This document shows positions 1 to 64,000 of a DNA stretch of 64,000 nt, one piece after another (positions within the stretch are counted from its first letter, which is position 1; every line of letters starts with the position of its first letter). The stretch is from NCBI GenBank assembly GCA_028687475.1, contig JAQUAB010000001.1, positions 372,001 through 436,000 of the forward strand, given 5' to 3'. A program made the position numbers and the translations under genes. Below the pieces are notes generated by a model. The model was not told the DNA's origin. It saw nothing but the letters and a program-made list of their open reading frames with translations, and did no database searches. The DNA comes from Candidatus Gracilibacteria bacterium (GTDB lineage: Bacteria > Patescibacteriota > Gracilibacteria > BD1-5 > UBA2023).

Positions 1-183
1 AATCATAGTTCAACTTCCGAAACAATTCAGAACACTGTAGAGCAACTATTAAATGGAGATATAACAGTATGAGATGAATCTGAACTGGTTCAACTGAATC
101 CACGAATAGGTATCAATACACTCACGGATTCTTGAGAAGGGATACCAGCCAGAATACAACAGGAGCTCTCAATTCCAGAATAA
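1..183 (+). CDS. 3' end of an unidentified gene
   Basis: Sixty codons are open in frame 1 from the window edge to TAA at 181-183; the start lies upstream. TGA codons at 70-72 and 133-135 must be read as Gly. The fragment is hydrophilic and matches no family I recognise. It precedes another unknown gene and uvrB on the same strand, so it may share their transcript. Confidence 0.6.
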
Positions 184-213
184 GTAATCACTTTCTTTTA
201 TTTATTTTAGAGT

Positions 214-618
214 ATGCCAATTCTTCAATATATTCCTCCAATGTCAGTCGCAAGTATGAGCTGATTAATGGATGCATCTTCTGAGAGTAATATATGAATA
301 CAACATATTATCAAACCATGAATGATTTCAGCGTTTGCTCGAACACCAGCGGGAGGTATACAACAAAAAGTGTCCAAATGAGTTTGGTATGCACTTATTG
401 TTCATAATCTCCCATCGGAATCCCCAAAAATCATACAAGTATATACTCTCAGGAATATGGAAGTATTGGAAAATCTTTTGAGGTATGTAATACTTCTTGG
501 AGATGAGACCCTCGAAAGAGAAATACGAACAGAACTGCAACAAGATTCTTGAGAGATCGGCAACCTTTTGCACGATATTATAGGAAATACTTGTATGGTA
601 GACTTGGAAGAAAGATAA
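214..618 (+). CDS. hypothetical protein (134 aa)
   Basis: The frame is open from ATG 214 to TAA 616-618 with five TGA codons read as Gly. I do not recognise the family. There is no signal peptide or clear membrane segment. The C-terminal half is helical and acidic and ends in EER. It lies 36 bp upstream of uvrB on the same strand, so co-transcription is plausible. The start is the first ATG after the preceding stop. Confidence 0.65.
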
Positions 619-654
619 GATTGCAAGAAGTGAGAAAGCTGATATACTCACGGA

Positions 655-2607
655 ATGTTCAAACTCAATTCCCCATACCAGCCAACAGGCGACCAACCCG
701 AAGCGATTCGGATTCTTGTTGATTCCATCAGGCAATGAAATGATTTCCAGACACTTCTCGGTGTGACTGGTTCTGGAAAGACTTTCACGATGGCGAATAT
801 TATCTCGGAACTCCAACGTCCAGCACTGATTCTCGCCCATAATAAAACTCTCGCGGCTCAACTTGCCCAAGAATTCAAGGAATTCTTTCCAGAAAATGCG
901 GTGCATTATTTCGTATCGTATTATGACTATTACCAGCCAGAAGCCTATGTCGTGAAGACAGGAGCCTATATCGAGAAAGAAGCAACCATCAACGAAGAAA
1001 TAGATCGATTGCGTCATGCTGCGACAGAATCTCTCCTCACGAGAAAAGACGTCATCATCGTCGCATCCGTATCATGCATCTATGGTATCGGTGAAGTTGC
1101 GCAATATGAGGCTCAGTGTCTGAAGTTCGAAGTCGGAAAAGATTATATCATCGAGAACCTCATCCGAGAACTCGTCATGGTGCAATTCACCCGTTCGACT
1201 GCCGACTGGAAGCCAGGAATGTTCCTCGTGAAGTGAGATATTCTCGAAATCTGGCCGTCATCGAGTGAATCTATCATCCGACTCGAGTTCTTCGGCGATA
1301 CTCTCGACCGCATCACTCGTATCGAACACCTCACACACCAGCTCATCGAGAATCTCGAAACTATCACGATTTTCCCAGCAAAACATTTCGTCACGGAAAA
1401 AGGTATCATCGAATCCGTCCTTCCGAAAATCAAACATGAGATGGAAGAACAGGTGAAGTTTTTTACTGAAAACGGGAAACTCGTCGAAGCGGAACGTATC
1501 AAGATGCGTGTAGAATATGATATGGAAATGCTCGGCGAAGTCGGGTATGTGAACGGAATCGAGAACTATTCTATGTATCTCGGGAATCGAAATCCAGGAG
1601 AAGCACCAGCAACACTCATGGAGTTTTTCCCAGATGGATTTCTCACTTTCGTCGACGAGTCGCATATCACGATTCCACAAATCGGTGGGATGTACGCTGG
1701 AGATCGCGCTCGCAAAGAGAATCTTGTCGGTTATGGATTCCGTCTCCCTTCTGCGATGGAGAATCGACCATTGAAGTTCGATGAATTTGAACAGAAAATC
1801 GGGCAAACCATCTTTGTCTCGGCGACCCCATCGAAGTATGAGGCTGCTCATGAAAAAGTTGTCGCGGAACAGGTTATCCGTCCGACAGGACTCCTCGATC
1901 CAGAGATCACCATCGAAGATATGGAATTCATGGTGGATAGCCTGATGAAGAATATTGCCGCTGCAAAATCCCGCGGAGAGCGTTCACTCATCACGACGAT
2001 CACGAAGAAATCTTCGGAAGACCTCGCGAATTATTTCGCAGAAAATGGACTCAAAGTGCGCTACCTTCACTCAGAGATCGAGACCATCGAACGACTCGAG
2101 ATTCTCAGAGATTATCGCCTTGGGGTTATCGATGTCATCGTGGGAGTGAATCTCCTCCGAGAATGACTTGATCTTCCTGAGACTTCATTCATCGGGATTC
2201 TCGATGCCGAGAAAATCGGGTTCCTCCGCTCGAAGACTTCCCTCCTCCAGATAATCGGGCGTGCTGCCCGCAATGCGAACGGACACGTCATCATGTATTC
2301 CCATGGATGCAAACAATCGATCGCCATGGTCGATGCTATCGCCGAAACCAATCGTCGTCGCGAAGTTCAGAAAGCATACAATGAGAAACATGGAGTCACT
2401 CCAACAACCATCATATCGAGTGTGAAGGAAGTCTCTATACCGAAGAAAAAAACCGAAATCTTCGCTGGTGGCGAGATGACAAAAGAAAAGCTCGGGACGT
2501 ATATCAAACGTCTCGAGCTCGAAATGGATGTCGCAGCCGCGAATCTCGACTTCGAACGCGCTGCAGAAATTCGGGATGAACTCCTCAATGTAAGAAAGAA
2601 GAAATAG
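655..2607 (+). CDS. uvrB: excinuclease ABC subunit B (UvrB)
   Basis: UvrB is the damage-verifying DNA helicase of nucleotide excision repair,which loads onto DNA with UvrA and recruits UvrC. The 650-residue protein has the usual length. It starts with the family N-terminus ([18 protein letters not shown]), then Walker A TGSGKT at about 38-43, the beta-hairpin [10 protein letters not shown], helicase motifs NLLREGLDLPE and QIIGRAARN, and a C-terminal UVR motif ([11 protein letters not shown]) that contacts UvrC. Three TGA codons are in frame, at 736, 1234 and 2164; the last is the invariant glycine of NLLREG (residue 504). Those positions are the clearest single proof of UGA = Gly in this window. 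ATG 655 fits the family start exactly. Stop is TAG. Confidence 0.97.
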
Positions 2608-2613
2608 AAAACT

Positions 2614-2865
2614 CTACTCTGGCTTTTTCTGGGAAAGTATAACTCATACCCCTTCTCCTGTTTTATCTATTTGGTTTTGTACCTGAATAGCATTTACTAA
2701 ATCAGGTCCAGATAGATTCCCAACAATAAGTTTTTCAGCAGGTCCAACTGGAAGACCAAGGGTAATAAATCTTGTAAGAGCTTGTGCTCTTTCAGCTGAT
2801 GAAAGTCACTCTGGTTCAACATATCACATTTTTCAGAGTGCTCCTGGTGATGATACAAGTGCCAT
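2614..2865 (-). CDS. small hypothetical protein (83 aa)
   Basis: Open from ATG at 2865 to TAG at 2614-2616 with four TGA codons as Gly. The product is Gly/Pro/Leu-rich, soluble-looking, with a central stretch TLGLPVGPAEKLIVGN. I recognise no family. It converges on uvrB with only 6 bp between the stop codons. A good sigma70-type promoter lies just upstream (2896-2923), which supports expression. Confidence 0.65.
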
Positions 2866-2895
2866 ATATTTAAAATTAATTATTAATACAATTAT

Positions 2896-2923
2896 ATTTT
2901 ATCATAATTTATTATTTAGTCAA
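2896..2923 (-). promoter_or_regulatory. sigma70-type promoter for the 83-aa gene
   Basis: On the minus strand TTGACT (2923-2918) and TAAAAT (2901-2896) are separated by 16 bp, about 30 bp upstream of the start codon at 2865. Confidence 0.55.
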
Positions 2924-2926
2924 TAT

Positions 2927-2952
2927 AAAACTCATGATTTCTCATGAGTTTT
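2927..2952 (-). terminator. intrinsic terminator of the DUF11 surface-protein operon
   Basis: An 11-bp perfect stem (AAAACTCATGA / TCATGAGTTTT) with a 4-nt loop lies just past the stop of the minus-strand gene ending at 2962, followed by a T-rich tract in that direction. Confidence 0.7.
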
Positions 2953-2961
2953 ATTGTTTGA

Positions 2962-5900
2962 TTATTTCACCACACGAGTGACACTATAATTATTCAGATA
3001 TTCGGATAAAAGCGGTGGTGGATTCACGAGTGCACGATTCGAATATGAGAGGACAACACCTGTTGTGAGAATCTCATACGCATTCGTACCACGGACATAG
3101 AGACGAGAATCAAAGAGTGGATCTGCATTTCCATACATGCTACCATCGACCTTCAGGATTTTCTGAGATGTGACATCACCGAGAGAACGGAATGATCCAT
3201 CGATATTCACGTAGACTCAGCCAAGATTCGTCACACCAAAGTCAGCAGCAACACTCGTTCCTGGATATACGTATGTATTTCCATTTTTTACGATGAATGC
3301 CCAACTCGAAGTCGTATCATCTGATGCATAGACGAGATTACACTTGATAGTGAGGTTTCCATCGACGATGAGTGTGCGAACTCCATCGAGAACGAATGTA
3401 TTGTTCGGACAACTTTCGATAGTCACATTTCCCTTGATAGAGAAAATATTCTGATTTCCATTGAGGCGATACGCTATAAGATCTGTGAGAGAACTGATAG
3501 ATGGATTTGCTGTGACTGAACCAACGTCTACATTCGCAACAGGTGTCGTCGAAGTTGTAGTTGTTGTAGGGGTGGTTGTAGTGCTTGTTGCAATTCCTGA
3601 GAGGAAGAGATTCACGAGATTCCCTGCTCGCACGTATGTCTCTACTCCACGATTCACGGTACCAGCATTTCCAGCGATCATCGCACCAGAAACACGAACA
3701 TCGAGTGCTACGAGAGAAATCGCTGTCAGTGGAGCAAGAGTAGTACTACCATTCGAGAGAACGAGTGAACTCGTATTCCCCACCGATGTACCGAAGAATG
3801 CGCTATTGAGAGTAGATGATCCGAGACGTGCTGGATACACAAGGTATGCATCTTTTCCTTTGAAAAGAGTTATATTATTGGATGATACACTATTTCTTCC
3901 TTCATATACAATCGGTGGAGTACAGTTCGTTGGAACCTGATAGTCTCATTTTCCGAGAATGATATATTCTGTTCCACAGATATTCTCTCGACGAATACTC
4001 GCGTCATCAGGAGCATAGCGACCGAATGGAGTACAAATCTCATTCGAATTCATATTCGCACCAGTAGAAGAAAGACAGATGGTCTTGTCTGCTTCGATAA
4101 TCAGAGGCACTGCATATTGCGTCTTGATGCCGAATCCAACTGTATCAGCAAGGGTGAAGGCTTTTGTACCAACACCGAGAATCATACGGTTCTCACTAAA
4201 AGCGATTTTTCCTGCTTCTCATTCGAGCCAACTATATCCAAGACGAGCACGAGAAAGGGTCGGAATCGTCATCCACATATCTATAATCGGATTGGCTCCT
4301 GGAGTTGTTGTGATGAGTTTACATGCTACACACCATCCTGCACCGATAACATCACATTCTTCACCAATCTGGAGTACTCCATCACCACAATATCAACCTC
4401 CGCCTCAACCTCCACCACCTCCGCCTCCGCCTCAACCTCCACCACCACAAGAAAGTGGTTGGTTCTGACAATTCGCAATCCCTATAGCATCAGCTGGATA
4501 ACAGAGACCAGCAGCAATACCATCAGATGTACAGGCTACGAGAGAATTGTAGGTTGCACAAGATGCAATATTATTCACACATTTTTTTCCGATATATGCA
4601 GAACCTCAACTACTTCCACCAGTTGTTGTGACAGTAGCCCTACAACTTCCGACGAATGAACCAGAAAATACGGTTGCTGGATCATTTCGATCACGGACAC
4701 CACAAGTCACTGTATCAGAAGAGGAATAACTATTCGGAGCGGCACATGTACCTGTATTCGATGAAGACCATGTTCCTGTGGTTGTACCACAATCGACACG
4801 ATATTCGAGATTCGCTATGCTTCCGGTATATCCAGATGCAGCACACGTATATGTCGTATTTGTTCCTGGAGCAACTGCTCCTACTGGTGCACCAGAAATA
4901 GCACCACATTGATTTCCTGCAACGATTTCGATATTTGCTGGATCAGTGTTGTTATTCGGATTGGTGTCGCCAGGATTTTTCACCGTTGCGGTGTTCGAAT
5001 ATTCACCAGCAGGAATCGTACTCGAAGCCTGAGCATCGACAACAATATCTGGGAAGTATGCACCAAGCGCAAGATCTTCTGTACGAGTACAGATAAATTT
5101 CCGAGTTTCTGATGTCGTACAAGACCATCCACTACCAGCTACAGAAATAATAGAAGTGTCATTCGGGAGTGTATCTTCTACTGTTGTCGTACCTGTTGCT
5201 GTCACTGGACCGAGATTTCTCACGACAAAACGATAACGCATACTTCCACCCTGAGGCACTGTGAGAATATCACGATCTACATCGGAACCATCATTCGATG
5301 TCTGATGATCTCCATCACGAAGTGGAACTCCTGTTGTGAGATCTGCAACATATTTCTTGAGAGAAAGGTCGAAACTTCCAGGAGGAACAATCACTACTTC
5401 TCCAGGATCACAATTATTCACTTTCCATTGCTTCACTGGTACATCGAGTGGTTCGTTCTCATTCGGATCATATGGATTCGAGAGACATGCATAGTTCTGA
5501 TACCATCATGCTTGAGTTATAGTACTCGTAGCAGTGACAGATATGAGAGTCGAAAATTCGCCTTTCGCATAGGATTTATCTGTATAACAGGTGAACTTTG
5601 TATCGGAATTCTTCGCACAAGTCCACTCACCCTGAGTCGTTGCGATCGATGCAATAGTGACTCCTGCAGGGAAATTCTCATCCGTAACAGTAGTTCTTCC
5701 AGTTGATGCAAGTTCACCGAGATTCTGAACGATAAAAGTATAGTTAATCGTACCATCCGCGTTGACACGGCTCGATTCGTCATCACCATTGACGAATTTC
5801 TTGATGCGGAGATCGAATCCGTTCGGATTCGGAGGATTCACATTGGCTGGATCGAGATTGTTGGTATCTTCATTACAAACGGCTCGAGGATTCTCACCAT

Positions 5901-7596
5901 TGGCACCCGCGAGAGATGGATTCGGCAGAGAACCATTTGCATTACACTGTTTCCCATCAGCTTCATTCGGATTGTGGACATACGCATAGTTCATGTATCC
6001 CGCGGAACGGAAAACGAGATTCGTCACACGAACTGGAACAGTGATGACATTGAACTCTGTACGTGCTGGATATGATTCAGTCGTCGTACAAGTGAATGCA
6101 GATGAACCGTCGGTTCCTGTACATGTCCAACCATTTCCTGATGGAGTTCCACGGAGAACGATCGGAGCAGGAAGTGCATCAGCAACGGTCGTGAGACCTG
6201 TCACAGTACCAGTTCCATTATTTCTGACAACGATAGTATAGTTGAAATTTTCGGTATTATCGACGGAAGCGAAAACATCTTCAGATTTCGCATATTTCTT
6301 GATAGAGAGGTCGAAATTCGCGACCACGACACAGGCAGGATCTTTTTGTGCACCAGAATCATTGCTATCACAATTCGGCGGTGGTGGCGGTGGTGTACAT
6401 GTAGGATCATTTGGGTCTGTACATGTCACATTACATTCTGGAGTATTTTGTCACTCACGACAGACGTATGCGATATTTCTGAGTGCAGTTCATTCTGGAG
6501 TGGCACTATCGATCTTGGCTGGCACAGTCACAGTTGGTGCAACTGCTCCAGCTGGCAAGTCTTTGTTGTATGTACAGATAACAGTCGCGTGACTCACTCA
6601 TCCTACTGACTTCATTCCCTGAGAACATGTCCAGTCGGTTCCTGTCGGAGTTGCGGTGACAGATACATATTGTGGGAAAGTATCAGTGATGGTTACTTTC
6701 TTGGCTGAAGCGGTACCATTGTTGGTCACCTGATAGGTATATGAGAACTCGCTTCCTGGTGCTAATTGTGCAGCATCATCAACATACTGACCATCTTTTC
6801 CTTGAGCTGCTTTTTTGATAGTGAGGTTCGGTCCTGTCGGAGTACCGATAGGCTGACATGAAGTATCACAACCGCTCACTCCCCAACCAGTGTGAGAAGC
6901 ATCTGCTGGGTCACAGACTTCACTATATGATGGATCGACAATTCCATCACCACACCAACGAGGACTCAGAAATTGACATTCACGTTGTGTTTCTGGAATA
7001 CCAGTTGCAAAGGTAAAACTACCAGGTGCACCATTCATGGCATACACATTCGTATCATATACTACTTGAATTGCAGCGGTATTTGGATTCGTACCAGCTG
7101 CTACGGATGAAAGTCAGAGTCCAGTACTTGGATTCGTACGGACAAATGGCGTTTTTACAGAACCTGGTGTGAAATACAAATACTTTCATCGTGTTGGTGA
7201 AATCAGAGATGGAACTATCGAATCAAATGAAAATATACCATCCGGAACTGCGGTATCAATCTGTAAAGATCCAGACGGATATACTACGAAAGAGGCAGAT
7301 GATTGAAGTATATTATATGAAATATTCAAACCCCTAAAGTCACCTGACGTATACATGACCTTATATTGAGTTGGTGAGGAATTTGTATACGTATCATACA
7401 AGGCACGATAGTGACCATTGTATATAGTGTTTTCAAAACATTGATTACAAGAATTTGCTGCCGTGCCATACTTTGATTGACACGAGGCAACTGAAATCTC
7501 AGTATCTTCTCCATCAGAAGCGAAAGTCTGAGGAAGAACATTGATGAATGAGCTCACTGCAATCAATGCAATCACTCAAATACGAAGAGTATTCAT
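2962..7596 (-). CDS. giant secreted surface protein with DUF11 repeats (1544 aa)
   Basis: The frame runs from ATG 7596 to TAA 2962 once TGA is Gly. Order: signal peptide (about 1-30); a cysteine domain (SCNQCF ... LYDTYTNSSP) shared with the protein at 11487-12290; a DUF4215-like cysteine repeat (CGDGIVD...CDP); four DUF11 beta-sandwich repeats starting with FDLSIKKY-type motifs (for example FDLRIKKFVNG and FDLSLKKYVAD); a run of 18 glycines at about residues 1051-1068 (4393-4446) in which three codons are TGA; a second CGDG...CD cysteine motif; a Thr-rich linker; and a C-terminal beta-rich domain with VDGNLTI and YSNRALVNPPP motifs, shared with the protein at 32517-34880. No transmembrane anchor is evident at the C-terminus. 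It follows a lipoprotein gene by 11 bp and is probably the last gene of an operon beginning at 11202. Likely role is an adhesive or structural cell-surface protein; this is inferred from architecture. Confidence 0.9.
4393..4446 (-). repeat. 18-glycine run encoded partly by TGA
   Basis: Eighteen consecutive codons in the frame of the giant surface protein are GGN or TGA, with TGA at 4393-4395, 4405-4407 and 4432-4434. The run links a cysteine-rich segment to a CGDG motif. TGA is interchangeable with GGN inside a homopolymer, which is direct sequence support for the recoding. Confidence 0.9.
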
Positions 7597-7607
7597 AAAA
7601 TGGATAA

Positions 7608-7793
7608 TTATGGTTGAGTATTAGCAGGAATAGTCGTTCCATCTTCTACGGAAATGGAAATATTGGATCAAGAAATCGAGGTGCCATTTTGCTGCATTTG
7701 TGTATTAGATTCTGGATTTTTATTTTGTTGTGTTGTAGTACAAGAAGATAAGAGAGAAATCGTAATACCGGAAATTATGAAGATTTTTTTCAT
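7608..7793 (-). CDS. small lipoprotein (61 aa)
   Basis: Starts at ATG 7793 with MKKIFIISGITISLLSSC, a lipoprotein signal with lipobox LSSC and predicted lipidated Cys at residue 18, then a short Gln/Asn/Thr-rich tail. One TGA (Gly) is in frame. It is sandwiched between two large surface-protein genes with gaps of 11 and 19 bp, so it is in the same operon and may help anchor or chaperone them at the membrane. No family is recognised. Confidence 0.8.
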
Positions 7794-7812
7794 ACAGTTG
7801 ATAATAAATAAA

Positions 7813-10800
7813 CTAAGCTGCTGTTCATGCTGAAGCTGTTGGAGTAGGTGTTGGAGTAGGTGTTGGAGTAGGTGTTGGAAGTGGTGTTCCAGTGTTTTGG
7901 TCCATGGATCATTGGTCTACACCTCATGTATGAGTTGATCATTCTGATTGTGTATTATTATTGTCTCCATTTCATGAATCAGGCTTCTTCCCTACCCATC
8001 CGATTGCTCCAGTGAGCCCGAGAGTTTCTGCCCGACTCGATATCTGGATATTGTATTCAGCACTTGCATCACCAGCTACAGCAGGACTTCCAAGAACTGC
8101 TGGAGCAGATATTTTCCCTGGTTCGATAGCGATACCTGGGTTGGTACAATCACCATAAGCACAGAGGAGGAACTTCTGACCCGTCATATTCACATCCCTA
8201 CCATCAATCTTAGTGGTTCATTTTGCGAGAAGTTCGACAATATTTTGGTGAGTTACTTTTGCTTCATCAACCTTCATAATTGTTGCAACGCTTGTACGAA
8301 GTGCTTTGTCAGTTACTCCATTTTCTGGAAGAGCCACTTTGAGCATTCATTCTTTCTTAGTTACATCAAAATTGGAAACATCTTTCGAAAACTCTTGACC
8401 GTCACGAGAAGCGAAACGCATGGTACCTGTTGGCATGAGAGCCATATATTTCTCGGATGTCTTGAGTGAAGCGATAGCGCCAAATGTATTTGATTTTGGT
8501 TCTCCGATAGTGATATTCCCATTTCCTGACTTCAGCACATCAGCATAATCAGACAGAGTAAGTCCAGTCTGATTGAGTATACCACCACTTTCAAAAGCTT
8601 TAGCAAGCATCTTATCAAAACGCTTTTGTGTATCTCCTGATTTCTCTGTTACATCGATATTTCACTCCTTAGAGGAAACATGCACGGCTTGGTTAGCATC
8701 CATCATCATAGCGCCACGGATATCGAAGAGAACCGCTTGAAGTTTTTTAGGATCAGCTTCCTTCGATACAACGGCTCTGAGTTTTGCGAAAAGACCCAGT
8801 CATTTCACCATTTCGAGAAATGATGTTTTTGCAGTATCAAGATTAGTATTATCACTATTGCTTTCCTGAATCTTTTGGAGTGTATCAGAGAACTTGTTTG
8901 CTTCTTTTGAACGTACAGAATTTTGCCAAATATATGAAAGACTTTTACGAACTTCTTTCTTCGAGAGCTCAGAACGAACGGTCGAATCAAGATCGAGTGT
9001 ATCGAGAGAAACATCTTTCTCACTAATTTCCTCTTTCCCTGCAACCGCAGCCTTCCCCTCAATCTGCTTCTCAGTACGAGTCAGCTTGAGTGATTGTGTA
9101 TAGGATGTACGTCCGAATGAGATGCTCGGAAGGATGAATGGTACTCCTGAAAAACTACCGAGAGAGAGTCCAAGAGACTTGAGTGACCAACCACCTGTTG
9201 CATCATCGAGATGGAGGCGATCGATACGAGATTGAACTGCTTGACTGAGCGCATTGTAGATCATTTGTGCACGGATAACTGGATTTGTTTCAGTGTCGAA
9301 TCCTGCAAGTGAGAGTCGATTCTGGATATCAGTATTAATTGCCTTATCAAGTGACTCTATGCGAGCTTTTGTTGGTTCCATGGGATCATCACTCGTCTCA
9401 GGATATTTTGAATAATCAGAAGAAAATGCAATATTGGTAGCTTTTTTATTTGTTTCTTTTGCAAGAGCATCAATCTGGGAAAGGATTCCTTCTGCAGATT
9501 TCATCTTTTCCATGTTTCTCACTTCGAGATCCTTGTTTCCCATATCACGAGATACATTGACCATACCTCCACCCACTCCTGCGATACCAGTGAATACCCA
9601 GCGATCAAAACGACTTGATACACCTACAAAAGGAGTTCCAGCCCAACCGTAAAGAATCTTTGTATCAGGAGTTACTGATTTATCGAATGTGATACCAACA
9701 CCGAATCCAGGTTTTCCAGTAGAAAATGCGAAACCAAGACTCGCATTGTCAGCAAGCCAGTTCGGAGGAAAATCCATAGTTGCAGCAGCACCTGCACCGA
9801 CACCACGATTGGTAATAGCAGCACCGAGATTCTTCGAGATGATATTCCATCCTGGAGAATCTTGCTTACCGAGTTCCGCAATATATGCGTCGATGGCACC
9901 CTGTGCCTCACCTTTCTGGTCAGATAAAATTGTTCCATCCTTTATCTGTTTTTCGAGTTGCTTCTGGAATCCATCCTTGAGTCCAGCGAGAAGTTCAGAT
10001 TTATTTGCATCTAGTTTTTCTAACATCTTTCGCTCATTTTCGCCGATACCAGAAATTCCCTTTATATCAATAAGTGCATTGATACGTCCTGGAAGACGAG
10101 ATGCCTCGCGGATACCAGCGAGGATAGCATACTTGAGAGATGCATCGGTGGCAAGTTTATCTTTTGTAACTTCAGTAGAAACACCGCCAAGTTTTGCAGC
10201 ATTGGAGAGAACTTGAAGAAATCTACTATCGTCACCCCTTACCTTATCAAGGAGGAGAATCGTTGCTGCAGAGATTTGACGATCGAGTGCTGTGGTTCCA
10301 TGAGTCTTGAAGTTATCTACCCTTGAGAGGTACTTGATGATATCTGAATTGCTTGCACCACTTGCAGGAAGATCTCCCGACTTGCGAACACTCTCAGTTG
10401 ACTGTCCAGCGCGAGCTGCAACCATGAGTGGTTTTAGGATTGGCGCAAGTTCAGCCTTATTTTGTTCATAGAATTCGAGGAATTTCTTCACAGCCGGACG
10501 ATCATTGAACTCGGCACCATCTGCGATATAGACAGTTCATTCCTCTATACTCTGGAGAAGATTCGGGATACTCACACTCTCGAGTTCATACTTTTGACGT
10601 GCGCCAATCATATCATTATTAGATTCCTGTTTGAATGTCTCCAAGAATGATGTTTTGAGAGGATCTTGAAGCCCACTTGCTACATATTCTGTAAAATCTT
10701 TTGCCTGTTGTTCACGACTATTTTTCTGAACCACAGATTCGAAAGCACGGGAAGTTTCTTGTTTTATAGTAGTCTTTGTCTGATCTTTATCAGCTGAATT

Positions 10801-11202
10801 ATTTTCATCGATTTTTTTATACTCTCATTCTAGTTGAGTTTTCAGTGCTTCAAGTCACTTCTTTGAATCAGAATTCTCAGGAGCATTTGAGATAGCAGTC
10901 TCCAAAAGAGTAAGGACCGCCTGACGATCTTTTGTGTTCTTTCCATCGATTTTTTTGAGAATATCACCCAAGTGATTAACAACACGATCGATTTTGATAG
11001 CATCAGGAGGATTCTCATTTTGGAACCTTTGTATTTCTTCACGAGTTATTTTTGCTTTCTTGAGCAGATCAGCGACAGAGTTGTCGCGTTCGAGACTATC
11101 AAGTGCAGATTGAGCTTCAGTAGAAAGCCCCCACTTCACTCCCCCTTTCGTGAGCCCAAGAGAAGTTGTCAGCATAGTACGTATATGACGAATCGTAAAC
11201 AT
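7813..11202 (-). CDS. large unknown protein with helical and beta-rich parts (1129 aa)
   Basis: First gene of the apparent surface operon. From ATG 11202 to TAG 7813 the frame is continuous with TGA as Gly. The first half is charged and helical. The middle has a glycine-rich beta section (GFAFSTGKPGFGVGITFD, then GVSSRFDRWVFTGIAGVGGG) that looks like membrane-barrel or beta-sheet repeats. Helical segments follow, then a second beta stretch (SLGSFSGVPFILPSISFG). The C-terminus is a Pro-Thr repeat (TPTPTPTPT). The N-terminus (MFTIRHIRTMLTTSLGL) is a weak signal or anchor. An upstream GTG at 11232 is an alternative start. The layout resembles the proteins at 27534-30293 and 30331-32424. Function unknown; a surface or envelope role is inferred from the operon. 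Confidence 0.8.
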
Positions 11203-11382
11203 ATGAATATGATTAGAAAATAGATTTACCACTCCACTCTACCATATATCTTCATTCCACGCAAATAGCACATGCATTCCATGTATCATTATTTTTCTTT
11301 ATTTGTTTATATCCCATATTTCCTTTCTCCAAAAGGAAAATCTATAGTATGGGGATATTATTCGATTTTATAATTCTAGGTA

Positions 11383-11410
11383 ATCTTAGATTCAAATTAT
11401 ATTTTGTCAA
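11383..11410 (-). promoter_or_regulatory. candidate promoter of the 11202-2962 operon
   Basis: TTGACA (11410-11405), a 16-bp spacer and TAAGAT (11388-11383) lie on the minus strand. The rest of the 284-bp gap (11203-11486) holds only A+T-rich leader and the neighbouring terminator, so the leader would be about 180 nt. Confidence 0.4.
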
Positions 11411-11439
11411 TACTTTTTCTGTGAAGAAAAGGTAAACAA

Positions 11440-11468
11440 AAAAGCCGAACCAAATAAGTTCGACTTTT
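11440..11468 (-). terminator. intrinsic terminator of the anchored surface protein gene
   Basis: Minus-strand hairpin AAAAGTCGAAC / GTTCGGCTTTT with one A-C mismatch and a 7-nt loop, ending in a T run, 19 bp past the stop at 11487. Confidence 0.75.
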
Positions 11469-11486
11469 GAGAAACAAGAGAAACGA

Positions 11487-12290
11487 CTAGACACGTCGAC
11501 GAAGAGTGAACATCATGCCGAATGCGATGAAGAATGCAGCAGCAATGAGAAGAAGTGTCTCTGGTCCAGTTTTTGTCTGAGTGACTTCTGCTGGAGTAGG
11601 TGTCGTAGGTTCTGGAGTAGCACTAGCAGCGAGCTTGTACGCTACACATTCATAGTGTGTATTGGCAGCACTCTCATTCGCAGAAGCATCGATAGTATGT
11701 GATACTACTGGGAAGCGAAGCATACCGACGAGATCACCTGCTTTCTTGTCTGTTTTTGTGAGCGTATACCCTGCTCCGATGTCCGCTTCGAGAAATTTTA
11801 CTTTTTGACCTCCTAGAAGAAGGAATTGAGATTTTGTCTCTCCAGTAGGAGTCACCCATACGATATCTGAAGAATACTTCCAGATATTTGCCTCAGATGC
11901 AGGGGTAGTTGTCCATGTTGTATTTCCGAATCGAACCATATTCGGAGTTTTCTGTTCATCCTTGTATGCAGAGAGTGTAAGAGGTGAGCTATTAGTCCAA
12001 TTATCGAAAAGTCCTGTGAGCTTGTCCCCTACTTTTACACTTCCACCATCGAAACACTGATCACAACTATTGATAGAGAAAGCAGAATTCGAACTACAAC
12101 TAATAGTCTTATATTCACCGAGAGCGGAACCAGCAGATGGAGCTGCTGTCATTGTCGGAACATCCGAAGTACCAGAAGCTACTGTAGGAGCAATAGTAAG
12201 AGGAGAATCTGAATCGCCCGTTGCTGCATGAACGAGAGGTGCTGCTGATACAAGCATACTTGTAACAACAAAAACAATAGAAGTTCTCAT
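11487..12290 (-). CDS. cell-surface protein with C-terminal sorting-like signal (267 aa)
   Basis: A signal peptide (MRTSIVFVVTSMLVSAAPLVHAA, first 20 or so residues) leads into a Thr/Ser-rich linker and a cysteine domain (NSCDQCFDGG ... LFDNWTNSSP) of the same kind as the N-terminal domain of the giant protein at 2962-7596. The C-terminus is a Pro-Thr linker, then TKTGPE, a hydrophobic helix and RRRV, which is the layout of a sortase-type or similar sorting signal, though not LPXTG. No TGA codon occurs. The gene has its own promoter and terminator. Role: covalently or membrane-anchored surface protein, by architecture. Confidence 0.85.
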   Translation of the reverse strand: MRTSIVFVVTSMLVSAAPLVHAATGDSDSPLTIAPTVASGTSDVPTMTAAPSAGSALGEYKTISCSSNSAFSINSCDQCFDGGSVKVGDKLTGLFDNWTNSSPLTLSAYKDEQKTPNMVRFGNTTWTTTPASEANIWKYSSDIVWVTPTGETKSQFLLLGGQKVKFLEADIGAGYTLTKTDKKAGDLVGMLRFPVVSHTIDASANESAANTHYECVAYKLAASATPEPTTPTPAEVTQTKTGPETLLLIAAAFFIAFGMMFTLRRRV

Positions 12291-12329
12291 AATGGGAGAA
12301 GAAATTAAGAATGTAAATATACAAAGCGT

Positions 12330-12357
12330 ATTGTATATTCTGGTGATTCTTTGTCAA
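12330..12357 (-). promoter_or_regulatory. promoter of the anchored surface protein gene
   Basis: TTGACA (12357-12352), 16-bp spacer, TACAAT (12335-12330) on the minus strand, 40 bp upstream of the ATG at 12290. Confidence 0.65.
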
Positions 12358-12428
12358 AAAAAAGCTTGTAGAAAGGAAGAAAATGAATACACTATTTGTA
12401 CATTTGTATTATAATTATATTTTTCATT

Positions 12429-12974
12429 ATGCTCACGAATCTTCAACAAGAGCTTCATAAAGCCAAGAATCACCTACAAAATGAACTCGCTAAACTCCAG
12501 GCCTGACGCGCGAATCCTGCAATCGTCGAAGGCGTCTATGTGATGGCATATGGAAGCAGTCAACCCCTCAAGAACGTAGCTGCAGTATCGACACTTGACG
12601 CTCAGACAATAGTCATTCAACCATGGGATAAGACCATTATCCGCGATATCGAGAAAGGAATCAGCGATGCAAACCTTGGTCTCAACCCATCGAACAACGG
12701 TGAATCTCTCATGATCAAGATACCACCACTCACAGAAGAACGTCGTCGTGATCTCGTGAAGCTCGCAAGTCGTCTCGGAGAAGATGGGAAAGTCGGAATT
12801 CGTACCGTTCGTCAGGATTTCAAGAAAAAAATTGACTCTGCAAAAGCAAATAAAGAAATCTCTGAGGATGAAGCAAAATCCTATGAGACCGATCTCCAGA
12901 AACAAATCGATGCTGCAATGAAAGAAGTAGACAGTTTTCTCAAAACAAAAGAGGATGACATTATGAAAGTTTAG
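12429..12974 (+). CDS. frr: ribosome recycling factor
   Basis: RRF splits post-termination ribosomes together with EF-G. The 181-residue product has the family length. QAGRANPAIVEGVYV near residue 24 matches the highly conserved RTGRASP region, and its glycine (residue 26) is encoded by TGA at 12504-12506. The C-terminal helices (TEERRRDLVKLASRLGEDGK and the DEAKSYETDLQKQID region) are typical. No Shine-Dalgarno sequence is visible before ATG 12429. Confidence 0.96.
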
Positions 12975-13058
12975 TGGTTAGATAAGAAGTTGCTAGTTGC
13001 TAGACTTAATAGTTGATAGAAGATTTTTGCAAGAAAATATTCAATAAACTACTCTCAT

Positions 13059-13445
13059 ATGTCAAAATATGAAAACCTAGAAGTATGGAAGAAATCAATA
13101 CTTCTCGTAACCAAAATCTATAAATTCTCTCAAGAAAATTCAAAGCTGAGTCATGACTATTGATTACTTGATCAGATACGAAGGGCTGCTGTAAGTATAC
13201 CAAGTAATATTGCAGAATGAAATGAAAGAGAAACAACAACAGAATTTATTCGATATCTTGTTATTGCTCGATGAAGTACTGCTGAACTCTCAACTCAACT
13301 ATTGATTTGTAAAGATATTGGCTATATTTCTGATGAAGAATATATCATTCTCTCTGAATCGATAATAGAAATTCACAAAATGATAAATGGACTCATAAGT
13401 TTCCAAAAACAAAAACGAGCAACTCTTGTACCCTCTAGCAACTAG
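13059..13445 (+). CDS. four-helix bundle protein (23S rRNA intervening-sequence family)
   Basis: The 128-residue protein has the family hallmarks: YENLEVWKKS at the N-terminus, LLDQIRRAAVSIPSNIAEG in the middle and FIRYLVIARGSTAELSTQL later. Three TGA codons encode Gly, including the glycine of SNIAEG and that of ARGS. The family is found as mobile intervening sequences in 23S rRNA of some bacteria and as free-standing genes; its biochemical role is not settled. The end of the gene lies in a 26-bp tandem duplication that also contains the start of mfd. Confidence 0.9.
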
Positions 13446-13469
13446 CAACTCTTGTACCCTCTAGCAACT
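13419..13469 (+). repeat. 26-bp tandem duplication at the mfd start
   Basis: GCAACTCTTGTACCCTCTAG plus five further bases occurs at 13419-13443 and again at 13445-13469, spaced exactly 26 bp. The first copy contains the end of the four-helix-bundle gene and the second the start of the mfd frame. The related 8-9-mer AGTTGCTAG recurs at 12988-13008 and 17125-17165. Confidence 0.85.
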
Positions 13470-16400
13470 TTCTCTCATTCCACCTGTACTACTGCCCGAC
13501 TCTTCATTTTGAAGAGTCTTTTTCGCGAAGGAGGGAAAAATATCATCATCACCGATAAAGAACAAGATACGAAACTTTTGGAAAACTTCGGAGAAAGCGT
13601 CACAAAGAGGAATTGGAAGAAACTCAACACTATTGCGGATTTTCTCGAAATGACAGAAATCCAGACTGGGAACTTCGTCATCCATCCTCAAATCCTCGAA
13701 ACAATAGGAAATCTCGAATATCTCAGACGGAAGACCCTTCACAAGATCAGTCGTGGAAATACAGAATCCATGGAAAACACGATCGAGACCCTGATAGCAC
13801 TCGGCTATTCTCACAGCGAATACAGTGGTGAACTCGGCACCTACAAGCGGGAATGAAGTATCGTGACACTCACTCATGCACAAAGTGGAAATACGATCCA
13901 TATAGAATGGTTCGATACAGAAATCGATAGCATTATCGAAATCGATGGTGCTGGGAATCGCAGTTATCGTGACTTCATCTGGATCAAGAACGAGAAAATC
14001 GATGAGAATCAGTTCGAGCGAAAAGTCGGGAAAATCAATGAGGAATTATTGTCTCAGATTACTTCTTGTGGATGAGGGTTCGGGGGTAGCAATCATCCCC
14101 AGAAAGAGAATCAGGAGGAATTTTCACAAAATCGAGTTGACACCCCCGAGACCTTTGTTACTTTCGGTCACGAAAGTAAGGGGAATGTATCAGGAAAACT
14201 AGATTCTGAAACAAATTCAGAATGACAGGAAAAGGGATTCTACCCACAAGGGGTATACTGACTATCTCCGAGAATGACAGAAACAAAGAAATGACCACTT
14301 AACCAACCCACTACCCCACTGCCCCACTACCCCACTAACATTATCCTTATCGGTTGTGACTTCCATGGAGACCTCGAGACTCTCAGAAAACATGCAAATA
14401 TCCATTTCACCGATTTTCATCGTGAAGATTCTATCTCACTCGATGTCAGTGTTCCTGATATCCCTCATATCGACGCACTGAAGCATTATATAGAAGAAAA
14501 CTCATCTAAAGCGAATATTTGCTTCTATACAAAAAACGAAAAATCCGTGCAGGATTTTCTCGAATTCCATGCACTTTCTGGATGTCAGATAATTCCAACT
14601 CCAAAAAGCGGACTCGAAAGTTGCGAATATAGTGAGAGCTTTTTTTTGGATCCTGAAGGATGGGGGTTCGGGGGTGGCAATCGTCCCCAGAGAGAGAATT
14701 GAGAAGCAACTTTACAAAATCGAGTTGACACCCCCGAGACCTTTGTTACTTTCGGTCACGAAAGTAAGGAAAGAGTTTCATGAAAAGTACAAATAGTCAT
14801 CACCGACGATATCCTCGGAAATATTTTCGTTCGAACCAGAACCAAGAAATCCCTCGCGAAAAACCTCGATCTTCTCCTCTATGTGAATCCTGGAGATTAT
14901 GTCGTGCACCGAGAACACGGAATTGCACGATTCCATGCAGTCGTGGATAAAACTCTCTGAGATATCCGTCGAGAATATCTCGAACTTCACTATGCTGGAG
15001 GTGACAAGATTTTCGTGCCTCTCACAGAAATCTATCGTGTGAGCAAATATGTGGGAGAACTCGAGCCACAGCTCACGAGTCTCACAGGAAAAGAATGGGA
15101 ACGAACGCTCGAAAAAACAGACGAAGAACTCGAAAAAATCGCAACCGAACTTATCGAGATCGCGAGCAAACGCACTCTTTCTCGTGGAATCACCTTCAAA
15201 AGTCTGCCAACAGAAGAAGAACAATTCCGTTCCCGATTCCCCTATGATTATACTCCTGATCAGCTCGAAGCGATTCATGAGATTTTTCGCGATATGGAAT
15301 CCGAGTATCCGATGGACCGGCTCCTCTCTGGTGATGTTGGCTTCGGAAAGACAGAAGTTGCGATGAATGCCATGTACAAGGCAGTGCTTTCTGGCTACCA
15401 GGTTGCTGTTATTTCTCCCCTGCTCGTTCTCGCAGATGAACACTATGAGACCTTCATGGAACGATTCACCGAATATGGAATCCATGTCGAATGTCTCACT
15501 CGCATGACAAGTACCAGTGAAGAAAAACGAATCCTCGATGGAATGAAAAATGGAAATGTAGATATTGTCGTCGGTACTCACAAACTCCTATCGGAAAATA
15601 TCCGCTGGAAAAAACTCGGACTTCTCGTCATCGATGAAGAACATAAGTTCGGTGTCTCACACAAGGAGACGATCAAGAAGATGCGAGCTAACATCGATAT
15701 TCTTTCTCTCTCAGCTACTCCGATTCCCCGTTCACTCAACCTTGCTCTCTCGGGACTGAAGAAAGTATCCCTTCTCGGAACGGCTCCGAAAAAGAAAAAA
15801 CCCATCGAAACTATCGTGAGCACTTGGACTGAGACGACGATTGCCCATGCGATACAATACGAGCTCGAACGTGGTGGACAGATCATCATCGTCCATAACC
15901 GTATCCGTGGAATGGAACAGATGGAGAAGGAAATTATATCAATAATTCAAAATTCAAAATGAAAGATTCAAAATAATTGATGAAAGGAAGTTCCTGAAGG
16001 ATGGGGGTTCGGGGGTGGCAATCATCCCCAGAGAGAGAATTGAGAAGCAACTTTACAAAATCGAGTTGACACCCCCGAGACCTTTGTTACTTTCGGTCAC
16101 GAAAGTAAGGGAAATGTTTCATGAAAAATACAACCTGGAACAGATTCCTCGACTTCGCTCGGAATGACAAAAAGCCAACCAACTATTATTACCACTCACG
16201 GTCAGATGCACGGAGATGATATAGAAGATCGTATCCATGCCTTCAAAAAGTGAGAATACAATATCCTCCTCACAACCACCATTATCGAAAATGGTGTAAA
16301 CTTTCTCAAGGCAAATACTATAATCATCATCGATCCAGAGGATTTCGGACTCGCACAGCTCCATCAGCTCCGCGGTCGAGTCGGACGCAAGTGAGAACAA

Positions 16401-17132
16401 GGCTACTGTTATCTCATGTATCGCAAGCCAGAACTTGCCGCGATAGAAAAAGAGCGTATTATCACCATTGCGAACAATACACACCTCGGTGCTGGATTCG
16501 AGATTGCGATGCGTGACATGGAGATTCGCGGTGCTGGGGATGTCCTCGGATTCAAGCAGGCTGGGAAGAGTAAAGATGTTGGTCTCACACTCTATTTCCG
16601 TATGCTCGAAGAGAAAATCGCGGAGATCAAGGATGAGAAACAGAAAAAGAAACCCGTGAAAATCGAACTCGAACTTTCCTATGCACTCGACGATTCGCTT
16701 TTCTTGTCAGAAAGTGATAAGCTCAATTTTTTCCGTGAAATAGAAAATATCGAAACCCTCGAAGAACTCGATGCTATGGAAGAAGAAATGATGGAGAAAA
16801 TATGAACTATGAACGATAAAATATGAGATAATTCAGATGCAGGAAAAGAATTCATGTCCCATCACTCATCACTCATCACTCACGTCACGAATCTCTTCCT
16901 CCTTCTCCGAGCACGTCTCACCTTTTCAGAATACGGACTCGAGAGCCTGAAAAAAGTCGGACAGAACTACATTTTCGATTTCTACGATGGCACGAAAGTC
17001 GAGAAAATCAGAGCATTTCTCGACCGATTCGATACCAAAAATCGTATGACTCTCCTTTCTGTCAAAAAAATCCGCACCGAAGTGCGGTATTGGAAAACGG
17101 TTCAAGAATTCCTCGAAGAACTAGTTGGTTGA
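13452..17132 (+). CDS. mfd: transcription-repair coupling factor Mfd with repeat-derived insertions
   Basis: Mfd removes RNA polymerase stalled at lesions and recruits UvrA. The frame is open over 1226 residues only if TGA is Gly. It contains a UvrB-homology N-terminal part ([16 protein letters not shown]), the RNAP-interaction region ([14 protein letters not shown] ... [10 protein letters not shown]), Walker A GDVGFGKT (about 627-634), DEEH (about 728), [21 protein letters not shown] and a C-terminal TRCF domain. Three repeat elements are fused in frame: 14067-14181 with following hairpin repeats and a Pro-Thr linker up to about 14325, 14654-14769, and 15945-16170. They fall at domain linkers or loops: before the D3-like region, before the RNAP-interaction domain, and between IIVHNRI...IISII and THGQM in the helicase second lobe. 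All helicase motifs survive, so the protein is probably functional. No ATG exists near the start; TTG 13452 follows the previous stop closely and is uncertain. The N-terminal repair domain is shorter than usual. Confidence 0.9.
14067..14181 (+). repeat. in-frame palindromic element, copy 1 (mfd)
   Basis: The most diverged of the three mfd copies: about eleven substitutions in the first 60 nt relative to copies 2-4 and none in the last 50. The translation reads GFGGSNHPQ ... [17 protein letters not shown] in the mfd frame. Outer stem TCGGGGGT / ACCCCCGA and inner hairpin TTACTTTCG-GTCA-CGAAAGTAA are intact. Confidence 0.9.
14202..14280 (+). repeat. short GATT...AATGACA hairpin repeats inside mfd
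   Basis: Units GATTCTGAAACAAATTCAGA followed by ATGACAGG (14202-14229) and a second ending CTCCGAGAATGACAG (to 14280) extend insertion 1. They belong to a dispersed family with variable stem and conserved flanks, seen between genes at 17388-17472, 41975-42105 and 46481-46507. Confidence 0.75.
14654..14769 (+). repeat. in-frame palindromic element, copy 2 (mfd)
   Basis: 116 bp, nearly identical to copies 3 and 4. Outer stem TCGGGGGTG (14668-14676) pairs with CACCCCCGA (14729-14737); inner hairpin TTACTTTCG (14746-14754), loop GTCA, CGAAAGTAA (14759-14767). In the mfd frame it encodes [20 protein letters not shown] then [18 protein letters not shown], with one Gly from TGA. Confidence 0.93.
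15945..15974 (+). repeat. A+T-rich in-frame repeat (mfd copy)
   Basis: Thirty bp translated as IQNSKGKIQN inside mfd, with TGA as the central Gly. A near-identical 30-mer lies in frame at 40599-40628 and an intergenic inverted copy at 38512-38541. Confidence 0.85.
15995..16110 (+). repeat. in-frame palindromic element, copy 3 (mfd)
   Basis: 116 bp, one apparent substitution from copy 2 (CAT for CGT, His for Arg), in the same frame relative to mfd. Followed at 16143-16170 by a GATT...AATGACA hairpin unit, also in frame. Confidence 0.93.
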
Positions 17133-17187
17133 TAGTTGCTAGAACCTTAGTTACTAGTTGCTAGAAAAAATTGGAAACACAACGCTC

Positions 17188-17475
17188 CTGGAGGATGGGG
17201 GTTCGGGGGTGATTAAAAACAGTGAAATGGGGATTGCAAAGAAAATGCAAAGATGCAATGTTTCTGAAGGATGGGGGTTCGGGGGTGGCAATCGTCCCCA
17301 GAGAGAGAATTGAGAAGCAACTTTACAAAATCGAGTTGACACCCCCGAGACCTTTGTTACTTTCGGTCACGAAAGTAAGGAATTGTATTCCTGAACCAGT
17401 CGGAATGATAGGAACAGAGGGATTCTCTCCGAGAATGACAGGAAAAACTGGATCTTCGCTTGCGATGACAGGAAC
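17188..17475 (+). repeat. intergenic repeat cluster with element copy 4
   Basis: The 478-bp gap between mfd and the cyclase gene (17133-17610) holds no gene. It contains a truncated element start (17188-17211), a complete 116-bp copy (17265-17380), and GATT...AATGACA hairpins at 17388-17472. AGTTGCTAG repeats and further short inverted repeats fill the remainder. Confidence 0.9.
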
Positions 17476-17610
17476 ATGGATCCTTCGTCACTACATTCCT
17501 TAGGATAACATTTTTCTTCGCCAATCGTACTTCAAGATGGAGAGATCCTTCACTTCGTTCAGGATAACGATTTTGTATCCACTCCTGCTACGCATTCGCG
17601 GACAAAATCG

Positions 17611-19767
17611 TTATTTGTGTGTCATATGATACACTCCATTCTCGAGATGTGTTTCTCCACGAATCAGAGAAATACACCGATTCATCATCACGAGCGACGG
17701 TGGATCAATATCTTTCTGATTTGCCCAAATTTCTCATGCATCATGGTACTTCCCTTCTCGATAAAGCGTGAGAGCTTTCTCATAGTTCTCATATATGATT
17801 CTATCAGTGATATCCTTCGTGAAACCAATAAGCTCATAGATTCGGACTCCTTCGGATTTCCCCTTCACGGCAATAGTATCCAGTTCACGGACAAAGAATT
17901 CGTCCGAGAGTCCTGTACGAGTACCGTGCGAGAGGATAATATGGACATTGTATTCCTTCCCTGTTCCCTCAAGTCTGGAAGCGAGATTCACCGTGTCTCC
18001 GAGAACCGTATAGTTGAATCGATCCTGTGAACCAATATTTCCCACCATCACATCGCCACTCGCCATTCCCACTCGGAAATCAATCGGATCCATACCATGT
18101 CTTGTGATATCAGCATTGAACGCTGGAAGTCGCTCTCGCATGAGAAGCGCCGTACGACAACCACGAATAGCATGATCTGGAAGCGCAAGTGGCGCACCGA
18201 AAAATCCCATCACCGCATCACCGATATATTTATCGAGCGTTCCCCCTTGTTCGATGAGGATATTCGTCATGTTCGAGAGATAGGAAGTCATGAGCGAGAA
18301 CAGATCCGTCGGCTCTAATTTCTCCGAAATCGTCGTGAATCCCGCAATATCGGAAAATAACACAGTCACATCCTTGTGTTCACCACCGAGAACGATATCT
18401 TCGTCTTTCTCAGCAATTTGTTCGACTACACGTGGATCCACATAGTGTCCGAAATTTTTCTGGAGTTCGCGTTTCTCACGATCCACGATGAAGAATCGGT
18501 AGATGAATGTGAGTGGAAAAGAAAGAATTGTTGCTACAAATACAGGAATGATGCTTATCACTATTCTTTGGACATCATACATATAGCGGCCAAAAAATAT
18601 CACAACAATAAAAAGTATTCCAGCAAGAAGAGGGGCAATAAATTTTGGAAGAAGATAATATCCTGTAACGGATAAGAGTGTCAGTATGGTAATAAAAATA
18701 TAATATGGAATTCCTGAAAACTCTCGCAGGAGTTTATCCTGGAGTAATCAATCAAGCATATTCGCATGAAGTTCTACTCCTGGTATATCTATACCCGCAT
18801 ATGGAGAATTGACGGTATCATGAAGAATAGAACCATCTTCACCAATGAGTACAATCTTTCCTTCAAATGTTTTCTTCAGAAGAGGTTTATAATTCTTCAA
18901 TCCAAGAATACCCACTGCCCCAGTAGATGAGATACCGGTATTTATATCGACTCATTTCTTTCCGAATCTTCTTAATCATTCATCCAAAATATATGATCTC
19001 GAGAGTCAGAAATAGGTATTGAGATATTTATCATTTTCAATAAGAGGAATATTTCTCTTACCAACATTCAATATTGATCATGTAGAAATAGTTTCTGGCG
19101 TCTTTTCTCCAATATACTTTCTGTAAACGGCAAGTGCAAATGATTCCAAGATATTTTCAGGATAATGAAGCGGAAGAGTATAATAACTTGGGAGATTTGA
19201 TTGTGCAAGAGTAGCATACGTATCGGGGTTATTCACAAACCCCCAAGTTGTTCCTGTATAAATCGATCGTGGTGAATTCTCACAGCCTATTACATCATTT
19301 GATTCATTAATATTGTCTTTCTGGCAATTCCCTCATCCACTATCTAGTTGTGTTGCCAGAACAATATTGTTATATTTTTTTAGTCCTTCAGCAAACTGCT
19401 TCTCATATTCATCACGATTCTGGAAGATAATATCAATACCTATAGCCTTTACTCATGCTTCTTCGAGCATATCTATAACTTCGAGGTACCAGCTTTTCGG
19501 AATACGAAGACTTCCATCTGCTGCACCGAAATGATTATTGGCCTGAAGCTCATTCATCATCTGGGTATCAATAGGAATCACAATAATATCATCACTTTTT
19601 TTGATTGTGTGTTGATAGATCATGTTCTGAAATATTCCTGAACGATAGATAAAATACTGAGTGGTTTTCTGAAAATACTCAGAACCAATCACATAAATGA
19701 TTCAAATCAATACAAGAACGATTCCCCATATTGCGAAAATATGTTTGAGATTTTTGAGTTTGTGCAT
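17611..19767 (-). CDS. CHASE2-domain adenylate/guanylate cyclase (718 aa)
   Basis: A class III nucleotide cyclase that would make cAMP or cGMP. It has an N-terminal membrane helix (about 10-30), an extracytoplasmic CHASE2-like sensor (contains a GIDIIFQNRDEYEKQFAE segment), two or three membrane helices around residues 350-430, then the cyclase domain. Metal-binding Asp residues are in LFSDIAGF (473) and YIGDAVMG (517); the transition-state Asn and Arg are in NLASR (594 and 598). These indicate an active homodimer. Several TGA codons encode Gly. Start ATG 19767 gives the expected anchor. The gene stands alone, divergent from a small anchored protein gene. Substrate choice (ATP or GTP) cannot be settled by eye. 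Confidence 0.92.
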
Positions 19768-19827
19768 ACACTGAGAAACCAAGAGAAAGCTCCGATTCCA
19801 GAGCAGTATATCCTAATATTTCCATCT

Positions 19828-20160
19828 ATGCAAAAAACGACACTTCACACGCTCCTCCGCGAAGAAATCCTTCGCGCAGTGACATTTGGTTGAGTATTTT
19901 TCGTCATCGTGATCGCGACACTCGCATGAGTCGCGAATGCTGCAAGCGGTGGACTCTTCGGAGATATCATGGAGAAAATCCTCGGACTCACACCAGGACA
20001 ACTCTCATCATACACTGGAGATGGTACTGTGAAAAATGCTGCAAAACTCGATGGGAATGATGTCAGCAAGTTCCAGAAAATCGCGACTCCAGGACAAAGT
20101 TGTGGATCGAACCAATGTATTTATGGATTCGATACTTCGGGGAATATACTCTGTAGATAA
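19828..20160 (+). CDS. small membrane-anchored protein with GDGTV motif (110 aa)
   Basis: An N-terminal hydrophobic helix (VFFVIVIATLAGVAN at about 23-37) is followed by an outward region with LGLTPGQLSSYTGDGTV, where the last part resembles the protein at 25523-27484 (LGTTDLANYIGDGTV). The C-terminus has CGSNQCIYGFDTSGNILC. Two TGA codons encode Gly. No known family. The motif suggests a shared extracytoplasmic module. Confidence 0.75.
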
Positions 20161-20193
20161 AATCTCATTCATATATTATATTCGACACACACT

Positions 20194-20226
20194 AAAATAT
20201 CCTATAAACATAGGATGTTTTTTTCG
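20194..20226 (+). terminator. intrinsic terminator
   Basis: AAAATATCCTAT / ATAGGATGTTTT stem with a T run, 34 bp after the preceding stop. A closely similar terminator, with similar flanking bases (CGACA before, TTCGTCAAA after), is at 22642-22675. Confidence 0.75.
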
Positions 20227-20311
20227 TCAAATCTTGTTACCAATATTGGAAAGGAATACAAAATGGAACCAAGATACAGGAAAATTACAGAACAAACCTC
20301 TGGCAACACAA

Positions 20312-20944
20312 CTAATCCATCAATAAGTTCATCCCCTTCTTGATATCCTCTTCCTTCATAATAATCCCGAGTTCATGATACGTCGAGAGAACTTGAATAA
20401 TATTTACTCCATGAAATGCGAGTCGTTTTGTAATGTTATAAAACAATCACGGAGTGGAAATCTCTAGATCCGAAAGCTCTCAGGAAATGAGTCCAAGTCA
20501 CGATACGACAAGTATCTGGAGACTTTGGGGGAATTTTTCTTGAATAATATTCAAATCATCTGTCTCAAAAATAATATCAATCTCATGCATTCATTCTATC
20601 ATAGTAAAGAATCATTTGGTATCCCTTCTTCTCTCGGTCATGAACTGTGTAACGAGTTCAATACTCTTCGGGGAACGAACGAGCGTCATAATAGAGAGTC
20701 CTGTTCTGGTAGAGATTCTTGAGAAATGATTTCCGGAAGACAAGCTAAAATTCTCTCGGAGCTTCATCCGAGAAAGTGCCATCTTGATAGCGTGAACTGA
20801 TACTGACTTCGCTGCTTCTTTCTCCACTTGTTTCTGGATATATTCAGCAAATGCTGTTAGATTCAAGAAATTATAACTCAGCGCTTCTTCGAGAAACGCT
20901 TGTCTCGTCACAATTTCAGTGATGATGTCTGAAACTTTTCTCAT
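20312..20944 (-). CDS. HTH-like plus ACT-like regulatory protein (210 aa)
   Basis: The N-terminal third (SVHAIKMALSRMKLRE) looks like a helix-turn-helix or small helical domain. The C-terminal two thirds contain ACT-type beta-alpha segments (STRTGLSIMTLVRSP and ISTPGLFYNITKRLAFHGVN, then VLSTYHELGIIM), as in aspartate kinase C-terminal repeats. ACT domains bind amino acids. An amino-acid-responsive regulator is a reasonable guess; nothing in the neighbourhood names the ligand. Four TGA codons are in frame. ATG 20944. Confidence 0.75.
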
Positions 20945-21050
20945 ATTGTTCTATATGTAACAAAATATTATTGATATAGAACATATTAGTTACTTTCGTG
21001 ATTTTTACAAAAAAATATTTATAACCAAAATACTTTATTTTTATTTCTCT

Positions 21051-21713
21051 ATGTATTCCGATAATTCTCCTGTACAGATACTCAATATGCTCGAACTTCG
21101 AGAACAAAACCAGAGTCTATATGAAACCCTTCCTGGGCAACTTCATTCGATATCAGCTCGAGAAGAAGCACTTCTAGAAAGAAGCACTCAACATTATACA
21201 ACCCAAAGAAACTATAATCAGATCGTTATCGCAACTACAAGAAATAGAGTGATTGGTAGTGTATGAATGCTTCCTGTTGCGGATGGAATATGCGAGGTCA
21301 GTGGTGCATGGGTACATAGTGAATTCCGATGACATGGTATCTGAGGTCAACTCCACAAAAAACTGAAAGAGGTAGCAGTATCAGCTAATCAGATACTATA
21401 TTCCACGGTAAAACCTCATATTCCATGAAACTTTCCGGAAGTTCTCATCAATATAAAAGAGCTGTGAGCCATTCCAGTCTCATTTTCTCAGCTTTCAGAA
21501 AAAAATCCTGAAGCCTTTCGCTGATGTTGTGCATGCAGTGAAAGAAAAAATCATGAATATTGCCCCGATCGGGATCATACCTGTTTTCTGTTAATGCAAT
21601 GAGCTCGTCGAGAAGATGCGGAAATAATACTCAATTCACCAGGGTGGAAGAATGCGATAGATGAAAAAGGGAGAGATACCTTGATTCATCATATCGATCA
21701 ATATATCTTGTAA
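21051..21713 (+). CDS. GNAT-family acetyltransferase-like protein (220 aa)
   Basis: The core WVHSEFRGHGIGGQLHKKL matches the GNAT acetyl-CoA pyrophosphate-binding loop (R/Q-x-x-G-x-G/A). Two of its glycines come from TGA. A C-terminal Cys-rich stretch (FRGCCACSERKNHEYC) could bind zinc. The substrate is unknown. It is 9 bp upstream of the aspartoacylase-type gene, so the two probably form an operon. Confidence 0.82.
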
Positions 21714-21722
21714 CTATAAAAT

Positions 21723-22604
21723 ATGTCAACAATTCAGTATCATATCTTCGATTCGTGATTGCCATGAGATACGATTGCCATATTCGGTGGTATCCATGGG
21801 AATGAGACCTCTGGTATCCAGGCGGCTCTACGGATCGTAGAAGATATCCGTGAATGAAATAGCATCCTCGCAAAAGGAAGGCTCATCGTAATTCCTCTAT
21901 GTAATCCTCTGGCTCATTCAATATGAGTTCGCTATGTAGAGAAAAATCTCAATCGATGCTTCATGCGAACTCTACCAGCAAATCCTTGCCAAGAGGAGCT
22001 CTACGCTCATGAAATCATGGATATTCTCGAGACATATCAAGTATCCAAACTCATGGATCTCCACTCAACTTCTGGACCATCCATACCATTTATGTTTGTG
22101 GAAGAGAAGAATCTTGATTTTGCCCAGAAACTTGGAATATCTCATGTTATCATAGGCTGGGATAGGCTCGGAGATGGTGTGCTATCGGGTGACAGTGAGG
22201 GATATATGAATAGTTTCCCTGGAAGGATGGGATTCACGTTCGAGGCAGGAAATCACAACAATCCAGAGTGAGCAAAAAATGCGTATCAGATGGCGCTCAA
22301 CTTCCTCGTTGCCAATATGATGATAGATATGCGATATTCTCATACTATTGGCAGAGAAAAGATGATTATCAAAATGAAGGATGTCTATATCCTCGAGTGA
22401 ACGAGCTTTGAATATGCTATCCCAAGTATAGAGAATTTTTCTCTCATAGCCCCTGGAAGTGGGCTCATTGGATATTCTGTAGATGAGGGTGGAACAAGAA
22501 AACCTATCTTTGCAACCCCATGAGATATCCTCGTAATGCCCAAAGCATTCGATATTCACCAATGAGAGGAAGTGTTTTTCTTGGGAGAAAGTATCCCTTC
22601 ATAA
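21723..22604 (+). CDS. succinylglutamate desuccinylase/aspartoacylase-family hydrolase (293 aa)
   Basis: Zinc carboxypeptidase-like amidohydrolase (M14-related AstE/AspA family). Zinc ligands are His25 and Glu28 in GGIHGNET and His114 in DLHSTSG; the catalytic Glu is probably Glu174 in FTFEAGNH. KNLNRCF provides the substrate-binding Asn-Arg. The family removes an acyl group from an N-acyl amino acid. The gene follows the acetyltransferase by 9 bp; acylation and deacylation by neighbours is an attractive but unproven link. Five or more TGA codons encode Gly. Confidence 0.88.
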
Positions 22605-22641
22605 ACCAATTCCCGTTCACATATTGTATACATTCCACGAC

Positions 22642-22675
22642 AAAATATCCTACGAAACATAGGATATTTTCTTCG
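22642..22675 (+). terminator. intrinsic terminator
   Basis: Perfect stem AAAATATCCTA / TAGGATATTTT with a 7-nt loop, followed by a T-rich tract, 38 bp after the hydrolase gene. Confidence 0.75.
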
Positions 22676-22764
22676 TCAAAGGATCTATTGCCATCAATAT
22701 CAGAAAAGGGATGCGGAATATAGTCAGAAAGCTCAGAGAATCAAGAAAATAATGAAAGAATATA

Positions 22765-22793
22765 TTGACGATGGTAGGAATATGGTATAAAAT
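22765..22793 (+). promoter_or_regulatory. promoter of the 237-aa gene
   Basis: TTGACG (22765-22770) and TAAAAT (22788-22793) with 17-bp spacing, about 33 bp before ATG 22826. This favours ATG over the in-frame GTG at 22796. Confidence 0.6.
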
Positions 22794-22825
22794 ACGTGCG
22801 TTATTATTCGTTTACTGTATCTATT

Positions 22826-23539
22826 ATGGCAGAACTCGGAAAACTTGCTGGCGTACTTGCTACAACTGTTGCTCTTGCTGGAAATCCTCAAGCTCAGGAA
22901 GCTGCTGATTTTTCTGCTCTCGCTGAGAGTGGATATCCAGGGGTAAGCGAAGTTATCAGCAATACTCAATCTCGAATGATTCCTCTCGCAGAAGAGACAA
23001 AACCGATTCTTCTCGCACAAGCAAACGTAGAAACTGATGGGAAGGTATATGTTGCCTACGTGATACAACAGGATGGGAGTAAGAAAGAAGTGAAATATAC
23101 AAAGAGTGCCCAGGGAATAATCCAGCCACCAATAACGAATAATGGAAAACTTGTTGACGGCAGTTCTTCAACATGAGATGAAGGAAAAGACAGAAGAATG
23201 AACAGAAGTATTCTTGTGAAGTATGATAAAGATTCTCAAGTATTACTCGCCTTAGTGGACAAAAATGATATCATTCGAAAGACACAAAGAGATCTAGAAA
23301 CCCTTGTAAAGCTCGTTGAAAGTGGTAAAGAAATTACTAGAGAACAATTATTTAAATGATTTATTGCTGCATATATCTATGTAAATGCTTGAAAAGATGC
23401 AAAATGAATGATTCAAGGTATGGAAACAATAGCTAAAATAAAACTCAAGATGAGTGATAAAGAAATTAGTGACCTCAAGAAAGATGCGTCCAAACAAGCA
23501 ACAGATATGTGGATTGGTGCAACTTGAGCACTCGGATAG
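22826..23539 (+). CDS. hypothetical protein (237 aa)
   Basis: The first 25 residues (ELGKLAGVLATTVALAGN) may be a weak signal peptide. A central region (GKVYVAYVIQQDGSKKEVKY) is beta-like, and the C-terminal half is helical and lysine-rich. No family is recognised. It has its own promoter and is followed by a strong terminator and another unknown gene on the same strand. Stop is TAG. Confidence 0.7.
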
Positions 23540-23562
23540 ACGGTTTTTTGCACTCTACTACA

Positions 23563-23596
23563 AAATATGATATCCTAATTGGGATATCATATTTTT
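23563..23596 (+). terminator. intrinsic terminator directly before the 617-aa gene
   Basis: A 13-bp perfect stem (AAATATGATATCC / GGATATCATATTT) and T5 end exactly at the next gene's ATG (23597). The hairpin may therefore also act as a leader element for that gene. Confidence 0.75.
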
Positions 23597-25450
23597 ATGT
23601 CTGAACAACAGAAACAGGCTCTAGAACCTGAGCAAACATCAGAACAGCAATCACTTATAAAACTCATACAGAGTCTCCAACTTCCAAAAGAAGTCATTTC
23701 GAGTATTGAAGTAATAAAATGAAATGATAAAAAAGATTGCATTGATAGTTTACAAGATATTCAAAAAGATATCTCCGAATGAAAAATCTGAACATCAGAC
23801 GCCTCAGATAAAGCAAAAGATACTCTTATAGCATATGGAATAGTTATAGATAGTAAATGATGAGAGAATTGAAGTAAACCAGAAATTACTACCGGGAAAG
23901 AATGACTAAAGGTCGTGAATAATAATACTGAATATAATGAACGCTTTATAAAACTCTCCGAAGATCTCAATGCTGTCAAATCCCTCGACCCAACCATCGT
24001 TAATACTGAACTCGAGAAAGCAAAACAAGAAAAACCAAATCTTCCTCCTGAACTCACCAAAACTATTGCAGAAAAAACTGGAGTAGCCATAGGAAATGTC
24101 AGTGAAGTAAGTGCAAAGTGAGGAGTGAAACAGCAGGATATCACCAACATGATTGATGCCTACTACCTCTCGAATCCTCAAGTGGAAGCGAACATCAAGA
24201 AAGCAATTCAAGTAAAAGAATCAGGGAGACAATTCGGAAAAGAATTCGATGAACTCCGCAACAGTGCTCGACATCTCGATATTCCAGTCTATGAGACAGC
24301 TCAGAATATCGAAAAGCTCATTCCTGATAAATCTGATACAACACAGAAATCAGTAATTTCCACTATTAATTCCCTCACCAAAGAATCTCCCAACACCCTC
24401 ATCACCCGCACAGGTGACAAGCTCACATGGGATGGAGCAAGAGAATGAGAAAAGTTCGAGATCGATATGAGTGTCCATCCACCGAAGCTCTCTAAATCCC
24501 AAGATAACCTCTCCATCAGCCGAACGGAAGTTCCAGAGAATCCAGAACTCAAGGGTGCACGGGAATCGCTCGACAGGAGCAAGAATACTTATCAGGAAGC
24601 GAGCAAAGATATCCATAGTGATTTGAAGAACGCATGATACTACCAGAACCTCGATGGCTTCTCTATCGAGGAGGTCGAGAAGGCTTTTTCTGGAGGACAA
24701 TTCGACACCTACCGCGAGAAGATACAGAATGCTCGAACACCCGAAGAACAAGAAAAACTCCAACAAGAAATCCGTACACAAGCCGCACAATCAGAAGGAA
24801 TACTGACAAAGAAAGGTTTCGCCTACATGGATCAGATCCTCTCTGAGAAGATCGAGATGGGAAAAATCGGTATCGAAAATGCTGGATGAGAAACTGCAAC
24901 GGAACGAGATCTGAATGAGAAACTCCGTGCGCTCGAGAATCTGAAGTCCAGTGACAAGCTCACGAAATATGTGAATGCTCGAAGAGAATACGAAAAAGAA
25001 CGTGAAGCAATCAAAAAAATAGAAACTCCTGGAGTAGATACTTTCTCTGAGAATGCTTCAGAGACGCTCAGCATTCTCAATTCTCTCGGCTATGGAGAAC
25101 TCGGTCAACAGTGACTCGATGACCTCCTAGAAGCCATGAATCTCCACAATAAGTGAACCGTCGAACCGATTGACCTCAATAGAAATCCAAAACTCGATAA
25201 TGCTCAGAAAAAATCACTCAGGACTCTGAGTGAAGACATACTCCAGAGATTTCAAAGAAAGGCAGAAGAGTCAGGAAAAACCGCTCCAACCAATTTCCGA
25301 GAACTCTGGCATGGAATCAGTTTCGGTTTTCAAAATTATGAACGATTTCGAAATGATAATTGGAATACTCGTGAAAAACGAGAACAATTTCTCTTCCAGA
25401 ATCCAGAAGCAGAGAAAACACCAGAACGTCCAGAAGAAAGCACAAAATAA
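23597..25450 (+). CDS. long charged helical protein (617 aa), unknown
   Basis: Open from ATG 23597 to TAA 25450 with 13 in-frame TGA codons by my count, one of the densest uses in the window. It is hydrophilic, with many Glu, Lys, Ser and Gln residues and coiled-coil-like stretches; there is no signal peptide. A short conserved-looking piece (RELWHGISFGFQNYERF) lies near the end. Likely cytoplasmic. No family recognised. Confidence 0.75.
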
Positions 25451-25522
25451 GTCCAAGAAACCTCCAACAATAATTGCAAATATCCGCTTTTGTATACAAT
25501 AAGAAAAATAACTTTTCTCACT

Positions 25523-27484
25523 ATGCGCAAATTCCCTGTCATTGTCGCTCTGGTTCTCATCATAGTCGGATGAGCCTATGCTCTCGTCGTGAATCTCCTT
25601 CCTGACAATAGTCGATTCCCACGAGTTCCCACAGGAGATGGAACAATCGGATGAGCGATAGCGAAAATCCTCGGCACCACCGACCTCGCGAACTACATCG
25701 GTGATGGAACGGTCGCGAATACGAATATGCTGAGTGGAGTGACCGCAGATAAGCTTCTCAAAGCTCAAGATATCTGTCTCGCACCGAATGTCTGGATCAA
25801 GACCGATGCAAATGGAAAACCCGTATGTGGATCATCCAATATGCTCGCGGTGAATATCGGGACGGTTCAGATAGATACCTGTGTCGGTGCAGCGATTGCC
25901 TATCGTGCAGATGGAACTACGAAGACTTTTTCTGATGGGGATATTGTTCTTCAGGGAGATATCGTCCAGACCGATGCAGGATGTCCTATCACCATCGCAT
26001 TCGCCGATCTCTCACTCATACGTCTCGATGGTGGATCAACTGTCTCACTCGATACTGGAGTGACAACATGAGGACAGAGTATCGCCTACGCTATCCTGAA
26101 CAATGGCGGACTCTGGGGACGTGTCCTCACCGAGAATGGCGAATATCGCATCGGTAACGATGATATCGTCGCTGGTGTACGAGGAACGTCTATACAGTTC
26201 ACGAAAGAAGGGGCTTCTCCAACTCCAACGAAAAATGCAAATGGTGATTGGGTATTGCCTCCAGCAACCCCAGGAGGAACCTTCCAGGTGGTACATTCCA
26301 CTCAACCAGGTGTGAATCTCGAGTGTACGAAAGAAAATACAACAACATTTGTCGGAACTGGAAAAATCGCAACACTTCCAACATCAGGAGATTGTACTCC
26401 GACACTCTCGAATCTCTCTGTAGCTGGTGGCTCTATCTATACGAACCCTACCGCCCCAAAGGTCGCAGAAAACACGCTAGCAGACCTCGAGTATATGAGC
26501 GAAAGGCGCGCAGTTCCACGTATCAATACGGAATTCGATATCACCAAACCAAAAAATACAAAAGACAAAAATGATATCTGTGATCCTACAGGCACAACAA
26601 GTGAGGAATATTGGGAAAATCTTCTCTTGGCTGGTATGGAGCCATGTCTACCACAGGGACTTATTGCTTTTGCGGATTATACTCTCTGAAATACGAATAT
26701 GTATTTTTTCAACTCCGTTGGCTATTTACGAGCATGAAAACTCGATATAACATGAAAAACTCTCTACGATGATGGATTATTAAAATCCGGAATATCCACT
26801 CCAAATGCTGATATCAAATCTACCAATATTGCAGATACAATAAATCGGAAATGATGGAATAGTGACTGTCCTGATGATGACGGACGAGAATTTTGTAAAG
26901 ATCTGAAGGAACTCCGAAACCTATGATGGAGTGATATTCTTGTGAATATAAACCCAAGCAGTAAAACATCACATCAATGAGGTTTTTATCAATGGAAATA
27001 TGATGACTGGTATGAATGGAATTATCAAGCAAAATATGTATTCCAACCTCAAACATTCTCATTCAATGGTGGCATACCAATAACAACAGCTGGACAATAT
27101 ATCTCCTATCCACTTCCCCTCTTCCCTGGATGAGCAAGTAGTCTCGCAGGAAGAACAGTGATGATTGAGTTGGGAAGTCCTGTTGGAAACATAACACATA
27201 TTCCTGCAAAATATTATGTATTAGATTTATGATGATCTCTTAAGGTTTCACTTGAGAACGGAACGTGGAAGTGTTGATGGGTAACATCACCAAATTCTGG
27301 GGTATGTAGAACGACAGGCACAACTATTGATCTTATTCCAAGTAGTACATCTCTTACGGTCAATCTTCCTATGAGTATTAATCCAACTCAAATGGTAGTA
27401 GGAAATCTGTGGTCACCATCAATTCCATCCGCCCATCTACAAGCCTCAATCTGAACTACAATCAAAAAGATATCTATTCAATAA
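25523..27484 (+). CDS. FecR-domain anchored surface protein (653 aa)
   Basis: An N-terminal membrane helix (VIVALVLIIVGGAYALV) is followed by LGTTDLANYIGDGTV, like the protein at 19828-20160. A FecR-type domain follows (GDIVLQGDIVQTD ... DLSLIRLDGGSTVSLD ... IVAGVRGTSIQF). FecR domains outside siderophore signalling are common in exported beta-rich proteins. The C-terminal part (about residues 300-653) is beta-rich with PNADIKSTNIADTI and TTAGQYISYPLP. Many TGA codons encode Gly. Probably an extracytoplasmic structural or sensory protein. Confidence 0.83.
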
Positions 27485-27488
27485 TTAT

Positions 27489-27517
27489 AAAAAGCGTTTC
27501 AAGTAGAAACGCTTTTT
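27489..27517. terminator. bidirectional terminator between convergent genes
   Basis: Perfect 12-bp stem AAAAAGCGTTTC / GAAACGCTTTTT with a 5-nt loop, between the stop codons of the FecR gene (27484) and the minus-strand gene (27534). T runs occur on both strands. Confidence 0.85.
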
Positions 27518-27533
27518 ATATAGTTTAATATAA

Positions 27534-30293
27534 TTATCCATCATTTTTAGTAGAGAGAGTGAATGTTTTCTGGATCTGCCCGGTTCCATTGGAAGCTGTG
27601 ATGGTAACAGTGAATGTGGTAATATCTCCAAAAGCCCCTTGAGCATCATATATTCCGGAAATCACCCCTGTTAAAGTATTAATACTCAAATTCCCATTTG
27701 CATCGTTTGGTAATCCGTTTGCTGAATACGTGATGGTTCTACCGAGAGGATCAGTAACTCATCCTGCATTTATGGTAATTAGACCAAATCAAGCATTGTC
27801 ACTCACTGTCATATCTGCAAGGCTTGCGAAGGCACCGCTGGCAACTGGTGCAACATCAAGTGTCGTGAAGCTTTGTTTTACTGTTTTCTTTACTGTGAGT
27901 GTATTCGTTGCTCCGTTATAGGTCGTATACTGCATCTGCCATGCATACGCCGTATTCGGAGTGAGAGATGATGCAGAGACAAGCTTACCACTCGCATCAG
28001 TCACGAGATAGCTGATACTTGGTGTGAAGCCTCCAGGATTATCACTATCAGTTACGCTTCCTCCTACGAAGATGATACTCGTCGCAGTGATCGTCGGAGT
28101 TGGGAGAGTGACGACTTCGGCATGGTCGACCAGTACGATATTTTCTGTGAACGTGAGCGATGTTGCCATGCTCGCAGGAGTACTTCCACTTGACTTTGTA
28201 CGGATGAGAACCGTCTGATTCCCTGGATAGGTAGCACTCGCACTATACCCTGACCATGAAGTTCCACCATTCATAGATACTTCAAGTGTTGCTGGATCAA
28301 GAGAACCACAGTTGATCGTATTCGCAATATCATCAGCAGTACATGCTGGTGCTGCTGGTCGTGCCATATCTACAGAACTTGTTGCACGAGTCTCTGTGAT
28401 AATACGCTTCACCTCCCCAAGTGTTGTAGGATTGGGCTTCAGAATAGGATTGTCGACTGCTTCTCAGACAAGTGTTGCAGGAACTGGAGTTGTACCATCT
28501 GCATTCGGACGGACGAATTTCTTCTCTGCTGTGAGTGATGTTGGCTTCGAATCATATTCGAGACTCACACCAACGAGTTCACTCGCACGAGCTGGACCCT
28601 GTGCAGGTACATATCTGAGATGTGCTTCCCCACTCCAATGTTCATTGATCTGTCCTGTATATGTCGCAGAGAGGACTCTTGTCTTTCCTTGGGCGTGTAC
28701 ACCGAGACTTGCCTTCCATGTGTCACCATAGTATGTATAATCAGCACCTCCGACTGGACGTGTCCCATTCACAGGATCATTGCTCACTCCTGCTGATGCG
28801 ACGAGTTGGCCATTTTCTCCGATATCCCAACGGTATCCAGCGAGAAGTGTAGTACGTGAGAAAGCATCCCAAAGAGTAGTTTCTTTTCATTTTATCGTGG
28901 TCGTTGTCGTACGGATAAAATTCATAAATGCTTCTTCAGTGACCGTTGTGGAGATAGTGGATTTTTCAGAAAGAGTGGTACTTATTCCCTGTTCATGGAG
29001 AAATCGGATAAATGCATTTCGATAGTTCACTTGTGCTGAGAGACTGATAGCACTGAGATCGCCATGATATTCTGAATTCCCGAGAGCCTTCGCTGCATCC
29101 TGAGTGACTGCTGCTACACTGATCATACCATTCACTTCCTGAGTGATCTGGAATCCTATAGCGAGGAAGTAACTCTGAAGTTCTGTAGCTAGGATAATCT
29201 CGCTTCCGAGTGACCAAGTACCGCTATCATAGACCGTCTTGAATCGAAGTCCAGACCCAGCAGTATTCCCAACAATTGGACCAGCAGAAACAGTGAGACT
29301 TTTGGAATCGGCAGGAAGATTCATCTGACTCGCAGAATTCATATCTGAAGAGGTTCCTCAGAGATTATGTGCCTGAGCTTCATATATCCATGCACGGAGA
29401 GCTCATTGGACATCACCATTCTGAACGTTCGCAACGAAGTCATCGACCGAAATTTTGGCACCAGGAATGACAATCATATCCTGACCATTGACGTGCTGGA
29501 GATGAATTCCTCGTGGTCAGAAACTGGTGTCGAGAATTGAACGAAGTTTATCTACAATTTCCTGATTCCTCCCTACTATTCCATTTGTCTTAGTAGTAAC
29601 GATCTCTACTACTTCTTGTCAATGAGCCGATGGAACTATCATATCGCCAATCGTCACTCAGACACTCTTTAATGTATCAAAAAATACATTCTGAAACTCA
29701 GAAGAATCATCCTCTAATAATCATCCAATATTCTCAATCGTAATAGCTGAATATGTGGGAGCAGGCATACCAGATGCAAGCTGTACACCTGCCAAAGCCA
29801 TATTTACCGCTGGTGATGCATTTCATTCAAAAAAGAGTGCATCCCCCTTACCTACAGAAACATCCTCCTCAAGTATAGTTCAATCATTTGATGAAACATA
29901 AGCTGATTTTGACTTATATTCTCCCAAAGTGAGTACAACTCCATTTTCTTTCTCTATACGCACCTCTCCATTTCTTGGAGAAACTACAACTTGTTCCCCT
30001 TGAGAGCGGATCGAATTCATAATAAAACTCAAATCCCATCAAAGCAGATTATCAAGGTCTAATCGATCTTCTTTTGTAGCTGTTTGTTCTCATGCATTTG
30101 GTTTGCATCCAATATTCTTGAATGTCGTAACTTTTGAAATATGGTTATGTATCACAAGATACGCTGTATTTCAGAATGACAGAATCCCCATTTGCATACC
30201 TGCTACCTTGAAAGCATTCAATGCCTCTGCCAATTGTGCGCGATGAATCCCTACAGACTGAATACTCGGGGATTGTGGATGTATTGAAAGCAT
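27534..30293 (-). CDS. large beta-rich surface protein with Ig-like C-terminus (919 aa)
   Basis: ATG 30293 to TAA 27534. The N-terminal half is mixed; the middle has strand repeats (LVGVSLEYDSKPTSLTAEKK, then GYRWDIGENGQLVASAGVS) like porin or adhesin beta-strands. The C-terminal 90 residues (ITYSANGLPNDANGNLSINT, then GVISGIYDAQG) are a cadherin-like/putative-Ig domain (He_PIG type). No classic signal peptide is obvious at this start. It lies 37 bp downstream of the gene at 30331-32424 and so is in its operon. Surface role inferred. Confidence 0.82.
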
Positions 30294-30330
30294 ATAATAA
30301 ATAGAAACGAGTAAATAAATAGAAACGTTC

Positions 30331-32424
30331 TTATCTTGCCCCGATACCTATACTTCGAGGCGTAGCAGTCGTTGGTTTACGTGCCACAATGATAGTATAT
30401 TTTTGTACAGCTATCTTCTTTGGATCATGAGTATTTTTCATCTCTGCATTACTACGAGTTCTTGTTCTAAGTTTTACACCCAGAGTCAATCCATCTTTCC
30501 AATAATAGGAATCAAGCTGGAGTTCTTTGATATCTGTGAGCGGAAGAATAATTTGATTCTGACTGACTTTTGTATCTTTTGCATCGGAAGTAATCTGTAT
30601 ACCAGCTCTTCGAAGTTCATCTGTGAGATTCTTCGGAGCACCCATATCATCTCCGAATGGGAGATATGTATTCCGCGCCGTGAGAATAATAGTACCATTC
30701 TCATACGACACTTTCGCGTATGGTCGGAATACTCCGTCGAAAAGCGCTACTACTTCTTCTGGATTCATGGATTCTGAAGCCTGTGTATTGTATCCTTGTG
30801 AGAGGAGATGTGCATGAGCTTGTGCGATAGAATCACTCGCATTCTCTGTATCGAGCCAATCGATACTTACACCTGGCATGATACCAAATATTCCGAGCAA
30901 CACTCCTGCAAGTGCGATCTTGGTTTCTCCGAGTTTTCCTGCAGCGAGATATTCGAGATACATATATTTCACGAGCTTTTTCTCACGCTTGAGAATCTGC
31001 AATTTGCGGGCATAAGTAGCAGTATCGAACTGTGAACCCATGAGGCGACCACGAATCGCACGAATATCGAGAATATCAAGTTTTCTTCCTATATCTGATG
31101 CAACGAAATCTTGAATACGCTCCATACAAGCATCGACAGTATCACTTGCATTGCAAGAAAATGCTGTCTCAATAAGTTCATTGGATAATTTGATTTTCTC
31201 GGTAAATGTTGCCCCTGTGTCTTCTCGGTATCCGAGCGCTATATGTGGTCATGTCAGTCCATACCCAACTCATCCTGATGCTGTTGTCTTGATAGTATTC
31301 ACATCCGAAAGTGGTGCTGCAGTATATGCTTCCTGATTCAGGGTCTTGGTATAGAAAAATCCTGCCACAGGAAATACTCCTGTCTGACCAGAATTCACTC
31401 CAATATTCGCAGTGATACGAGATGATCCATCGAGTTGATACTTCACTCCAACACTTGTCATGAGAACTACTACTGTTCCTTCGCTGGTATCCTGAACTCC
31501 AGCATTGATTCCGAACTTGATCTTATATTGTCATACATCCATCTGTTCTCTTCCGGTATTCTGGAGTGACACTTGTGCATGAGAACTTGAATAAGACCCG
31601 ATAAGTTCTGGCGCGACGACAAGAGCTTGGGCAAGAAGCATATTCTTTATTTCCCCGGAATCGATATTTTTCTGAAGATCGAGAAGTGCCTGCTTGTGAA
31701 CTGCATCTGTGATTTTTCCTTGAGCCAGAAGCGCATCGATTGTCCTCGGAAGATCCGCTTCGGCACGAGCTACTTCAGCGAGAAGATTTCCATATTCTGG
31801 GTGAGATTCGATTATCTGTAGATTCTTCTGCCATTCCGTATCTGCATTTTCACCATATTGGAGGAGAAATTGGAATGGTATTCCCTCGAGAAGAACTGCA
31901 TTCCATCCAATATGAAATGCCTGAATAAGTTCAGGATTCTGACGTATTGCTTCAAGGAGTGATTCTTTGGTCTGAATATCTGGAATTTCTACACCAGATC
32001 GCTTGAATATGGAAGCAACATTCCTATAGAATTGTTCTAATTGTCATTGTTCTATCATTATATTCTCAATATCCGAGATTGATTTTTCTAGTTGATTTCC
32101 CGATAACATACCTATATCTCGCTTATCTACATGCCCATCAAGATTAGCATCAGCCAATACTTTCCAAAGAGTATCGAGAGTAGCATGGTTTGCGAGGTCA
32201 CAACGCGCATATACAGCACGAGCATCAGTGAGATGCTGATGATATTGTGCATCTGACTTATTTGGCTGACATGCCACATTATTCCCCTCCTTTGGAGTAG
32301 GAGCATAAGCACTAAAAAAGTAATTCATTAGTTCTTGAGTTCTTGCTTGTACTCCTGGCACCGCTCCAGCGAGAGCAATACCTGCAGCCAATGAGCGCCA
32401 TACATTGTTTCTAGCATTTTTCAT
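30331..32424 (-). CDS. exported protein with EF-hand-like loop and beta-rich core (697 aa)
   Basis: A signal peptide (SLAAGIALAGAVPGVQA) is followed by a small helical domain with DANLDGHVDKRDI, a calcium-binding EF-hand or dockerin-like loop. The centre is beta-rich (GVKYQLDGSSRITANIGVNS, then GGVGYGLTGPHIALGYRED). The C-terminal part carries a hydrophobic segment (IALAGVLLGIFGIMPG) and ends basic. Same general layout as 7813-11202 and 27534-30293. First gene of a two-gene operon with a promoter overlapped by an inverted repeat. Function unknown. Confidence 0.82.
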
Positions 32425-32429
32425 ACGAA

Positions 32430-32470
32430 AAAGTATAAGTATTAAATCTTATACATAATACTTATACTTT
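32430..32470 (-). promoter_or_regulatory. 13-bp inverted repeat in the leader/promoter
   Basis: AAAGTATAAGTAT (32430-32442) and ATACTTATACTTT (32458-32470) are perfect inverted copies 15 bp apart. They begin 5 bp upstream of the start codon at 32424 and one arm sits between the -35 and -10. A repressor operator or an RNA hairpin blocking the ribosome site would both fit. Confidence 0.6.
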
Positions 32471-32481
32471 TGTATTGTCAA
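32455..32481 (-). promoter_or_regulatory. candidate promoter of the 32424-27534 operon
   Basis: TTGACA (32481-32476), 15-bp spacer and TATTAT (32460-32455) on the minus strand; the spacer contains one arm of the inverted repeat. Confidence 0.5.
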
Positions 32482-32516
32482 TAGTTTTTTGACTATTTTT
32501 ATATTTTATATGGAAT

Positions 32517-34880
32517 CTACTGTTTGAGTCCAGGTGGTGGGTCTTGCTGGACACGAGAATCGTATTCGATAATCATAGAAACGTCAGGATAGTGTTGTGC
32601 TGTAGTGCTCGATGCGGTATGCCCTGTTTTGTCAGTGAGATCCAGATATGCATTGCGGAAATATTCGAGATCATAGAGCTTGGCTTTCGCGAGATCACAA
32701 GTCGCGACAAAATACGGACACTCAACAGGAGATTTGCTCGCGCCTCCAGTAGTATTGTTCGAGACGATAGAACCATGAATATAGAGCTGATTCTCTCCGG
32801 ATGAATCTATAGAACTCTCTGCGATCAGTGTCGCATGCACATCTGTCACATTCGGTGCAATATGGATTTTGCCTCCGATTCCTGTTCTCTGATTCTTCAG
32901 TGCGATGAGAGCAAGTGATCGATCATGTAGATCGATATTGCCATCGATAAAAATATCTTCCCCTTCGACAATAATCGTTCGCTTGGTATCGAAACTACTA
33001 TTCGTAATATGTTGTGTGGCACCGGTATAGGAATAATCCGCCTGAGAATAATCTGTACGATTACGGGAAAGGAGTGTGATATTTTTTCTGATAGTATTGA
33101 GAAAGTCTACTCTCGTCTGATATGTTCCAGCAATACCATTGTACCAATTCGTCTCCTGTGATTGTCCGAGAATACGGATACGAAGATTCTGAAAGAGTGA
33201 AGCCCCGAGGGAAGATGGATTTGACATGCTCGGATAGAGTATCGTCCGTCCATCTACACTATAGGAAATATAATCCGATGATATAACTGGTTCTGGTGGA
33301 ATATATGGGAGATCGATTATCGGGCTATACTTTCCAGAGAAAGAGTATGATTCACCCGCGGGATCGAGTGTTCTCGTATATATTGCTGGGAGATATTTTC
33401 CATCCATACTCGACCAATCACACGCATTCTGATAGCTCGATATATCTTTCTGATTCGCTTGGCAATCAAGCATCGGAGTACTCGTGAAGTCCGCGAATGT
33501 CGCGTATGCTCCATCGCCGATAGAGATACCATGAATCACCATCGGAACCGCATCCGTACGAGCAGAATGAGTCGATACATTTCCTGCGAATATCGACTCC
33601 TCTCCGATACGAATATCCGATGCAGAAAGTGAATCTACTACATACCAAGGAGTGAACTCGATATTTGGACTCACGATTCCTGCATCAACTCAATTATACT
33701 TGAGACTCGTGAGCTGGATAGTTCCTGGAGCGTACGAAGCGAAACTATAGTTGATGTCTTGCCCAATGAGGAGAATAGGAAAAGGTGTAGAAGTAGTACC
33801 ATCGAGAAAATTCACGAGCACTCCACCAGCAGGAATAATCGCATCTCCATCTGGAGAATATCAGAAATGAGAAGTCTCTGCGAGACTCACTTGGACTTGT
33901 TTCGTAGGAGTAGTATATTCGATTTCTACAGTTCCTCCTACAATCTGATTTCCATACCGATCACGGAACTTCATATACGCATCGACATAAGATTGTCCAT
34001 CTGCTACCGTAGTATAGCCTGGAATTCCACTCACAGTATATTCGAATGACATCGGTGAGAGTGGACATCGAGCATCAGCAGAAGCACTCGTACAGAATGA
34101 TTCTATCAGATTCCCACTCACTAGAACAGTCGCAGGAACATTATTCTGTACATCATATATATATCGGGTCACACTTCCATTCGGATCAATAATCTCGAGA
34201 GAATACATATAAGCCAACGATAGATCTGCATTCATACTCTTGGTAGAATATATTCTCGTAAGACCAGGAATTCCTATCGGAGAAAAAGTCGATGACCAGA
34301 GTCCGCCCGTTGACTCATAGATTTCTGGATGTACTATATCAAAATGTGTTGCATGATCTGCCATAAGCGTATATGTTGCACTTCCGAAAGATGCTGGCAA
34401 AAGTGGCAAACTGACTCCACTGAGTGATATATCGCCAATATATGTAGTAATCTTCCCTGAAAGTGTTCCTGTTGTTGGAAGATATTGTGCTCTTCGATCA
34501 AAAATAATATCGCCAATAGTCTCACTCCATGCAGTGCCAGACAGTGTACAATTCGATGTGAGTCATGCAATCGGCTGTGTACCACAATCCAAATATATAC
34601 TATAACTGCCTGTATTCATGAGTACCCATCCTGCTCCAGAGAGATAGAACGTACCAGAGAAAGTCCTCGTATTCGTATCGAGCAATGGTGCAGAAATAGG
34701 AGAAGCAGCATCATACAATGCCTCCGCTACATCGAAATGTACCTGAGTATTTGACCCTGTGAGGTATATCTTCGCTGCTGGCGTATAGCTCTGGAATCCA
34801 ACTGCTGCAAAAACGCTCGTTCCAGAAAAGACGAGAAAAGTCGCAACAGCACTGATGAAGAAACGAAAAAAGAGTAACAT
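32517..34880 (-). CDS. secreted surface protein with PPP-terminated beta domain (787 aa)
   Basis: Signal peptide MLLFFRFFISAVATFLVFSG at 1-20, then a beta-rich body. The C-terminal third has TIIVEGEDIFIDGNIDL, IALKNQRTGIGG and MIIEYDSRVQQDPPP, matching in order the C-terminus of the giant protein at 2962-7596 (VDGNLTI ... YSNRALVNPPP). A GTG at 34901 is an alternative start, but ATG 34880 gives the better signal peptide. Three TGA codons encode Gly. Stop is TAG. Probably an exported pilus- or S-layer-like component; only the architecture supports this. Confidence 0.83.
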
Positions 34881-34974
34881 ACGATGAGAAAAGCATATCA
34901 CTCTTTTTTTGTTTCTACGAATTTTTGCAAGTATTTCACTTGTTTTTACCTAGCCAAAATATATTTATAGTTTA

Positions 34975-35943
34975 TTATTTATTTGCATTGGCAATCTGTA
35001 CACATGCATATTGCATTCCTGTATTGAAGAGATCGCCACAGAGATTGCTATCATGAGTCACTCGAACTTGTGCGAGCGTAATCATATCAGAACATTGATA
35101 CTGGAGAGTCTTGTCAGAAAGTTTATTACACTGAGCTATATCTCCCGTCGCCACAATATCCTGGAATCGTTCTGCATCATTTTTTTTGTTCAGTGTTGAT
35201 TCGCAATATTGTTTCTTTTCTGTATCAGAAATCGATGCACAATAATCACCATTTTGTTCCGCGAGTGCCATCTGAAGAATAATCGCATCTCGACAACTCC
35301 CTTGTATATCTTCATTCGATAGTGTATCACAGAGTTTCAGATCTTTTTTCTTGATTGCCTCCGTATAGATAGCTGTATCATCCACTTGCGTGAGTGAAGA
35401 CTTGCATTCATCTTGAAGACTCTCCACGAGACTCGAACAGAAAGATTCTGAAACCATATTGTTCTCCAGAGCATCCTGAAGGCTTCTCGTATCCACTTGT
35501 TCTTCACAATAGCTCTTGAGGTTTTTCGCATCTATCTTCGAACAGAGAGTCTTATCTATATTTTTCTGAGCACGTGCAGCATAGATATTATCCTGACATT
35601 GCATTGTCTTGCCAGAATCAGAAAGAGTGGTACATCCGTCGAGATTATCATTCGACTGAGCCTGAGCACTCTGAATAGTATCCTGACAATCTGTTTTCCG
35701 AGCAGTTGAATCAATAGAATCACAGAGCGTCACATCCTGTTTTTCGAGAGCAGAATTGTACGTCGCGATATCTTCTGATTCGCTTTTTTGTGCTGTAGCT
35801 ACCGTGTCTGTATAACTCGTTGGCAATGGTTCTGCTGGGGTTGCATTCCAGAGAGTTTCGAATGAAGCACCTTTCGAGAAAAAGAAAAATATGCCACCGC
35901 CGATAAGGACAAGAACCGCAAGAGTGATGAGAGTAGTACGCAT
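34975..35943 (-). CDS. membrane-anchored protein with eight Cys-pair repeats (322 aa)
   Basis: One N-terminal membrane helix (LITLAVLVLIGGGIFFFF) then about eight tandem units of roughly 35 residues, each with a C...C pair: LCDSI...DCQD, GCTTL...QCQD, LCSKI...YCEE, FCSSL...ECKS, LCDTL...SCRD, YCASI...YCES, QCNKL...QCSD, LCGDL...ACVQ. The units are helical and probably disulfide-bonded outside the cell. VKOR and DsbB proteins encoded elsewhere in the window could oxidise them. No TGA codons. No family recognised. ATG 35943 places the helix at the N-terminus. Confidence 0.83.
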   Translation of the reverse strand: MRTTLITLAVLVLIGGGIFFFFSKGASFETLWNATPAEPLPTSYTDTVATAQKSESEDIATYNSALEKQDVTLCDSIDSTARKTDCQDTIQSAQAQSNDNLDGCTTLSDSGKTMQCQDNIYAARAQKNIDKTLCSKIDAKNLKSYCEEQVDTRSLQDALENNMVSESFCSSLVESLQDECKSSLTQVDDTAIYTEAIKKKDLKLCDTLSNEDIQGSCRDAIILQMALAEQNGDYCASISDTEKKQYCESTLNKKNDAERFQDIVATGDIAQCNKLSDKTLQYQCSDMITLAQVRVTHDSNLCGDLFNTGMQYACVQIANANK

Positions 35944-36009
35944 AAAAGAAAAGATATCGCATAATGACGATATCTTACCATGAGTCACGGGAAAAAGCAA
36001 AAATATGCA

Positions 36010-36672
36010 CTAACTACGAATACACCGAACATTCGCCATCTCAGTCACTTCTCCACCAACGAGTTCGAGTCCAGCATCATCGTACTGCCAAGTATATTTC
36101 TCATTATTCCAGACTCCATCGGTTCCATCCATACGATATCCAGAATATACAGTGCCAAGATGCAGAACGATATTGCGGAGTCCATAGATATCTTCCTTCG
36201 TCGATGTCCAGTATGAACCAGCAACATTCATCTGAGATTCCACCATGAGATCACCATCAGAATCACGATATGTGCGGTATCCTCCATTCTCTGGAAGAGT
36301 GAGAAGTGACGCAAGCGAAGTATTATTCAGGCGAGAGTACCAGATAGCCGTCTCGAAATCTCCACGAGTCGGAATACGATATCCACGAGCACATGGACCA
36401 ACCGTCCATCCCCAATCCTGAGTCTTGTATTTTCCATTGAATTCGAGACGCTGATTCCAGCCATTATAGGAGAGAAATGAGGCGGTTTTGTCTCCAGCGA
36501 GAAACCAACCTGATTTCACAGATGATCCTTTTGATTGTGTAGTTGCATTGCAACCTGCCCATACTTGCCCACCGACGATGATATCAGCACGATCACATCC
36601 AGGATATGCGAATGTCTGGGAAAGTGGAAAGAGTGCTGCGATCGCGAGTGCAAGGAGAAGAAGTTTTTTCAT
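36010..36672 (-). CDS. secreted FISUMP/DUF1566-like protein (220 aa)
   Basis: Signal peptide MKKLLLLALAIAALFPLSQT, then a domain with GYRIPTRGDFETAIW, GSYWTSTKED and a final VRCIRS. This matches the Fib_succ_major/DUF1566 (Lcl C-terminal) type fold: WRLPT ... YWSST ... VRCV. These are extracellular or lipoprotein domains of unknown function. No TGA codons. Stop is TAG. Confidence 0.85.
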   Translation of the reverse strand: MKKLLLLALAIAALFPLSQTFAYPGCDRADIIVGGQVWAGCNATTQSKGSSVKSGWFLAGDKTASFLSYNGWNQRLEFNGKYKTQDWGWTVGPCARGYRIPTRGDFETAIWYSRLNNTSLASLLTLPENGGYRTYRDSDGDLMVESQMNVAGSYWTSTKEDIYGLRNIVLHLGTVYSGYRMDGTDGVWNNEKYTWQYDDAGLELVGGEVTEMANVRCIRS

Positions 36673-36778
36673 ATATAGAAATTGTTAGAAGTGTTTCTCA
36701 GAAAGTATTTTTTCTTTCTTGTAAATTCAATATTATATATTTTTATAAAATGTCAAGCATATTTTCGGGGAAAATAAA

Positions 36779-37027
36779 CTAATCCAAGAACTGAATGGTA
36801 AGATTTGCGATATATGCCCGAAGCATATTGGATACTTCTCCCATATATGCTCGGGCGGGATGACGACCTCAAAGAGCATCCCGAACCTCACGACCATATT
36901 TGAACTGAAAAGCAAGATCAAAAGGAAGTGGAGGTGATTGTTGAAGCTGTGCGATGAGCTTATCAGCCGTTTCTCGAGGCCTATCTGGAGATCAAAGATT
37001 TTCTGGATATACACAAACGGTTATCAT
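36779..37027 (-). CDS. small hypothetical protein (82 aa)
   Basis: Begins MITVCVYPENLGSPDRPRET and is open to TAG 36779-36781 with two TGA as Gly. Soluble-looking with a C-terminal helix (MLRAYIANLTIQFLD). A promoter is visible upstream at 37057-37084. No family recognised; similar in size and position (isolated, own promoter) to the 83-aa gene at 2614-2865. Confidence 0.7.
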
Positions 37028-37056
37028 ATATGGAAAGTTTAATGAAGAAGAAGAAA

Positions 37057-37084
37057 ATAATATATACTAAATTTGTATTGTCAA
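37057..37084 (-). promoter_or_regulatory. promoter of the 82-aa gene
   Basis: TTGACA (37084-37079), 16-bp spacer, TATTAT (37062-37057) on the minus strand, 30 bp upstream of ATG 37027. Confidence 0.65.
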
Positions 37085-37098
37085 ACAAAATGATTCTC

Positions 37099-37130
37099 TA
37101 AAAAAGAACCATCTCGTAAGAAATGGCTCT
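37099..37130 (-). terminator. intrinsic terminator of prfA
   Basis: Minus-strand stem GAGCCAT / ATGGTTC (one G-T pair) with a 10-nt loop and T6, 18 bp after the prfA stop. Confidence 0.75.
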
Positions 37131-37147
37131 AGTCCACCCATTGAAGA

Positions 37148-38254
37148 CTACCCTGCTGCAGCTTCGAGCTTTGCTGTCTGATCTGCGATAGCACAAGCGT
37201 CGATAATATCGCCGAGATCCCCCATCATAATAACAGGAAGATTCGAGAAATTCTGTCCAATACGATGATCCGTGATACGATCCTGTGGGAAATTATACGT
37301 TCGGATTTTCTCACTGCGATCTCCAGATCCGACTTGTGCGAGACGGGCAGCTCCTTCAGCAGCCGCCTTTTTCTCTTCTTCTTGAGCATAGAGACGAGCC
37401 TTCAGCACAGAGATAGCCTTTATCTTATTCTGGAGTTGGGATCGTTCATCCTGACACTCGACCGCCAGTCCAGACGGAATATGTACGACACGGATGGCAG
37501 AATTGGTCTTATTGACATGTTGTCCTCCTGCTCCACTCGCACGACAAGCGATAATCTCGAGGTCTTCTTCACGAATCTCGATATCCACATCTTCCGCTTC
37601 TGGCATAATAGCCACCGTCACCGTCGATGTATGGACACGCCCATTTTTCTCTGTCGTTGGGATACGTTGGACACGATGCACTCCAGATTCGAACTTGAAC
37701 CGAGAATAGGCACCCGCACCTTCGATCTTGAAGGTCACTTCCTTGTATCCTCAGGCATCATTCCAAGATTCAGACATCACTTCCACATTGAATCCCTCTT
37801 TGCGCGCATAGACCTTGTAGGCTTCAGCGAGTTGGAGTGCGAAAAGCCCAGCCTCATCACCACCGACTCCAGCACGAACTTCGAGAAAAATATTCTTGTC
37901 ATCGTTCGGGTCTTTCGGAAGAAGTTCGATCTTGAGTGCTTCTTCGAGAACTGGAATACGCGCTTCTGCATCAGCAATCTCTGCCTTCATGAGCTCGAGC
38001 ATTTCTGGATCTTTCTCATTCGTCACGAGTTCTTTTGCTTCATCATAGTTCGCATAGAGAAGCTTATATTCTTTGTAGAGATCAACGGTTTTTTCGAGAT
38101 TTTTCTTCTTCTGGTTCGTCATTTTGAGACGTTTGACATCGCTATAAATAGCTGGATCTGCGAGTTCAGCTTCGAGTGCTTCGTATTCAGTGATGATATT
38201 ATCGAGTTGGAATTTCACGTTATAGACGGTAATAGATAAATTCGAGAGTTGCAT
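37148..38254 (-). CDS. prfA: peptide chain release factor 1
   Basis: RF1 ends translation at UAA and UAG. The 368-residue product has the codon-recognition motif P-T-T (about 199-201, in [10 protein letters not shown]) of the RF1 PxT type, not the SPF motif of RF2. The catalytic GGQ is in [12 protein letters not shown] (about 243-245). A TGA (Gly) occurs at the residue before [10 protein letters not shown], where Gly is conserved. RF1 without RF2 is what a UGA-Gly organism needs; absence of RF2 cannot be seen from this window. Its own stop is TAG. ATG 38254; longer in-frame extensions would run into the adjacent tRNA. Confidence 0.97.
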
Positions 38255-38350
38255 TATATACAAAAATGAAAAAAGTCGAGTGTAAAAATTGTGTTCAAGA
38301 ACAAAATTCTCGCTTTGACTTCGCTCGCTTTTTTTATATTCTGCTGTCGC

Positions 38351-38434
38351 GCCCAGGTGGTGGAATGGTATACACGGAGGTCTCAAAATCCTCTGCTTCA
38401 CGGCTTGCGGGTTCAAGTCCCGCTCTGGGCACCA
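38351..38434 (+). tRNA. tRNA-Leu(CAA)
   Basis: Acceptor GCCCAGG pairs with TCTGGGC; discriminator A and CCA are encoded. The anticodon loop is CTCAAAA, giving anticodon CAA. A long variable arm and T arm GCGGG-TTCAAGT-CCCGC follow. Positions 31 and 39 appear to be a T-T mismatch at the base of the anticodon loop. It lies divergent from prfA. Confidence 0.92.
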
Positions 38435-38511
38435 TTTAGAAATTCATGATTCTGAATTCAAAATTTAGAAGAAAATATTATATAAATACGCACTTAAATG
38501 ATTTGGATAAG

Positions 38512-38541
38512 ATTTTAAATCTTTCATTTTGAATTTTTAAT
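38512..38541 (-). repeat. intergenic copy of the 30-bp A+T-rich repeat
   Basis: On the minus strand it reads nearly the same as the in-frame copies at 15945-15974 and 40599-40628, with about three substitutions. It is between tRNA-Leu and corA. Confidence 0.75.
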
Positions 38542-38552
38542 TTCAAGAAACC

Positions 38553-39497
38553 ATGCCAATCAAAAGGACTCAAACATCAGCAAAAAAAGATGAAATAACA
38601 CCAACTCTCATAAAAAAACATACTTGAGTCTGGCAGGACTATATCAATCCATCGCTCGACGATATCGATATGATCGTGGAGAAATACGGATTCCATGAAC
38701 TCGATAAAGATGCGATACTCGAAGAAAATCAATACGCACGTATCGATACTTATGACGATTATCTTTTCGTTGTCCTCCACTTTCCGAAATACGAACCCAA
38801 CACAGAACGATACATTCACAACGAATTGAATATATTTATCGCGAAGAACTATCTCATCAGTTTCCGATACTATCAATCGACGACGATGAAACGCGTCTAT
38901 GGAAAATATGAAACGCGCATCGAAAATGGTGAACATATTACGCCTGCTTTTCTCCTCTATGAGATTATCGAAAACTTTCTCGATAAAACCATGAAAATGC
39001 TGGAACGATTCGGAAAAGATCTCAAAGTACTCGAACGAGAACTCTTCAATTCTCGCGGAACCGAACTCATCAAGAGTATCATGACGCGCAAACGCAATAT
39101 CATCACGCTCAAGCACATGATGAAGCCACAGATTGCAGTACTCAAGATGATAGAAATCCGCATGAAGGAACGTTTCTCGGATGAAGTAGAACTCTACTTC
39201 GAAAATCTGGAAGACAAGCTCGATAAAATCTTTTCGGAAGTACAACTCCTTCAGGAAAATATCGATTCCATGGAAGACACACTGAAGAGTGTTTTCGAAC
39301 TTCAGACCAATACCACGATTACCTATCTCACCGTTTTTTCTGCTTTTATTCTCCCACTCACGTTGGTAACTGGATTCTTCGGGATGAATATCGAGAGTCT
39401 TCCCTTCAGTGACACGGTCATGTGGAGCACACTCGGTGGATTGAGTCTCATGCTCATTCTCGTAACTTATATGTTTATAAAAAAGAAGATTATCTAA
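38553..39497 (+). CDS. corA: CorA-family magnesium/divalent cation channel
   Basis: 314 residues with a large cytoplasmic helical domain, then two C-terminal membrane helices (TYLTVFSAFILPLTLVTG and MWSTLGGLSLMLILVTYMFI). The signature GMN is in GFFGMNIESLP between them. The protein imports Mg2+ (or Co2+/Ni2+) as a pentamer. One TGA encodes Gly near the N-terminus, so ATG 38553 is used. The VanY gene follows 2 bp after the stop. Confidence 0.95.
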
Positions 39498-39499
39498 TA

Positions 39500-40282
39500 A
39501 TGTATAAAATATTACTCATTCTCGCAGTTATTTTTTTCTGATTCATGAGCCATTTTAGTATGGCAGACTCTCTCCAGTCAGGTTCTACTATCATGGCTGG
39601 GACAGGGATTTCTCCTGAGAAATCTGATACGAAATCAATCACTGGACAAATAACGAAAATGCCATCTTTTGGCATCATTCACAAATGATATGATGTACTT
39701 CCCTTCTATGAAGATTCGAGTATTTTTCGTTTTGTCAGCCGAGACGTTCCGCTCAATGAGAAAAGTTATGAACCAGATGATCTCGTTCCCATCAACAATG
39801 AACATATCAACATGGCTGGTCGAAGTGGACTCAAAATGCGGAAGGAAGCACGCGACTCACTCTGGATTATGGCAGCAGATTTCGAGAAAAAGTTCGGCGT
39901 TCCCCTCACAGTCATCAGTACGTACCGAAGTGCCGCCTACCAACAATGGATGTGGGATCTCGGAAAGTGTACTGACTCCCTATGTGCTCCTTCTGGATAC
40001 AGTGAACACCAACTCGGACTCGCGATGGATGTATTCGATGCTACGACAGAACGTGACTATGAAGCGAATCAGAATTATCGACGGTATATCGCTTGGTTCA
40101 AGGAAAATGCTCAAAGATATGGATGGACGCAGAGTTATCAAAAAGGTGAAGCCATCGACACTTATGAAGTCGAGCCTTGGCATTGGAGATATGTCGGTGT
40201 CGATATGGCAACCAAGCTCCGGAATCTCGGATGGACCTATACAGAATATGTCCGATTCCAACAAATCATCGCGCGGAGATAA
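39500..40282 (+). CDS. D-alanyl-D-alanine carboxypeptidase, VanY type (M15B)
   Basis: Trims the terminal D-Ala of peptidoglycan stem peptides. An N-terminal helix (ILLILAVIFFGFM) anchors or exports it. The catalytic domain has STYRSAAYQ, SGYSEHQLGLAMDV (zinc ligands His170 and Asp177) and EPWHWRY with the catalytic Glu and third zinc His. 260 residues. Two TGA codons encode Gly. It starts 3 bp after corA, so the two are likely co-transcribed, and a terminator follows. Confidence 0.93.
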
Positions 40283-40283
40283 G

Positions 40284-40310
40284 AAACCCTCTCAGAGGGT
40301 TTTCTTTTTT
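40284..40310 (+). terminator. intrinsic terminator of corA-vanY
   Basis: AAACCCTC / GAGGGTTT stem with a 3-nt loop and a T-rich tail immediately after the VanY stop. Confidence 0.85.
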
Positions 40311-40343
40311 GTCATTTTTCATTTTTTCCCTATACTCCACCGC

Positions 40344-41753
40344 ATGAACAACTCATCTACTCATCTCTACGCCTTCACTCTCGGTCGCGAGTGGAAGCTT
40401 TCTCTTGCGGAACTTTTTGCTGTTTTCGGTGCAGACGCATATCGAATCCATACTGAGACAATTGCGATTTTCCAGATCCATGGCTATAGCGATGAACAGC
40501 TCGCGAAAAAATTTCTCACTATCGGAGGTTCTATCCGTATCATCAAGATTCTCGGAGAAACGGATACAAAACGATTCCCGACTGATGTCATTCATGAAAT
40601 TCAAAGTTCAAAATGAAAGATTCAAAATTCAGGTGGCAAAGTGACTTTCGCTCTCGGAAGCTATGGTATCGATTTCCCTGTATCGAATATCGGACTCCGC
40701 ATCAAGAAAACGCTTCAAGAAAGAGGCTTTTCTGCACGTCTCGTCAATATCGAGAACAAGAATATCGTCAGTGCGGTATTCAAACGAGAAAAACTCGGAA
40801 AATCTCAGACAGAATACAACCTTATTCAGACACCCGCAGGAGAAGAATTCGGCGTAACTATTGCCTGTCAGGATATCGATGCATATGCGAACCGTGATAC
40901 AGGAAAGTCTCGCGATATGATAGTCGGGATGATGCCTCCGAAACTCGTACAAATGATGATCAATCTTGCACGATCAGTATCAGAGAAATCGCTCAAAAAC
41001 GAGAAATTCGAGGCAAGAAAAAATCTTTGAAAGGAGTTTACATCCATAGTAAATGACTGAAAAGATTTTTCTCATAACGAAGAAGTTCGACGTTTTTCAG
41101 AGATTTCTCTCTATGATCCATTCTGTGGACTCGGAACAACCCTCATCGAAGCCGCGAATATGGGAATCACAGAAGTCTATGGAAGTGATATCTCTGCGGA
41201 AATGGTTCGTGCAAGTACTGATAGTCTCGAGGAATTCATCAAGACCGAGAAAATGTGGCAGGAACGCATCCGTGCCGTATGAGGAACGCCGAATAAGGAT
41301 TTTTCTGATTTCCGAAGTTCCATAGTCCAGCTCGATGCACGGAAAGTGAAAGATGCAGCAGAAAAACTCGGAACCATCGATTTCCACCGACTCAATCTCG
41401 CTATCGTGAGTGAAGGATTCCTCGGAGAGATTATGTCTCCTCGCGATATCGGACTCGAGAAAGTACAAGCAGAACGCAAGAAACTCGCTTCTATGTATTC
41501 AGATTTCTTCCGATGACTCGCTGATGCGAATTTCCGCGGTAGTATCGTCATGAGCTTCCCATTCTGGAATATCCATGGTACGTATTCGTATTTCGGTGAG
41601 ATCTACGAAGTCATCGAGAAAAATGGATTCGAGGTTGTCTCACTCCTTCCATGGGAAATGAAACTCAACACGAGCAAAGGTAGTCTTCTCTATCGTCGTG
41701 AGAATCAGACGGTTGGACGTGAAATCGTGAAAATCGTGAAAAAATCAAAATAA
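40344..41753 (+). CDS. Trm11-like tRNA/RNA methyltransferase (469 aa)
   Basis: The SAM-binding motif YDPFCGLGTTLIEAA and a preceding RDTGKSRDMIVGMMPPKLVQ segment match COG1041 (Trm11/TrmG10 family), which makes N2-methylguanosine in tRNA. The N-terminal 160 residues are THUMP-like in position. At about residues 86-95 an A+T-rich repeat-derived insert (IQSSKGKIQN) is read in frame through a TGA. The usual catalytic NPPY is not obvious; the motif region reads FHRLNLAIVSEGFLGE. Confidence in the superfamily is high, in the exact substrate modest. ATG 40344. Confidence 0.82.
40599..40628 (+). repeat. A+T-rich in-frame repeat (methyltransferase copy)
   Basis: Thirty bp translated as IQSSKGKIQN, one residue different from the mfd copy and in the same frame relative to the repeat, including the TGA glycine. 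Confidence 0.85.
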
Positions 41754-41760
41754 AATGTTT

Positions 41761-42115
41761 CGGAATTTTTGCTTCTTTATTTTGCAAGTTTTCATATTCT
41801 ATTGATGTGGTTTCCTTGCTCGCTTCGTTATGCGAATTTCTCGTATGTGTCCGCGAAGATTTCCGTGTAAAATCACAAACTGTTTGAGCTGAAAATAAGC
41901 GAACGCCCCTTTCGAAGCGAAGCGGAGAATGGAAGTGCCCTTGGGGTATTTGTATTTTAGGAAAAGGGGCACTAGATTCCGCATCAAGTGCGGAATGACG
42001 GGAATAGAGGGATTCTCTCCGAGAATGACAAAAAGAAGAACATGGATTGCTTCGTACCTCGCAATGACGGAAACAATAGATTTCTGAATCAGTCAGGAAT
42101 GACGGAAACATAAAA
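41761..42115 (+). repeat. intergenic repeat-rich region
   Basis: The 366-bp gap 41754-42119 holds no gene. It starts with TTTTGCTTCTTTATTTT and following bases shared with 46286-46330, then a hairpin AGTGCCC / GGGGCACT (about 41934-41973), then four GATT...AATGACR hairpin units (41975-42000, 42011-42030, 42045-42070, 42079-42105). Confidence 0.8.
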
Positions 42116-42119
42116 AACT

Positions 42120-42419
42120 ATGGAACTCATCGACCTCTCCACACATGCCCGCGACCCGAAGTACTACAATCGAGACCGAGATATGGAGGTAGCTCTCGCG
42201 TGGAACGCTATCCGAAAAACCCTCTCTGAACTTGGGAAAGAGGATTTATTTGAGTATATCCAGAGTGTCCGCCTGACAGAGAAAAATGTTATCATCACGA
42301 CCGAAAAACCCATCGTGAACGGGGAATTGAAACTTTTTCAGAAAGAAATCATCATAGCAATCAATACTTCCCTCTCGTCTCTGAAAAAACCAGCACGAGA
42401 AAAACTCCAACTACGATAA
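42120..42419 (+). CDS. small DUF721/DciA-like protein (99 aa), tentative
   Basis: MELIDLSTHARDPKYYNRDR start; one domain of about 90 residues with alternating strands (ENKNVIITTEKPIV-like region) and a final helix NTSLSSLKKPAREKL. The size and pattern resemble DUF721 proteins (some, as DciA, load the replicative helicase), but the match is weak. It overlaps the convergent HD gene by 9 bp. No TGA codons. Confidence 0.65.
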   Translation: MELIDLSTHARDPKYYNRDRDMEVALAWNAIRKTLSELGKEDLFEYIQSVRLTEKNVIITTEKPIVNGELKLFQKEIIIAINTSLSSLKKPAREKLQLR

Positions 42420-43256
42420 TGCTTCTTTTCTCATAAATTCTTCTTGTTTCAGTTCCAATGATTCGATTCCAACATCCAATTCTCGAACAAGATCATACCT
42501 TCCCAATGCCTGTGCCTTCATAATATATATCTTCGTAGAATGTAGTGTTTTTTCTACATATTTTTTATCCACATGTGTTAAATGTTTGAGATTACTCATA
42601 CGATCTGCACATTTTATTTCGAAATCTTTTTCCGGCAATAATGCAACCTTCCAAAGAAAATAATAATTTTTCAAGTTGGTCTGCATCCTTGGATACAAAG
42701 ACCAAAGGTATCCATACAGTTCAAGGTGAGTAGGAAATATAGCTCCTATCTCGAAGAGACGAAGATACATCTGAGAATACATAGAAATACTAAAAGCGCT
42801 CGAACATGGAGAAAGCAGTCGACTCATACGTTCTTCAGTGATAGCTCATACTACCCGTGGAGATCCTTTACTTATGCTTTCTATGCGTGAAAATACCGCA
42901 TCTCCAAATTCAGAGAAGATTTCATGAGCATATTCTGGATGATCTTCCACAACATCATGCAAGATGGTCACCACCAAATCATCTACTTCAACAAATGGTC
43001 TTTTCGTAATACGAAGATAATCCCAAAGAACTTCAATAATATGATCCATATATGGATCTTTATCCTTTTTATTTCTGACTTTTGACTGTCTTGTTTGCCG
43101 TGCATGAGCCTTACAAGCAAGAGCAAAGGCTTTTTCCACTTGCAACTTATCACCTTCCGAAAGATTCCGACATTTTGCATGACAAAAAATTCCTTCGAGG
43201 AATTCATTCTCCATTTCTCATGAATGTTCAGAACTTTCCTGAGGGAAATTGGTCAT
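42411..43256 (-). CDS. HD-domain protein of the RelA/SpoT hydrolase type (281 aa)
   Basis: HD metal-dependent phosphohydrolase: YMDHIIEVLWDYLRI, LHDVVEDHPEY (the HD pair) and FGDAVFSRIESISKG match the (p)ppGpp hydrolase domain of RelA/SpoT. A later CADRMSNLKHL gives the second metal-binding Asp. There is no synthetase or TGS domain in 281 residues, so it is a stand-alone hydrolase like small alarmone hydrolases, or a related nucleotidase. In-frame ATG 43256 lies beyond ATG 43214 and is closer to the promoter; either could be used. Overlaps the convergent 42120 gene by 9 bp. Confidence 0.85.
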
Positions 43257-43278
43257 AATTTTTTCGTATAGAAATAAA

Positions 43279-43306
43279 ACTATAATTTTTATTATTTAAT
43301 TGTCAA
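43279..43306 (-). promoter_or_regulatory. promoter of the HD-domain gene
   Basis: TTGACA (43306-43301), 16-bp spacer, TATAGT (43284-43279) on the minus strand, 23 bp upstream of ATG 43256. Confidence 0.7.
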
Positions 43307-43349
43307 ACTTATATTTGACTTTAGTAATATTTTGCATAGAAATTAGTTT

Positions 43350-44006
43350 ATGAAACATGGAATTGTGTACAATGGGGAACAAATCCTGAATGTTCCCAAT
43401 AGCATCACCATCACTCGCTGAATCATGATGATATGAAGCAGTGTTGCCATTGTGCTTGGGTGACCGAATCTCTATCCTGCACTCATATATGCAGCGTGAG
43501 CTATCGGAGATGGACTTGATGGAATTTCTGCACGTGTCCTGAAACAAAAAACAGAATTCGGGAAAAAACTTGACCCCTTCGTCGATGCTACATCTTTCGT
43601 AGCATGACTCACAGCCCTCACTATCACTTCTCCAGAGCTAAATGAGAGACTCCTTCTCACTTCCGCATTGGTGGTACAAACACTCTATAGCTCTCACCTG
43701 ACGTACAAATGGAAATGAATCTCTGATGACAAGAAAAAAGAATTGTGACCAAGTATAATCGGAAAAACCAAGACTGCTATTATGATGATGTCTCTCGTAA
43801 AACTCATGTGAGGAAAACATTTTCTCGAAGATCTCCAGCAGTTTCTCGGAACCTATGGGATCCAATTTCTCGAGTGAAATCTAGAACAAATGGATGCAAC
43901 ACTCCATTCTGCAAGTCTCTGATGAGTAGGCATAGGAATCATGGGAACACTCTGGTGCTGGTACAATTATAACAAAAAGGCAAACAAGATTCTCGAACAG
44001 AAATAG
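43350..44006 (+). CDS. CDP-alcohol phosphatidyltransferase family protein (218 aa)
   Basis: Makes phospholipid by moving a phosphatidyl group from CDP-diacylglycerol to an alcohol. The motif D-G-L-D-G-x2-A-R-x8-G-x3-D-x3-D is complete in GDGLDGISARVLKQKTEFGK followed by KLDPFVDA. Several membrane helices surround it. About ten TGA codons encode Gly, including those in the helices, so the gene is unreadable with the standard code. The alcohol (glycerol-phosphate, inositol or serine) is not clear. It is divergent from the HD gene. Confidence 0.9.
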
Positions 44007-44054
44007 ACTCTTGGAGATTTTTGCTTTTTCCGAGAAAATCAATATTCTCTCTCC

Positions 44055-45074
44055 ATGCCTATCAAGTCGTCCAAAAATCCTGATATCATCCGTACTGTGT
44101 CACCAAAATCCCAAGAAGAGGATATTGTCTCGGAGATTTCTCTGCGTCCTCGAAAGCTCGAAGAATACGTCGGACAGGAACAGATGAAGCAGCACCTCAA
44201 AATCGCAATAGAATCCGCAAAAATCCGCAATGAATCACTCGAACATATTCTTTTCTATGGACCTCCAGGACTTGGGAAAACCACCATCTCCACCATCATT
44301 GCACACGAGATGGGAGCACCTATCAAGAGCACAAGTGGACCAGCTATCGAGAAACAATCGGATATTATTTCTCTGCTCACGAGTCTCACGGAAGGTGAGA
44401 TTCTCTTCATCGATGAGATTCACCGCCTGAAGCCGCAGATAGAAGAAATCCTCTATTCTGCAATGGAAGATTTCCAGATTGATATCATGATTGGGAATGG
44501 AACCTGAGCCACGAGCGTGAAGATGGATATTCCGAGATTCACTCTCATCGGTGCTACTACTCGCCTCTCGAGCCTCTCGAATCCGCTTCGAGACCGCTTC
44601 GGCAATGTGATGAAGCTCGACTTCTACGAGCCAACTGACCTTGCAAAAATCGTCACTCGCTCGTTCCAAATCCTCGGATTCGAGACGATTTCTCACGATG
44701 CCATCCTCTCGATTGCCGAGCGTTCTCGTGGAACTCCACGCATCGCGAACCGCTATGTGAAGATTCTTCGGGATTATGCTACTGTCGGGAAATCCATCGA
44801 TACAAAAACTGAATGTGAAGCGATATTCACCGGATTCGGAGTGGATACCTATGGGCTCGATATCCTCGATCGCAAGCTTCTCTCTCATCTCATGGAATCA
44901 TTCCATGGACGACCAGTCGGACTCTCGACCCTTGCCTCCGTGGTAGGTGAAGAGGTTGCAACTATCGAAGATGTCGTCGAGCCATATCTCCTCCAGATTG
45001 GCTTCATAGAGAGAACACCTCGTGGACGACAGATTACGATGAAGGGAGAAGAATATATCAATTCTTGAAGATAG
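44055..45074 (+). CDS. ruvB: Holliday junction branch-migration ATPase RuvB
   Basis: RuvB drives branch migration with RuvA. 339 residues, family length. Walker A GPPGLGKT at 69-76, Walker [10 protein letters not shown], sensor IGATTR, arginine finger in PLRDRFG, C-terminal winged helix ending [17 protein letters not shown] in MIGNGTGATSV and near the end encode Gly. Stop is TAG. ruvX lies elsewhere in the window; ruvA and ruvC are not here. Confidence 0.97.
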
Positions 45075-45083
45075 AAAATTATT

Positions 45084-46103
45084 ATGTCCAAACTCGAACA
45101 ACCATCATCCCCTTCCCGAAGGGAATTTCTCAAGGGCCTCGGAGTGCTCACACTTGTTCCATGAGCTATTTCTGATGCGCTCGCGAAGGCAAATGTTCCC
45201 ACTTTCCTATGACTCACGGAAAAATATGAAGAATATCAGGAAGCTTTTCTCATGGCACTCGATGAGAAAGCAAAACAAGAACTCCTATCTGCGATTCAGA
45301 AAAATAATCCAGAATTGTATCGGCATTTTGCAAACCAGAAAAACATGGAAGGACACCTTCTCCGTGTCGGATATATGGAACTCGTGTATTTCGGGAAGAT
45401 TCAGAAACCACGGCATCAAATTTCTGAAAAAACTCTTGGGAAAGAAAATATTTTTTCTCCAATACGACTCGACGGAATCCGAGAAAGCAATACCCCATGA
45501 CATACTTGGTACCAAGCACATCTCCCAAAACATCTCCGTACCATAGAACCATTCGACGTCATCCCAGCGGAACAAGATACTGTCGTCATCAATGGAACCT
45601 ATGGTCGATTCGATAGCGGACTCTGCCGAGAACTCACATGGAATGGACGAGAAACAGGAAGAATACTCTCTATCAAGCATGGTGATTGTATCGAACTTCC
45701 TTTTGGGATACTGCAGAAATCCGAAACCACTATCAACGGAATTCCATTTCCGAAAGCAGAAATCAATCCTGCCACTTGAATTCCTCAATGTTCCAAAGTA
45801 GCTCGAACAGTAGCTAACAGTTTCGGTATATCGATTGCACATGCAGGATCAGCTCTCGATTCACTGAAACTCTATGGGAAGAATCATCCTCGTTTCACTT
45901 CTTTCGAGTCTATTCCAGAGATGATTCGTTTCGCTGATATATTCATGCGCTCGAAGAAAAATGTCACTGAAGGACATCGTGCCTTCGGTGCGCGCTATGG
46001 AAACTCTTGGATTATTTTCGATCCTCATTCTCACAATGAACCAGTACAATTATCTGGATATAAAAGAAAAAACGATATCATAGCCATTATATGAGTCTCA
46101 TAA
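45084..46103 (+). CDS. Tat-exported hypothetical protein (339 aa)
   Basis: SRREFLKGLGVLTLVPGAIS is a twin-arginine signal (RRxFLK plus moderately hydrophobic stretch and Ala-rich end). The mature part has TGIPQCSKVARTVANSFG with a single Cys followed, about 60 residues later, by GHRAFGARYGNSWIIFDPHSH; the Cys and His could be a catalytic pair as in NlpC/P60-like enzymes, but I cannot place the family. It follows ruvB by 9 bp. Five TGA encode Gly. Its Tat signal implies a Tat translocase in this organism. Confidence 0.8.
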
Positions 46104-46233
46104 AAAATCTTGCCAAAACAGAAAAATCTCTATAATGAATCCATCTCCTTACAACCCTAGAAAATGGTCGCACAACTTGGTACGAGCACATCAACTCTTT
46201 TCCCGACGATTTCGTAAGGCTTTTTTAATATCC

Positions 46234-46262
46234 AAAATCCTCGCGAAATGCGGGGATTTTTT
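46234..46262 (+). terminator. intrinsic terminator
   Basis: AAAATCCTCGC / GCGGGGATTTT stem with a 5-nt loop and T6, about 130 bp after the Tat-protein gene. Confidence 0.75.
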
Positions 46263-46278
46263 AAAAGAATGATGTTTA

Positions 46279-46515
46279 TTCCTGATTTTGCTTCTTTATT
46301 TTTGTGAGTTTTGACTTTCTGTCGATGAAGTTTTCTTCGAAAATTGCAACTGTTTCTTAGTCTTGCAATTTTAGAAAACAAGTCGGAAACAGAATGCAAA
46401 ACGAACAAACCGAAAAGAAGAAGCTTTTGGTACTTTTCACTTATGAAAAGTACACTGGAAGTTTTGTGAAAGAAATCCTGGATTCTTCGCTTTGCTCAGA
46501 ATGACAGAAACAATA
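46279..46515 (+). repeat. intergenic repeat region with a solo element hairpin
   Basis: The 432-bp gap 46104-46535 has no gene I can support. From 46286 it shares its first 40 or so bases with 41766. It then has a 10-bp perfect hairpin AAAATTGCAA / TTGCAATTTT (46340-46372), the hairpin GTACTTTTCA-CTTA-TGAAAAGTAC (46430-46453), which matches the prmC element, and a GATT...AATGACAG unit (46481-46507). Confidence 0.8.
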
Positions 46516-46535
46516 AATATCTTAATTTTATCCCT

Positions 46536-46982
46536 ATGCGTCAACCAGAATTCTATGCCGCCGTGTTCGGCATCATTCGCAACAATGAAGGGAAAGTCCT
46601 AACCATAAAAAGAAAGAATACTGGATATTCGGATGGATACTACTGACTCCCTGCTGGACATATCGAGTGAATCGAAACTCCAACCGCTTCACTTCGGAGA
46701 GAAATCCTCGAAGAAGTCGGACTCGATGTGGAAGAAAAAGATATGAAATTCCTCATATCTGGACATCGCATCAGTCCTCAATCAGATGGCTCCAATCGTG
46801 TGTATTTTGATTTCTATTATGAAATTCTCCGGTATTCTGGAACTCCTATCAATGGCGAACCAGAAAAATCGGAATGAACCTACTGGATCAACTGGAAACA
46901 AGAAACAAAAATACAATTCCGCGAATATCTCGAACAAATAGAACTCGGAAATACCTACTTCGAAATCGATTATCGTCTCTAA
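46536..46982 (+). CDS. Nudix hydrolase (148 aa)
   Basis: Hydrolyses nucleoside diphosphate derivatives. The Nudix box G-x5-E-x7-R-E-U-x-E-E-x-G-U is complete: GHIEGIETPTASLRREILEE then VGL. The Gly of HIEG is a TGA. Upstream YGLPAGH is the usual lead-in. It is followed after 2 bp by the 126-aa gene. Confidence 0.92.
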
Positions 46983-46984
46983 TT

Positions 46985-47365
46985 ATGGCATCAACAAGCA
47001 CTTTTGAAATCAATGACACCCTACAGATTTCCATGGAACAAGGATTTCCAGTAGAACTCGATATCGAAAAGCATATCGAAAATCCATTCAAGGGAGAAGA
47101 ATTTTCTGAAAAAATCTTTTCTTTCCATGGAAAATCAGGACTTCGAAACTTTGTCGCATATCCTGTTCGTGTATTCCTTGTAGAAAATCGAAATGGAAAA
47201 TGGATTTACTGGTGACTCTGTCAGATACTCGAAACTACTATCGATTATGTAGAACGGAAAACGAATGGAAAATACCGCGTCACAAAGATATTTTCTCCTG
47301 AAGAAATGAAACAAATGTTTGCACTTACCCACCAAAACCATCCTGAACAAAATTATTTTTCTTAA
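46985..47365 (+). CDS. hypothetical protein (126 aa)
   Basis: Compact alpha/beta-looking protein with no signal peptide; one TGA encodes Gly in IYWGLCQIL. No family recognised. It sits 2 bp after the Nudix gene and 11 bp before the VKOR gene, so the three are probably one transcript. Confidence 0.75.
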
Positions 47366-47376
47366 CTTTTTTTCTT

Positions 47377-47865
47377 ATGCGTAAATATATCATCATCGCC
47401 GTTCTCGCCGCTATCGGCATCTTCAATGCTATTGAACTCTCTATTCCTGCCTACCAATATTGGAACGGTGCGAATGCTTCTGTGCTCCAGTCACTTCCCT
47501 GCGATATCAATTCTACTCTCTCATGTAGTGGAATACTGCAAAATCCTCGCGCCATCATCTTCGCAATCGGAGATTTCAAGGTAGCATTCCCGATGATTGC
47601 ACTCGTCGTCTATCCAATTCTCTTCATTATAGCACTCGTCGGATGGTTCACGAAGAAAACTTGTCCGGCAAAAACACTCACCATTCTCGCAGCTGGCGGA
47701 ATCCTCTTCAATAGCTATGTCATCTATCAGGAATTTGTCGTCGGAGTATTCTGTCCACTTTGTGCTCTCTGTACCGCTATCATCATCGCGATTTTCTTCC
47801 TCGCACTATGTATCTGGAAGGGAGAAAAGTGAACTCCGAACTGAAAAGCCGACACCACGAAATAA
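47377..47865 (+). CDS. vitamin K epoxide reductase (VKOR)-family membrane protein
   Basis: Bacterial VKOR recycles the thiol oxidase that introduces disulfides into exported proteins. Four membrane helices; the quinone-side active site is CPLC (in FCPLCALCTA), and a loop cysteine pair is in LPCDINSTLSCSG. 162 residues. Two TGA lie in the short hydrophilic tail after residue 152. A second disulfide-forming protein (DsbB) is at 62627-63178. Confidence 0.9.
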
Positions 47866-47874
47866 TCTAACACC

Positions 47875-48264
47875 ATGAAAGACTTCGAAAAATGGCACAT
47901 CCTGAAATCTCGGATTGACACCAAAGAGCATCGATCTCTCGTGAATGAGCGAGAAATCTGTTATGTGAGCATCGGAGAGAACATTGGCTTCGAACAAAAT
48001 GGAAAAAATGAATTCTTCGAACGACCAGTTATTGTTCTAAAAAAGTTCTGAACGCAAACATTCATAGGCATTCCGCTTACGAGTAAACCTCGAGAATGAA
48101 AATTCTACTTTTCTTTCAAACATGGAGAATCTACTTCATCTGCTATACTCTCGTAGATTCGTCTCTTTGATAACAAGCGCATCGTGCGAAAGATAGGATA
48201 TATCGAAACCTCGGATTTTCAGAATCTCAAATCTGCACCACTACGAAACCTCCTCTCACTATAA
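47875..48264 (+). pseudogene. MazF/PemK-like toxin gene with in-frame TAG
   Basis: Reading with TGA as Gly gives a PemK/MazF-type protein (RPVIVLKKFGTQTFIGIPLT, then KFYFSFK) until TAG at 48154-48156. The frame then continues IRLFDNKRIVRKIGYIE to TAA 48262-48264. The stop falls where the family has Gln in the conserved S-Q-I-R motif; CAG to TAG is one base change. No antitoxin gene is visible next to it. A truncated 93-residue product would lack the C-terminal part. It could instead be a sequencing error. Confidence 0.75.
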
Positions 48265-48429
48265 AAACGGTTCCCTACTTGTGTAGAGAACCTCAGGGTC
48301 CGAAGACTTTTGTACCGATAGTATATCAGAAAAATACAAAAATCAAAATTTATTTTCCTGCCCGTCTTCCGGGCGAAGACCCGGAATCCAGTTCCCTTAT
48401 CTTGAATTCTTAATCTTTAATTTTGAATT

Positions 48430-48795
48430 ATGAAATCCCTCACCCTCCTCATCCCACTCCTCTTCCTCTCATCGTGTTCGATAGACTGGAATGATGAAAA
48501 AGATACGCTATTTACAAAGAGTCTTGAGTGCTCTAAAATAGAAAAAACTCTCTTGCAAGAAAAATTAAATACCTTGAAGAATTCAGACTTAAAACCAAAA
48601 GAATCTTTTTATAGCAAAACCCATAATTCATGCTTATTTATAGCAGTGAATGAATCGACAGCCTGAAAATTTCCTGACTCCCCAGAATGAACATTATACT
48701 TATTTGATTATAATAATTCTAAAAACTTATCTGTTTGAATGCCCACAAAAGCTATAGAATTTAATGAAAAAATTCAAGAACTTAAATGAGAATAA
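48430..48795 (+). CDS. small lipoprotein (121 aa)
   Basis: MKSLTLLIPLLFLSSCSIDW is a lipoprotein signal with lipobox LSSC. The rest is a charged, helix-rich domain with CLFIAVNEST and SPEGTLYLFDYNN. A+T-richer codon use (TTA, ATA, AAA) than most neighbours. No known family. It precedes a membrane protein gene by 17 bp. Confidence 0.78.
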
Positions 48796-48812
48796 CTTAA
48801 CTTTAAATTGCT

Positions 48813-49358
48813 ATGTCTGACCCTACAATTACTGGCGCGCTAATTTGAGCCATATGAGCAATCTTAGGCATACTAATATCTATTTTTTCTCAATTTCTTT
48901 ATTTTCATTTAATAGAGAAGTGAAAACTACGGAAAGAAAGAGAATTTTCCTTTCTAAAAGAATCTTTCTTTCAGAAACAAGAAAAATGTTTTGAACTACT
49001 TACATTAACAGATGAAATCCTTATAAAATTAAAAAATAAACCTTCGATAGATGTAGAATCCTTTGCGGAAAACATTAAACTAAAATATATCCTATTTAAT
49101 ACCACACTGTCTTATTTACCAGATCTTAAGAAAGACATAGAATCTTATTGAACAAATACAAGTATCATTGAAAGAGTATTGCAACTTTCCAATCTATTAA
49201 ACATAGAGGATAATACTCCATTAGCACATATTCAAAGAAAGAATTTAGATGAACTATTAGAATCTTATGGAAAAGAATATGAAGAAACTCATGATACTCT
49301 AAGACAGATAATTTCTACTTATTTAATTCAAGAACAGCAATTACTACTTAATATTTAA
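48813..49358 (+). CDS. single-pass membrane protein with helical cytoplasmic part (181 aa)
   Basis: One N-terminal glycine-rich helix (LIGAIGAILGILISIFSQFL, two of the Gly are TGA) is followed by a long, charged helical domain. Codon use is A+T-rich like the lipoprotein before it. Unknown family. It ends 4 bp before thrS. Confidence 0.75.
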
Positions 49359-49362
49359 TCTT

Positions 49363-51180
49363 ATGAACCTCTCTACTCGCCGCCACTCTCTCTCCCACAT
49401 CATGGCCCAAGCTACTCGCATGGTCATGGGTGCCAATGCCAAGCTCGCTATCGGACCAGATGTCGATAACGGTTGGTATTATGATATCGACTTCGGTGAT
49501 GTCACGCTCGAAGAATCCAAGCTCAAGGAAATCGAGAAAAAGATGCGCGGTATTGTCCGTGAAGGACAAGAGTTTCGTCAGTTTTCTCTCTCTGTCGCGG
49601 ATGCGAAAGTATTTCTCGAGAGCCTCGGCGAAGACTACAAGCTCGAGATGGTCACTGATCTTGCTGCGAAGGGTGAGACAGTGATTTCTTTCTACGCCAA
49701 TATCGGGAAGTTCCAGAATCCTGTGTACAAGGATTTTGCATTTCTCGGAGAATTCTCGACTGCAACCTTCATCGATATGTGTAGCGGGCCTCACGTGCAG
49801 TTCACGAACGAGATTCCAGAAGACTCATTCCAGCTCGACAAGATAGCAGGTGCATACTGGCGGGGGGATGCAAAGAACAAGCAACTCACTCGTATCTATG
49901 GACTCGGATTCGAGACGAAGACTGAGCTCGATGCCTACACGACGATGATGGAAGAAGCAAAAAAGCGCGACCACCGTATCCTCGGAAAGAAGCTGAAGCT
50001 TTTTACTATCTCTGACCTTGTTGGTTCTGGACTCCCACTCATCCAACCGAATGGGATGATCATGCGCAAGGCTATCGAAGAATACCTCTGGCAACTTCAC
50101 CAGGACAAGGGATACGACCGCGTCTGGACTCCACACCTCGCGAAGGAGGATCTCTATGTCACTTCAGGACATGCAGGACACTACCTCGAAGATATGTTCT
50201 CCGTCTACGGAGGAACCAGTAAGGAGAAGTTCCACTTGAAGCCAATGAACTGTCCTCATCATATGCAGATATTTGCGGACAATCAGTTCTCCTACCGTGA
50301 CATGCCAGTTCGTTATTTCGAGCCAGCAACCGTCTACCGTGACGAGAAAACCGGGCAACTCTCTGGACTCACTCGTGTTCGCTCCATCACTCAGGACGAT
50401 GGTCACCTCTTCTGTCGTGTATCGCAAATCAAGGATGAGGTAAGTACCATCGTGGGAATTATCCGCCAATTTTACACGACATTTGGACTCATGGATGGAT
50501 ACTGGGTATCACTCTCCGTGCGTGACCCACAGAATCCGAGCAAGTACCTCGGAAGCGATGAAGTCTGGCAGACAGCTGAAGGCGCGCTCGAAGATGCCGC
50601 GAAAGCCAACGGACTCAACTACAAGCGTATGGAAGGAGAAGCAGCATTCTATGGACCAAAGCTCGACTTCATGTTCAAGGATGCTATCGGACGTGAGTGG
50701 CAACTCGCCACTATCCAGTGTGACTTCAATCTTCCGAACCGTTTCGAACTCAAGTTCACGAACGAAAAAGGTGAAGAAGAACGTCCAGTCGTCATCCACC
50801 GCGCTATCTCTGGTAGTCTTGAGCGATTCATGGGAATCATGATTGAGCACTTCGCTGGAACCTTTCCTCTCTGGATTGCACCAGAACAGGTTCGCATCAT
50901 CCCCGTCGGAGAATCATTCGTTGCCTATGGAGATGAGGTCTACAAGGAACTCCGTGCATCAGGAATCCGTGTGAAGCTCGACAGTTCGAACGATTCACTC
51001 GGCAAAAAGATCCGAAATGCAGAGACAGATCATGTGAACTACATTCTCGTTATCGGTGAACAAGAGATGAATGCTCGTAGTGTTGCAGTCCGCAACTACA
51101 AGACCAAGGCACAATCTACAGAATCCCTCGAAGAGTTCACTCTGAGAATCGTCGAAGAAGTGAAGAATAAGAATTTATAA
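49363..51180 (+). CDS. thrS: threonyl-tRNA synthetase
   Basis: Charges tRNA-Thr and edits Ser-tRNA-Thr. 605 residues, shorter than the E. coli enzyme because the N-terminal TGS domain is absent. The editing domain begins at once (RRHSLSHIMAQATRM, with HxxxH). Catalytic core: MNCPHHMQIF (zinc-binding Cys297 region), motif 2 YRDEKTGQLSGLTRVR, DDGHLFC, motif 3 region HRAISGSLERFMG; anticodon-binding C-terminus (VRIIPVGESFVAYGDEV). No TGA codon occurs in 605 codons. Confidence 0.97.
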   Translation: MNLSTRRHSLSHIMAQATRMVMGANAKLAIGPDVDNGWYYDIDFGDVTLEESKLKEIEKKMRGIVREGQEFRQFSLSVADAKVFLESLGEDYKLEMVTDLAAKGETVISFYANIGKFQNPVYKDFAFLGEFSTATFIDMCSGPHVQFTNEIPEDSFQLDKIAGAYWRGDAKNKQLTRIYGLGFETKTELDAYTTMMEEAKKRDHRILGKKLKLFTISDLVGSGLPLIQPNGMIMRKAIEEYLWQLHQDKGYDRVWTPHLAKEDLYVTSGHAGHYLEDMFSVYGGTSKEKFHLKPMNCPHHMQIFADNQFSYRDMPVRYFEPATVYRDEKTGQLSGLTRVRSITQDDGHLFCRVSQIKDEVSTIVGIIRQFYTTFGLMDGYWVSLSVRDPQNPSKYLGSDEVWQTAEGALEDAAKANGLNYKRMEGEAAFYGPKLDFMFKDAIGREWQLATIQCDFNLPNRFELKFTNEKGEEERPVVIHRAISGSLERFMGIMIEHFAGTFPLWIAPEQVRIIPVGESFVAYGDEVYKELRASGIRVKLDSSNDSLGKKIRNAETDHVNYILVIGEQEMNARSVAVRNYKTKAQSTESLEEFTLRIVEEVKNKNL

Positions 51181-51192
51181 TCCTGTATTTAG

Positions 51193-51226
51193 AAAAAATC
51201 CCTAGGAAATTCTGAGGATTTTTTCT
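51193..51226 (+). terminator. intrinsic terminator of thrS
   Basis: AAAAAATCC / GGATTTTTT stem, 13 bp after the thrS stop, with T-rich tail. Confidence 0.75.
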
Positions 51227-51282
51227 TTTCATCCATCGAAAAAAGAATACAATCCGTATAGAATTTTATTTTTCATCTGAAT

Positions 51283-51732
51283 ATGGAAAATTTTCTTTCA
51301 CTCATGCTTGCCCCTCTGAATCATTGGGGAATCCTTATTTTTGGAATGTTCGTTTTCTTCGTTCTCGGATGGTTCTGGTACAATCCGATCGGATATATCG
51401 GGAGAAAATGGATGGAACTCAATCACCTCGAAAAGCCGAAACCAGAAGATATGCCAAAACCCCATGAATTCGTGGTAATGCTCATAATGCAACTTTTTAT
51501 GGGATTCTCTGTCACATGGATTGTGATGATTCTCTGGCTTCTCGTTGCTATTACACTTACTCCCCTTTTCGCGACACTTTTCGTGGTGAAAATATATATG
51601 GGATTTGTATTCATCAAAGATCTTGGACATTGGTATTTCGAACAAAAACCATTCACACTTGTACTCATTGGCATCGGTTATTGGCTCGTGGGAATTCTTG
51701 CACTGTGTGGATTTCTCACTTTTTTCCTCTAG
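51283..51732 (+). CDS. DUF1761-like membrane protein (149 aa)
   Basis: Four membrane helices. FFVLGWFWYNPIGYIGRKWM at about 25-44 fits the DUF1761 pattern (FxxGxxWY...P..FGKxWM). Function unknown. No TGA. Followed by a terminator that abuts prmC. Confidence 0.8.
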   Translation: MENFLSLMLAPLNHWGILIFGMFVFFVLGWFWYNPIGYIGRKWMELNHLEKPKPEDMPKPHEFVVMLIMQLFMGFSVTWIVMILWLLVAITLTPLFATLFVVKIYMGFVFIKDLGHWYFEQKPFTLVLIGIGYWLVGILALCGFLTFFL

Positions 51733-51763
51733 TTCTCCTTGCAAAATCCTGATAAAACTATAC

Positions 51764-51792
51764 AAACGAATCATTCAACTGATTCGTTTTTT
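51764..51792 (+). terminator. intrinsic terminator directly before prmC
   Basis: Perfect 10-bp stem AAACGAATCA / TGATTCGTTT, 6-nt loop, T6. It ends at the ATG of prmC (51793). Confidence 0.8.
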
Positions 51793-52647
51793 ATGACTCC
51801 TCTATTTCCAGAAAATTATCCTGAAGAATACAAAACGGGGAAAGTGAATTTCTTTGGTCGAGATTTCGTCGTGACTCCTGATGTTCTGATTCCGAGGCTT
51901 GAGACCGAGTGACTCGTTCGTCGAGCAAGACAACTCCTACAATGAACGTACAAAAAACAGATGATAGCAACTGATGGGGAGTCTGAGGGGTGGAAACTGT
52001 TTGAGTCTGATGATAGCAAGAAACCGCTGAGCGAAGCGAACGAGTTTTTTCACCCCTCAGAACCTTTTGGTACTTTTCAGTTATGAAAAGTACATGCTAT
52101 CCCCAAAAACCAAAAACTAATTATCGTCGACATTGGTTGTGGATCAGGTATCATCGGAACTTCTGTTGCAGATCTTGCCGACGAAGTCATATTTCTCGAT
52201 ATTTCCCCTGCAGCACTTTGAATCGCAGAGAAAAATTTCCGCACCCATTTTCCAGACAAAAAAGCACAATTCATTGTCTCTGATTTGCTCGAGAATCTTC
52301 CTGATAGCATCAAAAATTCAGAATCAAAAGTCTTATTTCTCACCAATCTTCCCTATATCAAGGATGAAGACTGGATACATATGAGCGAAGATACGGTTCA
52401 TGAGCCAAAACTCGCACTCTTCGGTGGAGAAAAAACGGGTTTCGAACTGTATGAACGCCTCTTCGAGCAGCTTTCTCACCTCCTCGCCAACCAACTATCC
52501 AACTATCCAACTATCCAACTGTTATTCGAATTCGGATTCGACCAACGTGAAGTTGCAGAATCAGTCATGCAACAATATCCGAACTGGAATTATGAGTTTT
52601 TCGCTGACTATGCAGGCATCGAGCGATTCGGAGAAATCATATTCTAA
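51793..52647 (+). CDS. prmC: release factor glutamine methyltransferase PrmC with repeat insertion
   Basis: Methylates the Gln of the RF GGQ motif; in this genome the substrate is RF1. 284 residues. [18 protein letters not shown] is the conserved substrate-contact region; [14 protein letters not shown] is SAM motif I; NLPY (in [13 protein letters not shown]) is the catalytic NPPY-type motif. Between LLQGTYKK and [10 protein letters not shown] a roughly 45-residue insert (about residues 56-101) is made by a diverged member of the mfd element family. A tandem CCAACTAT repeat further on encodes [10 protein letters not shown]. Confidence 0.92.
51982..52094 (+). repeat. in-frame palindromic element, diverged copy in prmC
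   Basis: Outer stem CTGAGGGGTG (51983-51992) pairs perfectly with CACCCCTCAG (52051-52060). The inner hairpin is GTACTTTTCA (52070-52079), loop GTTA, TGAAAAGTAC (52084-52093). The translation [15 protein letters not shown] ... [14 protein letters not shown] is aligned in frame with the mfd copies (EGW at the start, [12 protein letters not shown] at the end). Confidence 0.88.
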
Positions 52648-52683
52648 ATTCGACGAAAAGAAGTATACGTTCTCACTTGCAAA

Positions 52684-53481
52684 ATGGGGCTTTTTTCATA
52701 CTCTGGAAGCACTCTAAATTTCTTCATCTTGCTTAAAAGAACTCTTTCATTTATCGCGAAATTTCTCGCTATAATACTTACTATTCTCACGCTTGGAATC
52801 ATCATCATATCATTCATCAAACCTGACTGGATAGAGACGGGAATCATATGGATTGGCGAGTTAATAGAAACTCTCGGATACTGGAATTATCTGATTGCCT
52901 TTTCTTCCGCATGTCTCGAATCTCTTCCATTTATCGGAACAGCAATTCCAGGGATGAATATTATGATTCTTGTCTGAGGTTTTTGGGCAAAAGATCATTT
53001 CGCATTCACGATTATCGCAGCAATCATCGGCGCTATGCTCGGAAATTATATTGGCTATTGGATCGGGAAATATTTCGGAAAGGAATTCATCGAGAGATAC
53101 GGTGACTGGTTCGGACTCGGAAAAACAGAAGAGAAAATCCTCGTGAAACAGATCGAGAAAAACGGGTTCTGGTATATCGTACTCGGGAAATTCCACAACT
53201 TCACCCGCTCTTTTGTCCCATTCATCGCTGGAAGTGCTGGCATGCTCGAGCGGAATTTTTGGCTCTACAATATGATTGGTTCTATCATCTGGGCTGCGAG
53301 CATCAATATGCTCGGAATCTTCTTTATCGATAATTACAAAATGATTCTCGATCGACTCGGAACCGTGATGCTTGTATTTTTTGTAGGAATTATGTTGTAT
53401 TTCTATTTCTTCAAGAAAGAATTGCTCGTGACCTATATCCGTGACAAACAAAGTGAAATAGACGCAAAAGTGAAAAAATAA
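52684..53481 (+). CDS. DedA/SNARE-associated family membrane protein (265 aa)
   Basis: The DedA core is present: ESLPFIGTAIPGMNIM, GAMLGNYIGYWIGKYFG and RSFVPFIAGSAGMLERNF, with a final long helix. DedA proteins act in lipid-carrier (undecaprenyl phosphate) recycling and membrane homeostasis. One TGA encodes Gly in ILVGGFWA. ATG 52684 is 37 bp after prmC. Next to a WecA/TagO-type gene, which uses the same lipid carrier. Confidence 0.88.
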
Positions 53482-53510
53482 TCTTTCTCGAAATTCCCTT
53501 ACCTGATACT

Positions 53511-54632
53511 ATGTCTTTTTCTTTTGAAATCATCATTCTTTTTCTCGCCTCTTGTATTCTCTCTCCACTGATACTTTCAGGATGTTCTTATTTCTTGAGA
53601 AAATGGACACTCCTCGATCGTCCACACCTCTACAAGTCAGAACAAGGACGTGATCCTGTACCCTATGGAGCAGGCATAAGCATTCTTCTGACACTTCTTG
53701 TATTTTTTCCGATACTCTATGGAATCGTCGACTTCACGCCGATTCTCGAGCATAGGCTCCATATTATCATCGTACTTGCGATATTCATAGCGATTATTTC
53801 TTTTCTCGATGATATGGATACTATCGGGAAAAGTCCTATCAGAATTCCGCCGATATTTCGACTTCTGATGCAGATTGGTGTTGGGATGATCATCGGACTC
53901 ACAAGTATAAAAATCTCATACGTGAGTAATATATTTGGTGGAGTACTCAACCTCACGGATTATTATTTCGATTTTGCCGTGAATGGGATGCAGATTACTG
54001 TATACTATATTCCACTTCTCGTGACGACATTCTGGTATGTGCTAGTGTTCAATAGTGTGAACTTCTCAGACGGTATTCCTGGGCTGACTGGAGGATTCGC
54101 GCTCATATCGTTCATCATCCTCGCTGGACTCGCACTCAAGCTCTATATCACTGAGACTTCTCTTGCCAGTCAGGAGAATTCCCGTTTCCTTCTCACGCTG
54201 CTCGTTATCATCATTCCTGCGACGTTTTTCCTCACACGGGCTGATATATCGAGAAAAGTGATTATGGGAGATTCTGGAACAATTATGCTCGCTTTCTTTA
54301 TCGCCACTTTCGCGATTGTCGCTGGCGGGAAAATCGCTACTGCTGTCTCTGTTCTCGGAATCTATCTCATTGATCTCGTCTATGTGGTCACGAACCGCAT
54401 CCTAAAAGGAAAAAATCCGCTCAAATGAGAACAATCCACCCATCTTCATTTTCGTCTCATGGAACTCGGATTATCGAAAAGTCAGATTCGGACGATTATT
54501 TTTTCTCTCACGGCGATTTTTGGAGTCTCTGCAATATTCCTCTCGACTATAGGAAAGACAATTCTCTTGGTCATTATTGCTATCATCACTATTTTCCTCA
54601 CAGAGATTCTCACAATCGTTCGGAAGAAATAA
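53511..54632 (+). CDS. WecA/TagO-type glycosyl-1-phosphate transferase (373 aa)
   Basis: PNPT-family enzyme moving a sugar-1-phosphate from a UDP sugar to undecaprenyl phosphate. Catalytic Asp pair in FLDDMDTIG, NFSDGIPGLTGG and MGDSGTIML, and HLHFRLMELG as the cytoplasmic HxHxR loop. Ten or so membrane helices. Length and loop favour WecA/TagO over MraY. The TGA-encoded Gly just before EQSTHLHFRL is essential to keep the last 67 residues. 30 bp after the DedA gene. Confidence 0.9.
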
Positions 54633-54651
54633 ATTGTCAATGGTTTTTCTT

Positions 54652-54680
54652 TTGATTTTTTGAAGATTTCTCTGTATACT
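54652..54680 (+). promoter_or_regulatory. promoter of the 90-aa gene
   Basis: TTGATT (54652-54657), 17-bp spacer, TATACT (54675-54680), 22 bp upstream of ATG 54702. Confidence 0.65.
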
Positions 54681-54701
54681 TTGTATGTATTATTTTTATA
54701 T

Positions 54702-54974
54702 ATGAAACAAGAAATTTCTCTCAATTCCCTCTACGAACTTCTCTCGAACTTCATCGTAAAACAAGAAGCTTTCAATGCCAAACAAGAAGTTCATAATAAT
54801 AAAACGGATGCGAATTTTGCAAGTATTCGAGAAGATCTCTCTGATTTCCGTCGCGAAGAGAAAGCGAATCATAATCTTTCTCATCGCATGATTATGCAAG
54901 CATTCGAGGGTATCAGTGACATTCGAGCCGAGCTCGATGATGAAGATGCACCATGGAAACCAAAGAAGAAGTAA
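54702..54974 (+). CDS. small helical protein (90 aa)
   Basis: Starts MKQEISLNSLYELLSNFIVK. Charged, helical throughout, probably coiled coil, with an acidic then basic tail (AELDDEDAPWKPKKK). Its own promoter and a strong bidirectional terminator shared with sodB frame it. No TGA codons. No family recognised. Confidence 0.78.
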   Translation: MKQEISLNSLYELLSNFIVKQEAFNAKQEVHNNKTDANFASIREDLSDFRREEKANHNLSHRMIMQAFEGISDIRAELDDEDAPWKPKKK

Positions 54975-54977
54975 TCC

Positions 54978-55010
54978 AAAAAATTCCTCGTAAATACGAG
55001 GAATTTTTCT
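54978..55010. terminator. bidirectional terminator between the 90-aa gene and sodB
   Basis: Long near-perfect stem AAAAATTCCTCGTA / TACGAGGAATTTTT; T runs on both strands. Confidence 0.85.
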
Positions 55011-55612
55011 TATGCATTGAATCGTTCTTCTACTTTCGCCCAATTCACCACATGCCAGAAATTCTCGAGATATTTCGCACGAGCATTGCGATAGTCGATA
55101 TAGTATGCATGTTCCCAGATATCGCAGGTCAGAAGTGGTGTGTCCCCTGTCGTGAGTGGAGTTGCTGCATTCGATGTCGAGACAATATCGAGTGTTCCAT
55201 CAGATTTCTTCACGAGCCAAGTCCACCCAGAACCGAAATTCGCTAGCGCTGCCTTATTGAACTCAGCAACGAATCCCATACCATCCCCCCATTTCAGAGA
55301 TATAGCATCATAGAGAGGACTCTCGCCTGGTTTTGGAGACTCTTTTGGCATATTCTCAACTGACGTAAGTGTTTCAAAGTAGAATGTATGATTCCAGATT
55401 TGTGCAGCATTATTGAAGATTCCTCCTGCTGGCGCTTTTCGGATGATTTCTTCGAGTGAGAGATTCTCATACTCCGTTCCAGGAATGAGCTTATTCAGGT
55501 TATCGACGTAGGTCTGGTGATGTTTTCCATGATGGAACTGAAGTGTCTCCTCACTGATATATGGCGCAAGTGCATTCATCGCATATGGGAGAGTTGGGAG
55601 TGTGTGTGTCAT
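55010..55612 (-). CDS. sodB: superoxide dismutase (Fe/Mn family)
   Basis: Converts superoxide to oxygen and H2O2. 200 residues. Metal ligands lie in [15 protein letters not shown] (His), NHTFYFETL (His), and [12 protein letters not shown] (Asp and His). [13 protein letters not shown], with Gln before IWNHT, is the iron-type pattern. No TGA codons. A lone gene; no Fur-like site is obvious upstream. Confidence 0.94.
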
Positions 55613-55717
55613 AATTTATTACTTTAGAATTTAAAATCGAATTTGATTATACCGATTCTCTCAGAAATTCAAATCTTTATGAGAATGAGTTTCGTTATAA
55701 AAAGTAATAATATTTAT

Positions 55718-55745
55718 TTGACAAGTATTGGTAAAAATATATATT
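55718..55745 (+). promoter_or_regulatory. promoter of the G+C-rich transcript
   Basis: TTGACA (55718-55723), 16-bp spacer, TATATT (55740-55745). The A+T-rich promoter is native-looking and immediately precedes the G+C-rich segment. Confidence 0.6.
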
Positions 55746-55752
55746 CATCAAG

Positions 55753-56176
55753 TTGATGAAACGCGGTGCGAGATAGTCTTCTTGCTGCCTAGTCTGGATT
55801 GTATGGGAACAATCATAGATACTCCAATCGGAGCGAGATTCAACAGAGGAGAAACCCATGACCATGAAAGACCAAAAAGTCCCGACTTCCGCCGGAAAAT
55901 CCGGTGTTCAAGCGATGAAATACGTAGAGCGGGGCGGGGCGACTCATCATCGCGAGGATCGCAAGTCTGCAGAACAGCGTGGCCGGCGTGCCCCTGCTGA
56001 CGCACAGAAACGGTGGGCAACCACTGCCCACTTTACAACCGCCTGAGAGGAGGTGACCTGGTTTTCCAGGATCTCTACCTGTACCAAAAAGTGCAGGAAG
56101 GTAAGCACATTGCGAGAAGTCGCTGATGGGCTTACCCCACGAATAAAAGCCCCGCATTACGCGTGGGCTTTTTTCT
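55753..56176 (+). ncRNA. candidate structured RNA of about 420 nt
   Basis: The 633-bp stretch 55613-56245 has no recognisable conserved gene. From promoter to terminator it is strikingly G+C-rich for this window (62% over 55921-55980 and 65% over 55981-56040 by count). Perfect stems include GTGGGCA / TGCCCAC around 56013-56031, CCTGG / CCAGG around 56058-56071, and GGTAAGC / GCTTACC (56100-56136), followed by a terminator stem AAAGCCC / GGGCTTT and T6 (56146-56176). G+C-rich islands in A+T-rich genomes often mark structured RNA. I looked for RNase P, tmRNA and SRP core sequences and found none convincing. A small coding frame is the alternative (55858-56046). Confidence 0.45.
55858..56046 (+). 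CDS. possible small basic protein inside the G+C-rich island
   Basis: ATG 55858 has a canonical Shine-Dalgarno sequence AGAGGAG 6 nt upstream, rare here. With the standard code it encodes 62 residues (MTMKDQKVPTSAGKSGVQAM then an Arg/Lys/His-rich part) ending at TGA 56044-56046. With UGA = Gly the frame runs on to TAA 56209-56211, through the terminator hairpin, which is unlikely for a host gene. Either it came from a standard-code donor or the frame is chance within an RNA gene. Confidence 0.25.
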   Translation: MTMKDQKVPTSAGKSGVQAMKYVERGGATHHREDRKSAEQRGRRAPADAQKRWATTAHFTTA

Positions 56177-56245
56177 TGCCTTTTCCACCTATTTTCATAT
56201 CCTCTCTGTAAAAACTATCATACTGTAATTCTATAAATCCAATCC

Positions 56246-57079
56246 ATGATTCTCGACTGACGCCTCGTTGCCTCCACTATTCTCGAAAATATCAAGAACG
56301 AGATTACTTTCTCTGAAAATGGACAGAAACCCATGCTCGCTGTTGTGCTTGTGGGTGAAAATCCTGCGAGTCTTTCCTATGTTCGGATGAAGGAGAAGCG
56401 CGCGCGCGAAGTGGGAATGGGCTTTTGACTCTATCAATTTCCCGTGACGATCGATCAGGCAACACTCGAAGAAGAAGTGCGCAGTCTTTCTCAGAATGAG
56501 AAGATTCATGGCATCATCGTCCAAGCACCGCTTCCTTCTCATATCGACCGCTATGCTGTCACGGAATGCATCGATCCTGCCAAGGATGTGGACGGATTCA
56601 CAAAAACGCAGATTGGAAACATGTTCCTCGGGCATGATGGACTCTGGAGCTGTACTCCGAAAGGAATTATGACCCTTCTCTCCTACTACAAGATCGATGT
56701 ACAAGGCAAAAACGTAGTAGTTATCGGTCGATCGAATATTGTGGGAAAGCCTATGGCGCTCATGCTTATCAATGCATGAGCAACGGTCACGAGCTGTAAT
56801 AGTAGTACAAAGAATCTCGCGGAAATCACAAGAAAAGCAGATATCATCATCTCTGCTGTCGGTCACCCTGGACTCATCACCCGAGATATGGTCACTCCAA
56901 AAAGTATCATCATTGATGTTGGTTCGACGTTCGTCGATGGACATGGAGTGGGCGATGTAGATTTCGAATCACTTCGCGACTCTGTGAGTGCTATCACGCC
57001 AGTTCCTGGAGGTGTCGGCCCTATGACTGTTGCAACACTTATCGAGAATACATGGAAGGCGTATTCTCTACAAAAATAA
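56246..57079 (+). CDS. folD: bifunctional methylenetetrahydrofolate dehydrogenase/cyclohydrolase FolD
   Basis: Interconverts 5,10-methylene- and 10-formyl-tetrahydrofolate with NADP. 277 residues. Catalytic YVRMK (Tyr45, Lys49), VQAPLPSH, KDVDGF, the NADP loop GRSNIVGKPMA and the signature PVPGGVGPMT are all present. TGA encodes Gly in MILDGR, GMGFGLYQF and INAGATVT. The start ATG 56246 is conserved. Confidence 0.96.
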
Positions 57080-57098
57080 TCCCAATTGGGATTATTTT
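57073..57098. terminator. bidirectional terminator between folD and uppS
   Basis: Perfect palindrome AAAATAATCCCAATTGGGAT and continuing to TATTTT, overlapping the folD stop and next to the uppS stop. Confidence 0.75.
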
Positions 57099-57099
57099 C

Positions 57100-58089
57100 T
57101 TATGCAGAATTCCGACTCGATTCACCTCCGAATTTCCTATCTGCTCTGCCATACGCAATCAGCATCCGACGAAATGCTTTCTCTCGAAAATCGAGCCAAC
57201 TTCCAGGAAATTGGTAAATCTCAGCATAGTCAGCATATGGGAAAAATCCTGAAGTACGAACAGTTCCATCATTCCCTGATCCTGTCCGAACAAGGATATC
57301 CAGATCACCGAGTTTCTGATGAGATTCTACATTGCTCGCAAATTGTTCTTCTGTTGCAATTCGATCAATATATGCTCGTATTTCTTCTTCCGAGGCATTG
57401 TGAGGAAAATCTGATCTTTGTACTATCTGGAACATACTTGCGCGATGTGCCCAATGAATCTCATCACGTCCACCATAAGCGAGGATCATAGCAGTAGTCA
57501 TTCTCGTATTGTGACTTGTCTGAACAACTGCACTATCAAGCGCTTCCAAGACAGAACCGGGAAGATCTCCAGAAGAAAGTTGTGCAAGTTTCTCCCGATT
57601 CCCAACTACTTCAATACGTATTCATGACTCTTGAGCCTCCTGTGCCATTCGGGCTGTTTCTTTTTCGATAATCTCATAGATAACCTGGAGCTCTGCTTGC
57701 GGTCGCTTCTCGATATTATCAGTCGAAAGTCACCAGAACGAGGCAACTTGCACTTTATATTTGAGACACAAGTCAATCACTTTCCGCATTCGTTCATATC
57801 CTGCAATATACCCCAGTCAACCAGGAAAATTCAAGTCTATCTCATATGTATGACCAAAGGGAGTGATAATCCGATAGAAATTCTTGTGAGTAGTAATTGT
57901 ATATCATGCAAGATCAGGGTTCTGTGAAAGGTAATGAATCACTTTTTCATTTCACAAAGAAGCTAACTGCTTCATTGGTGTACGATTCCCATCCATAATA
58001 AAACCAATATGTCTTGGAATCTCTGTGATAGCTGAATCTGGTGTGACAATAAAGTTATATGTATTTTTGAGTCATTGAAGTATATTCAT
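57100..58089 (-). CDS. uppS: divergent cis-prenyltransferase (undecaprenyl diphosphate synthase, UppS)
   Basis: Makes the lipid carrier for cell-wall precursors. The C-terminal two thirds are clear: SFWGLSTDNIEKRP, RMTTAMILAYGGRDEI, LDILVRTGSG and ADRKFGG. The N-terminus has PRHIGFIMDGN with the catalytic Asp, but the usual GRWAxxRG...GH that should follow is replaced by about 60 residues (from TPMKQLASLGN to DLNFPGGLGYI) before GYERMRKVI. Total 329 residues against about 250 in the family. A genuine variant or a paralogue with changed chain length is possible. Several TGA encode Gly. ATG 58089. Confidence 0.83.
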
Positions 58090-58159
58090 GTGTTCGGGAA
58101 ATGTTGAAAAATTTTATATATAATAAAGAAATTCACAAAAAGTCAATTCCATTTCTCAC

Positions 58160-58193
58160 AACAAAAAAATCCCCAGGAAAACCTGAGGATTGT
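58160..58193 (-). terminator. intrinsic terminator of the RRM gene
   Basis: Minus-strand stem AATCCTCAGG / CCTGGGGATT with a 4-nt loop and T7, 13 bp after the stop at 58206. Confidence 0.8.
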
Positions 58194-58205
58194 TCGATAC
58201 AAAGA

Positions 58206-58463
58206 CTATCTCTCTTCGCGTGGACGAGCTTCGTTCACAGCGAGTTGACGACCCATAATATCCTTACCGTTCATCTCAGCGATGACAGTCTCGAGATCTG
58301 CTTCGTCTACATCGACGAAACAAAAACCCTTCTTGCGTCCTGTCTCACGATCAGTAGGCCAGAAAAAATCAGCAACTGGAGCAACTGCTTCAAAAGCAGC
58401 ACGGAGCTCCTCACCGTCAATACGGAATGGAACATTCCCAACGAATAGGCGTTTTGTAGCCAT
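58206..58463 (-). CDS. RRM-domain RNA-binding protein (85 aa)
   Basis: Single RRM: RNP2 LFVGNV and RNP1 KGFCFVDV with KRLFVGNVPFRIDGEELRAA at the start. Such glycine-poor single-RRM proteins act as RNA chaperones, often cold-induced. No TGA codons. Start ATG 58463. Confidence 0.92.
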   Translation of the reverse strand: MATKRLFVGNVPFRIDGEELRAAFEAVAPVADFFWPTDRETGRKKGFCFVDVDEADLETVIAEMNGKDIMGRQLAVNEARPREER

Positions 58464-58577
58464 ATAAGAAAAAGAGTAGAAAATAAATTGCCGCGACCTC
58501 TCTTTGACTTCTATGAGCACAAAAAGGATACAATTCGACGAACACATTATATAGATATTTATAGAAATGCAAACAAG

Positions 58578-58609
58578 AAAAAACTCAGAGCATTATCCTG
58601 AGTTTTTTC
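58578..58609 (-). terminator. intrinsic terminator of the LysM-CHAP gene
   Basis: AAAAAACTCAG / CTGAGTTTTTT stem with an 8-nt loop, 16 bp after the stop at 58625. Confidence 0.82.
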
Positions 58610-58624
58610 TATATAATATTTATA

Positions 58625-59749
58625 CTAATCAACATAGATATATCCATCGATTGATTCATCATCACGAGGAATCTTTCGGATAGTGACTTCATTCAATGAA
58701 CGATAGTTCATATCTTTCACGATGACATAATCATCTGTCACATCAGCCACGATACCCACATGTCCATAGTAGCGATTATATCCTCGACCACTGAATTGGA
58801 TGATAGCACCAGGAACTGGTGTCTGACCTGTTTTTATTCCAGCAGCCTTCGCGTTTTTCATCCATTGATTCGCATTCCCACGCCATGTAACCGTCTTGTG
58901 TTGAGCAACATACCACGTACAGTTTCCCCATGCAAATCCACGAGAGAGTCCAGTATATTTCACTGTATAACGTGACTTGAGTCCGTTTACCACAGTGGAC
59001 GATGGAGTTGTATTTTCATTTTTTACTTCCGTCTGTTTTGGTGTAGTTGTTTTCTTTGGTTCTGGAACTTTCCCCACTTCCGTCTGTTTTGCGACCTTCT
59101 TGGGAGCGGCACCCGGAATCATAAGATCCATTCCTTTTCGAATAGAAGCTGCATCACGAAGATTATTCACACGAACGATATCATCCGCATCGACATCATA
59201 ACGTGACGCAATCTCAGAAATAGTATCACCAGCAACTACCCTATGCATCACTCCAGAAACTGGAGGAACCAGAAGGGACATGCCAACAGAGAGTGTATCT
59301 GTTGCTTCCATATCATTTGCCCAAAGAATCGTATCGGTACTTACTCCATATCTTGCTGCAATTTTTGCAATCGTATCACCTGATTGAACTACATACTTCT
59401 CTGAACTTGCTGATTTCTTGATAGTATTTGTACCTCCATCATTCACATCTTCTCTCGAAGCAATAGGACTCGAAACATCGAAATCTGTACTGATAAAACC
59501 ATTTTCTGTGACGTATGCTGGCATTTCTTCATCATCATTGTATGCCGTGATAATCGTTGACTCATCATAATCCGCCGCTGCACTATAGTCAGAACCAAGT
59601 ACAGAAAGCGAAGGATAGATTGGCATGAGTATAACCATGCCGAGTGTGAACCATTTAAACTTCCGAAACGTTTCCCAAGCAGAATAAGCTTTATGATTAT
59701 TCCGATTTGCTCGTTCGAGACGAGCTCGAAGATTCAAGTATGGTGACAT
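58625..59749 (-). CDS. LysM-CHAP peptidoglycan hydrolase (374 aa)
   Basis: One N-terminal membrane helix (WFTLGMVILMPIYPSLSVLG at about 34-53), then two LysM repeats (YVVQSGDTIAKIAARYGVST and HRVVAGDTISEIASRYDVDA) that bind peptidoglycan, a Lys/Thr-rich linker, and a CHAP amidase/endopeptidase domain with GNCTWYVAQ (catalytic Cys) and YYGHVGIVADV (catalytic His). Acts in wall remodelling or cell separation. No TGA codons. Confidence 0.93.
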   Translation of the reverse strand: MSPYLNLRARLERANRNNHKAYSAWETFRKFKWFTLGMVILMPIYPSLSVLGSDYSAAADYDESTIITAYNDDEEMPAYVTENGFISTDFDVSSPIASREDVNDGGTNTIKKSASSEKYVVQSGDTIAKIAARYGVSTDTILWANDMEATDTLSVGMSLLVPPVSGVMHRVVAGDTISEIASRYDVDADDIVRVNNLRDAASIRKGMDLMIPGAAPKKVAKQTEVGKVPEPKKTTTPKQTEVKNENTTPSSTVVNGLKSRYTVKYTGLSRGFAWGNCTWYVAQHKTVTWRGNANQWMKNAKAAGIKTGQTPVPGAIIQFSGRGYNRYYGHVGIVADVTDDYVIVKDMNYRSLNEVTIRKIPRDDESIDGYIYVD

Positions 59750-59814
59750 TACATATTTTTAGGAATAAATGTGTAGGGGCAAAGTCGAAGAATTTCTCCG
59801 CTTCACCCAGTACA

Positions 59815-60126
59815 CTACGCTATAGAAACAACTTGAAGTCGAGTCTTCATAGCGCGAAATCCGCGAGTTCGTGTATGACGTTTTTTTGGAATAATTTTGA
59901 ATACACGAATCTTTTCATCCTTGAAATTCTCTACAACAGAGAAAGTTACCTTTGAACCATCAACTGTAGGAGTTCCAACCTGAACTTTCTTCCCTTCAGC
60001 ATCAGCAAGGAGAAGTGCTGAAGTCTCGAGAGTTGCACCAACTTCGAGATTCTGGTTGTCGACATCAATCGTCTGACCTTTTTCTACAGTGTACTGCTTT
60101 CCACCGATTTCTACGATAGCAATCAT
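59815..60126 (-). CDS. rplU: 50S ribosomal protein bL21
   Basis: 103 residues: AIVEIGGKQYTVEKGQTIDV at the start and KIIPKKRHTRTRGFRAMKTR at the end match bL21, which binds 23S rRNA. No TGA codons. The usual partner rpmA (bL27) is not adjacent downstream; the LysM-CHAP gene follows instead. Confidence 0.95.
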   Translation of the reverse strand: MIAIVEIGGKQYTVEKGQTIDVDNQNLEVGATLETSALLLADAEGKKVQVGTPTVDGSKVTFSVVENFKDEKIRVFKIIPKKRHTRTRGFRAMKTRLQVVSIA

Positions 60127-60377
60127 ATAAATGATAATAAGTTATGCTTATATAAGGGTCTGCGATGCAGATCTTGTTTCCTTATAACAAAGCGAGATAA
60201 AAAAGGATTTTTTCGAATCCAAGTCTAAAATACAAAGAATTTGTTTCCTAGACTCGAATGCGGAGCATTATACGCAGAGACTATTTATTATCAAGAGTTT
60301 TTCTCCCTAGAATTTTTCTCAATATTTCCTGGATTCAGAATTTATCATTTATAATTTTGAATTTATAATTATTTTTA

Positions 60378-60452
60378 TGGCTGGGGTAGTAGGATTCGAA
60401 CCTACGCATGGCGGAGTCAAAGTCCGCTGCCTTACCGCTTGGCGATACCCCA
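60378..60452 (-). tRNA. tRNA-Gln(TTG)
   Basis: Acceptor TGGGGTA pairs with TACCCCA; discriminator G then CCA encoded. Anticodon arm GCGGA-CTTTGAC-TCCGC gives anticodon TTG. T arm GTAGG-TTCGAAT-CCTAC. Confidence 0.95.
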
Positions 60453-60490
60453 ATACAATGAATAGGAAAAGCTGGAAACAAAAAAGTGGA

Positions 60491-60563
60491 AGGGGTAGTC
60501 ATCAAGTATTCGAAGTACTTATGACAGATTCAATTCCTCTTTTATCGTTTGGCGATATCCCAA
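60491..60563 (-). pseudogene. degenerate tRNA-Gln-like copy
   Basis: About 73 bp align end to end with the tRNA-Gln 38 bp away: both start (plus strand) with GGGGTAG and end TTGGCGATA(C/T)CCCAA. The anticodon and D stems no longer pair and no CCA is encoded, so it is a decayed duplicate. Confidence 0.6.
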
Positions 60564-60716
60564 TAAAGAGAGAAAACCTCGCGGATTATAGTGAAAAATG
60601 AGAAAAGTCAAAACTTTTAGATTCCATTCTCTGGAACTTCCAGAAAAGGAACAGAAATCGAAAAAAGATAAATGTCAAGGAATGGAAGAAAACCATAAAC
60701 ATATCCATCATATCAT

Positions 60717-60743
60717 TTGACTTTATGGGAAATATTATATACT
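60717..60743 (+). promoter_or_regulatory. candidate promoter of the 149-aa gene
   Basis: TTGACT (60717-60722) and TATACT (60738-60743) with a short 15-bp spacer, 26 bp before ATG 60770. Confidence 0.5.
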
Positions 60744-60769
60744 GACAAAATATTAATTTAATTAGTGAT

Positions 60770-61219
60770 ATGTTTTCTATAAAGAATGGAGTAGCAACTT
60801 TTGTATGAATTGGATGAATAATAGTATGAACCACCGTAGTATCTCTTTCTGAAAAGTGATACCCCATAGAAGAAACCACTCAGGCAAGTTGTTCGAGAAT
60901 TCTCGGTGGAGAAAAGATAAGTGCCAATGACTGGAAGAATACAGTAGAAATCTTCTATAAAAATAAGAATGAACAAGTGATTGTCCGTGATATACTAGCA
61001 TGGCAGATGCTTCTGAGCAATCTGGAACCAGAGGATCCACTGTATCACGAATGGCAATGAATAAAAATAAGACAAGAACAAGAAACAAAGACTATCAATG
61101 ATGATGACACAAATGAAGTCCGTACCATTGCACTCAAACAATTATGAGAACTTTTTGATATCTGATTTAGAGCATATCCACAATACAGGCAACAATTTTG
61201 CATGAAAAATATGATGTAG
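60770..61219 (+). CDS. membrane-anchored hypothetical protein (149 aa)
   Basis: An N-terminal helix rich in TGA-encoded Gly (VATFVGIGGIIVGTTVVSL) is followed by a charged helical domain. Seven TGA in 150 codons. No family recognised. Stop is TAG. Confidence 0.72.
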
Positions 61220-61289
61220 TAGATTTTATACATATATCTTGCCCTTCGGGGCATTTTTCATATATTGGGAATACTTAAACACATATCGT

Positions 61290-61757
61290 ATGCCTCCATC
61301 AAAACTCTCTGTAGAACTCCTCGTCGATATCGCAAATGTCGGACGCCATGGAGAAATCATCGAAGTCTCCACTTCTCAGGCTCGCAACTACCTCATCCCG
61401 AAAAAACTCGCTCGTGAAGTCACTCCAGAACGCATCAAGCAGATTGAAATCGACAAAAAACGAAGTGCTGACCAGGCACGCATGCGCCTCGAGCAAGCAT
61501 TCGATATACAGAAACAACTCGACGGACAAACACTCGAGTTCACTCTCAAGGGAAAAGGAAATAAGGTCTTCGGATGACTCGGAGAACATGAGGTCGGAAC
61601 TCGTATCAAACAAAAATTCGGTATCGATTTCGAGAAAAAAGACATCAAGCTTCCAAACAAAACGCATATCAAAACGGCGGGTTCCCACATGGTATATCTC
61701 CATATCACTCGTGACACGCTCGCGAAAGTATTTATAAATGTCACTATTGATGAATAA
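61290..61757 (+). CDS. rplI: 50S ribosomal protein bL9
   Basis: 155 residues: VELLVDIANVGRHGEIIEVS and ARNYLIPKKLA at the N-terminus match the bL9 rRNA-binding domain; a long connecting helix and a C-terminal domain follow. TGA encodes the Gly of KVFGGLGEHEVG, where the family has (G)KLFGSVT. Overlaps ruvX by 8 bp. Confidence 0.95.
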
Positions 61758-62139
61758 AACCTATCTCAGCATCGACTATGGAACGAAGAAAACATGACTC
61801 GCCTATTCGGTTGGGTCATTTGTTTTCGGATACAAAACTATTCCGACGAACGAACTCTCTACACATATCGAGGAACTCATCCGAGAAAAAAATATCACCG
61901 ATATCGTCATCGGAATGCCGTATAATATCGATGGAAGTATGTCGAAACACGGAAAACGTGTGGAACAATTCGCGAAAGAACTCGAAAAGAAAACACTACT
62001 TCCCATCCATCTTCATGACGAACGACTCACCTCAAGCGAAGCAAGAATCACCTTCGACGAAACGGGATTCGACGGAGATGTCGATATCGAGAGTGCGCGA
62101 CTCATTCTCGAAGATTTTCTCGAATCAGAAAAAAAGTAA
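61750..62139 (+). CDS. ruvX: RuvX/YqgF-family Holliday junction resolvase-like protein
   Basis: RNase H-fold nuclease acting on junctions or pre-16S rRNA. 129 residues: SIDYGTKKTGLAYS (catalytic Asp9, TGA Gly), VIGMPYNIDGSMSKHG, DERLTSSEA and IESARLILEDFL. Starts inside the 3' end of rplI (ATG 61750), showing translational coupling. Confidence 0.94.
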
Positions 62140-62140
62140 T

Positions 62141-62154
62141 CGCAAACATTTGCG
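62141..62154 (+). promoter_or_regulatory. palindrome CGCAAA-CA-TTTGCG, candidate Fur operator
   Basis: A perfect 6-2-6 inverted repeat overlapping the putative -35 (62150-62155) and 16 bp before the -10 TATAAT (62171-62176) of the Fur gene. A related TTGCATTTGCAA palindrome precedes the second Fur-like gene (63185-63196). Confidence 0.5.
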
Positions 62155-62176
62155 TTATAAAAAATTTCACTATAAT
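62150..62176 (+). promoter_or_regulatory. candidate promoter of the Fur gene
   Basis: TTGCGT (62150-62155), 15-bp spacer and a perfect TATAAT (62171-62176), 48 bp upstream of ATG 62224. Confidence 0.55.
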
Positions 62177-62223
62177 CCGCATCTCAATTATTTTTCTCCT
62201 ACAAAATTCTAATCTATTTTCTT

Positions 62224-62598
62224 ATGTCTATCGCTCGTATCACAGAATCTCGCAAACGCTTCGTCGAACTTCTCGGTCAATCTCCGCGTATCACCTTCAC
62301 CGATCTGAAGAAGGAACTCGTCGGAAAGAAATGACAACCAGGAATGAATCTTGCGACGCTCTATCGTATCGTCGATGCATTTCGTGATCAGGGACTCATC
62401 CATGAGATGACGATTGCTTGAGAGCGTGTGATTTTCCCTTGCCAATGCGATCACGCAGAAAAAGATGACGCTATCACTATTAGCTTCTGCGAGAATTGTG
62501 GTGCTATCTACGATGTCCATACCAAGCTCGCGAGTCCATATATTTCGAGTATCACGTATGCACATATGAAGTCTTGCAATGCCTGTGTTCTTCATTAA
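62224..62598 (+). CDS. Fur-family metal-responsive regulator (124 aa)
   Basis: Winged-helix repressor. NLATLYRIVDAFRDQGLIHEM is the DNA-recognition region (NxxTLYR); FPCQCDHA starts the dimerisation part; CENCG and CNAC are the two CxxC pairs of the structural zinc. 124 residues, a compact member. Whether it senses Fe, Zn or peroxide is not shown; the neighbour CobW protein suggests zinc. Two TGA encode Gly. Confidence 0.9.
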
Positions 62599-62626
62599 AA
62601 AAATTTATTATTTCTCTCCATAAAAT

Positions 62627-63178
62627 ATGTCACTCGAACAATTCTCCCTCATCGTCGGAATCTGTCTCGTTATCGGGCAAGCAATATTCATTCTCGGATG
62701 GTTTTTGTTTGCGGTTTCCAGCAAATTCCGAACGTGGATTTCTGGACTTTTCTCGCGCCAAGTCTGGACATTCCTCACCCTTCTCCTCATCGTCGGCTCT
62801 ATCGGATGAAGCCTCATCTACTCGAATATCTATGAGCTCGCTGTCTGCGAATTCTGCTGGTATCAGCGCATGGCTATCTATCCACAGGCCATCATCCTCG
62901 TAGTCGCGCTCTGGAAAAAAGAATATATTTCTGGAATCGTCAGTTCACTTGTTCTCTCAAGTATTGGAATCGTTCTCGCGGCATATCAATATAGTCTCAA
63001 TGTCCGAAAAATGCTCCATCCTGACACATTTTTCGCACCATGTGATGCAAGTGGAATCTCTTGTGCGGATGTTCCTATCGTGATTTTCGGCTATATCACG
63101 ATCCCATTCATGACGATAGCGATTCTCCTCCTCTCAATGACGACACTCTACTTCGCACTGAAGACGAAGAAGATATAA
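62627..63178 (+). CDS. disulfide bond formation protein DsbB
   Basis: Four-helix membrane oxidoreductase that re-oxidises the periplasmic thiol oxidase with quinone. 183 residues; first cysteine pair CEFCWYQR, second CDASGISCA. One TGA (Gly) in SIGGSLIYS. It lies between the two Fur-like genes. Confidence 0.92.
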
Positions 63179-63184
63179 CAAAAT

Positions 63185-63196
63185 TTGCATTTGCAA
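63185..63196 (+). promoter_or_regulatory. palindrome TTGCATTTGCAA
   Basis: A perfect 5-2-5 inverted repeat 38 bp upstream of the second Fur-like gene; resembles the site at 62141-62154 (TGCAAA/TTTGCA core). Confidence 0.4.
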
Positions 63197-63213
63197 AAAA
63201 ATGCATATTATAT

Positions 63214-63232
63214 GCGGGTAACTCCCGCTTTT
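63214..63232 (+). terminator. intrinsic terminator of dsbB
   Basis: GCGGG / CCCGC stem with a 5-nt loop and T5 ends one base before the ATG of the next gene (63234), so attenuation of that gene is possible. Confidence 0.75.
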
Positions 63233-63233
63233 T

Positions 63234-63581
63234 ATGATGTCCACAATTCACCAGCGCCACATCCTCGCATTTTTCGCAGAGAAGAAAATGCTCTCTTTTT
63301 CTGAACTCAAGACTCAGTTCATCGAGACGAAAGAGATGAATCAGACAACACTCTATCGTATCCTGGAACGATTTCTCGAAACTGGAAAAATCCACAAGGC
63401 AGAACTCAAGTGAGAAAAATATTTCGTCCTCTGTGAATGTCACAAAGAACAAGAAGAAGGAATAAAACTCCAATGCTGTAACCAGTGTCATTCTATCCAA
63501 GAACAGCACTTCCCGCTCGCACCCGATGCACTCCGAAGCGAGACGGTCGAATATCTGAAGTGTTGCGAAAAATGCAGATAA
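63234..63581 (+). CDS. Fur-like regulator, second copy (115 aa)
   Basis: HQRHILAFFAEKKMLSFSEL and NQTTLYRILERFLETGKI match the Fur winged helix. CCNQCH and CCEKCR give the zinc CxxC pairs. It is more divergent and shorter than the first (62224-62598). One TGA encodes Gly. The initial ATG ATG leaves a one-codon ambiguity. Confidence 0.85.
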
Positions 63582-63626
63582 CAGCGATCTAATTTTGAAT
63601 TTTATATCTCGAATTTTAATCCCTCT

Positions 63627-64000
63627 ATGATTCCTATCACCATTATTACCTGATTTCTCGGCAGTGGCAAAACCACGCTCCTGAATCATATCCTCACCTG
63701 AGATCACGGACTCCGGATTGCCGTTGTCGAGAATGAATTCGGCGAAACCAGTATCGATTCCAATCTCATCGAACGTTCGACCGAAGAGCTCATCGAGGTC
63801 TCGAACGGTTGCATGTGTTGTGTCGTGCGCAAGGATTGGATGGATGCTATCGAACGTCTTCTCGACTCAGGGAAACAAATCGATGCTATCATCATCGAAG
63901 CATCGGGTGCGAGCGAGCCACTTCCGATTGCGCAGTCATTTCTCATGAATGATATGTGAGGTCGCGTGAAGCTCGACTCTATCATCTGTCTCGTCGATGC
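63627..64000 (+). CDS. CobW/COG0523 GTPase metallochaperone, 5' part
   Basis: G3E-family GTPase; the gene runs past the window edge. Walker A GFLGSGKTT (first Gly is TGA), VVENEFGETSID, and the metal-binding GCMCCVV (CxCC) are present. Such proteins deliver zinc, often under Zur/Fur control, which fits the preceding Fur-like genes. Confidence 0.93.

Follow-up and report, generated by a model that had tools for sequence, protein, structure and literature searches.

The closest described counterparts of the repeat reported here are the Rickettsia palindromic elements (RPEs). RPEs measure 105–146 bp and are described as in-frame fusions in 19 reading frames of Rickettsia, the Gmk among them being active (PMC2229807), nearly half of the 44 RPEs of R. 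conorii lie within ORFs (PMC10969869), and the RPE insertions of R. japonica are solvent-exposed and share their locus among orthologues, RPE-4, RPE-6 and RPE-7 being rich in ATGAC (PMC3767692). The element studied here is similar: it is a repeat of the same size class (about 100–150 bp), present in multiple copies both between genes and in frame inside conserved genes, some orthologues carry insertions at the same locus, and ATGAC is found in the GAATGACA repeats that adjoin it. Its inserts stand at short connections of solved homologues, which we take to be loops, and RPE inserts are described as solvent-exposed. Compared by description, RPEs are long stem-loops with terminal inverted repeats and the element consists of two separate hairpins; its host belongs to a different phylum and reads UGA as Gly, and TGA is present in 16 of the 17 frames used.

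Other systems are related more loosely. Coding MITEs (ERIC/RU-1, YPAL/RU-2 and the 107-bp element of Neisseria) are likewise small non-autonomous repeats with open frames and gene fusions (PMC2229807). For the element, by contrast, neither terminal inverted repeats nor a duplicated target nor a parent IS is evident, and it is inserted within conserved enzymes. REP palindromes are linked to RAYT (Y1) transposases. They too are short palindromic repeats (PMC3733652). The element differs from REP/RAYT systems in that no PF01797 protein was found in the source genome, and it is longer, bipartite and has genic copies. Its trailing TGGATTCC..GGAATGACAG repeats presumably resemble the dRS3/NIME-like intergenic mosaics of Neisseria, from which they differ in being read also inside genes. 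Finally, palindromic DNA within protein genes is described for the bypassing palindromes of Magnusiomyces mitochondria and the coding palindromes of Nematomorpha (PMC6649704); there the Magnusiomyces bypassed elements are untranslated and the nematomorph palindromes are perfect, mitochondrial inverted repeats, unlike the element, which is probably translated.

Results

Three in-frame copies of the element within mfd

The window, a stretch of 64,000 nucleotides, comes from a genome of 1.06 Mb in five contigs (G000) in which TGA is read as Gly. Its mfd gene, which encodes the transcription-repair coupling factor (13446..17135, + strand; under table 25 the frame is open over 13446–17132 and its stop reaches 17135), has 18 TGA codons and matches the Pfam families UvrB_inter, CarD_TRCF_RID, DEAD, Helicase_C and TRCF. 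The preliminary description had reported three in-frame copies of the element in this gene and a fourth between genes, and all four are present: copy 1 at 14066..14181 (site 1), copy 2 at 14654..14769 (site 2) and copy 3 at 15995..16110 (site 3) are read in the mfd frame, and the intergenic copy lies at 17265..17380, all on the + strand. In a DNA search these four, with one copy in dnaX and one in rnr, made up the six close copies of the 116-nt element in G000. A 26-nt fragment of its 5' end (96%) is also found between genes, at 17186..17211 (+).

With mfd copy 2 as the reference of a 142-nt repeat family (D1), the other mfd copies are 82% and 96% identical to it and the intergenic copy 90%; the 96% between copies 2 and 3 holds over 142 nt, flanks included. 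Over 119 nt the intergenic copy and mfd copy 2 are 100% identical, which suggests recent copying. Inserts 1 and 3 are composites in which additional repeats are also read in frame. Copy 1 is followed by GAATGACA-type repeats and a CCCACTACC minisatellite (approximately 14182..14340, +), a TTCAAAATTCAAAA-type repeat stands ahead of copy 3 (approximately 15944..15994, +), and the rest of insert 3 (approximately 16111..16190, +) includes a GAATGACA repeat read as ..LGMTK...

The preliminary description had placed the inserts outside the helicase motifs. Insert 3 does lie between the conserved motifs, but it splits the Helicase_C domain, the Pfam match to which begins at profile position 39, directly after the insert. 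Most of 17 aligned Mfd relatives are short at all three sites: site 1 has 6–10 residues in 16 of them vs 96 in G000, site 2 has 6–22 residues in 16 vs 57, and site 3 has 8–16 residues in 15 vs 83. The remaining relatives have their own inserts (G019 at sites 1 and 3, G011 at site 2, G021 at site 3). In the solved homologue 6x26, residues 834–838 form the short connection that corresponds to residues 833–912 of the G000 protein.

Other repeats were observed in and around these genes. In G011, which is from a further genus, site 2 of mfd (L115) holds 65 residues, including FLDSHFRGNDK, vs 6–22, another repeat-like in-frame insert. Palindromic repeats of the GAATGACA type adjoin the element and are read in the same ORFs at 14219–14279 and 16161–16169 of the window and at L006, L005, L147 and L102; all three registers are used (..GMTK.., ..QEGQ.., ..GNDG..), and the EGQ register holds a TGA, a stop in the standard code. 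At 40621–40630 the ORF 39654–41750 contains an in-frame TTCAAAATTCAAAA-type repeat like that of mfd insert 3, with the reading QSSKGKIQNSGGK. The ORF just upstream of mfd (13059–13445) resembles, we presume, a four-helix-bundle (S23-type) protein.

Structure and spread of the element

The unit had been described as a single palindrome. Folding and an alignment of 20 copies from G000 and related genomes instead showed two hairpins per unit. Stem I, in G000 GGTTCGGGGGTG..CACCCCCGAGACC, encloses a variable loop and is strongly covarying, with changes on both sides in nine of 19 pairs. Hairpin II (TTACTTTYGGTCACRAAAGTAA) is 99.4% paired in the 20-copy alignment; in the window it occupies 14158..14179 in copy 1 (TTACTTTCGGTCACGAAAGTAA), 14746..14767 in copy 2, 16087..16108 in copy 3 and 17357..17378 in the intergenic copy (all +). 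For the whole structure, 55 cells were changed on both sides, vs a mean of 15.8 after shuffling (none of 500 shuffles was as high) and 2–19 in controls with slid partners. No stem joins the two ends of the element, and an RPE-type single long stem-loop with terminal inverted repeats was not found.

A covariance model of the element (R1), used for register-blind searches, matched 40 of 77 genomes of the order and 47 of 288 genomes drawn from the class, the source genome being included in both counts. Presence is patchy across order and class, with at most 25 matches per genome. G000 itself has 16 matches at E up to 1, eight of them genic and eight not counted as genic, and the diverged copies in hemW, prmC and recG were added in this way. 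An exact-pattern scan for hairpin II through the public genomes of 84,980 species returned 67 stretches, 44 of them titled Gracilibacteria (one as Altimarinus) and the other 23 Magasanikbacteria, Levybacteria, Daviesbacteria, Buchananbacteria, Saccharibacteria and Clostridia-type bacteria; none bore a Rickettsia or Wolbachia title, within the reach of an exact pattern that diverged forms would escape. None of 25 of these loci (the 23 and two from Gracilibacteria) was inside an ORF with at least 40 codons on each side, four of them having the hairpin within ~110 nt of the end of the stretch, where both sides cannot be judged. Among 14 loci scanned with Rfam, the ten matches listed all fell short of their gathering scores, and phage and plasmid records gave no match. 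The hairpin string was not found in the CC-licensed PMC papers, and among the papers listed from that collection none reported palindromic or in-frame repeats of this kind in Gracilibacteria, CPR or Patescibacteria.

Some arrangements of the repeat were seen in passing. Several copies of a related two-hairpin repeat lie outside long open frames on two contigs of the Clostridia genome RGIG3010 (L313, L319, L327, L340). In G039, G048 and G062, copies form closely spaced opposite-strand pairs (L227, L229, L232, L238, L242, L243, L244), and four short variants (L266, L269, L159, L164) end 12–24 nt ahead of a long same-strand open frame (stop to stop), in the manner of a leader.

Copies in other housekeeping genes and genomes

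Seventeen genic copies were counted: eight in G000, four in G019, two in G023 and one each in G021, G002 and G013. Those of G000 are in mfd (three), dnaX (L006), rnr (L005; an RNB-family RNase gene), a HemW-like radical-SAM gene, prmC and recG. G019 has copies in mutY, miaA and dnaX and a diverged one in mfd, G021 has a copy in mfd, G002 in hemW and G023 in hemW and dnaX; G013 has a remnant in dnaX which consists of the 3' module only, with the register kept. Gene names come from Pfam hits and reading, and hemW, mutY and miaA are the presumed names for Radical_SAM, HhH-GPD and IPPT hits; in the host genes the copies are flanked by the expected Pfam domains. Most genic copies are 104–154 nt long. 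Fifteen were found by the register-blind search. Those in G019 mfd (R1 E about 1) and G013 dnaX (not a listed R1 match) were found by eye in protein alignments and are biased as evidence on the register because they were recognised from the peptide. Among the 142 listed R1 matches, 120 were classified, together with a weak match, L165; the rest were duplicates of overlapping loci, weak opposite-strand matches or incomplete. In G019 seven of 13 matches were examined, and in G013 six of 11.

Two of these loci are in the window. The prmC gene, for a HemK-type N5-glutamine methyltransferase (51733..52647, +), carries its diverged copy in frame at 51968..52095 (+; R1). L165 is a weak partial match at 46372..46455 (+; E 0.36 genome-wide) in another register, in the 5' part of an open frame (46218–46979) which has a NUDIX domain further on; the weak copy is apparently upstream of the NUDIX start, and it would break the single-register rule described below if that start lies upstream of the copy.

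Twelve of the 16 G000 copies lie in frames with at least 40 codons on both sides, and only eight were counted as genic; L165 was not, nor were L160 (antisense, 533 aa), L162 and L164, for which no Pfam hit was obtained in the frames tested, and neither was L182 of G019 (329 aa, in register), for the frame of which there was no Pfam hit. Around the copies of this clade that lie outside long frames, inspection of the neighbouring open frames revealed no split gene. The copies did not prove to be mostly out of frame or solely intergenic, eight of the 16 G000 copies being genic and in frame. The likeness to RPEs proposed in the preliminary description is supported, with six genes of G000 and five related genomes holding same-register copies and most homologues being short at the sites concerned.

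Comparison with homologues bears on how these copies arose. Extra residues were found at short connections in RNase R (337–391 of G000 vs 374–385 of 8cdu), MiaA (99–191 of G019 vs 79–93 of 2qgn) and PrmC (70–130 of G000 vs 118–124 of 1sg9), and residues 500–550 of G000 RecG have no counterpart in 1gm5, the aligned parts of which meet at residues 592–598; these positions are presumably loops of the solved homologues. For RNase R, nine of ten relatives were matched and eight aligned, seven being short at the site and G019 having another repeat-like insert. For DnaX, nine of ten relatives were matched; the linker contains the element in G019 and G023 and its remnant in G013, and none was recognised in the other six. 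At the sites in mfd, rnr, recG, miaA, prmC, dnaX and hemW the insert is missing from most homologues and, judged by these alignments, the genic copies are insertions. Other repeat-like sequence occupies these loops at mfd site 1 and in rnr of G019, at mfd site 2 of G011 and in hemW of G013, and the insertion sites look like tolerant positions. AlphaFold2 models of the Mfd helicase part and of PrmC, made from single sequences, had mean pLDDT values of 36 and 39 and are unusable as evidence.

Further inserts were observed in the same genes. RecG of G000 (L158) has two more repeat-like in-frame inserts, at about residues 241–281 and 378–420, both with KSGIINLES and both absent from 1gm5. The hemW gene of G000 (L156) holds a KNPPYPPLQRGF stretch and that of G013 (L398) a VIARHEAIQ stretch, the latter aligning at the position of the element in G000 hemW; we take both stretches to be translations of other widespread repeats. 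Contigs C92 and C30 of G023 (L389, L395) encode two HemW-like proteins, 71% identical over 360 aligned residues, one with the insert and one without, which are either paralogues or the product of a mixed bin.

A single register, nearly always opened by TGA

All 17 genic copies lie on the sense strand, and in all 17 the 3' module is read in one register (..ETF-TFG.., with GGTIFATKS among the readings). The claim that the element is read in one frame stands for the three mfd copies and for the 3' module, but not for the 5' half: this is read as GFGG.N in five copies of one subfamily (mfd, dnaX and rnr of G000) and otherwise in hemW, mutY, miaA, prmC and recG, without a constant register. Under table 25, two to six of the six frames are open in each of 16 copies. 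After allowing for six registers, the probability of one common register is 2.7e-6 for 11 presumed independent events, or 3.3e-5 when mfd is counted once; the calculation takes open frames as equally likely, which peptide selection would alter, and orthologous sites were merged by judgement. The used frame was free of TAA and TAG and in frame in 16 of 16 copies tested, and it was the most hydrophilic open frame in 13 of the 16, the exceptions being hemW-a, mutY and miaA.

The used frame holds TGA, and is closed in table 11, in 16 of the 17 genic copies (16 of 16 of those tested), the recognisable part of the G013 dnaX remnant being free of TGA. Reading of the insert thus nearly always depends on UGA being glycine. 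Among the other 43 open frames, 23 have TGA, vs 16 of 16 used frames (Fisher p 4e-4, a value that is only indicative because the copies are related).

The altered code is not sufficient, since no genic copy was found in the order's other genera; that they share the code is taken, within the order, from the TGA codons that most of their mfd frames contain. Of 123 copies examined in 25 genomes that belong neither to the genus of G000 nor to genus g3, not one was inside a recognisable gene (99 from 15 genomes, 21 from eight, and three from G006 and G014). The difference from the 15 genic matches among 43 examined in G000, G002, G013, G019, G021 and G023 gave p 2e-10 in a Fisher test, from which G019 mfd and G013 dnaX were left out. 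Four of the 99 copies (three in G012, one in G064) are in frames with at least 40 codons on both sides, none with a Pfam hit. Also not counted as genic were a copy upstream of the apparent start of a 553-aa frame with SLH domains in G081 (L352), one near the 5' end of an antisense frame in G006 with a PRA-PH domain far downstream (L249), and another in the same genome within a 191-aa frame that gave no Pfam hit (L257). In G024 (L185) a single 3' module was seen near the 5' end of a 234-aa frame.

Discussion

We consider it likely that the element is a non-autonomous two-hairpin repeat which is translated as a spacer in protein loops and is filtered by selection on the host gene. The repeat would insert at loops of conserved proteins, and the insert would then be translated as a hydrophilic, Gly-containing spacer of about 35–50 residues. 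Copies that are out of frame, that lie in a frame closed by TAA or TAG, or that give a hydrophobic peptide would be lost by selection on the host gene; the surviving copies would be those in one register, usually open only through UGA as glycine. The peptides are presumably made and harmless, and the register was probably fixed by selection and not by directed insertion. Because inspection of copies by eye gave no clear target-site duplication and no PF01797 (Y1; RAYT mobiliser) protein was found in G000 (96% complete; 23 of 79 genomes searched have matches), we infer from the pattern of gain and loss and from the near-identical copies that the element is, or formerly was, mobile.

It is possible, though we doubt it, that most genic copies go back to old insertion events and were passed on vertically or by gene conversion, without ongoing insertion. 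The identity of mfd copies 2 and 3 extends into their flanks, dnaX is occupied in G000, G019 and G023 with a remnant in G013, and one hemW site is common to G002 and G023, as this reading would have it. Against it, the dnaX copies of G000, G019 and G023 are of unlike hairpin II types, hemW has two distinct insertion sites, and G021 has an insert at mfd site 3 that its sister G002, like G013 and G023, lacks. On the Mfd tree, with G000, G019 and G021 filled, site 3 needs three changes, whether gains or losses; a single gain with two losses would do.

The preliminary description had favoured an element adapted to be translated. That the element, as a selfish or a useful module, is itself selected to encode a tolerated peptide, its coding register being maintained, now appears unlikely. 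Such maintenance would account for the one register of 17 of 17 genic copies across diverged subfamilies, when the GAATGACA-type repeats of the same ORFs use all three; for the insert in G019 mfd, where hairpin II looks decayed by eye and the frame is kept; and for the G013 dnaX remnant, reduced to a 3' module that is still in register. However, a single register is no proof of adaptation, because selection against stops and hydrophobic peptides would leave the same pattern and explains much of the register, and the absence of all 123 copies of the 25 other genomes from recognisable genes leaves the earlier claim unsupported.

A functional structured RNA, either regulatory or a transcribed small RNA, with the genic copies as by-products, is less probable again. 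The covarying stem I, a hairpin II that is very conserved across the order, and the presence of the hairpin motif in other CPR and in Clostridia would all be expected of one; yet a mobile hairpin would covary too, and the patchy distribution (40 of 77 and 47 of 288 genomes, with no more than 25 matches in any) speaks against it. Still more improbable, to a degree that we set it aside, is a protein freed of the inserts by intron-like removal from the RNA or by ribosomal bypassing. Stable hairpins do lie within the coding regions, and palindromic bypassed elements are described for yeast mitochondria (PMC6649704), but splicing or bypassing would not require the frame, which all 11 presumed events keep (on length alone a chance of (1/3)^11 = 6e-6), with neither TAA nor TAG in the used frame of the 16 copies tested, and no Rfam family reached its threshold at the 14 loci. 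Chimeric assembly or pseudogenes are hardly credible, since the same pattern recurs in six genomes with intact housekeeping reading frames, even though the titles of the family's named genomes mark them as metagenome assemblies and G023 has two different hemW genes.

A translated spacer repeat, filtered by selection on its host genes, is the explanation that we retain as likely. In the best reading of the comparison, the element would work like an RPE but belong to a different-looking family in a UGA-Gly lineage, the two being set apart by their descriptions. More tentatively, and with less confidence than doubt, we suggest that the reassignment of UGA from stop to glycine may have opened a class of hairpin repeats to translation, letting otherwise intergenic repeats colonise the interiors of housekeeping genes. 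If this were true, a change of the genetic code would have given mobile DNA a new habitat and proteins a source of new segments.

Rickettsia has been the main setting for reports of palindromic repeats that invade housekeeping genes in frame. In Patescibacteria, an unrelated-looking element, read in one register and nearly always by way of TGA, would be an independent replicate of that phenomenon, and with filled and empty orthologues in neighbouring genera the respective parts of tolerance, adaptation of the element and the altered code become testable.

What the first reader, a model, noticed from the sequence alone, without database searches (positions are those of the whole stretch)
55753..56176. 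G+C-rich transcription unit with a native promoter: unknown structured RNA or foreign gene
About 62-65% G+C over 120 bp by count in an A+T-rich window, several perfect stems, a terminator with T6, and a canonical Shine-Dalgarno before a frame that ends properly only with the standard code. No RNase P, tmRNA or SRP core was found. Either answer is interesting: a new abundant RNA, or a small gene acquired from a standard-code bacterium.
Basis: partly seen in the sequence, partly recalled or inferred. Interest (0 to 1): 0.68.

Follow-up and report, generated by a model that had tools for sequence, protein, structure and literature searches.

The report
Standard-code mini-gene in a recoded bacterium

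Summary
Window 55753-56176 is the most G+C-rich stretch in 436 kb of the genome examined, with a near-consensus promoter, a Shine-Dalgarno (SD) before a 62-codon frame ending in TGA, a structured 3' UTR and a T6 terminator. It is not RNase P or tmRNA (both lie elsewhere in the genome) and nothing in Rfam. The 62-residue frame is an orphan. It is most likely an mRNA unit rather than a new non-coding RNA: the same sodA-folD gap in relatives holds other short promoter-leader-SD-ORF-terminator units, and one ORF pair there shows clear purifying selection on the protein (dN/dS about 0.18). The genome is a UGA=Gly Gracilibacteria relative with RF1 but no RF2. Its genes show no SD usage (10/265 against 11/265 in a control position), and its 16S tail has lost the CCUCC anti-SD core. 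Read natively, the frame runs through the terminator without a stop. At least two similar TGA-ended units lie elsewhere in the 41% of the genome read, and several in a related genus. The "foreign standard-code gene" reading is therefore favoured and widened into a small class of moron-like units. Their source and function are unknown.

The parts
55718..55745 (+). Promoter TTGACA-16 nt-TATATT; the TTTGACAA element lies at the corresponding place in the sodA-folD gap of G002, G005, G013, G015, G021 and G023 (one G023 copy reads ATTGACAA)
55753..55844 (+). 5' UTR predicted to fold as a closed multi-branched element (TTGATGAA pairing with TTCAACA); no match to the leader motif R1 found in relatives
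   Evidence: (z -1.8)
55845..55852 (+). Shine-Dalgarno AGAGGAGA, AGGAG 6 nt before the ATG; native genes show no SD enrichment
55858..56046 (+). ORF F4: 62 codons plus TGA under the standard code, 117 codons under code 25; basic (13 K/R, 6 D/E), orphan, 59% G+C, codon adaptation among the lowest 2.5% of native segments
56047..56145 (+). 3' UTR with three hairpins (CCTGG/CCAGG; CCTGTAC/GTGCAGG; GGTAAGC/GCTTACC)
   Evidence: z -7.5 for 56047-56176
56048..56056 (+). AGGAGGTGA, a perfect match to a canonical anti-SD, with no ATG nearby
56145..56174 (+). Intrinsic terminator with T6; it lies inside the frame if UGA is read as Gly
55010..55612 (-). Flanking gene sodA (superoxide dismutase), conserved flank of the slot in relatives
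56246..57079 (+). Flanking gene folD (3 in-frame TGA=Gly), conserved flank of the slot in relatives

Best explanation
The unit is a monocistronic protein-coding mRNA: strong promoter, structured leader, canonical SD, a 62-aa basic orphan protein, UGA stop, structured 3' UTR, terminator. It is written in the standard translation dialect (SD start, UGA stop) inside a genome that has abandoned both. It is one of a small set of such moron-like units that occupy intergenic slots in this family of Gracilibacteria, and the sodA-folD slot holds different ORFs in different species. Shown: anatomy, slot synteny, selection on related ORFs, absence of native SD usage and of RF2. Inferred: the ORF is laterally supplied cargo, most likely from mobile DNA or bacteria with the standard code. 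In a standard cell the SD would recruit ribosomes and UGA would release the protein. In its present host, initiation would rest on weak pairing to the altered 16S tail, and UGA read-through would run off the mRNA end and call for tmRNA rescue.
For: Native genes of at least 200 aa have an SD-like 5-mer in 10/265 cases against 11/265 at a control position. The 16S tail is GGACTATCTCTTTATC instead of GGATCACCTCC. Only RF1 was found; the single TIGR00020 hit is prfA, 469 bits to the RF1 model. The code-25 stop lies beyond the T-tract in four units checked: the window unit, G000:370416, G013 C1 and G013 C9. The scan found two further such units, G000:284075 and G013:170679. The sodA-folD gap holds SD-led units with other ORFs in G002, G005, G013, G015, G021 and G023. 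ORF F1 (G002/G023) has NG86 dN 0.34 against dS 1.88, substitutions by codon position 28/21/49, and TGA in one species where the other has TAG. Fifteen such ORFs hold 94 GGN glycines and no TGA, although native genes use TGA for 19-23% of glycines; the six ending in TAA or TAG hold 27 with none, p about 0.003 by my arithmetic. The unit is the G+C maximum of 436 kb.
Against: No homologue or donor was found anywhere searched, so lateral origin is inferred from composition and dialect. The leader and UTRs are shared among different ORFs within the related genus, and F1 and F5 persist between species, which suggests long residence rather than recent arrival. AGGAGA can still form 6 pairs (one G-U) with the altered native tail UCUCUU, so native SD-led translation is possible. 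The window ORF has no homologue, so selection could not be tested on it directly. A pseudo-stop control did not single out TGA strongly (TGA 4 of 11 frames in G000, another codon 5; 4 of 9 in G013, the top codon).
Confidence: 0.5

Rival explanations
1. Native, specially regulated gene class. These short genes belong to the organism and use SD pairing (to the drifted anti-SD) plus structured leaders as a translational switch; the TGA ends are tolerated because products are released by tmRNA or another rescue path, or read through.
For: Conserved promoter position and slot in three genera. A conserved riboswitch-like leader R1 occurs in four units of one genus, with a weaker, similarly built one at G021:C11. 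AGGAGA can pair with UCUCUU (16S tail). F1 and F5 persist between species.
Against: Avoidance of TGA glycines and TGA placed just before terminators are not expected of native genes; in the TGA-ended G000 units the native frame has no stop before the terminator; no SD usage in ordinary genes; the R1 leader is absent from the window unit.
Confidence: 0.27
2. Structured non-coding or dual-function RNA in which the frame is incidental.
For: Whole unit z -5.3, 3' UTR z -7.5; conserved RNA features in relatives' leaders and ends.
Against: ORF region z -0.4; codon-position pattern of F1 in the homologous slot shows translation; good SD spacing; no Rfam match; no sequence relative in 59 genomes beyond terminator fragments.
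Confidence: 0.13
3. Gene written for expression in another cell: the unit is passed to, or acts in, a standard-code partner or prey bacterium.
For: Promoter, SD, stop and terminator are all legible to a standard bacterium and the stop is not legible to the owner; several such units in one genome; Gracilibacteria are considered host-dependent (PMC11452946 title and abstract, PMC6851277).
Against: No delivery route or signal was found or searched for; some sister units (TAA/TAG-ended) are legible in the native cell too.
Confidence: 0.07

Closest known systems
Phage morons (single-gene accessory units with their own promoter and terminator)
   Same: Compact promoter-ORF-terminator unit, composition unlike the surroundings, orphan short ORF, inserted between genes
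   Different: No prophage seen around it; no match in phage, plasmid or viral collections; same slot re-used by different ORFs in relatives
Code-11-compatible phages of Gracilibacteria (PMC10746230)
   Same: Avoid in-frame TGA and remain legible with UGA as stop although the predicted host reads UGA as Gly
   Different: Those are whole phages with backup stop codons close behind TGA; here the units are chromosomal, single and, in the window, lack a backup stop before the terminator
Type I toxin mRNAs (hok-like, SD masked by 3' fold-back)
   Same: Short ORF, heavily structured UTRs, predicted SD pairing with the 3' region in several units
   Different: In the window the pairing is no more than the terminator arm gives by chance (97/100 shuffles); protein is hydrophilic; no antisense RNA shown

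Membership tests
RNase P RNA / tmRNA | Covariance-model match | tested here: not met
   No match in the window; the real genes are at C3:108552-108950 and C3:35270-35691
Any Rfam family | Match at gathering score | tested here: not met
   Only two tRNAs in the window; relaxed search gives only sub-threshold hits
Standard-code (non-native) gene | Ends at UGA before its terminator while the host reads UGA as Gly and lacks RF2 | tested here: met
Standard-code (non-native) gene | SD start in an SD-less genome | tested here: met
   caveat: partial pairing to the native tail is possible
Standard-code (non-native) gene | Homologue in a standard-code organism or mobile element | tested here: not met
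Phage moron | Own promoter and terminator, atypical composition | tested here: met
Phage moron | Located in a phage or prophage genome | tested here: not met
   Flanked by sodA and folD; no viral or phage match
Type I toxin mRNA | 3' fold-back masking the SD beyond chance | tested here: not met
   window unit, 97/100 shuffles with the terminator kept reach the observed pairing
Type I toxin mRNA | Antisense RNA antitoxin | not tested
   needs RNA-seq
Leader family R1 of the related genus | Covariance-model match in the 5' UTR | tested here: not met
   no match in the window unit

The most novel reading that the evidence does not exclude
A recoded, host-dependent bacterium keeps a set of short genes in the standard genetic dialect (SD start, UGA stop, own promoter and terminator) because they are meant to be expressed by the ribosomes of the standard-code cell it lives on.
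Probability: 0.07. Interest if true: 0.95.

Novelty: new variant of a known kind. Interest (0 to 1): 0.55.

Why it matters
If the class is real, recoded genomes contain single genes that keep the old dialect. That gives a direct handle on how genes cross a genetic-code barrier, on how a cell without RF2 and with a drifted anti-SD deals with UGA-ended SD-led messages (tmRNA rescue, silence, or use elsewhere), and on gene exchange between Gracilibacteria and their partners or phages. In practice, annotation with code 25 alone would merge or miss such ORFs.

Tried and rejected
RNase P and tmRNA: both genes found elsewhere. SRP RNA: only the Rfam scan of the window was done. Rfam relaxed: only weak sub-threshold matches. 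Weak protein hits to Ntox11, HopBA1 and conj_TIGR03755 (E 0.05-0.1, far below cut-offs) and the G001/G190/G156 hits (E 0.004-0.009) were not accepted; the G001 one lies inside a ribosomal-protein gene and the other two were not examined further. hok-like SD fold-back: at first attractive because predicted in 6 of 7 units, but for the window it is reproduced by shuffled 3' UTRs that keep the terminator, 97/100, so not claimed; in relatives it is only moderately supported. My first thought that the native ribosome cannot use this SD at all was withdrawn: UCUCUU can pair with AGGAGA (tail). Leader motif R1 as a shared riboswitch: real in the related genus, absent from the window unit; matches in Fluviicola and Clostridia records look like chance matches inside other sequence. 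Pseudo-stop control: too few frames to single out TGA. AlphaFold of the 62-aa protein: no confident fold (pLDDT 61, pTM 0.12).

Full report
What is there. The stretch 55753-56176 lies between sodA (55010-55612, minus) and folD (56246-57079, plus) in a genome that reads UGA as glycine: folD and other native genes carry in-frame TGA, and TGA makes up 19% of glycine codons in long ORFs of the 436 kb examined. It has a promoter TTGACA-16-TATATT, a T6 terminator, AGGAG 6 nt before an ATG, a 62-codon frame ending TGA, and a 3' UTR of three hairpins. It is the G+C maximum of the window and of 436 kb of this genome. The fold of the whole is better than shuffles, but that comes from the 3' UTR and terminator; the ORF itself is at chance.

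Is it a known RNA? No. Rfam finds only two tRNAs in the window and nothing credible at relaxed threshold. The genome's RNase P and tmRNA genes are elsewhere. DNA comparison with 59 relatives finds only terminator fragments and chance-level matches.

Is it a known protein? No. Pfam, NCBIfam, PHROGs, phage, plasmid, viral and genome collections and 353 genomes of the class give no credible relative. A single-sequence structure prediction is uninformative.

The surroundings decide. Because FolD and SodA of relatives could be placed, the homologous gap could be read in other genomes. It holds other short units in the same arrangement, TTTGACAA promoter, leader, SD, short ORF, terminator: G021 (100 aa), G002 (88 aa), G023 (two in tandem, 88 and 58 aa), G013 (54 aa), G005 and G015 (69 aa). 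In G019 the gap holds a native code-25 gene instead. The ORFs fall into families with no detectable relation to each other. F1, shared by G002 and G023, is 57% identical with dN 0.34, dS 1.88 and an excess of third-position changes, so it is a translated, selected protein. In G002 it ends in TGA where G023 ends in TAG. This makes a protein-coding reading of the window unit the most likely, although its own ORF has no homologue to test.

The translation signals do not fit the genome. Native genes show no SD usage: 10/265 against 11/265 at a control position. The single 16S gene found ends GGACTATCTCTTTATC instead of GGATCACCTCC, and the 13 relatives read share the loss of the CACCUCC core. The only class-I release factor found is RF1. 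With UGA read as Gly the frame runs through the terminator, so the mRNA would have no stop codon. I do not claim the native ribosome cannot use the SD: AGGAGA can pair with UCUCUU.

It is not alone. In the 41% of the genome read there are similarly built TGA-ended units at C1:370416 (69 aa, TGA a few bases before the terminator) and C1:284075-284518 (147 aa with 31 GGN glycines and no TGA), and a weaker case at 347157. G013 has several. In 400 kb of a genome of another family, G043, no SD-led frame ran through a terminator in this way. Over 15 such ORFs there are 94 GGN glycines and no TGA. Part of this is selection, since ORFs were cut at TGA, but the six that end in TAA or TAG still have 27 and none, p about 0.003 (my arithmetic). 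A pseudo-stop control was too small to be decisive.

Mechanism. Transcription from the strong promoter gives an mRNA of about 424 nt; the SD recruits a ribosome; a 62-aa basic protein is made and released at UGA; the terminator ends the unit. The anatomy is shown; the working of each step is inferred. In the owner, UGA read-through would carry ribosomes to the mRNA end and into tmRNA rescue (inferred). That the ORF is cargo from standard-code mobile DNA or bacteria is my best-supported inference; code-11-compatible phages of Gracilibacteria have been described (PMC10746230). Rivals are a native SD-gated gene class, a structured RNA, and, least likely but most striking, genes meant for a partner cell.

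Comparison. It works like a phage moron (a comparison from general knowledge), but it is not in a phage and matches none. It resembles type I toxin mRNAs in shape, but the fold-back pairing in the window is not beyond chance. UGA=Gly and the absence of prfB in BD1-5 genomes are published (PMC6851277, PMC8629427); I found no paper in the library describing standard-dialect single genes in their chromosomes, which is a limited search.

Noticed in passing
G000:C1:370320-370670 (L141 10320-10670): Second unit of the same build 1.4 kb before the window: TTGAAA-17-TATAAT, AAGGAGATC-ATG, 69-aa hydrophobic ORF, TGA right before a terminator.
   Followed up: partly
G000:C1:284075-284518 minus (in L137) and C1:347157-347285 (in L140): Further TGA-ended, SD-led, promoter- and terminator-bearing short ORFs (147 aa glycine-rich, all GGN; 42 aa).
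   Followed up: partly
L071 2229-2284, L078 2243-2298 and 2747-2801, L042 977-1042, G021:C11:14649-14700 (weak): Riboswitch-like leader motif: closing stem around GCAAGTT-[hairpin]-TNNCCCAAGTAA followed by an SD hairpin, upstream of different short ORFs; only in genus g3 among the class genomes searched; no Rfam match in the loci scanned.
   Followed up: partly
L097 (16S, G000:C4:121019-122492) and L098-L111: 16S 3' ends across the family read GGACTATCTC(C/T)-: the CCUCC anti-SD core is altered, in line with the lack of SD usage measured in G000.
   Followed up: partly
window 56048-56056: AGGAGGTGA, a 9-nt canonical SD with no start codon close behind it, right after the ORF's TGA.
   Followed up: no
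L078 2210-3130: Two tandem SD-led units with related leaders but unrelated ORFs between sodA and folD.
   Followed up: partly
L088 8763-9050 (G013:C9): SD-led 95-aa membrane-protein-like ORF ending in TGA before a terminator, near the tmRNA gene; terminator similar to the window's.
   Followed up: partly
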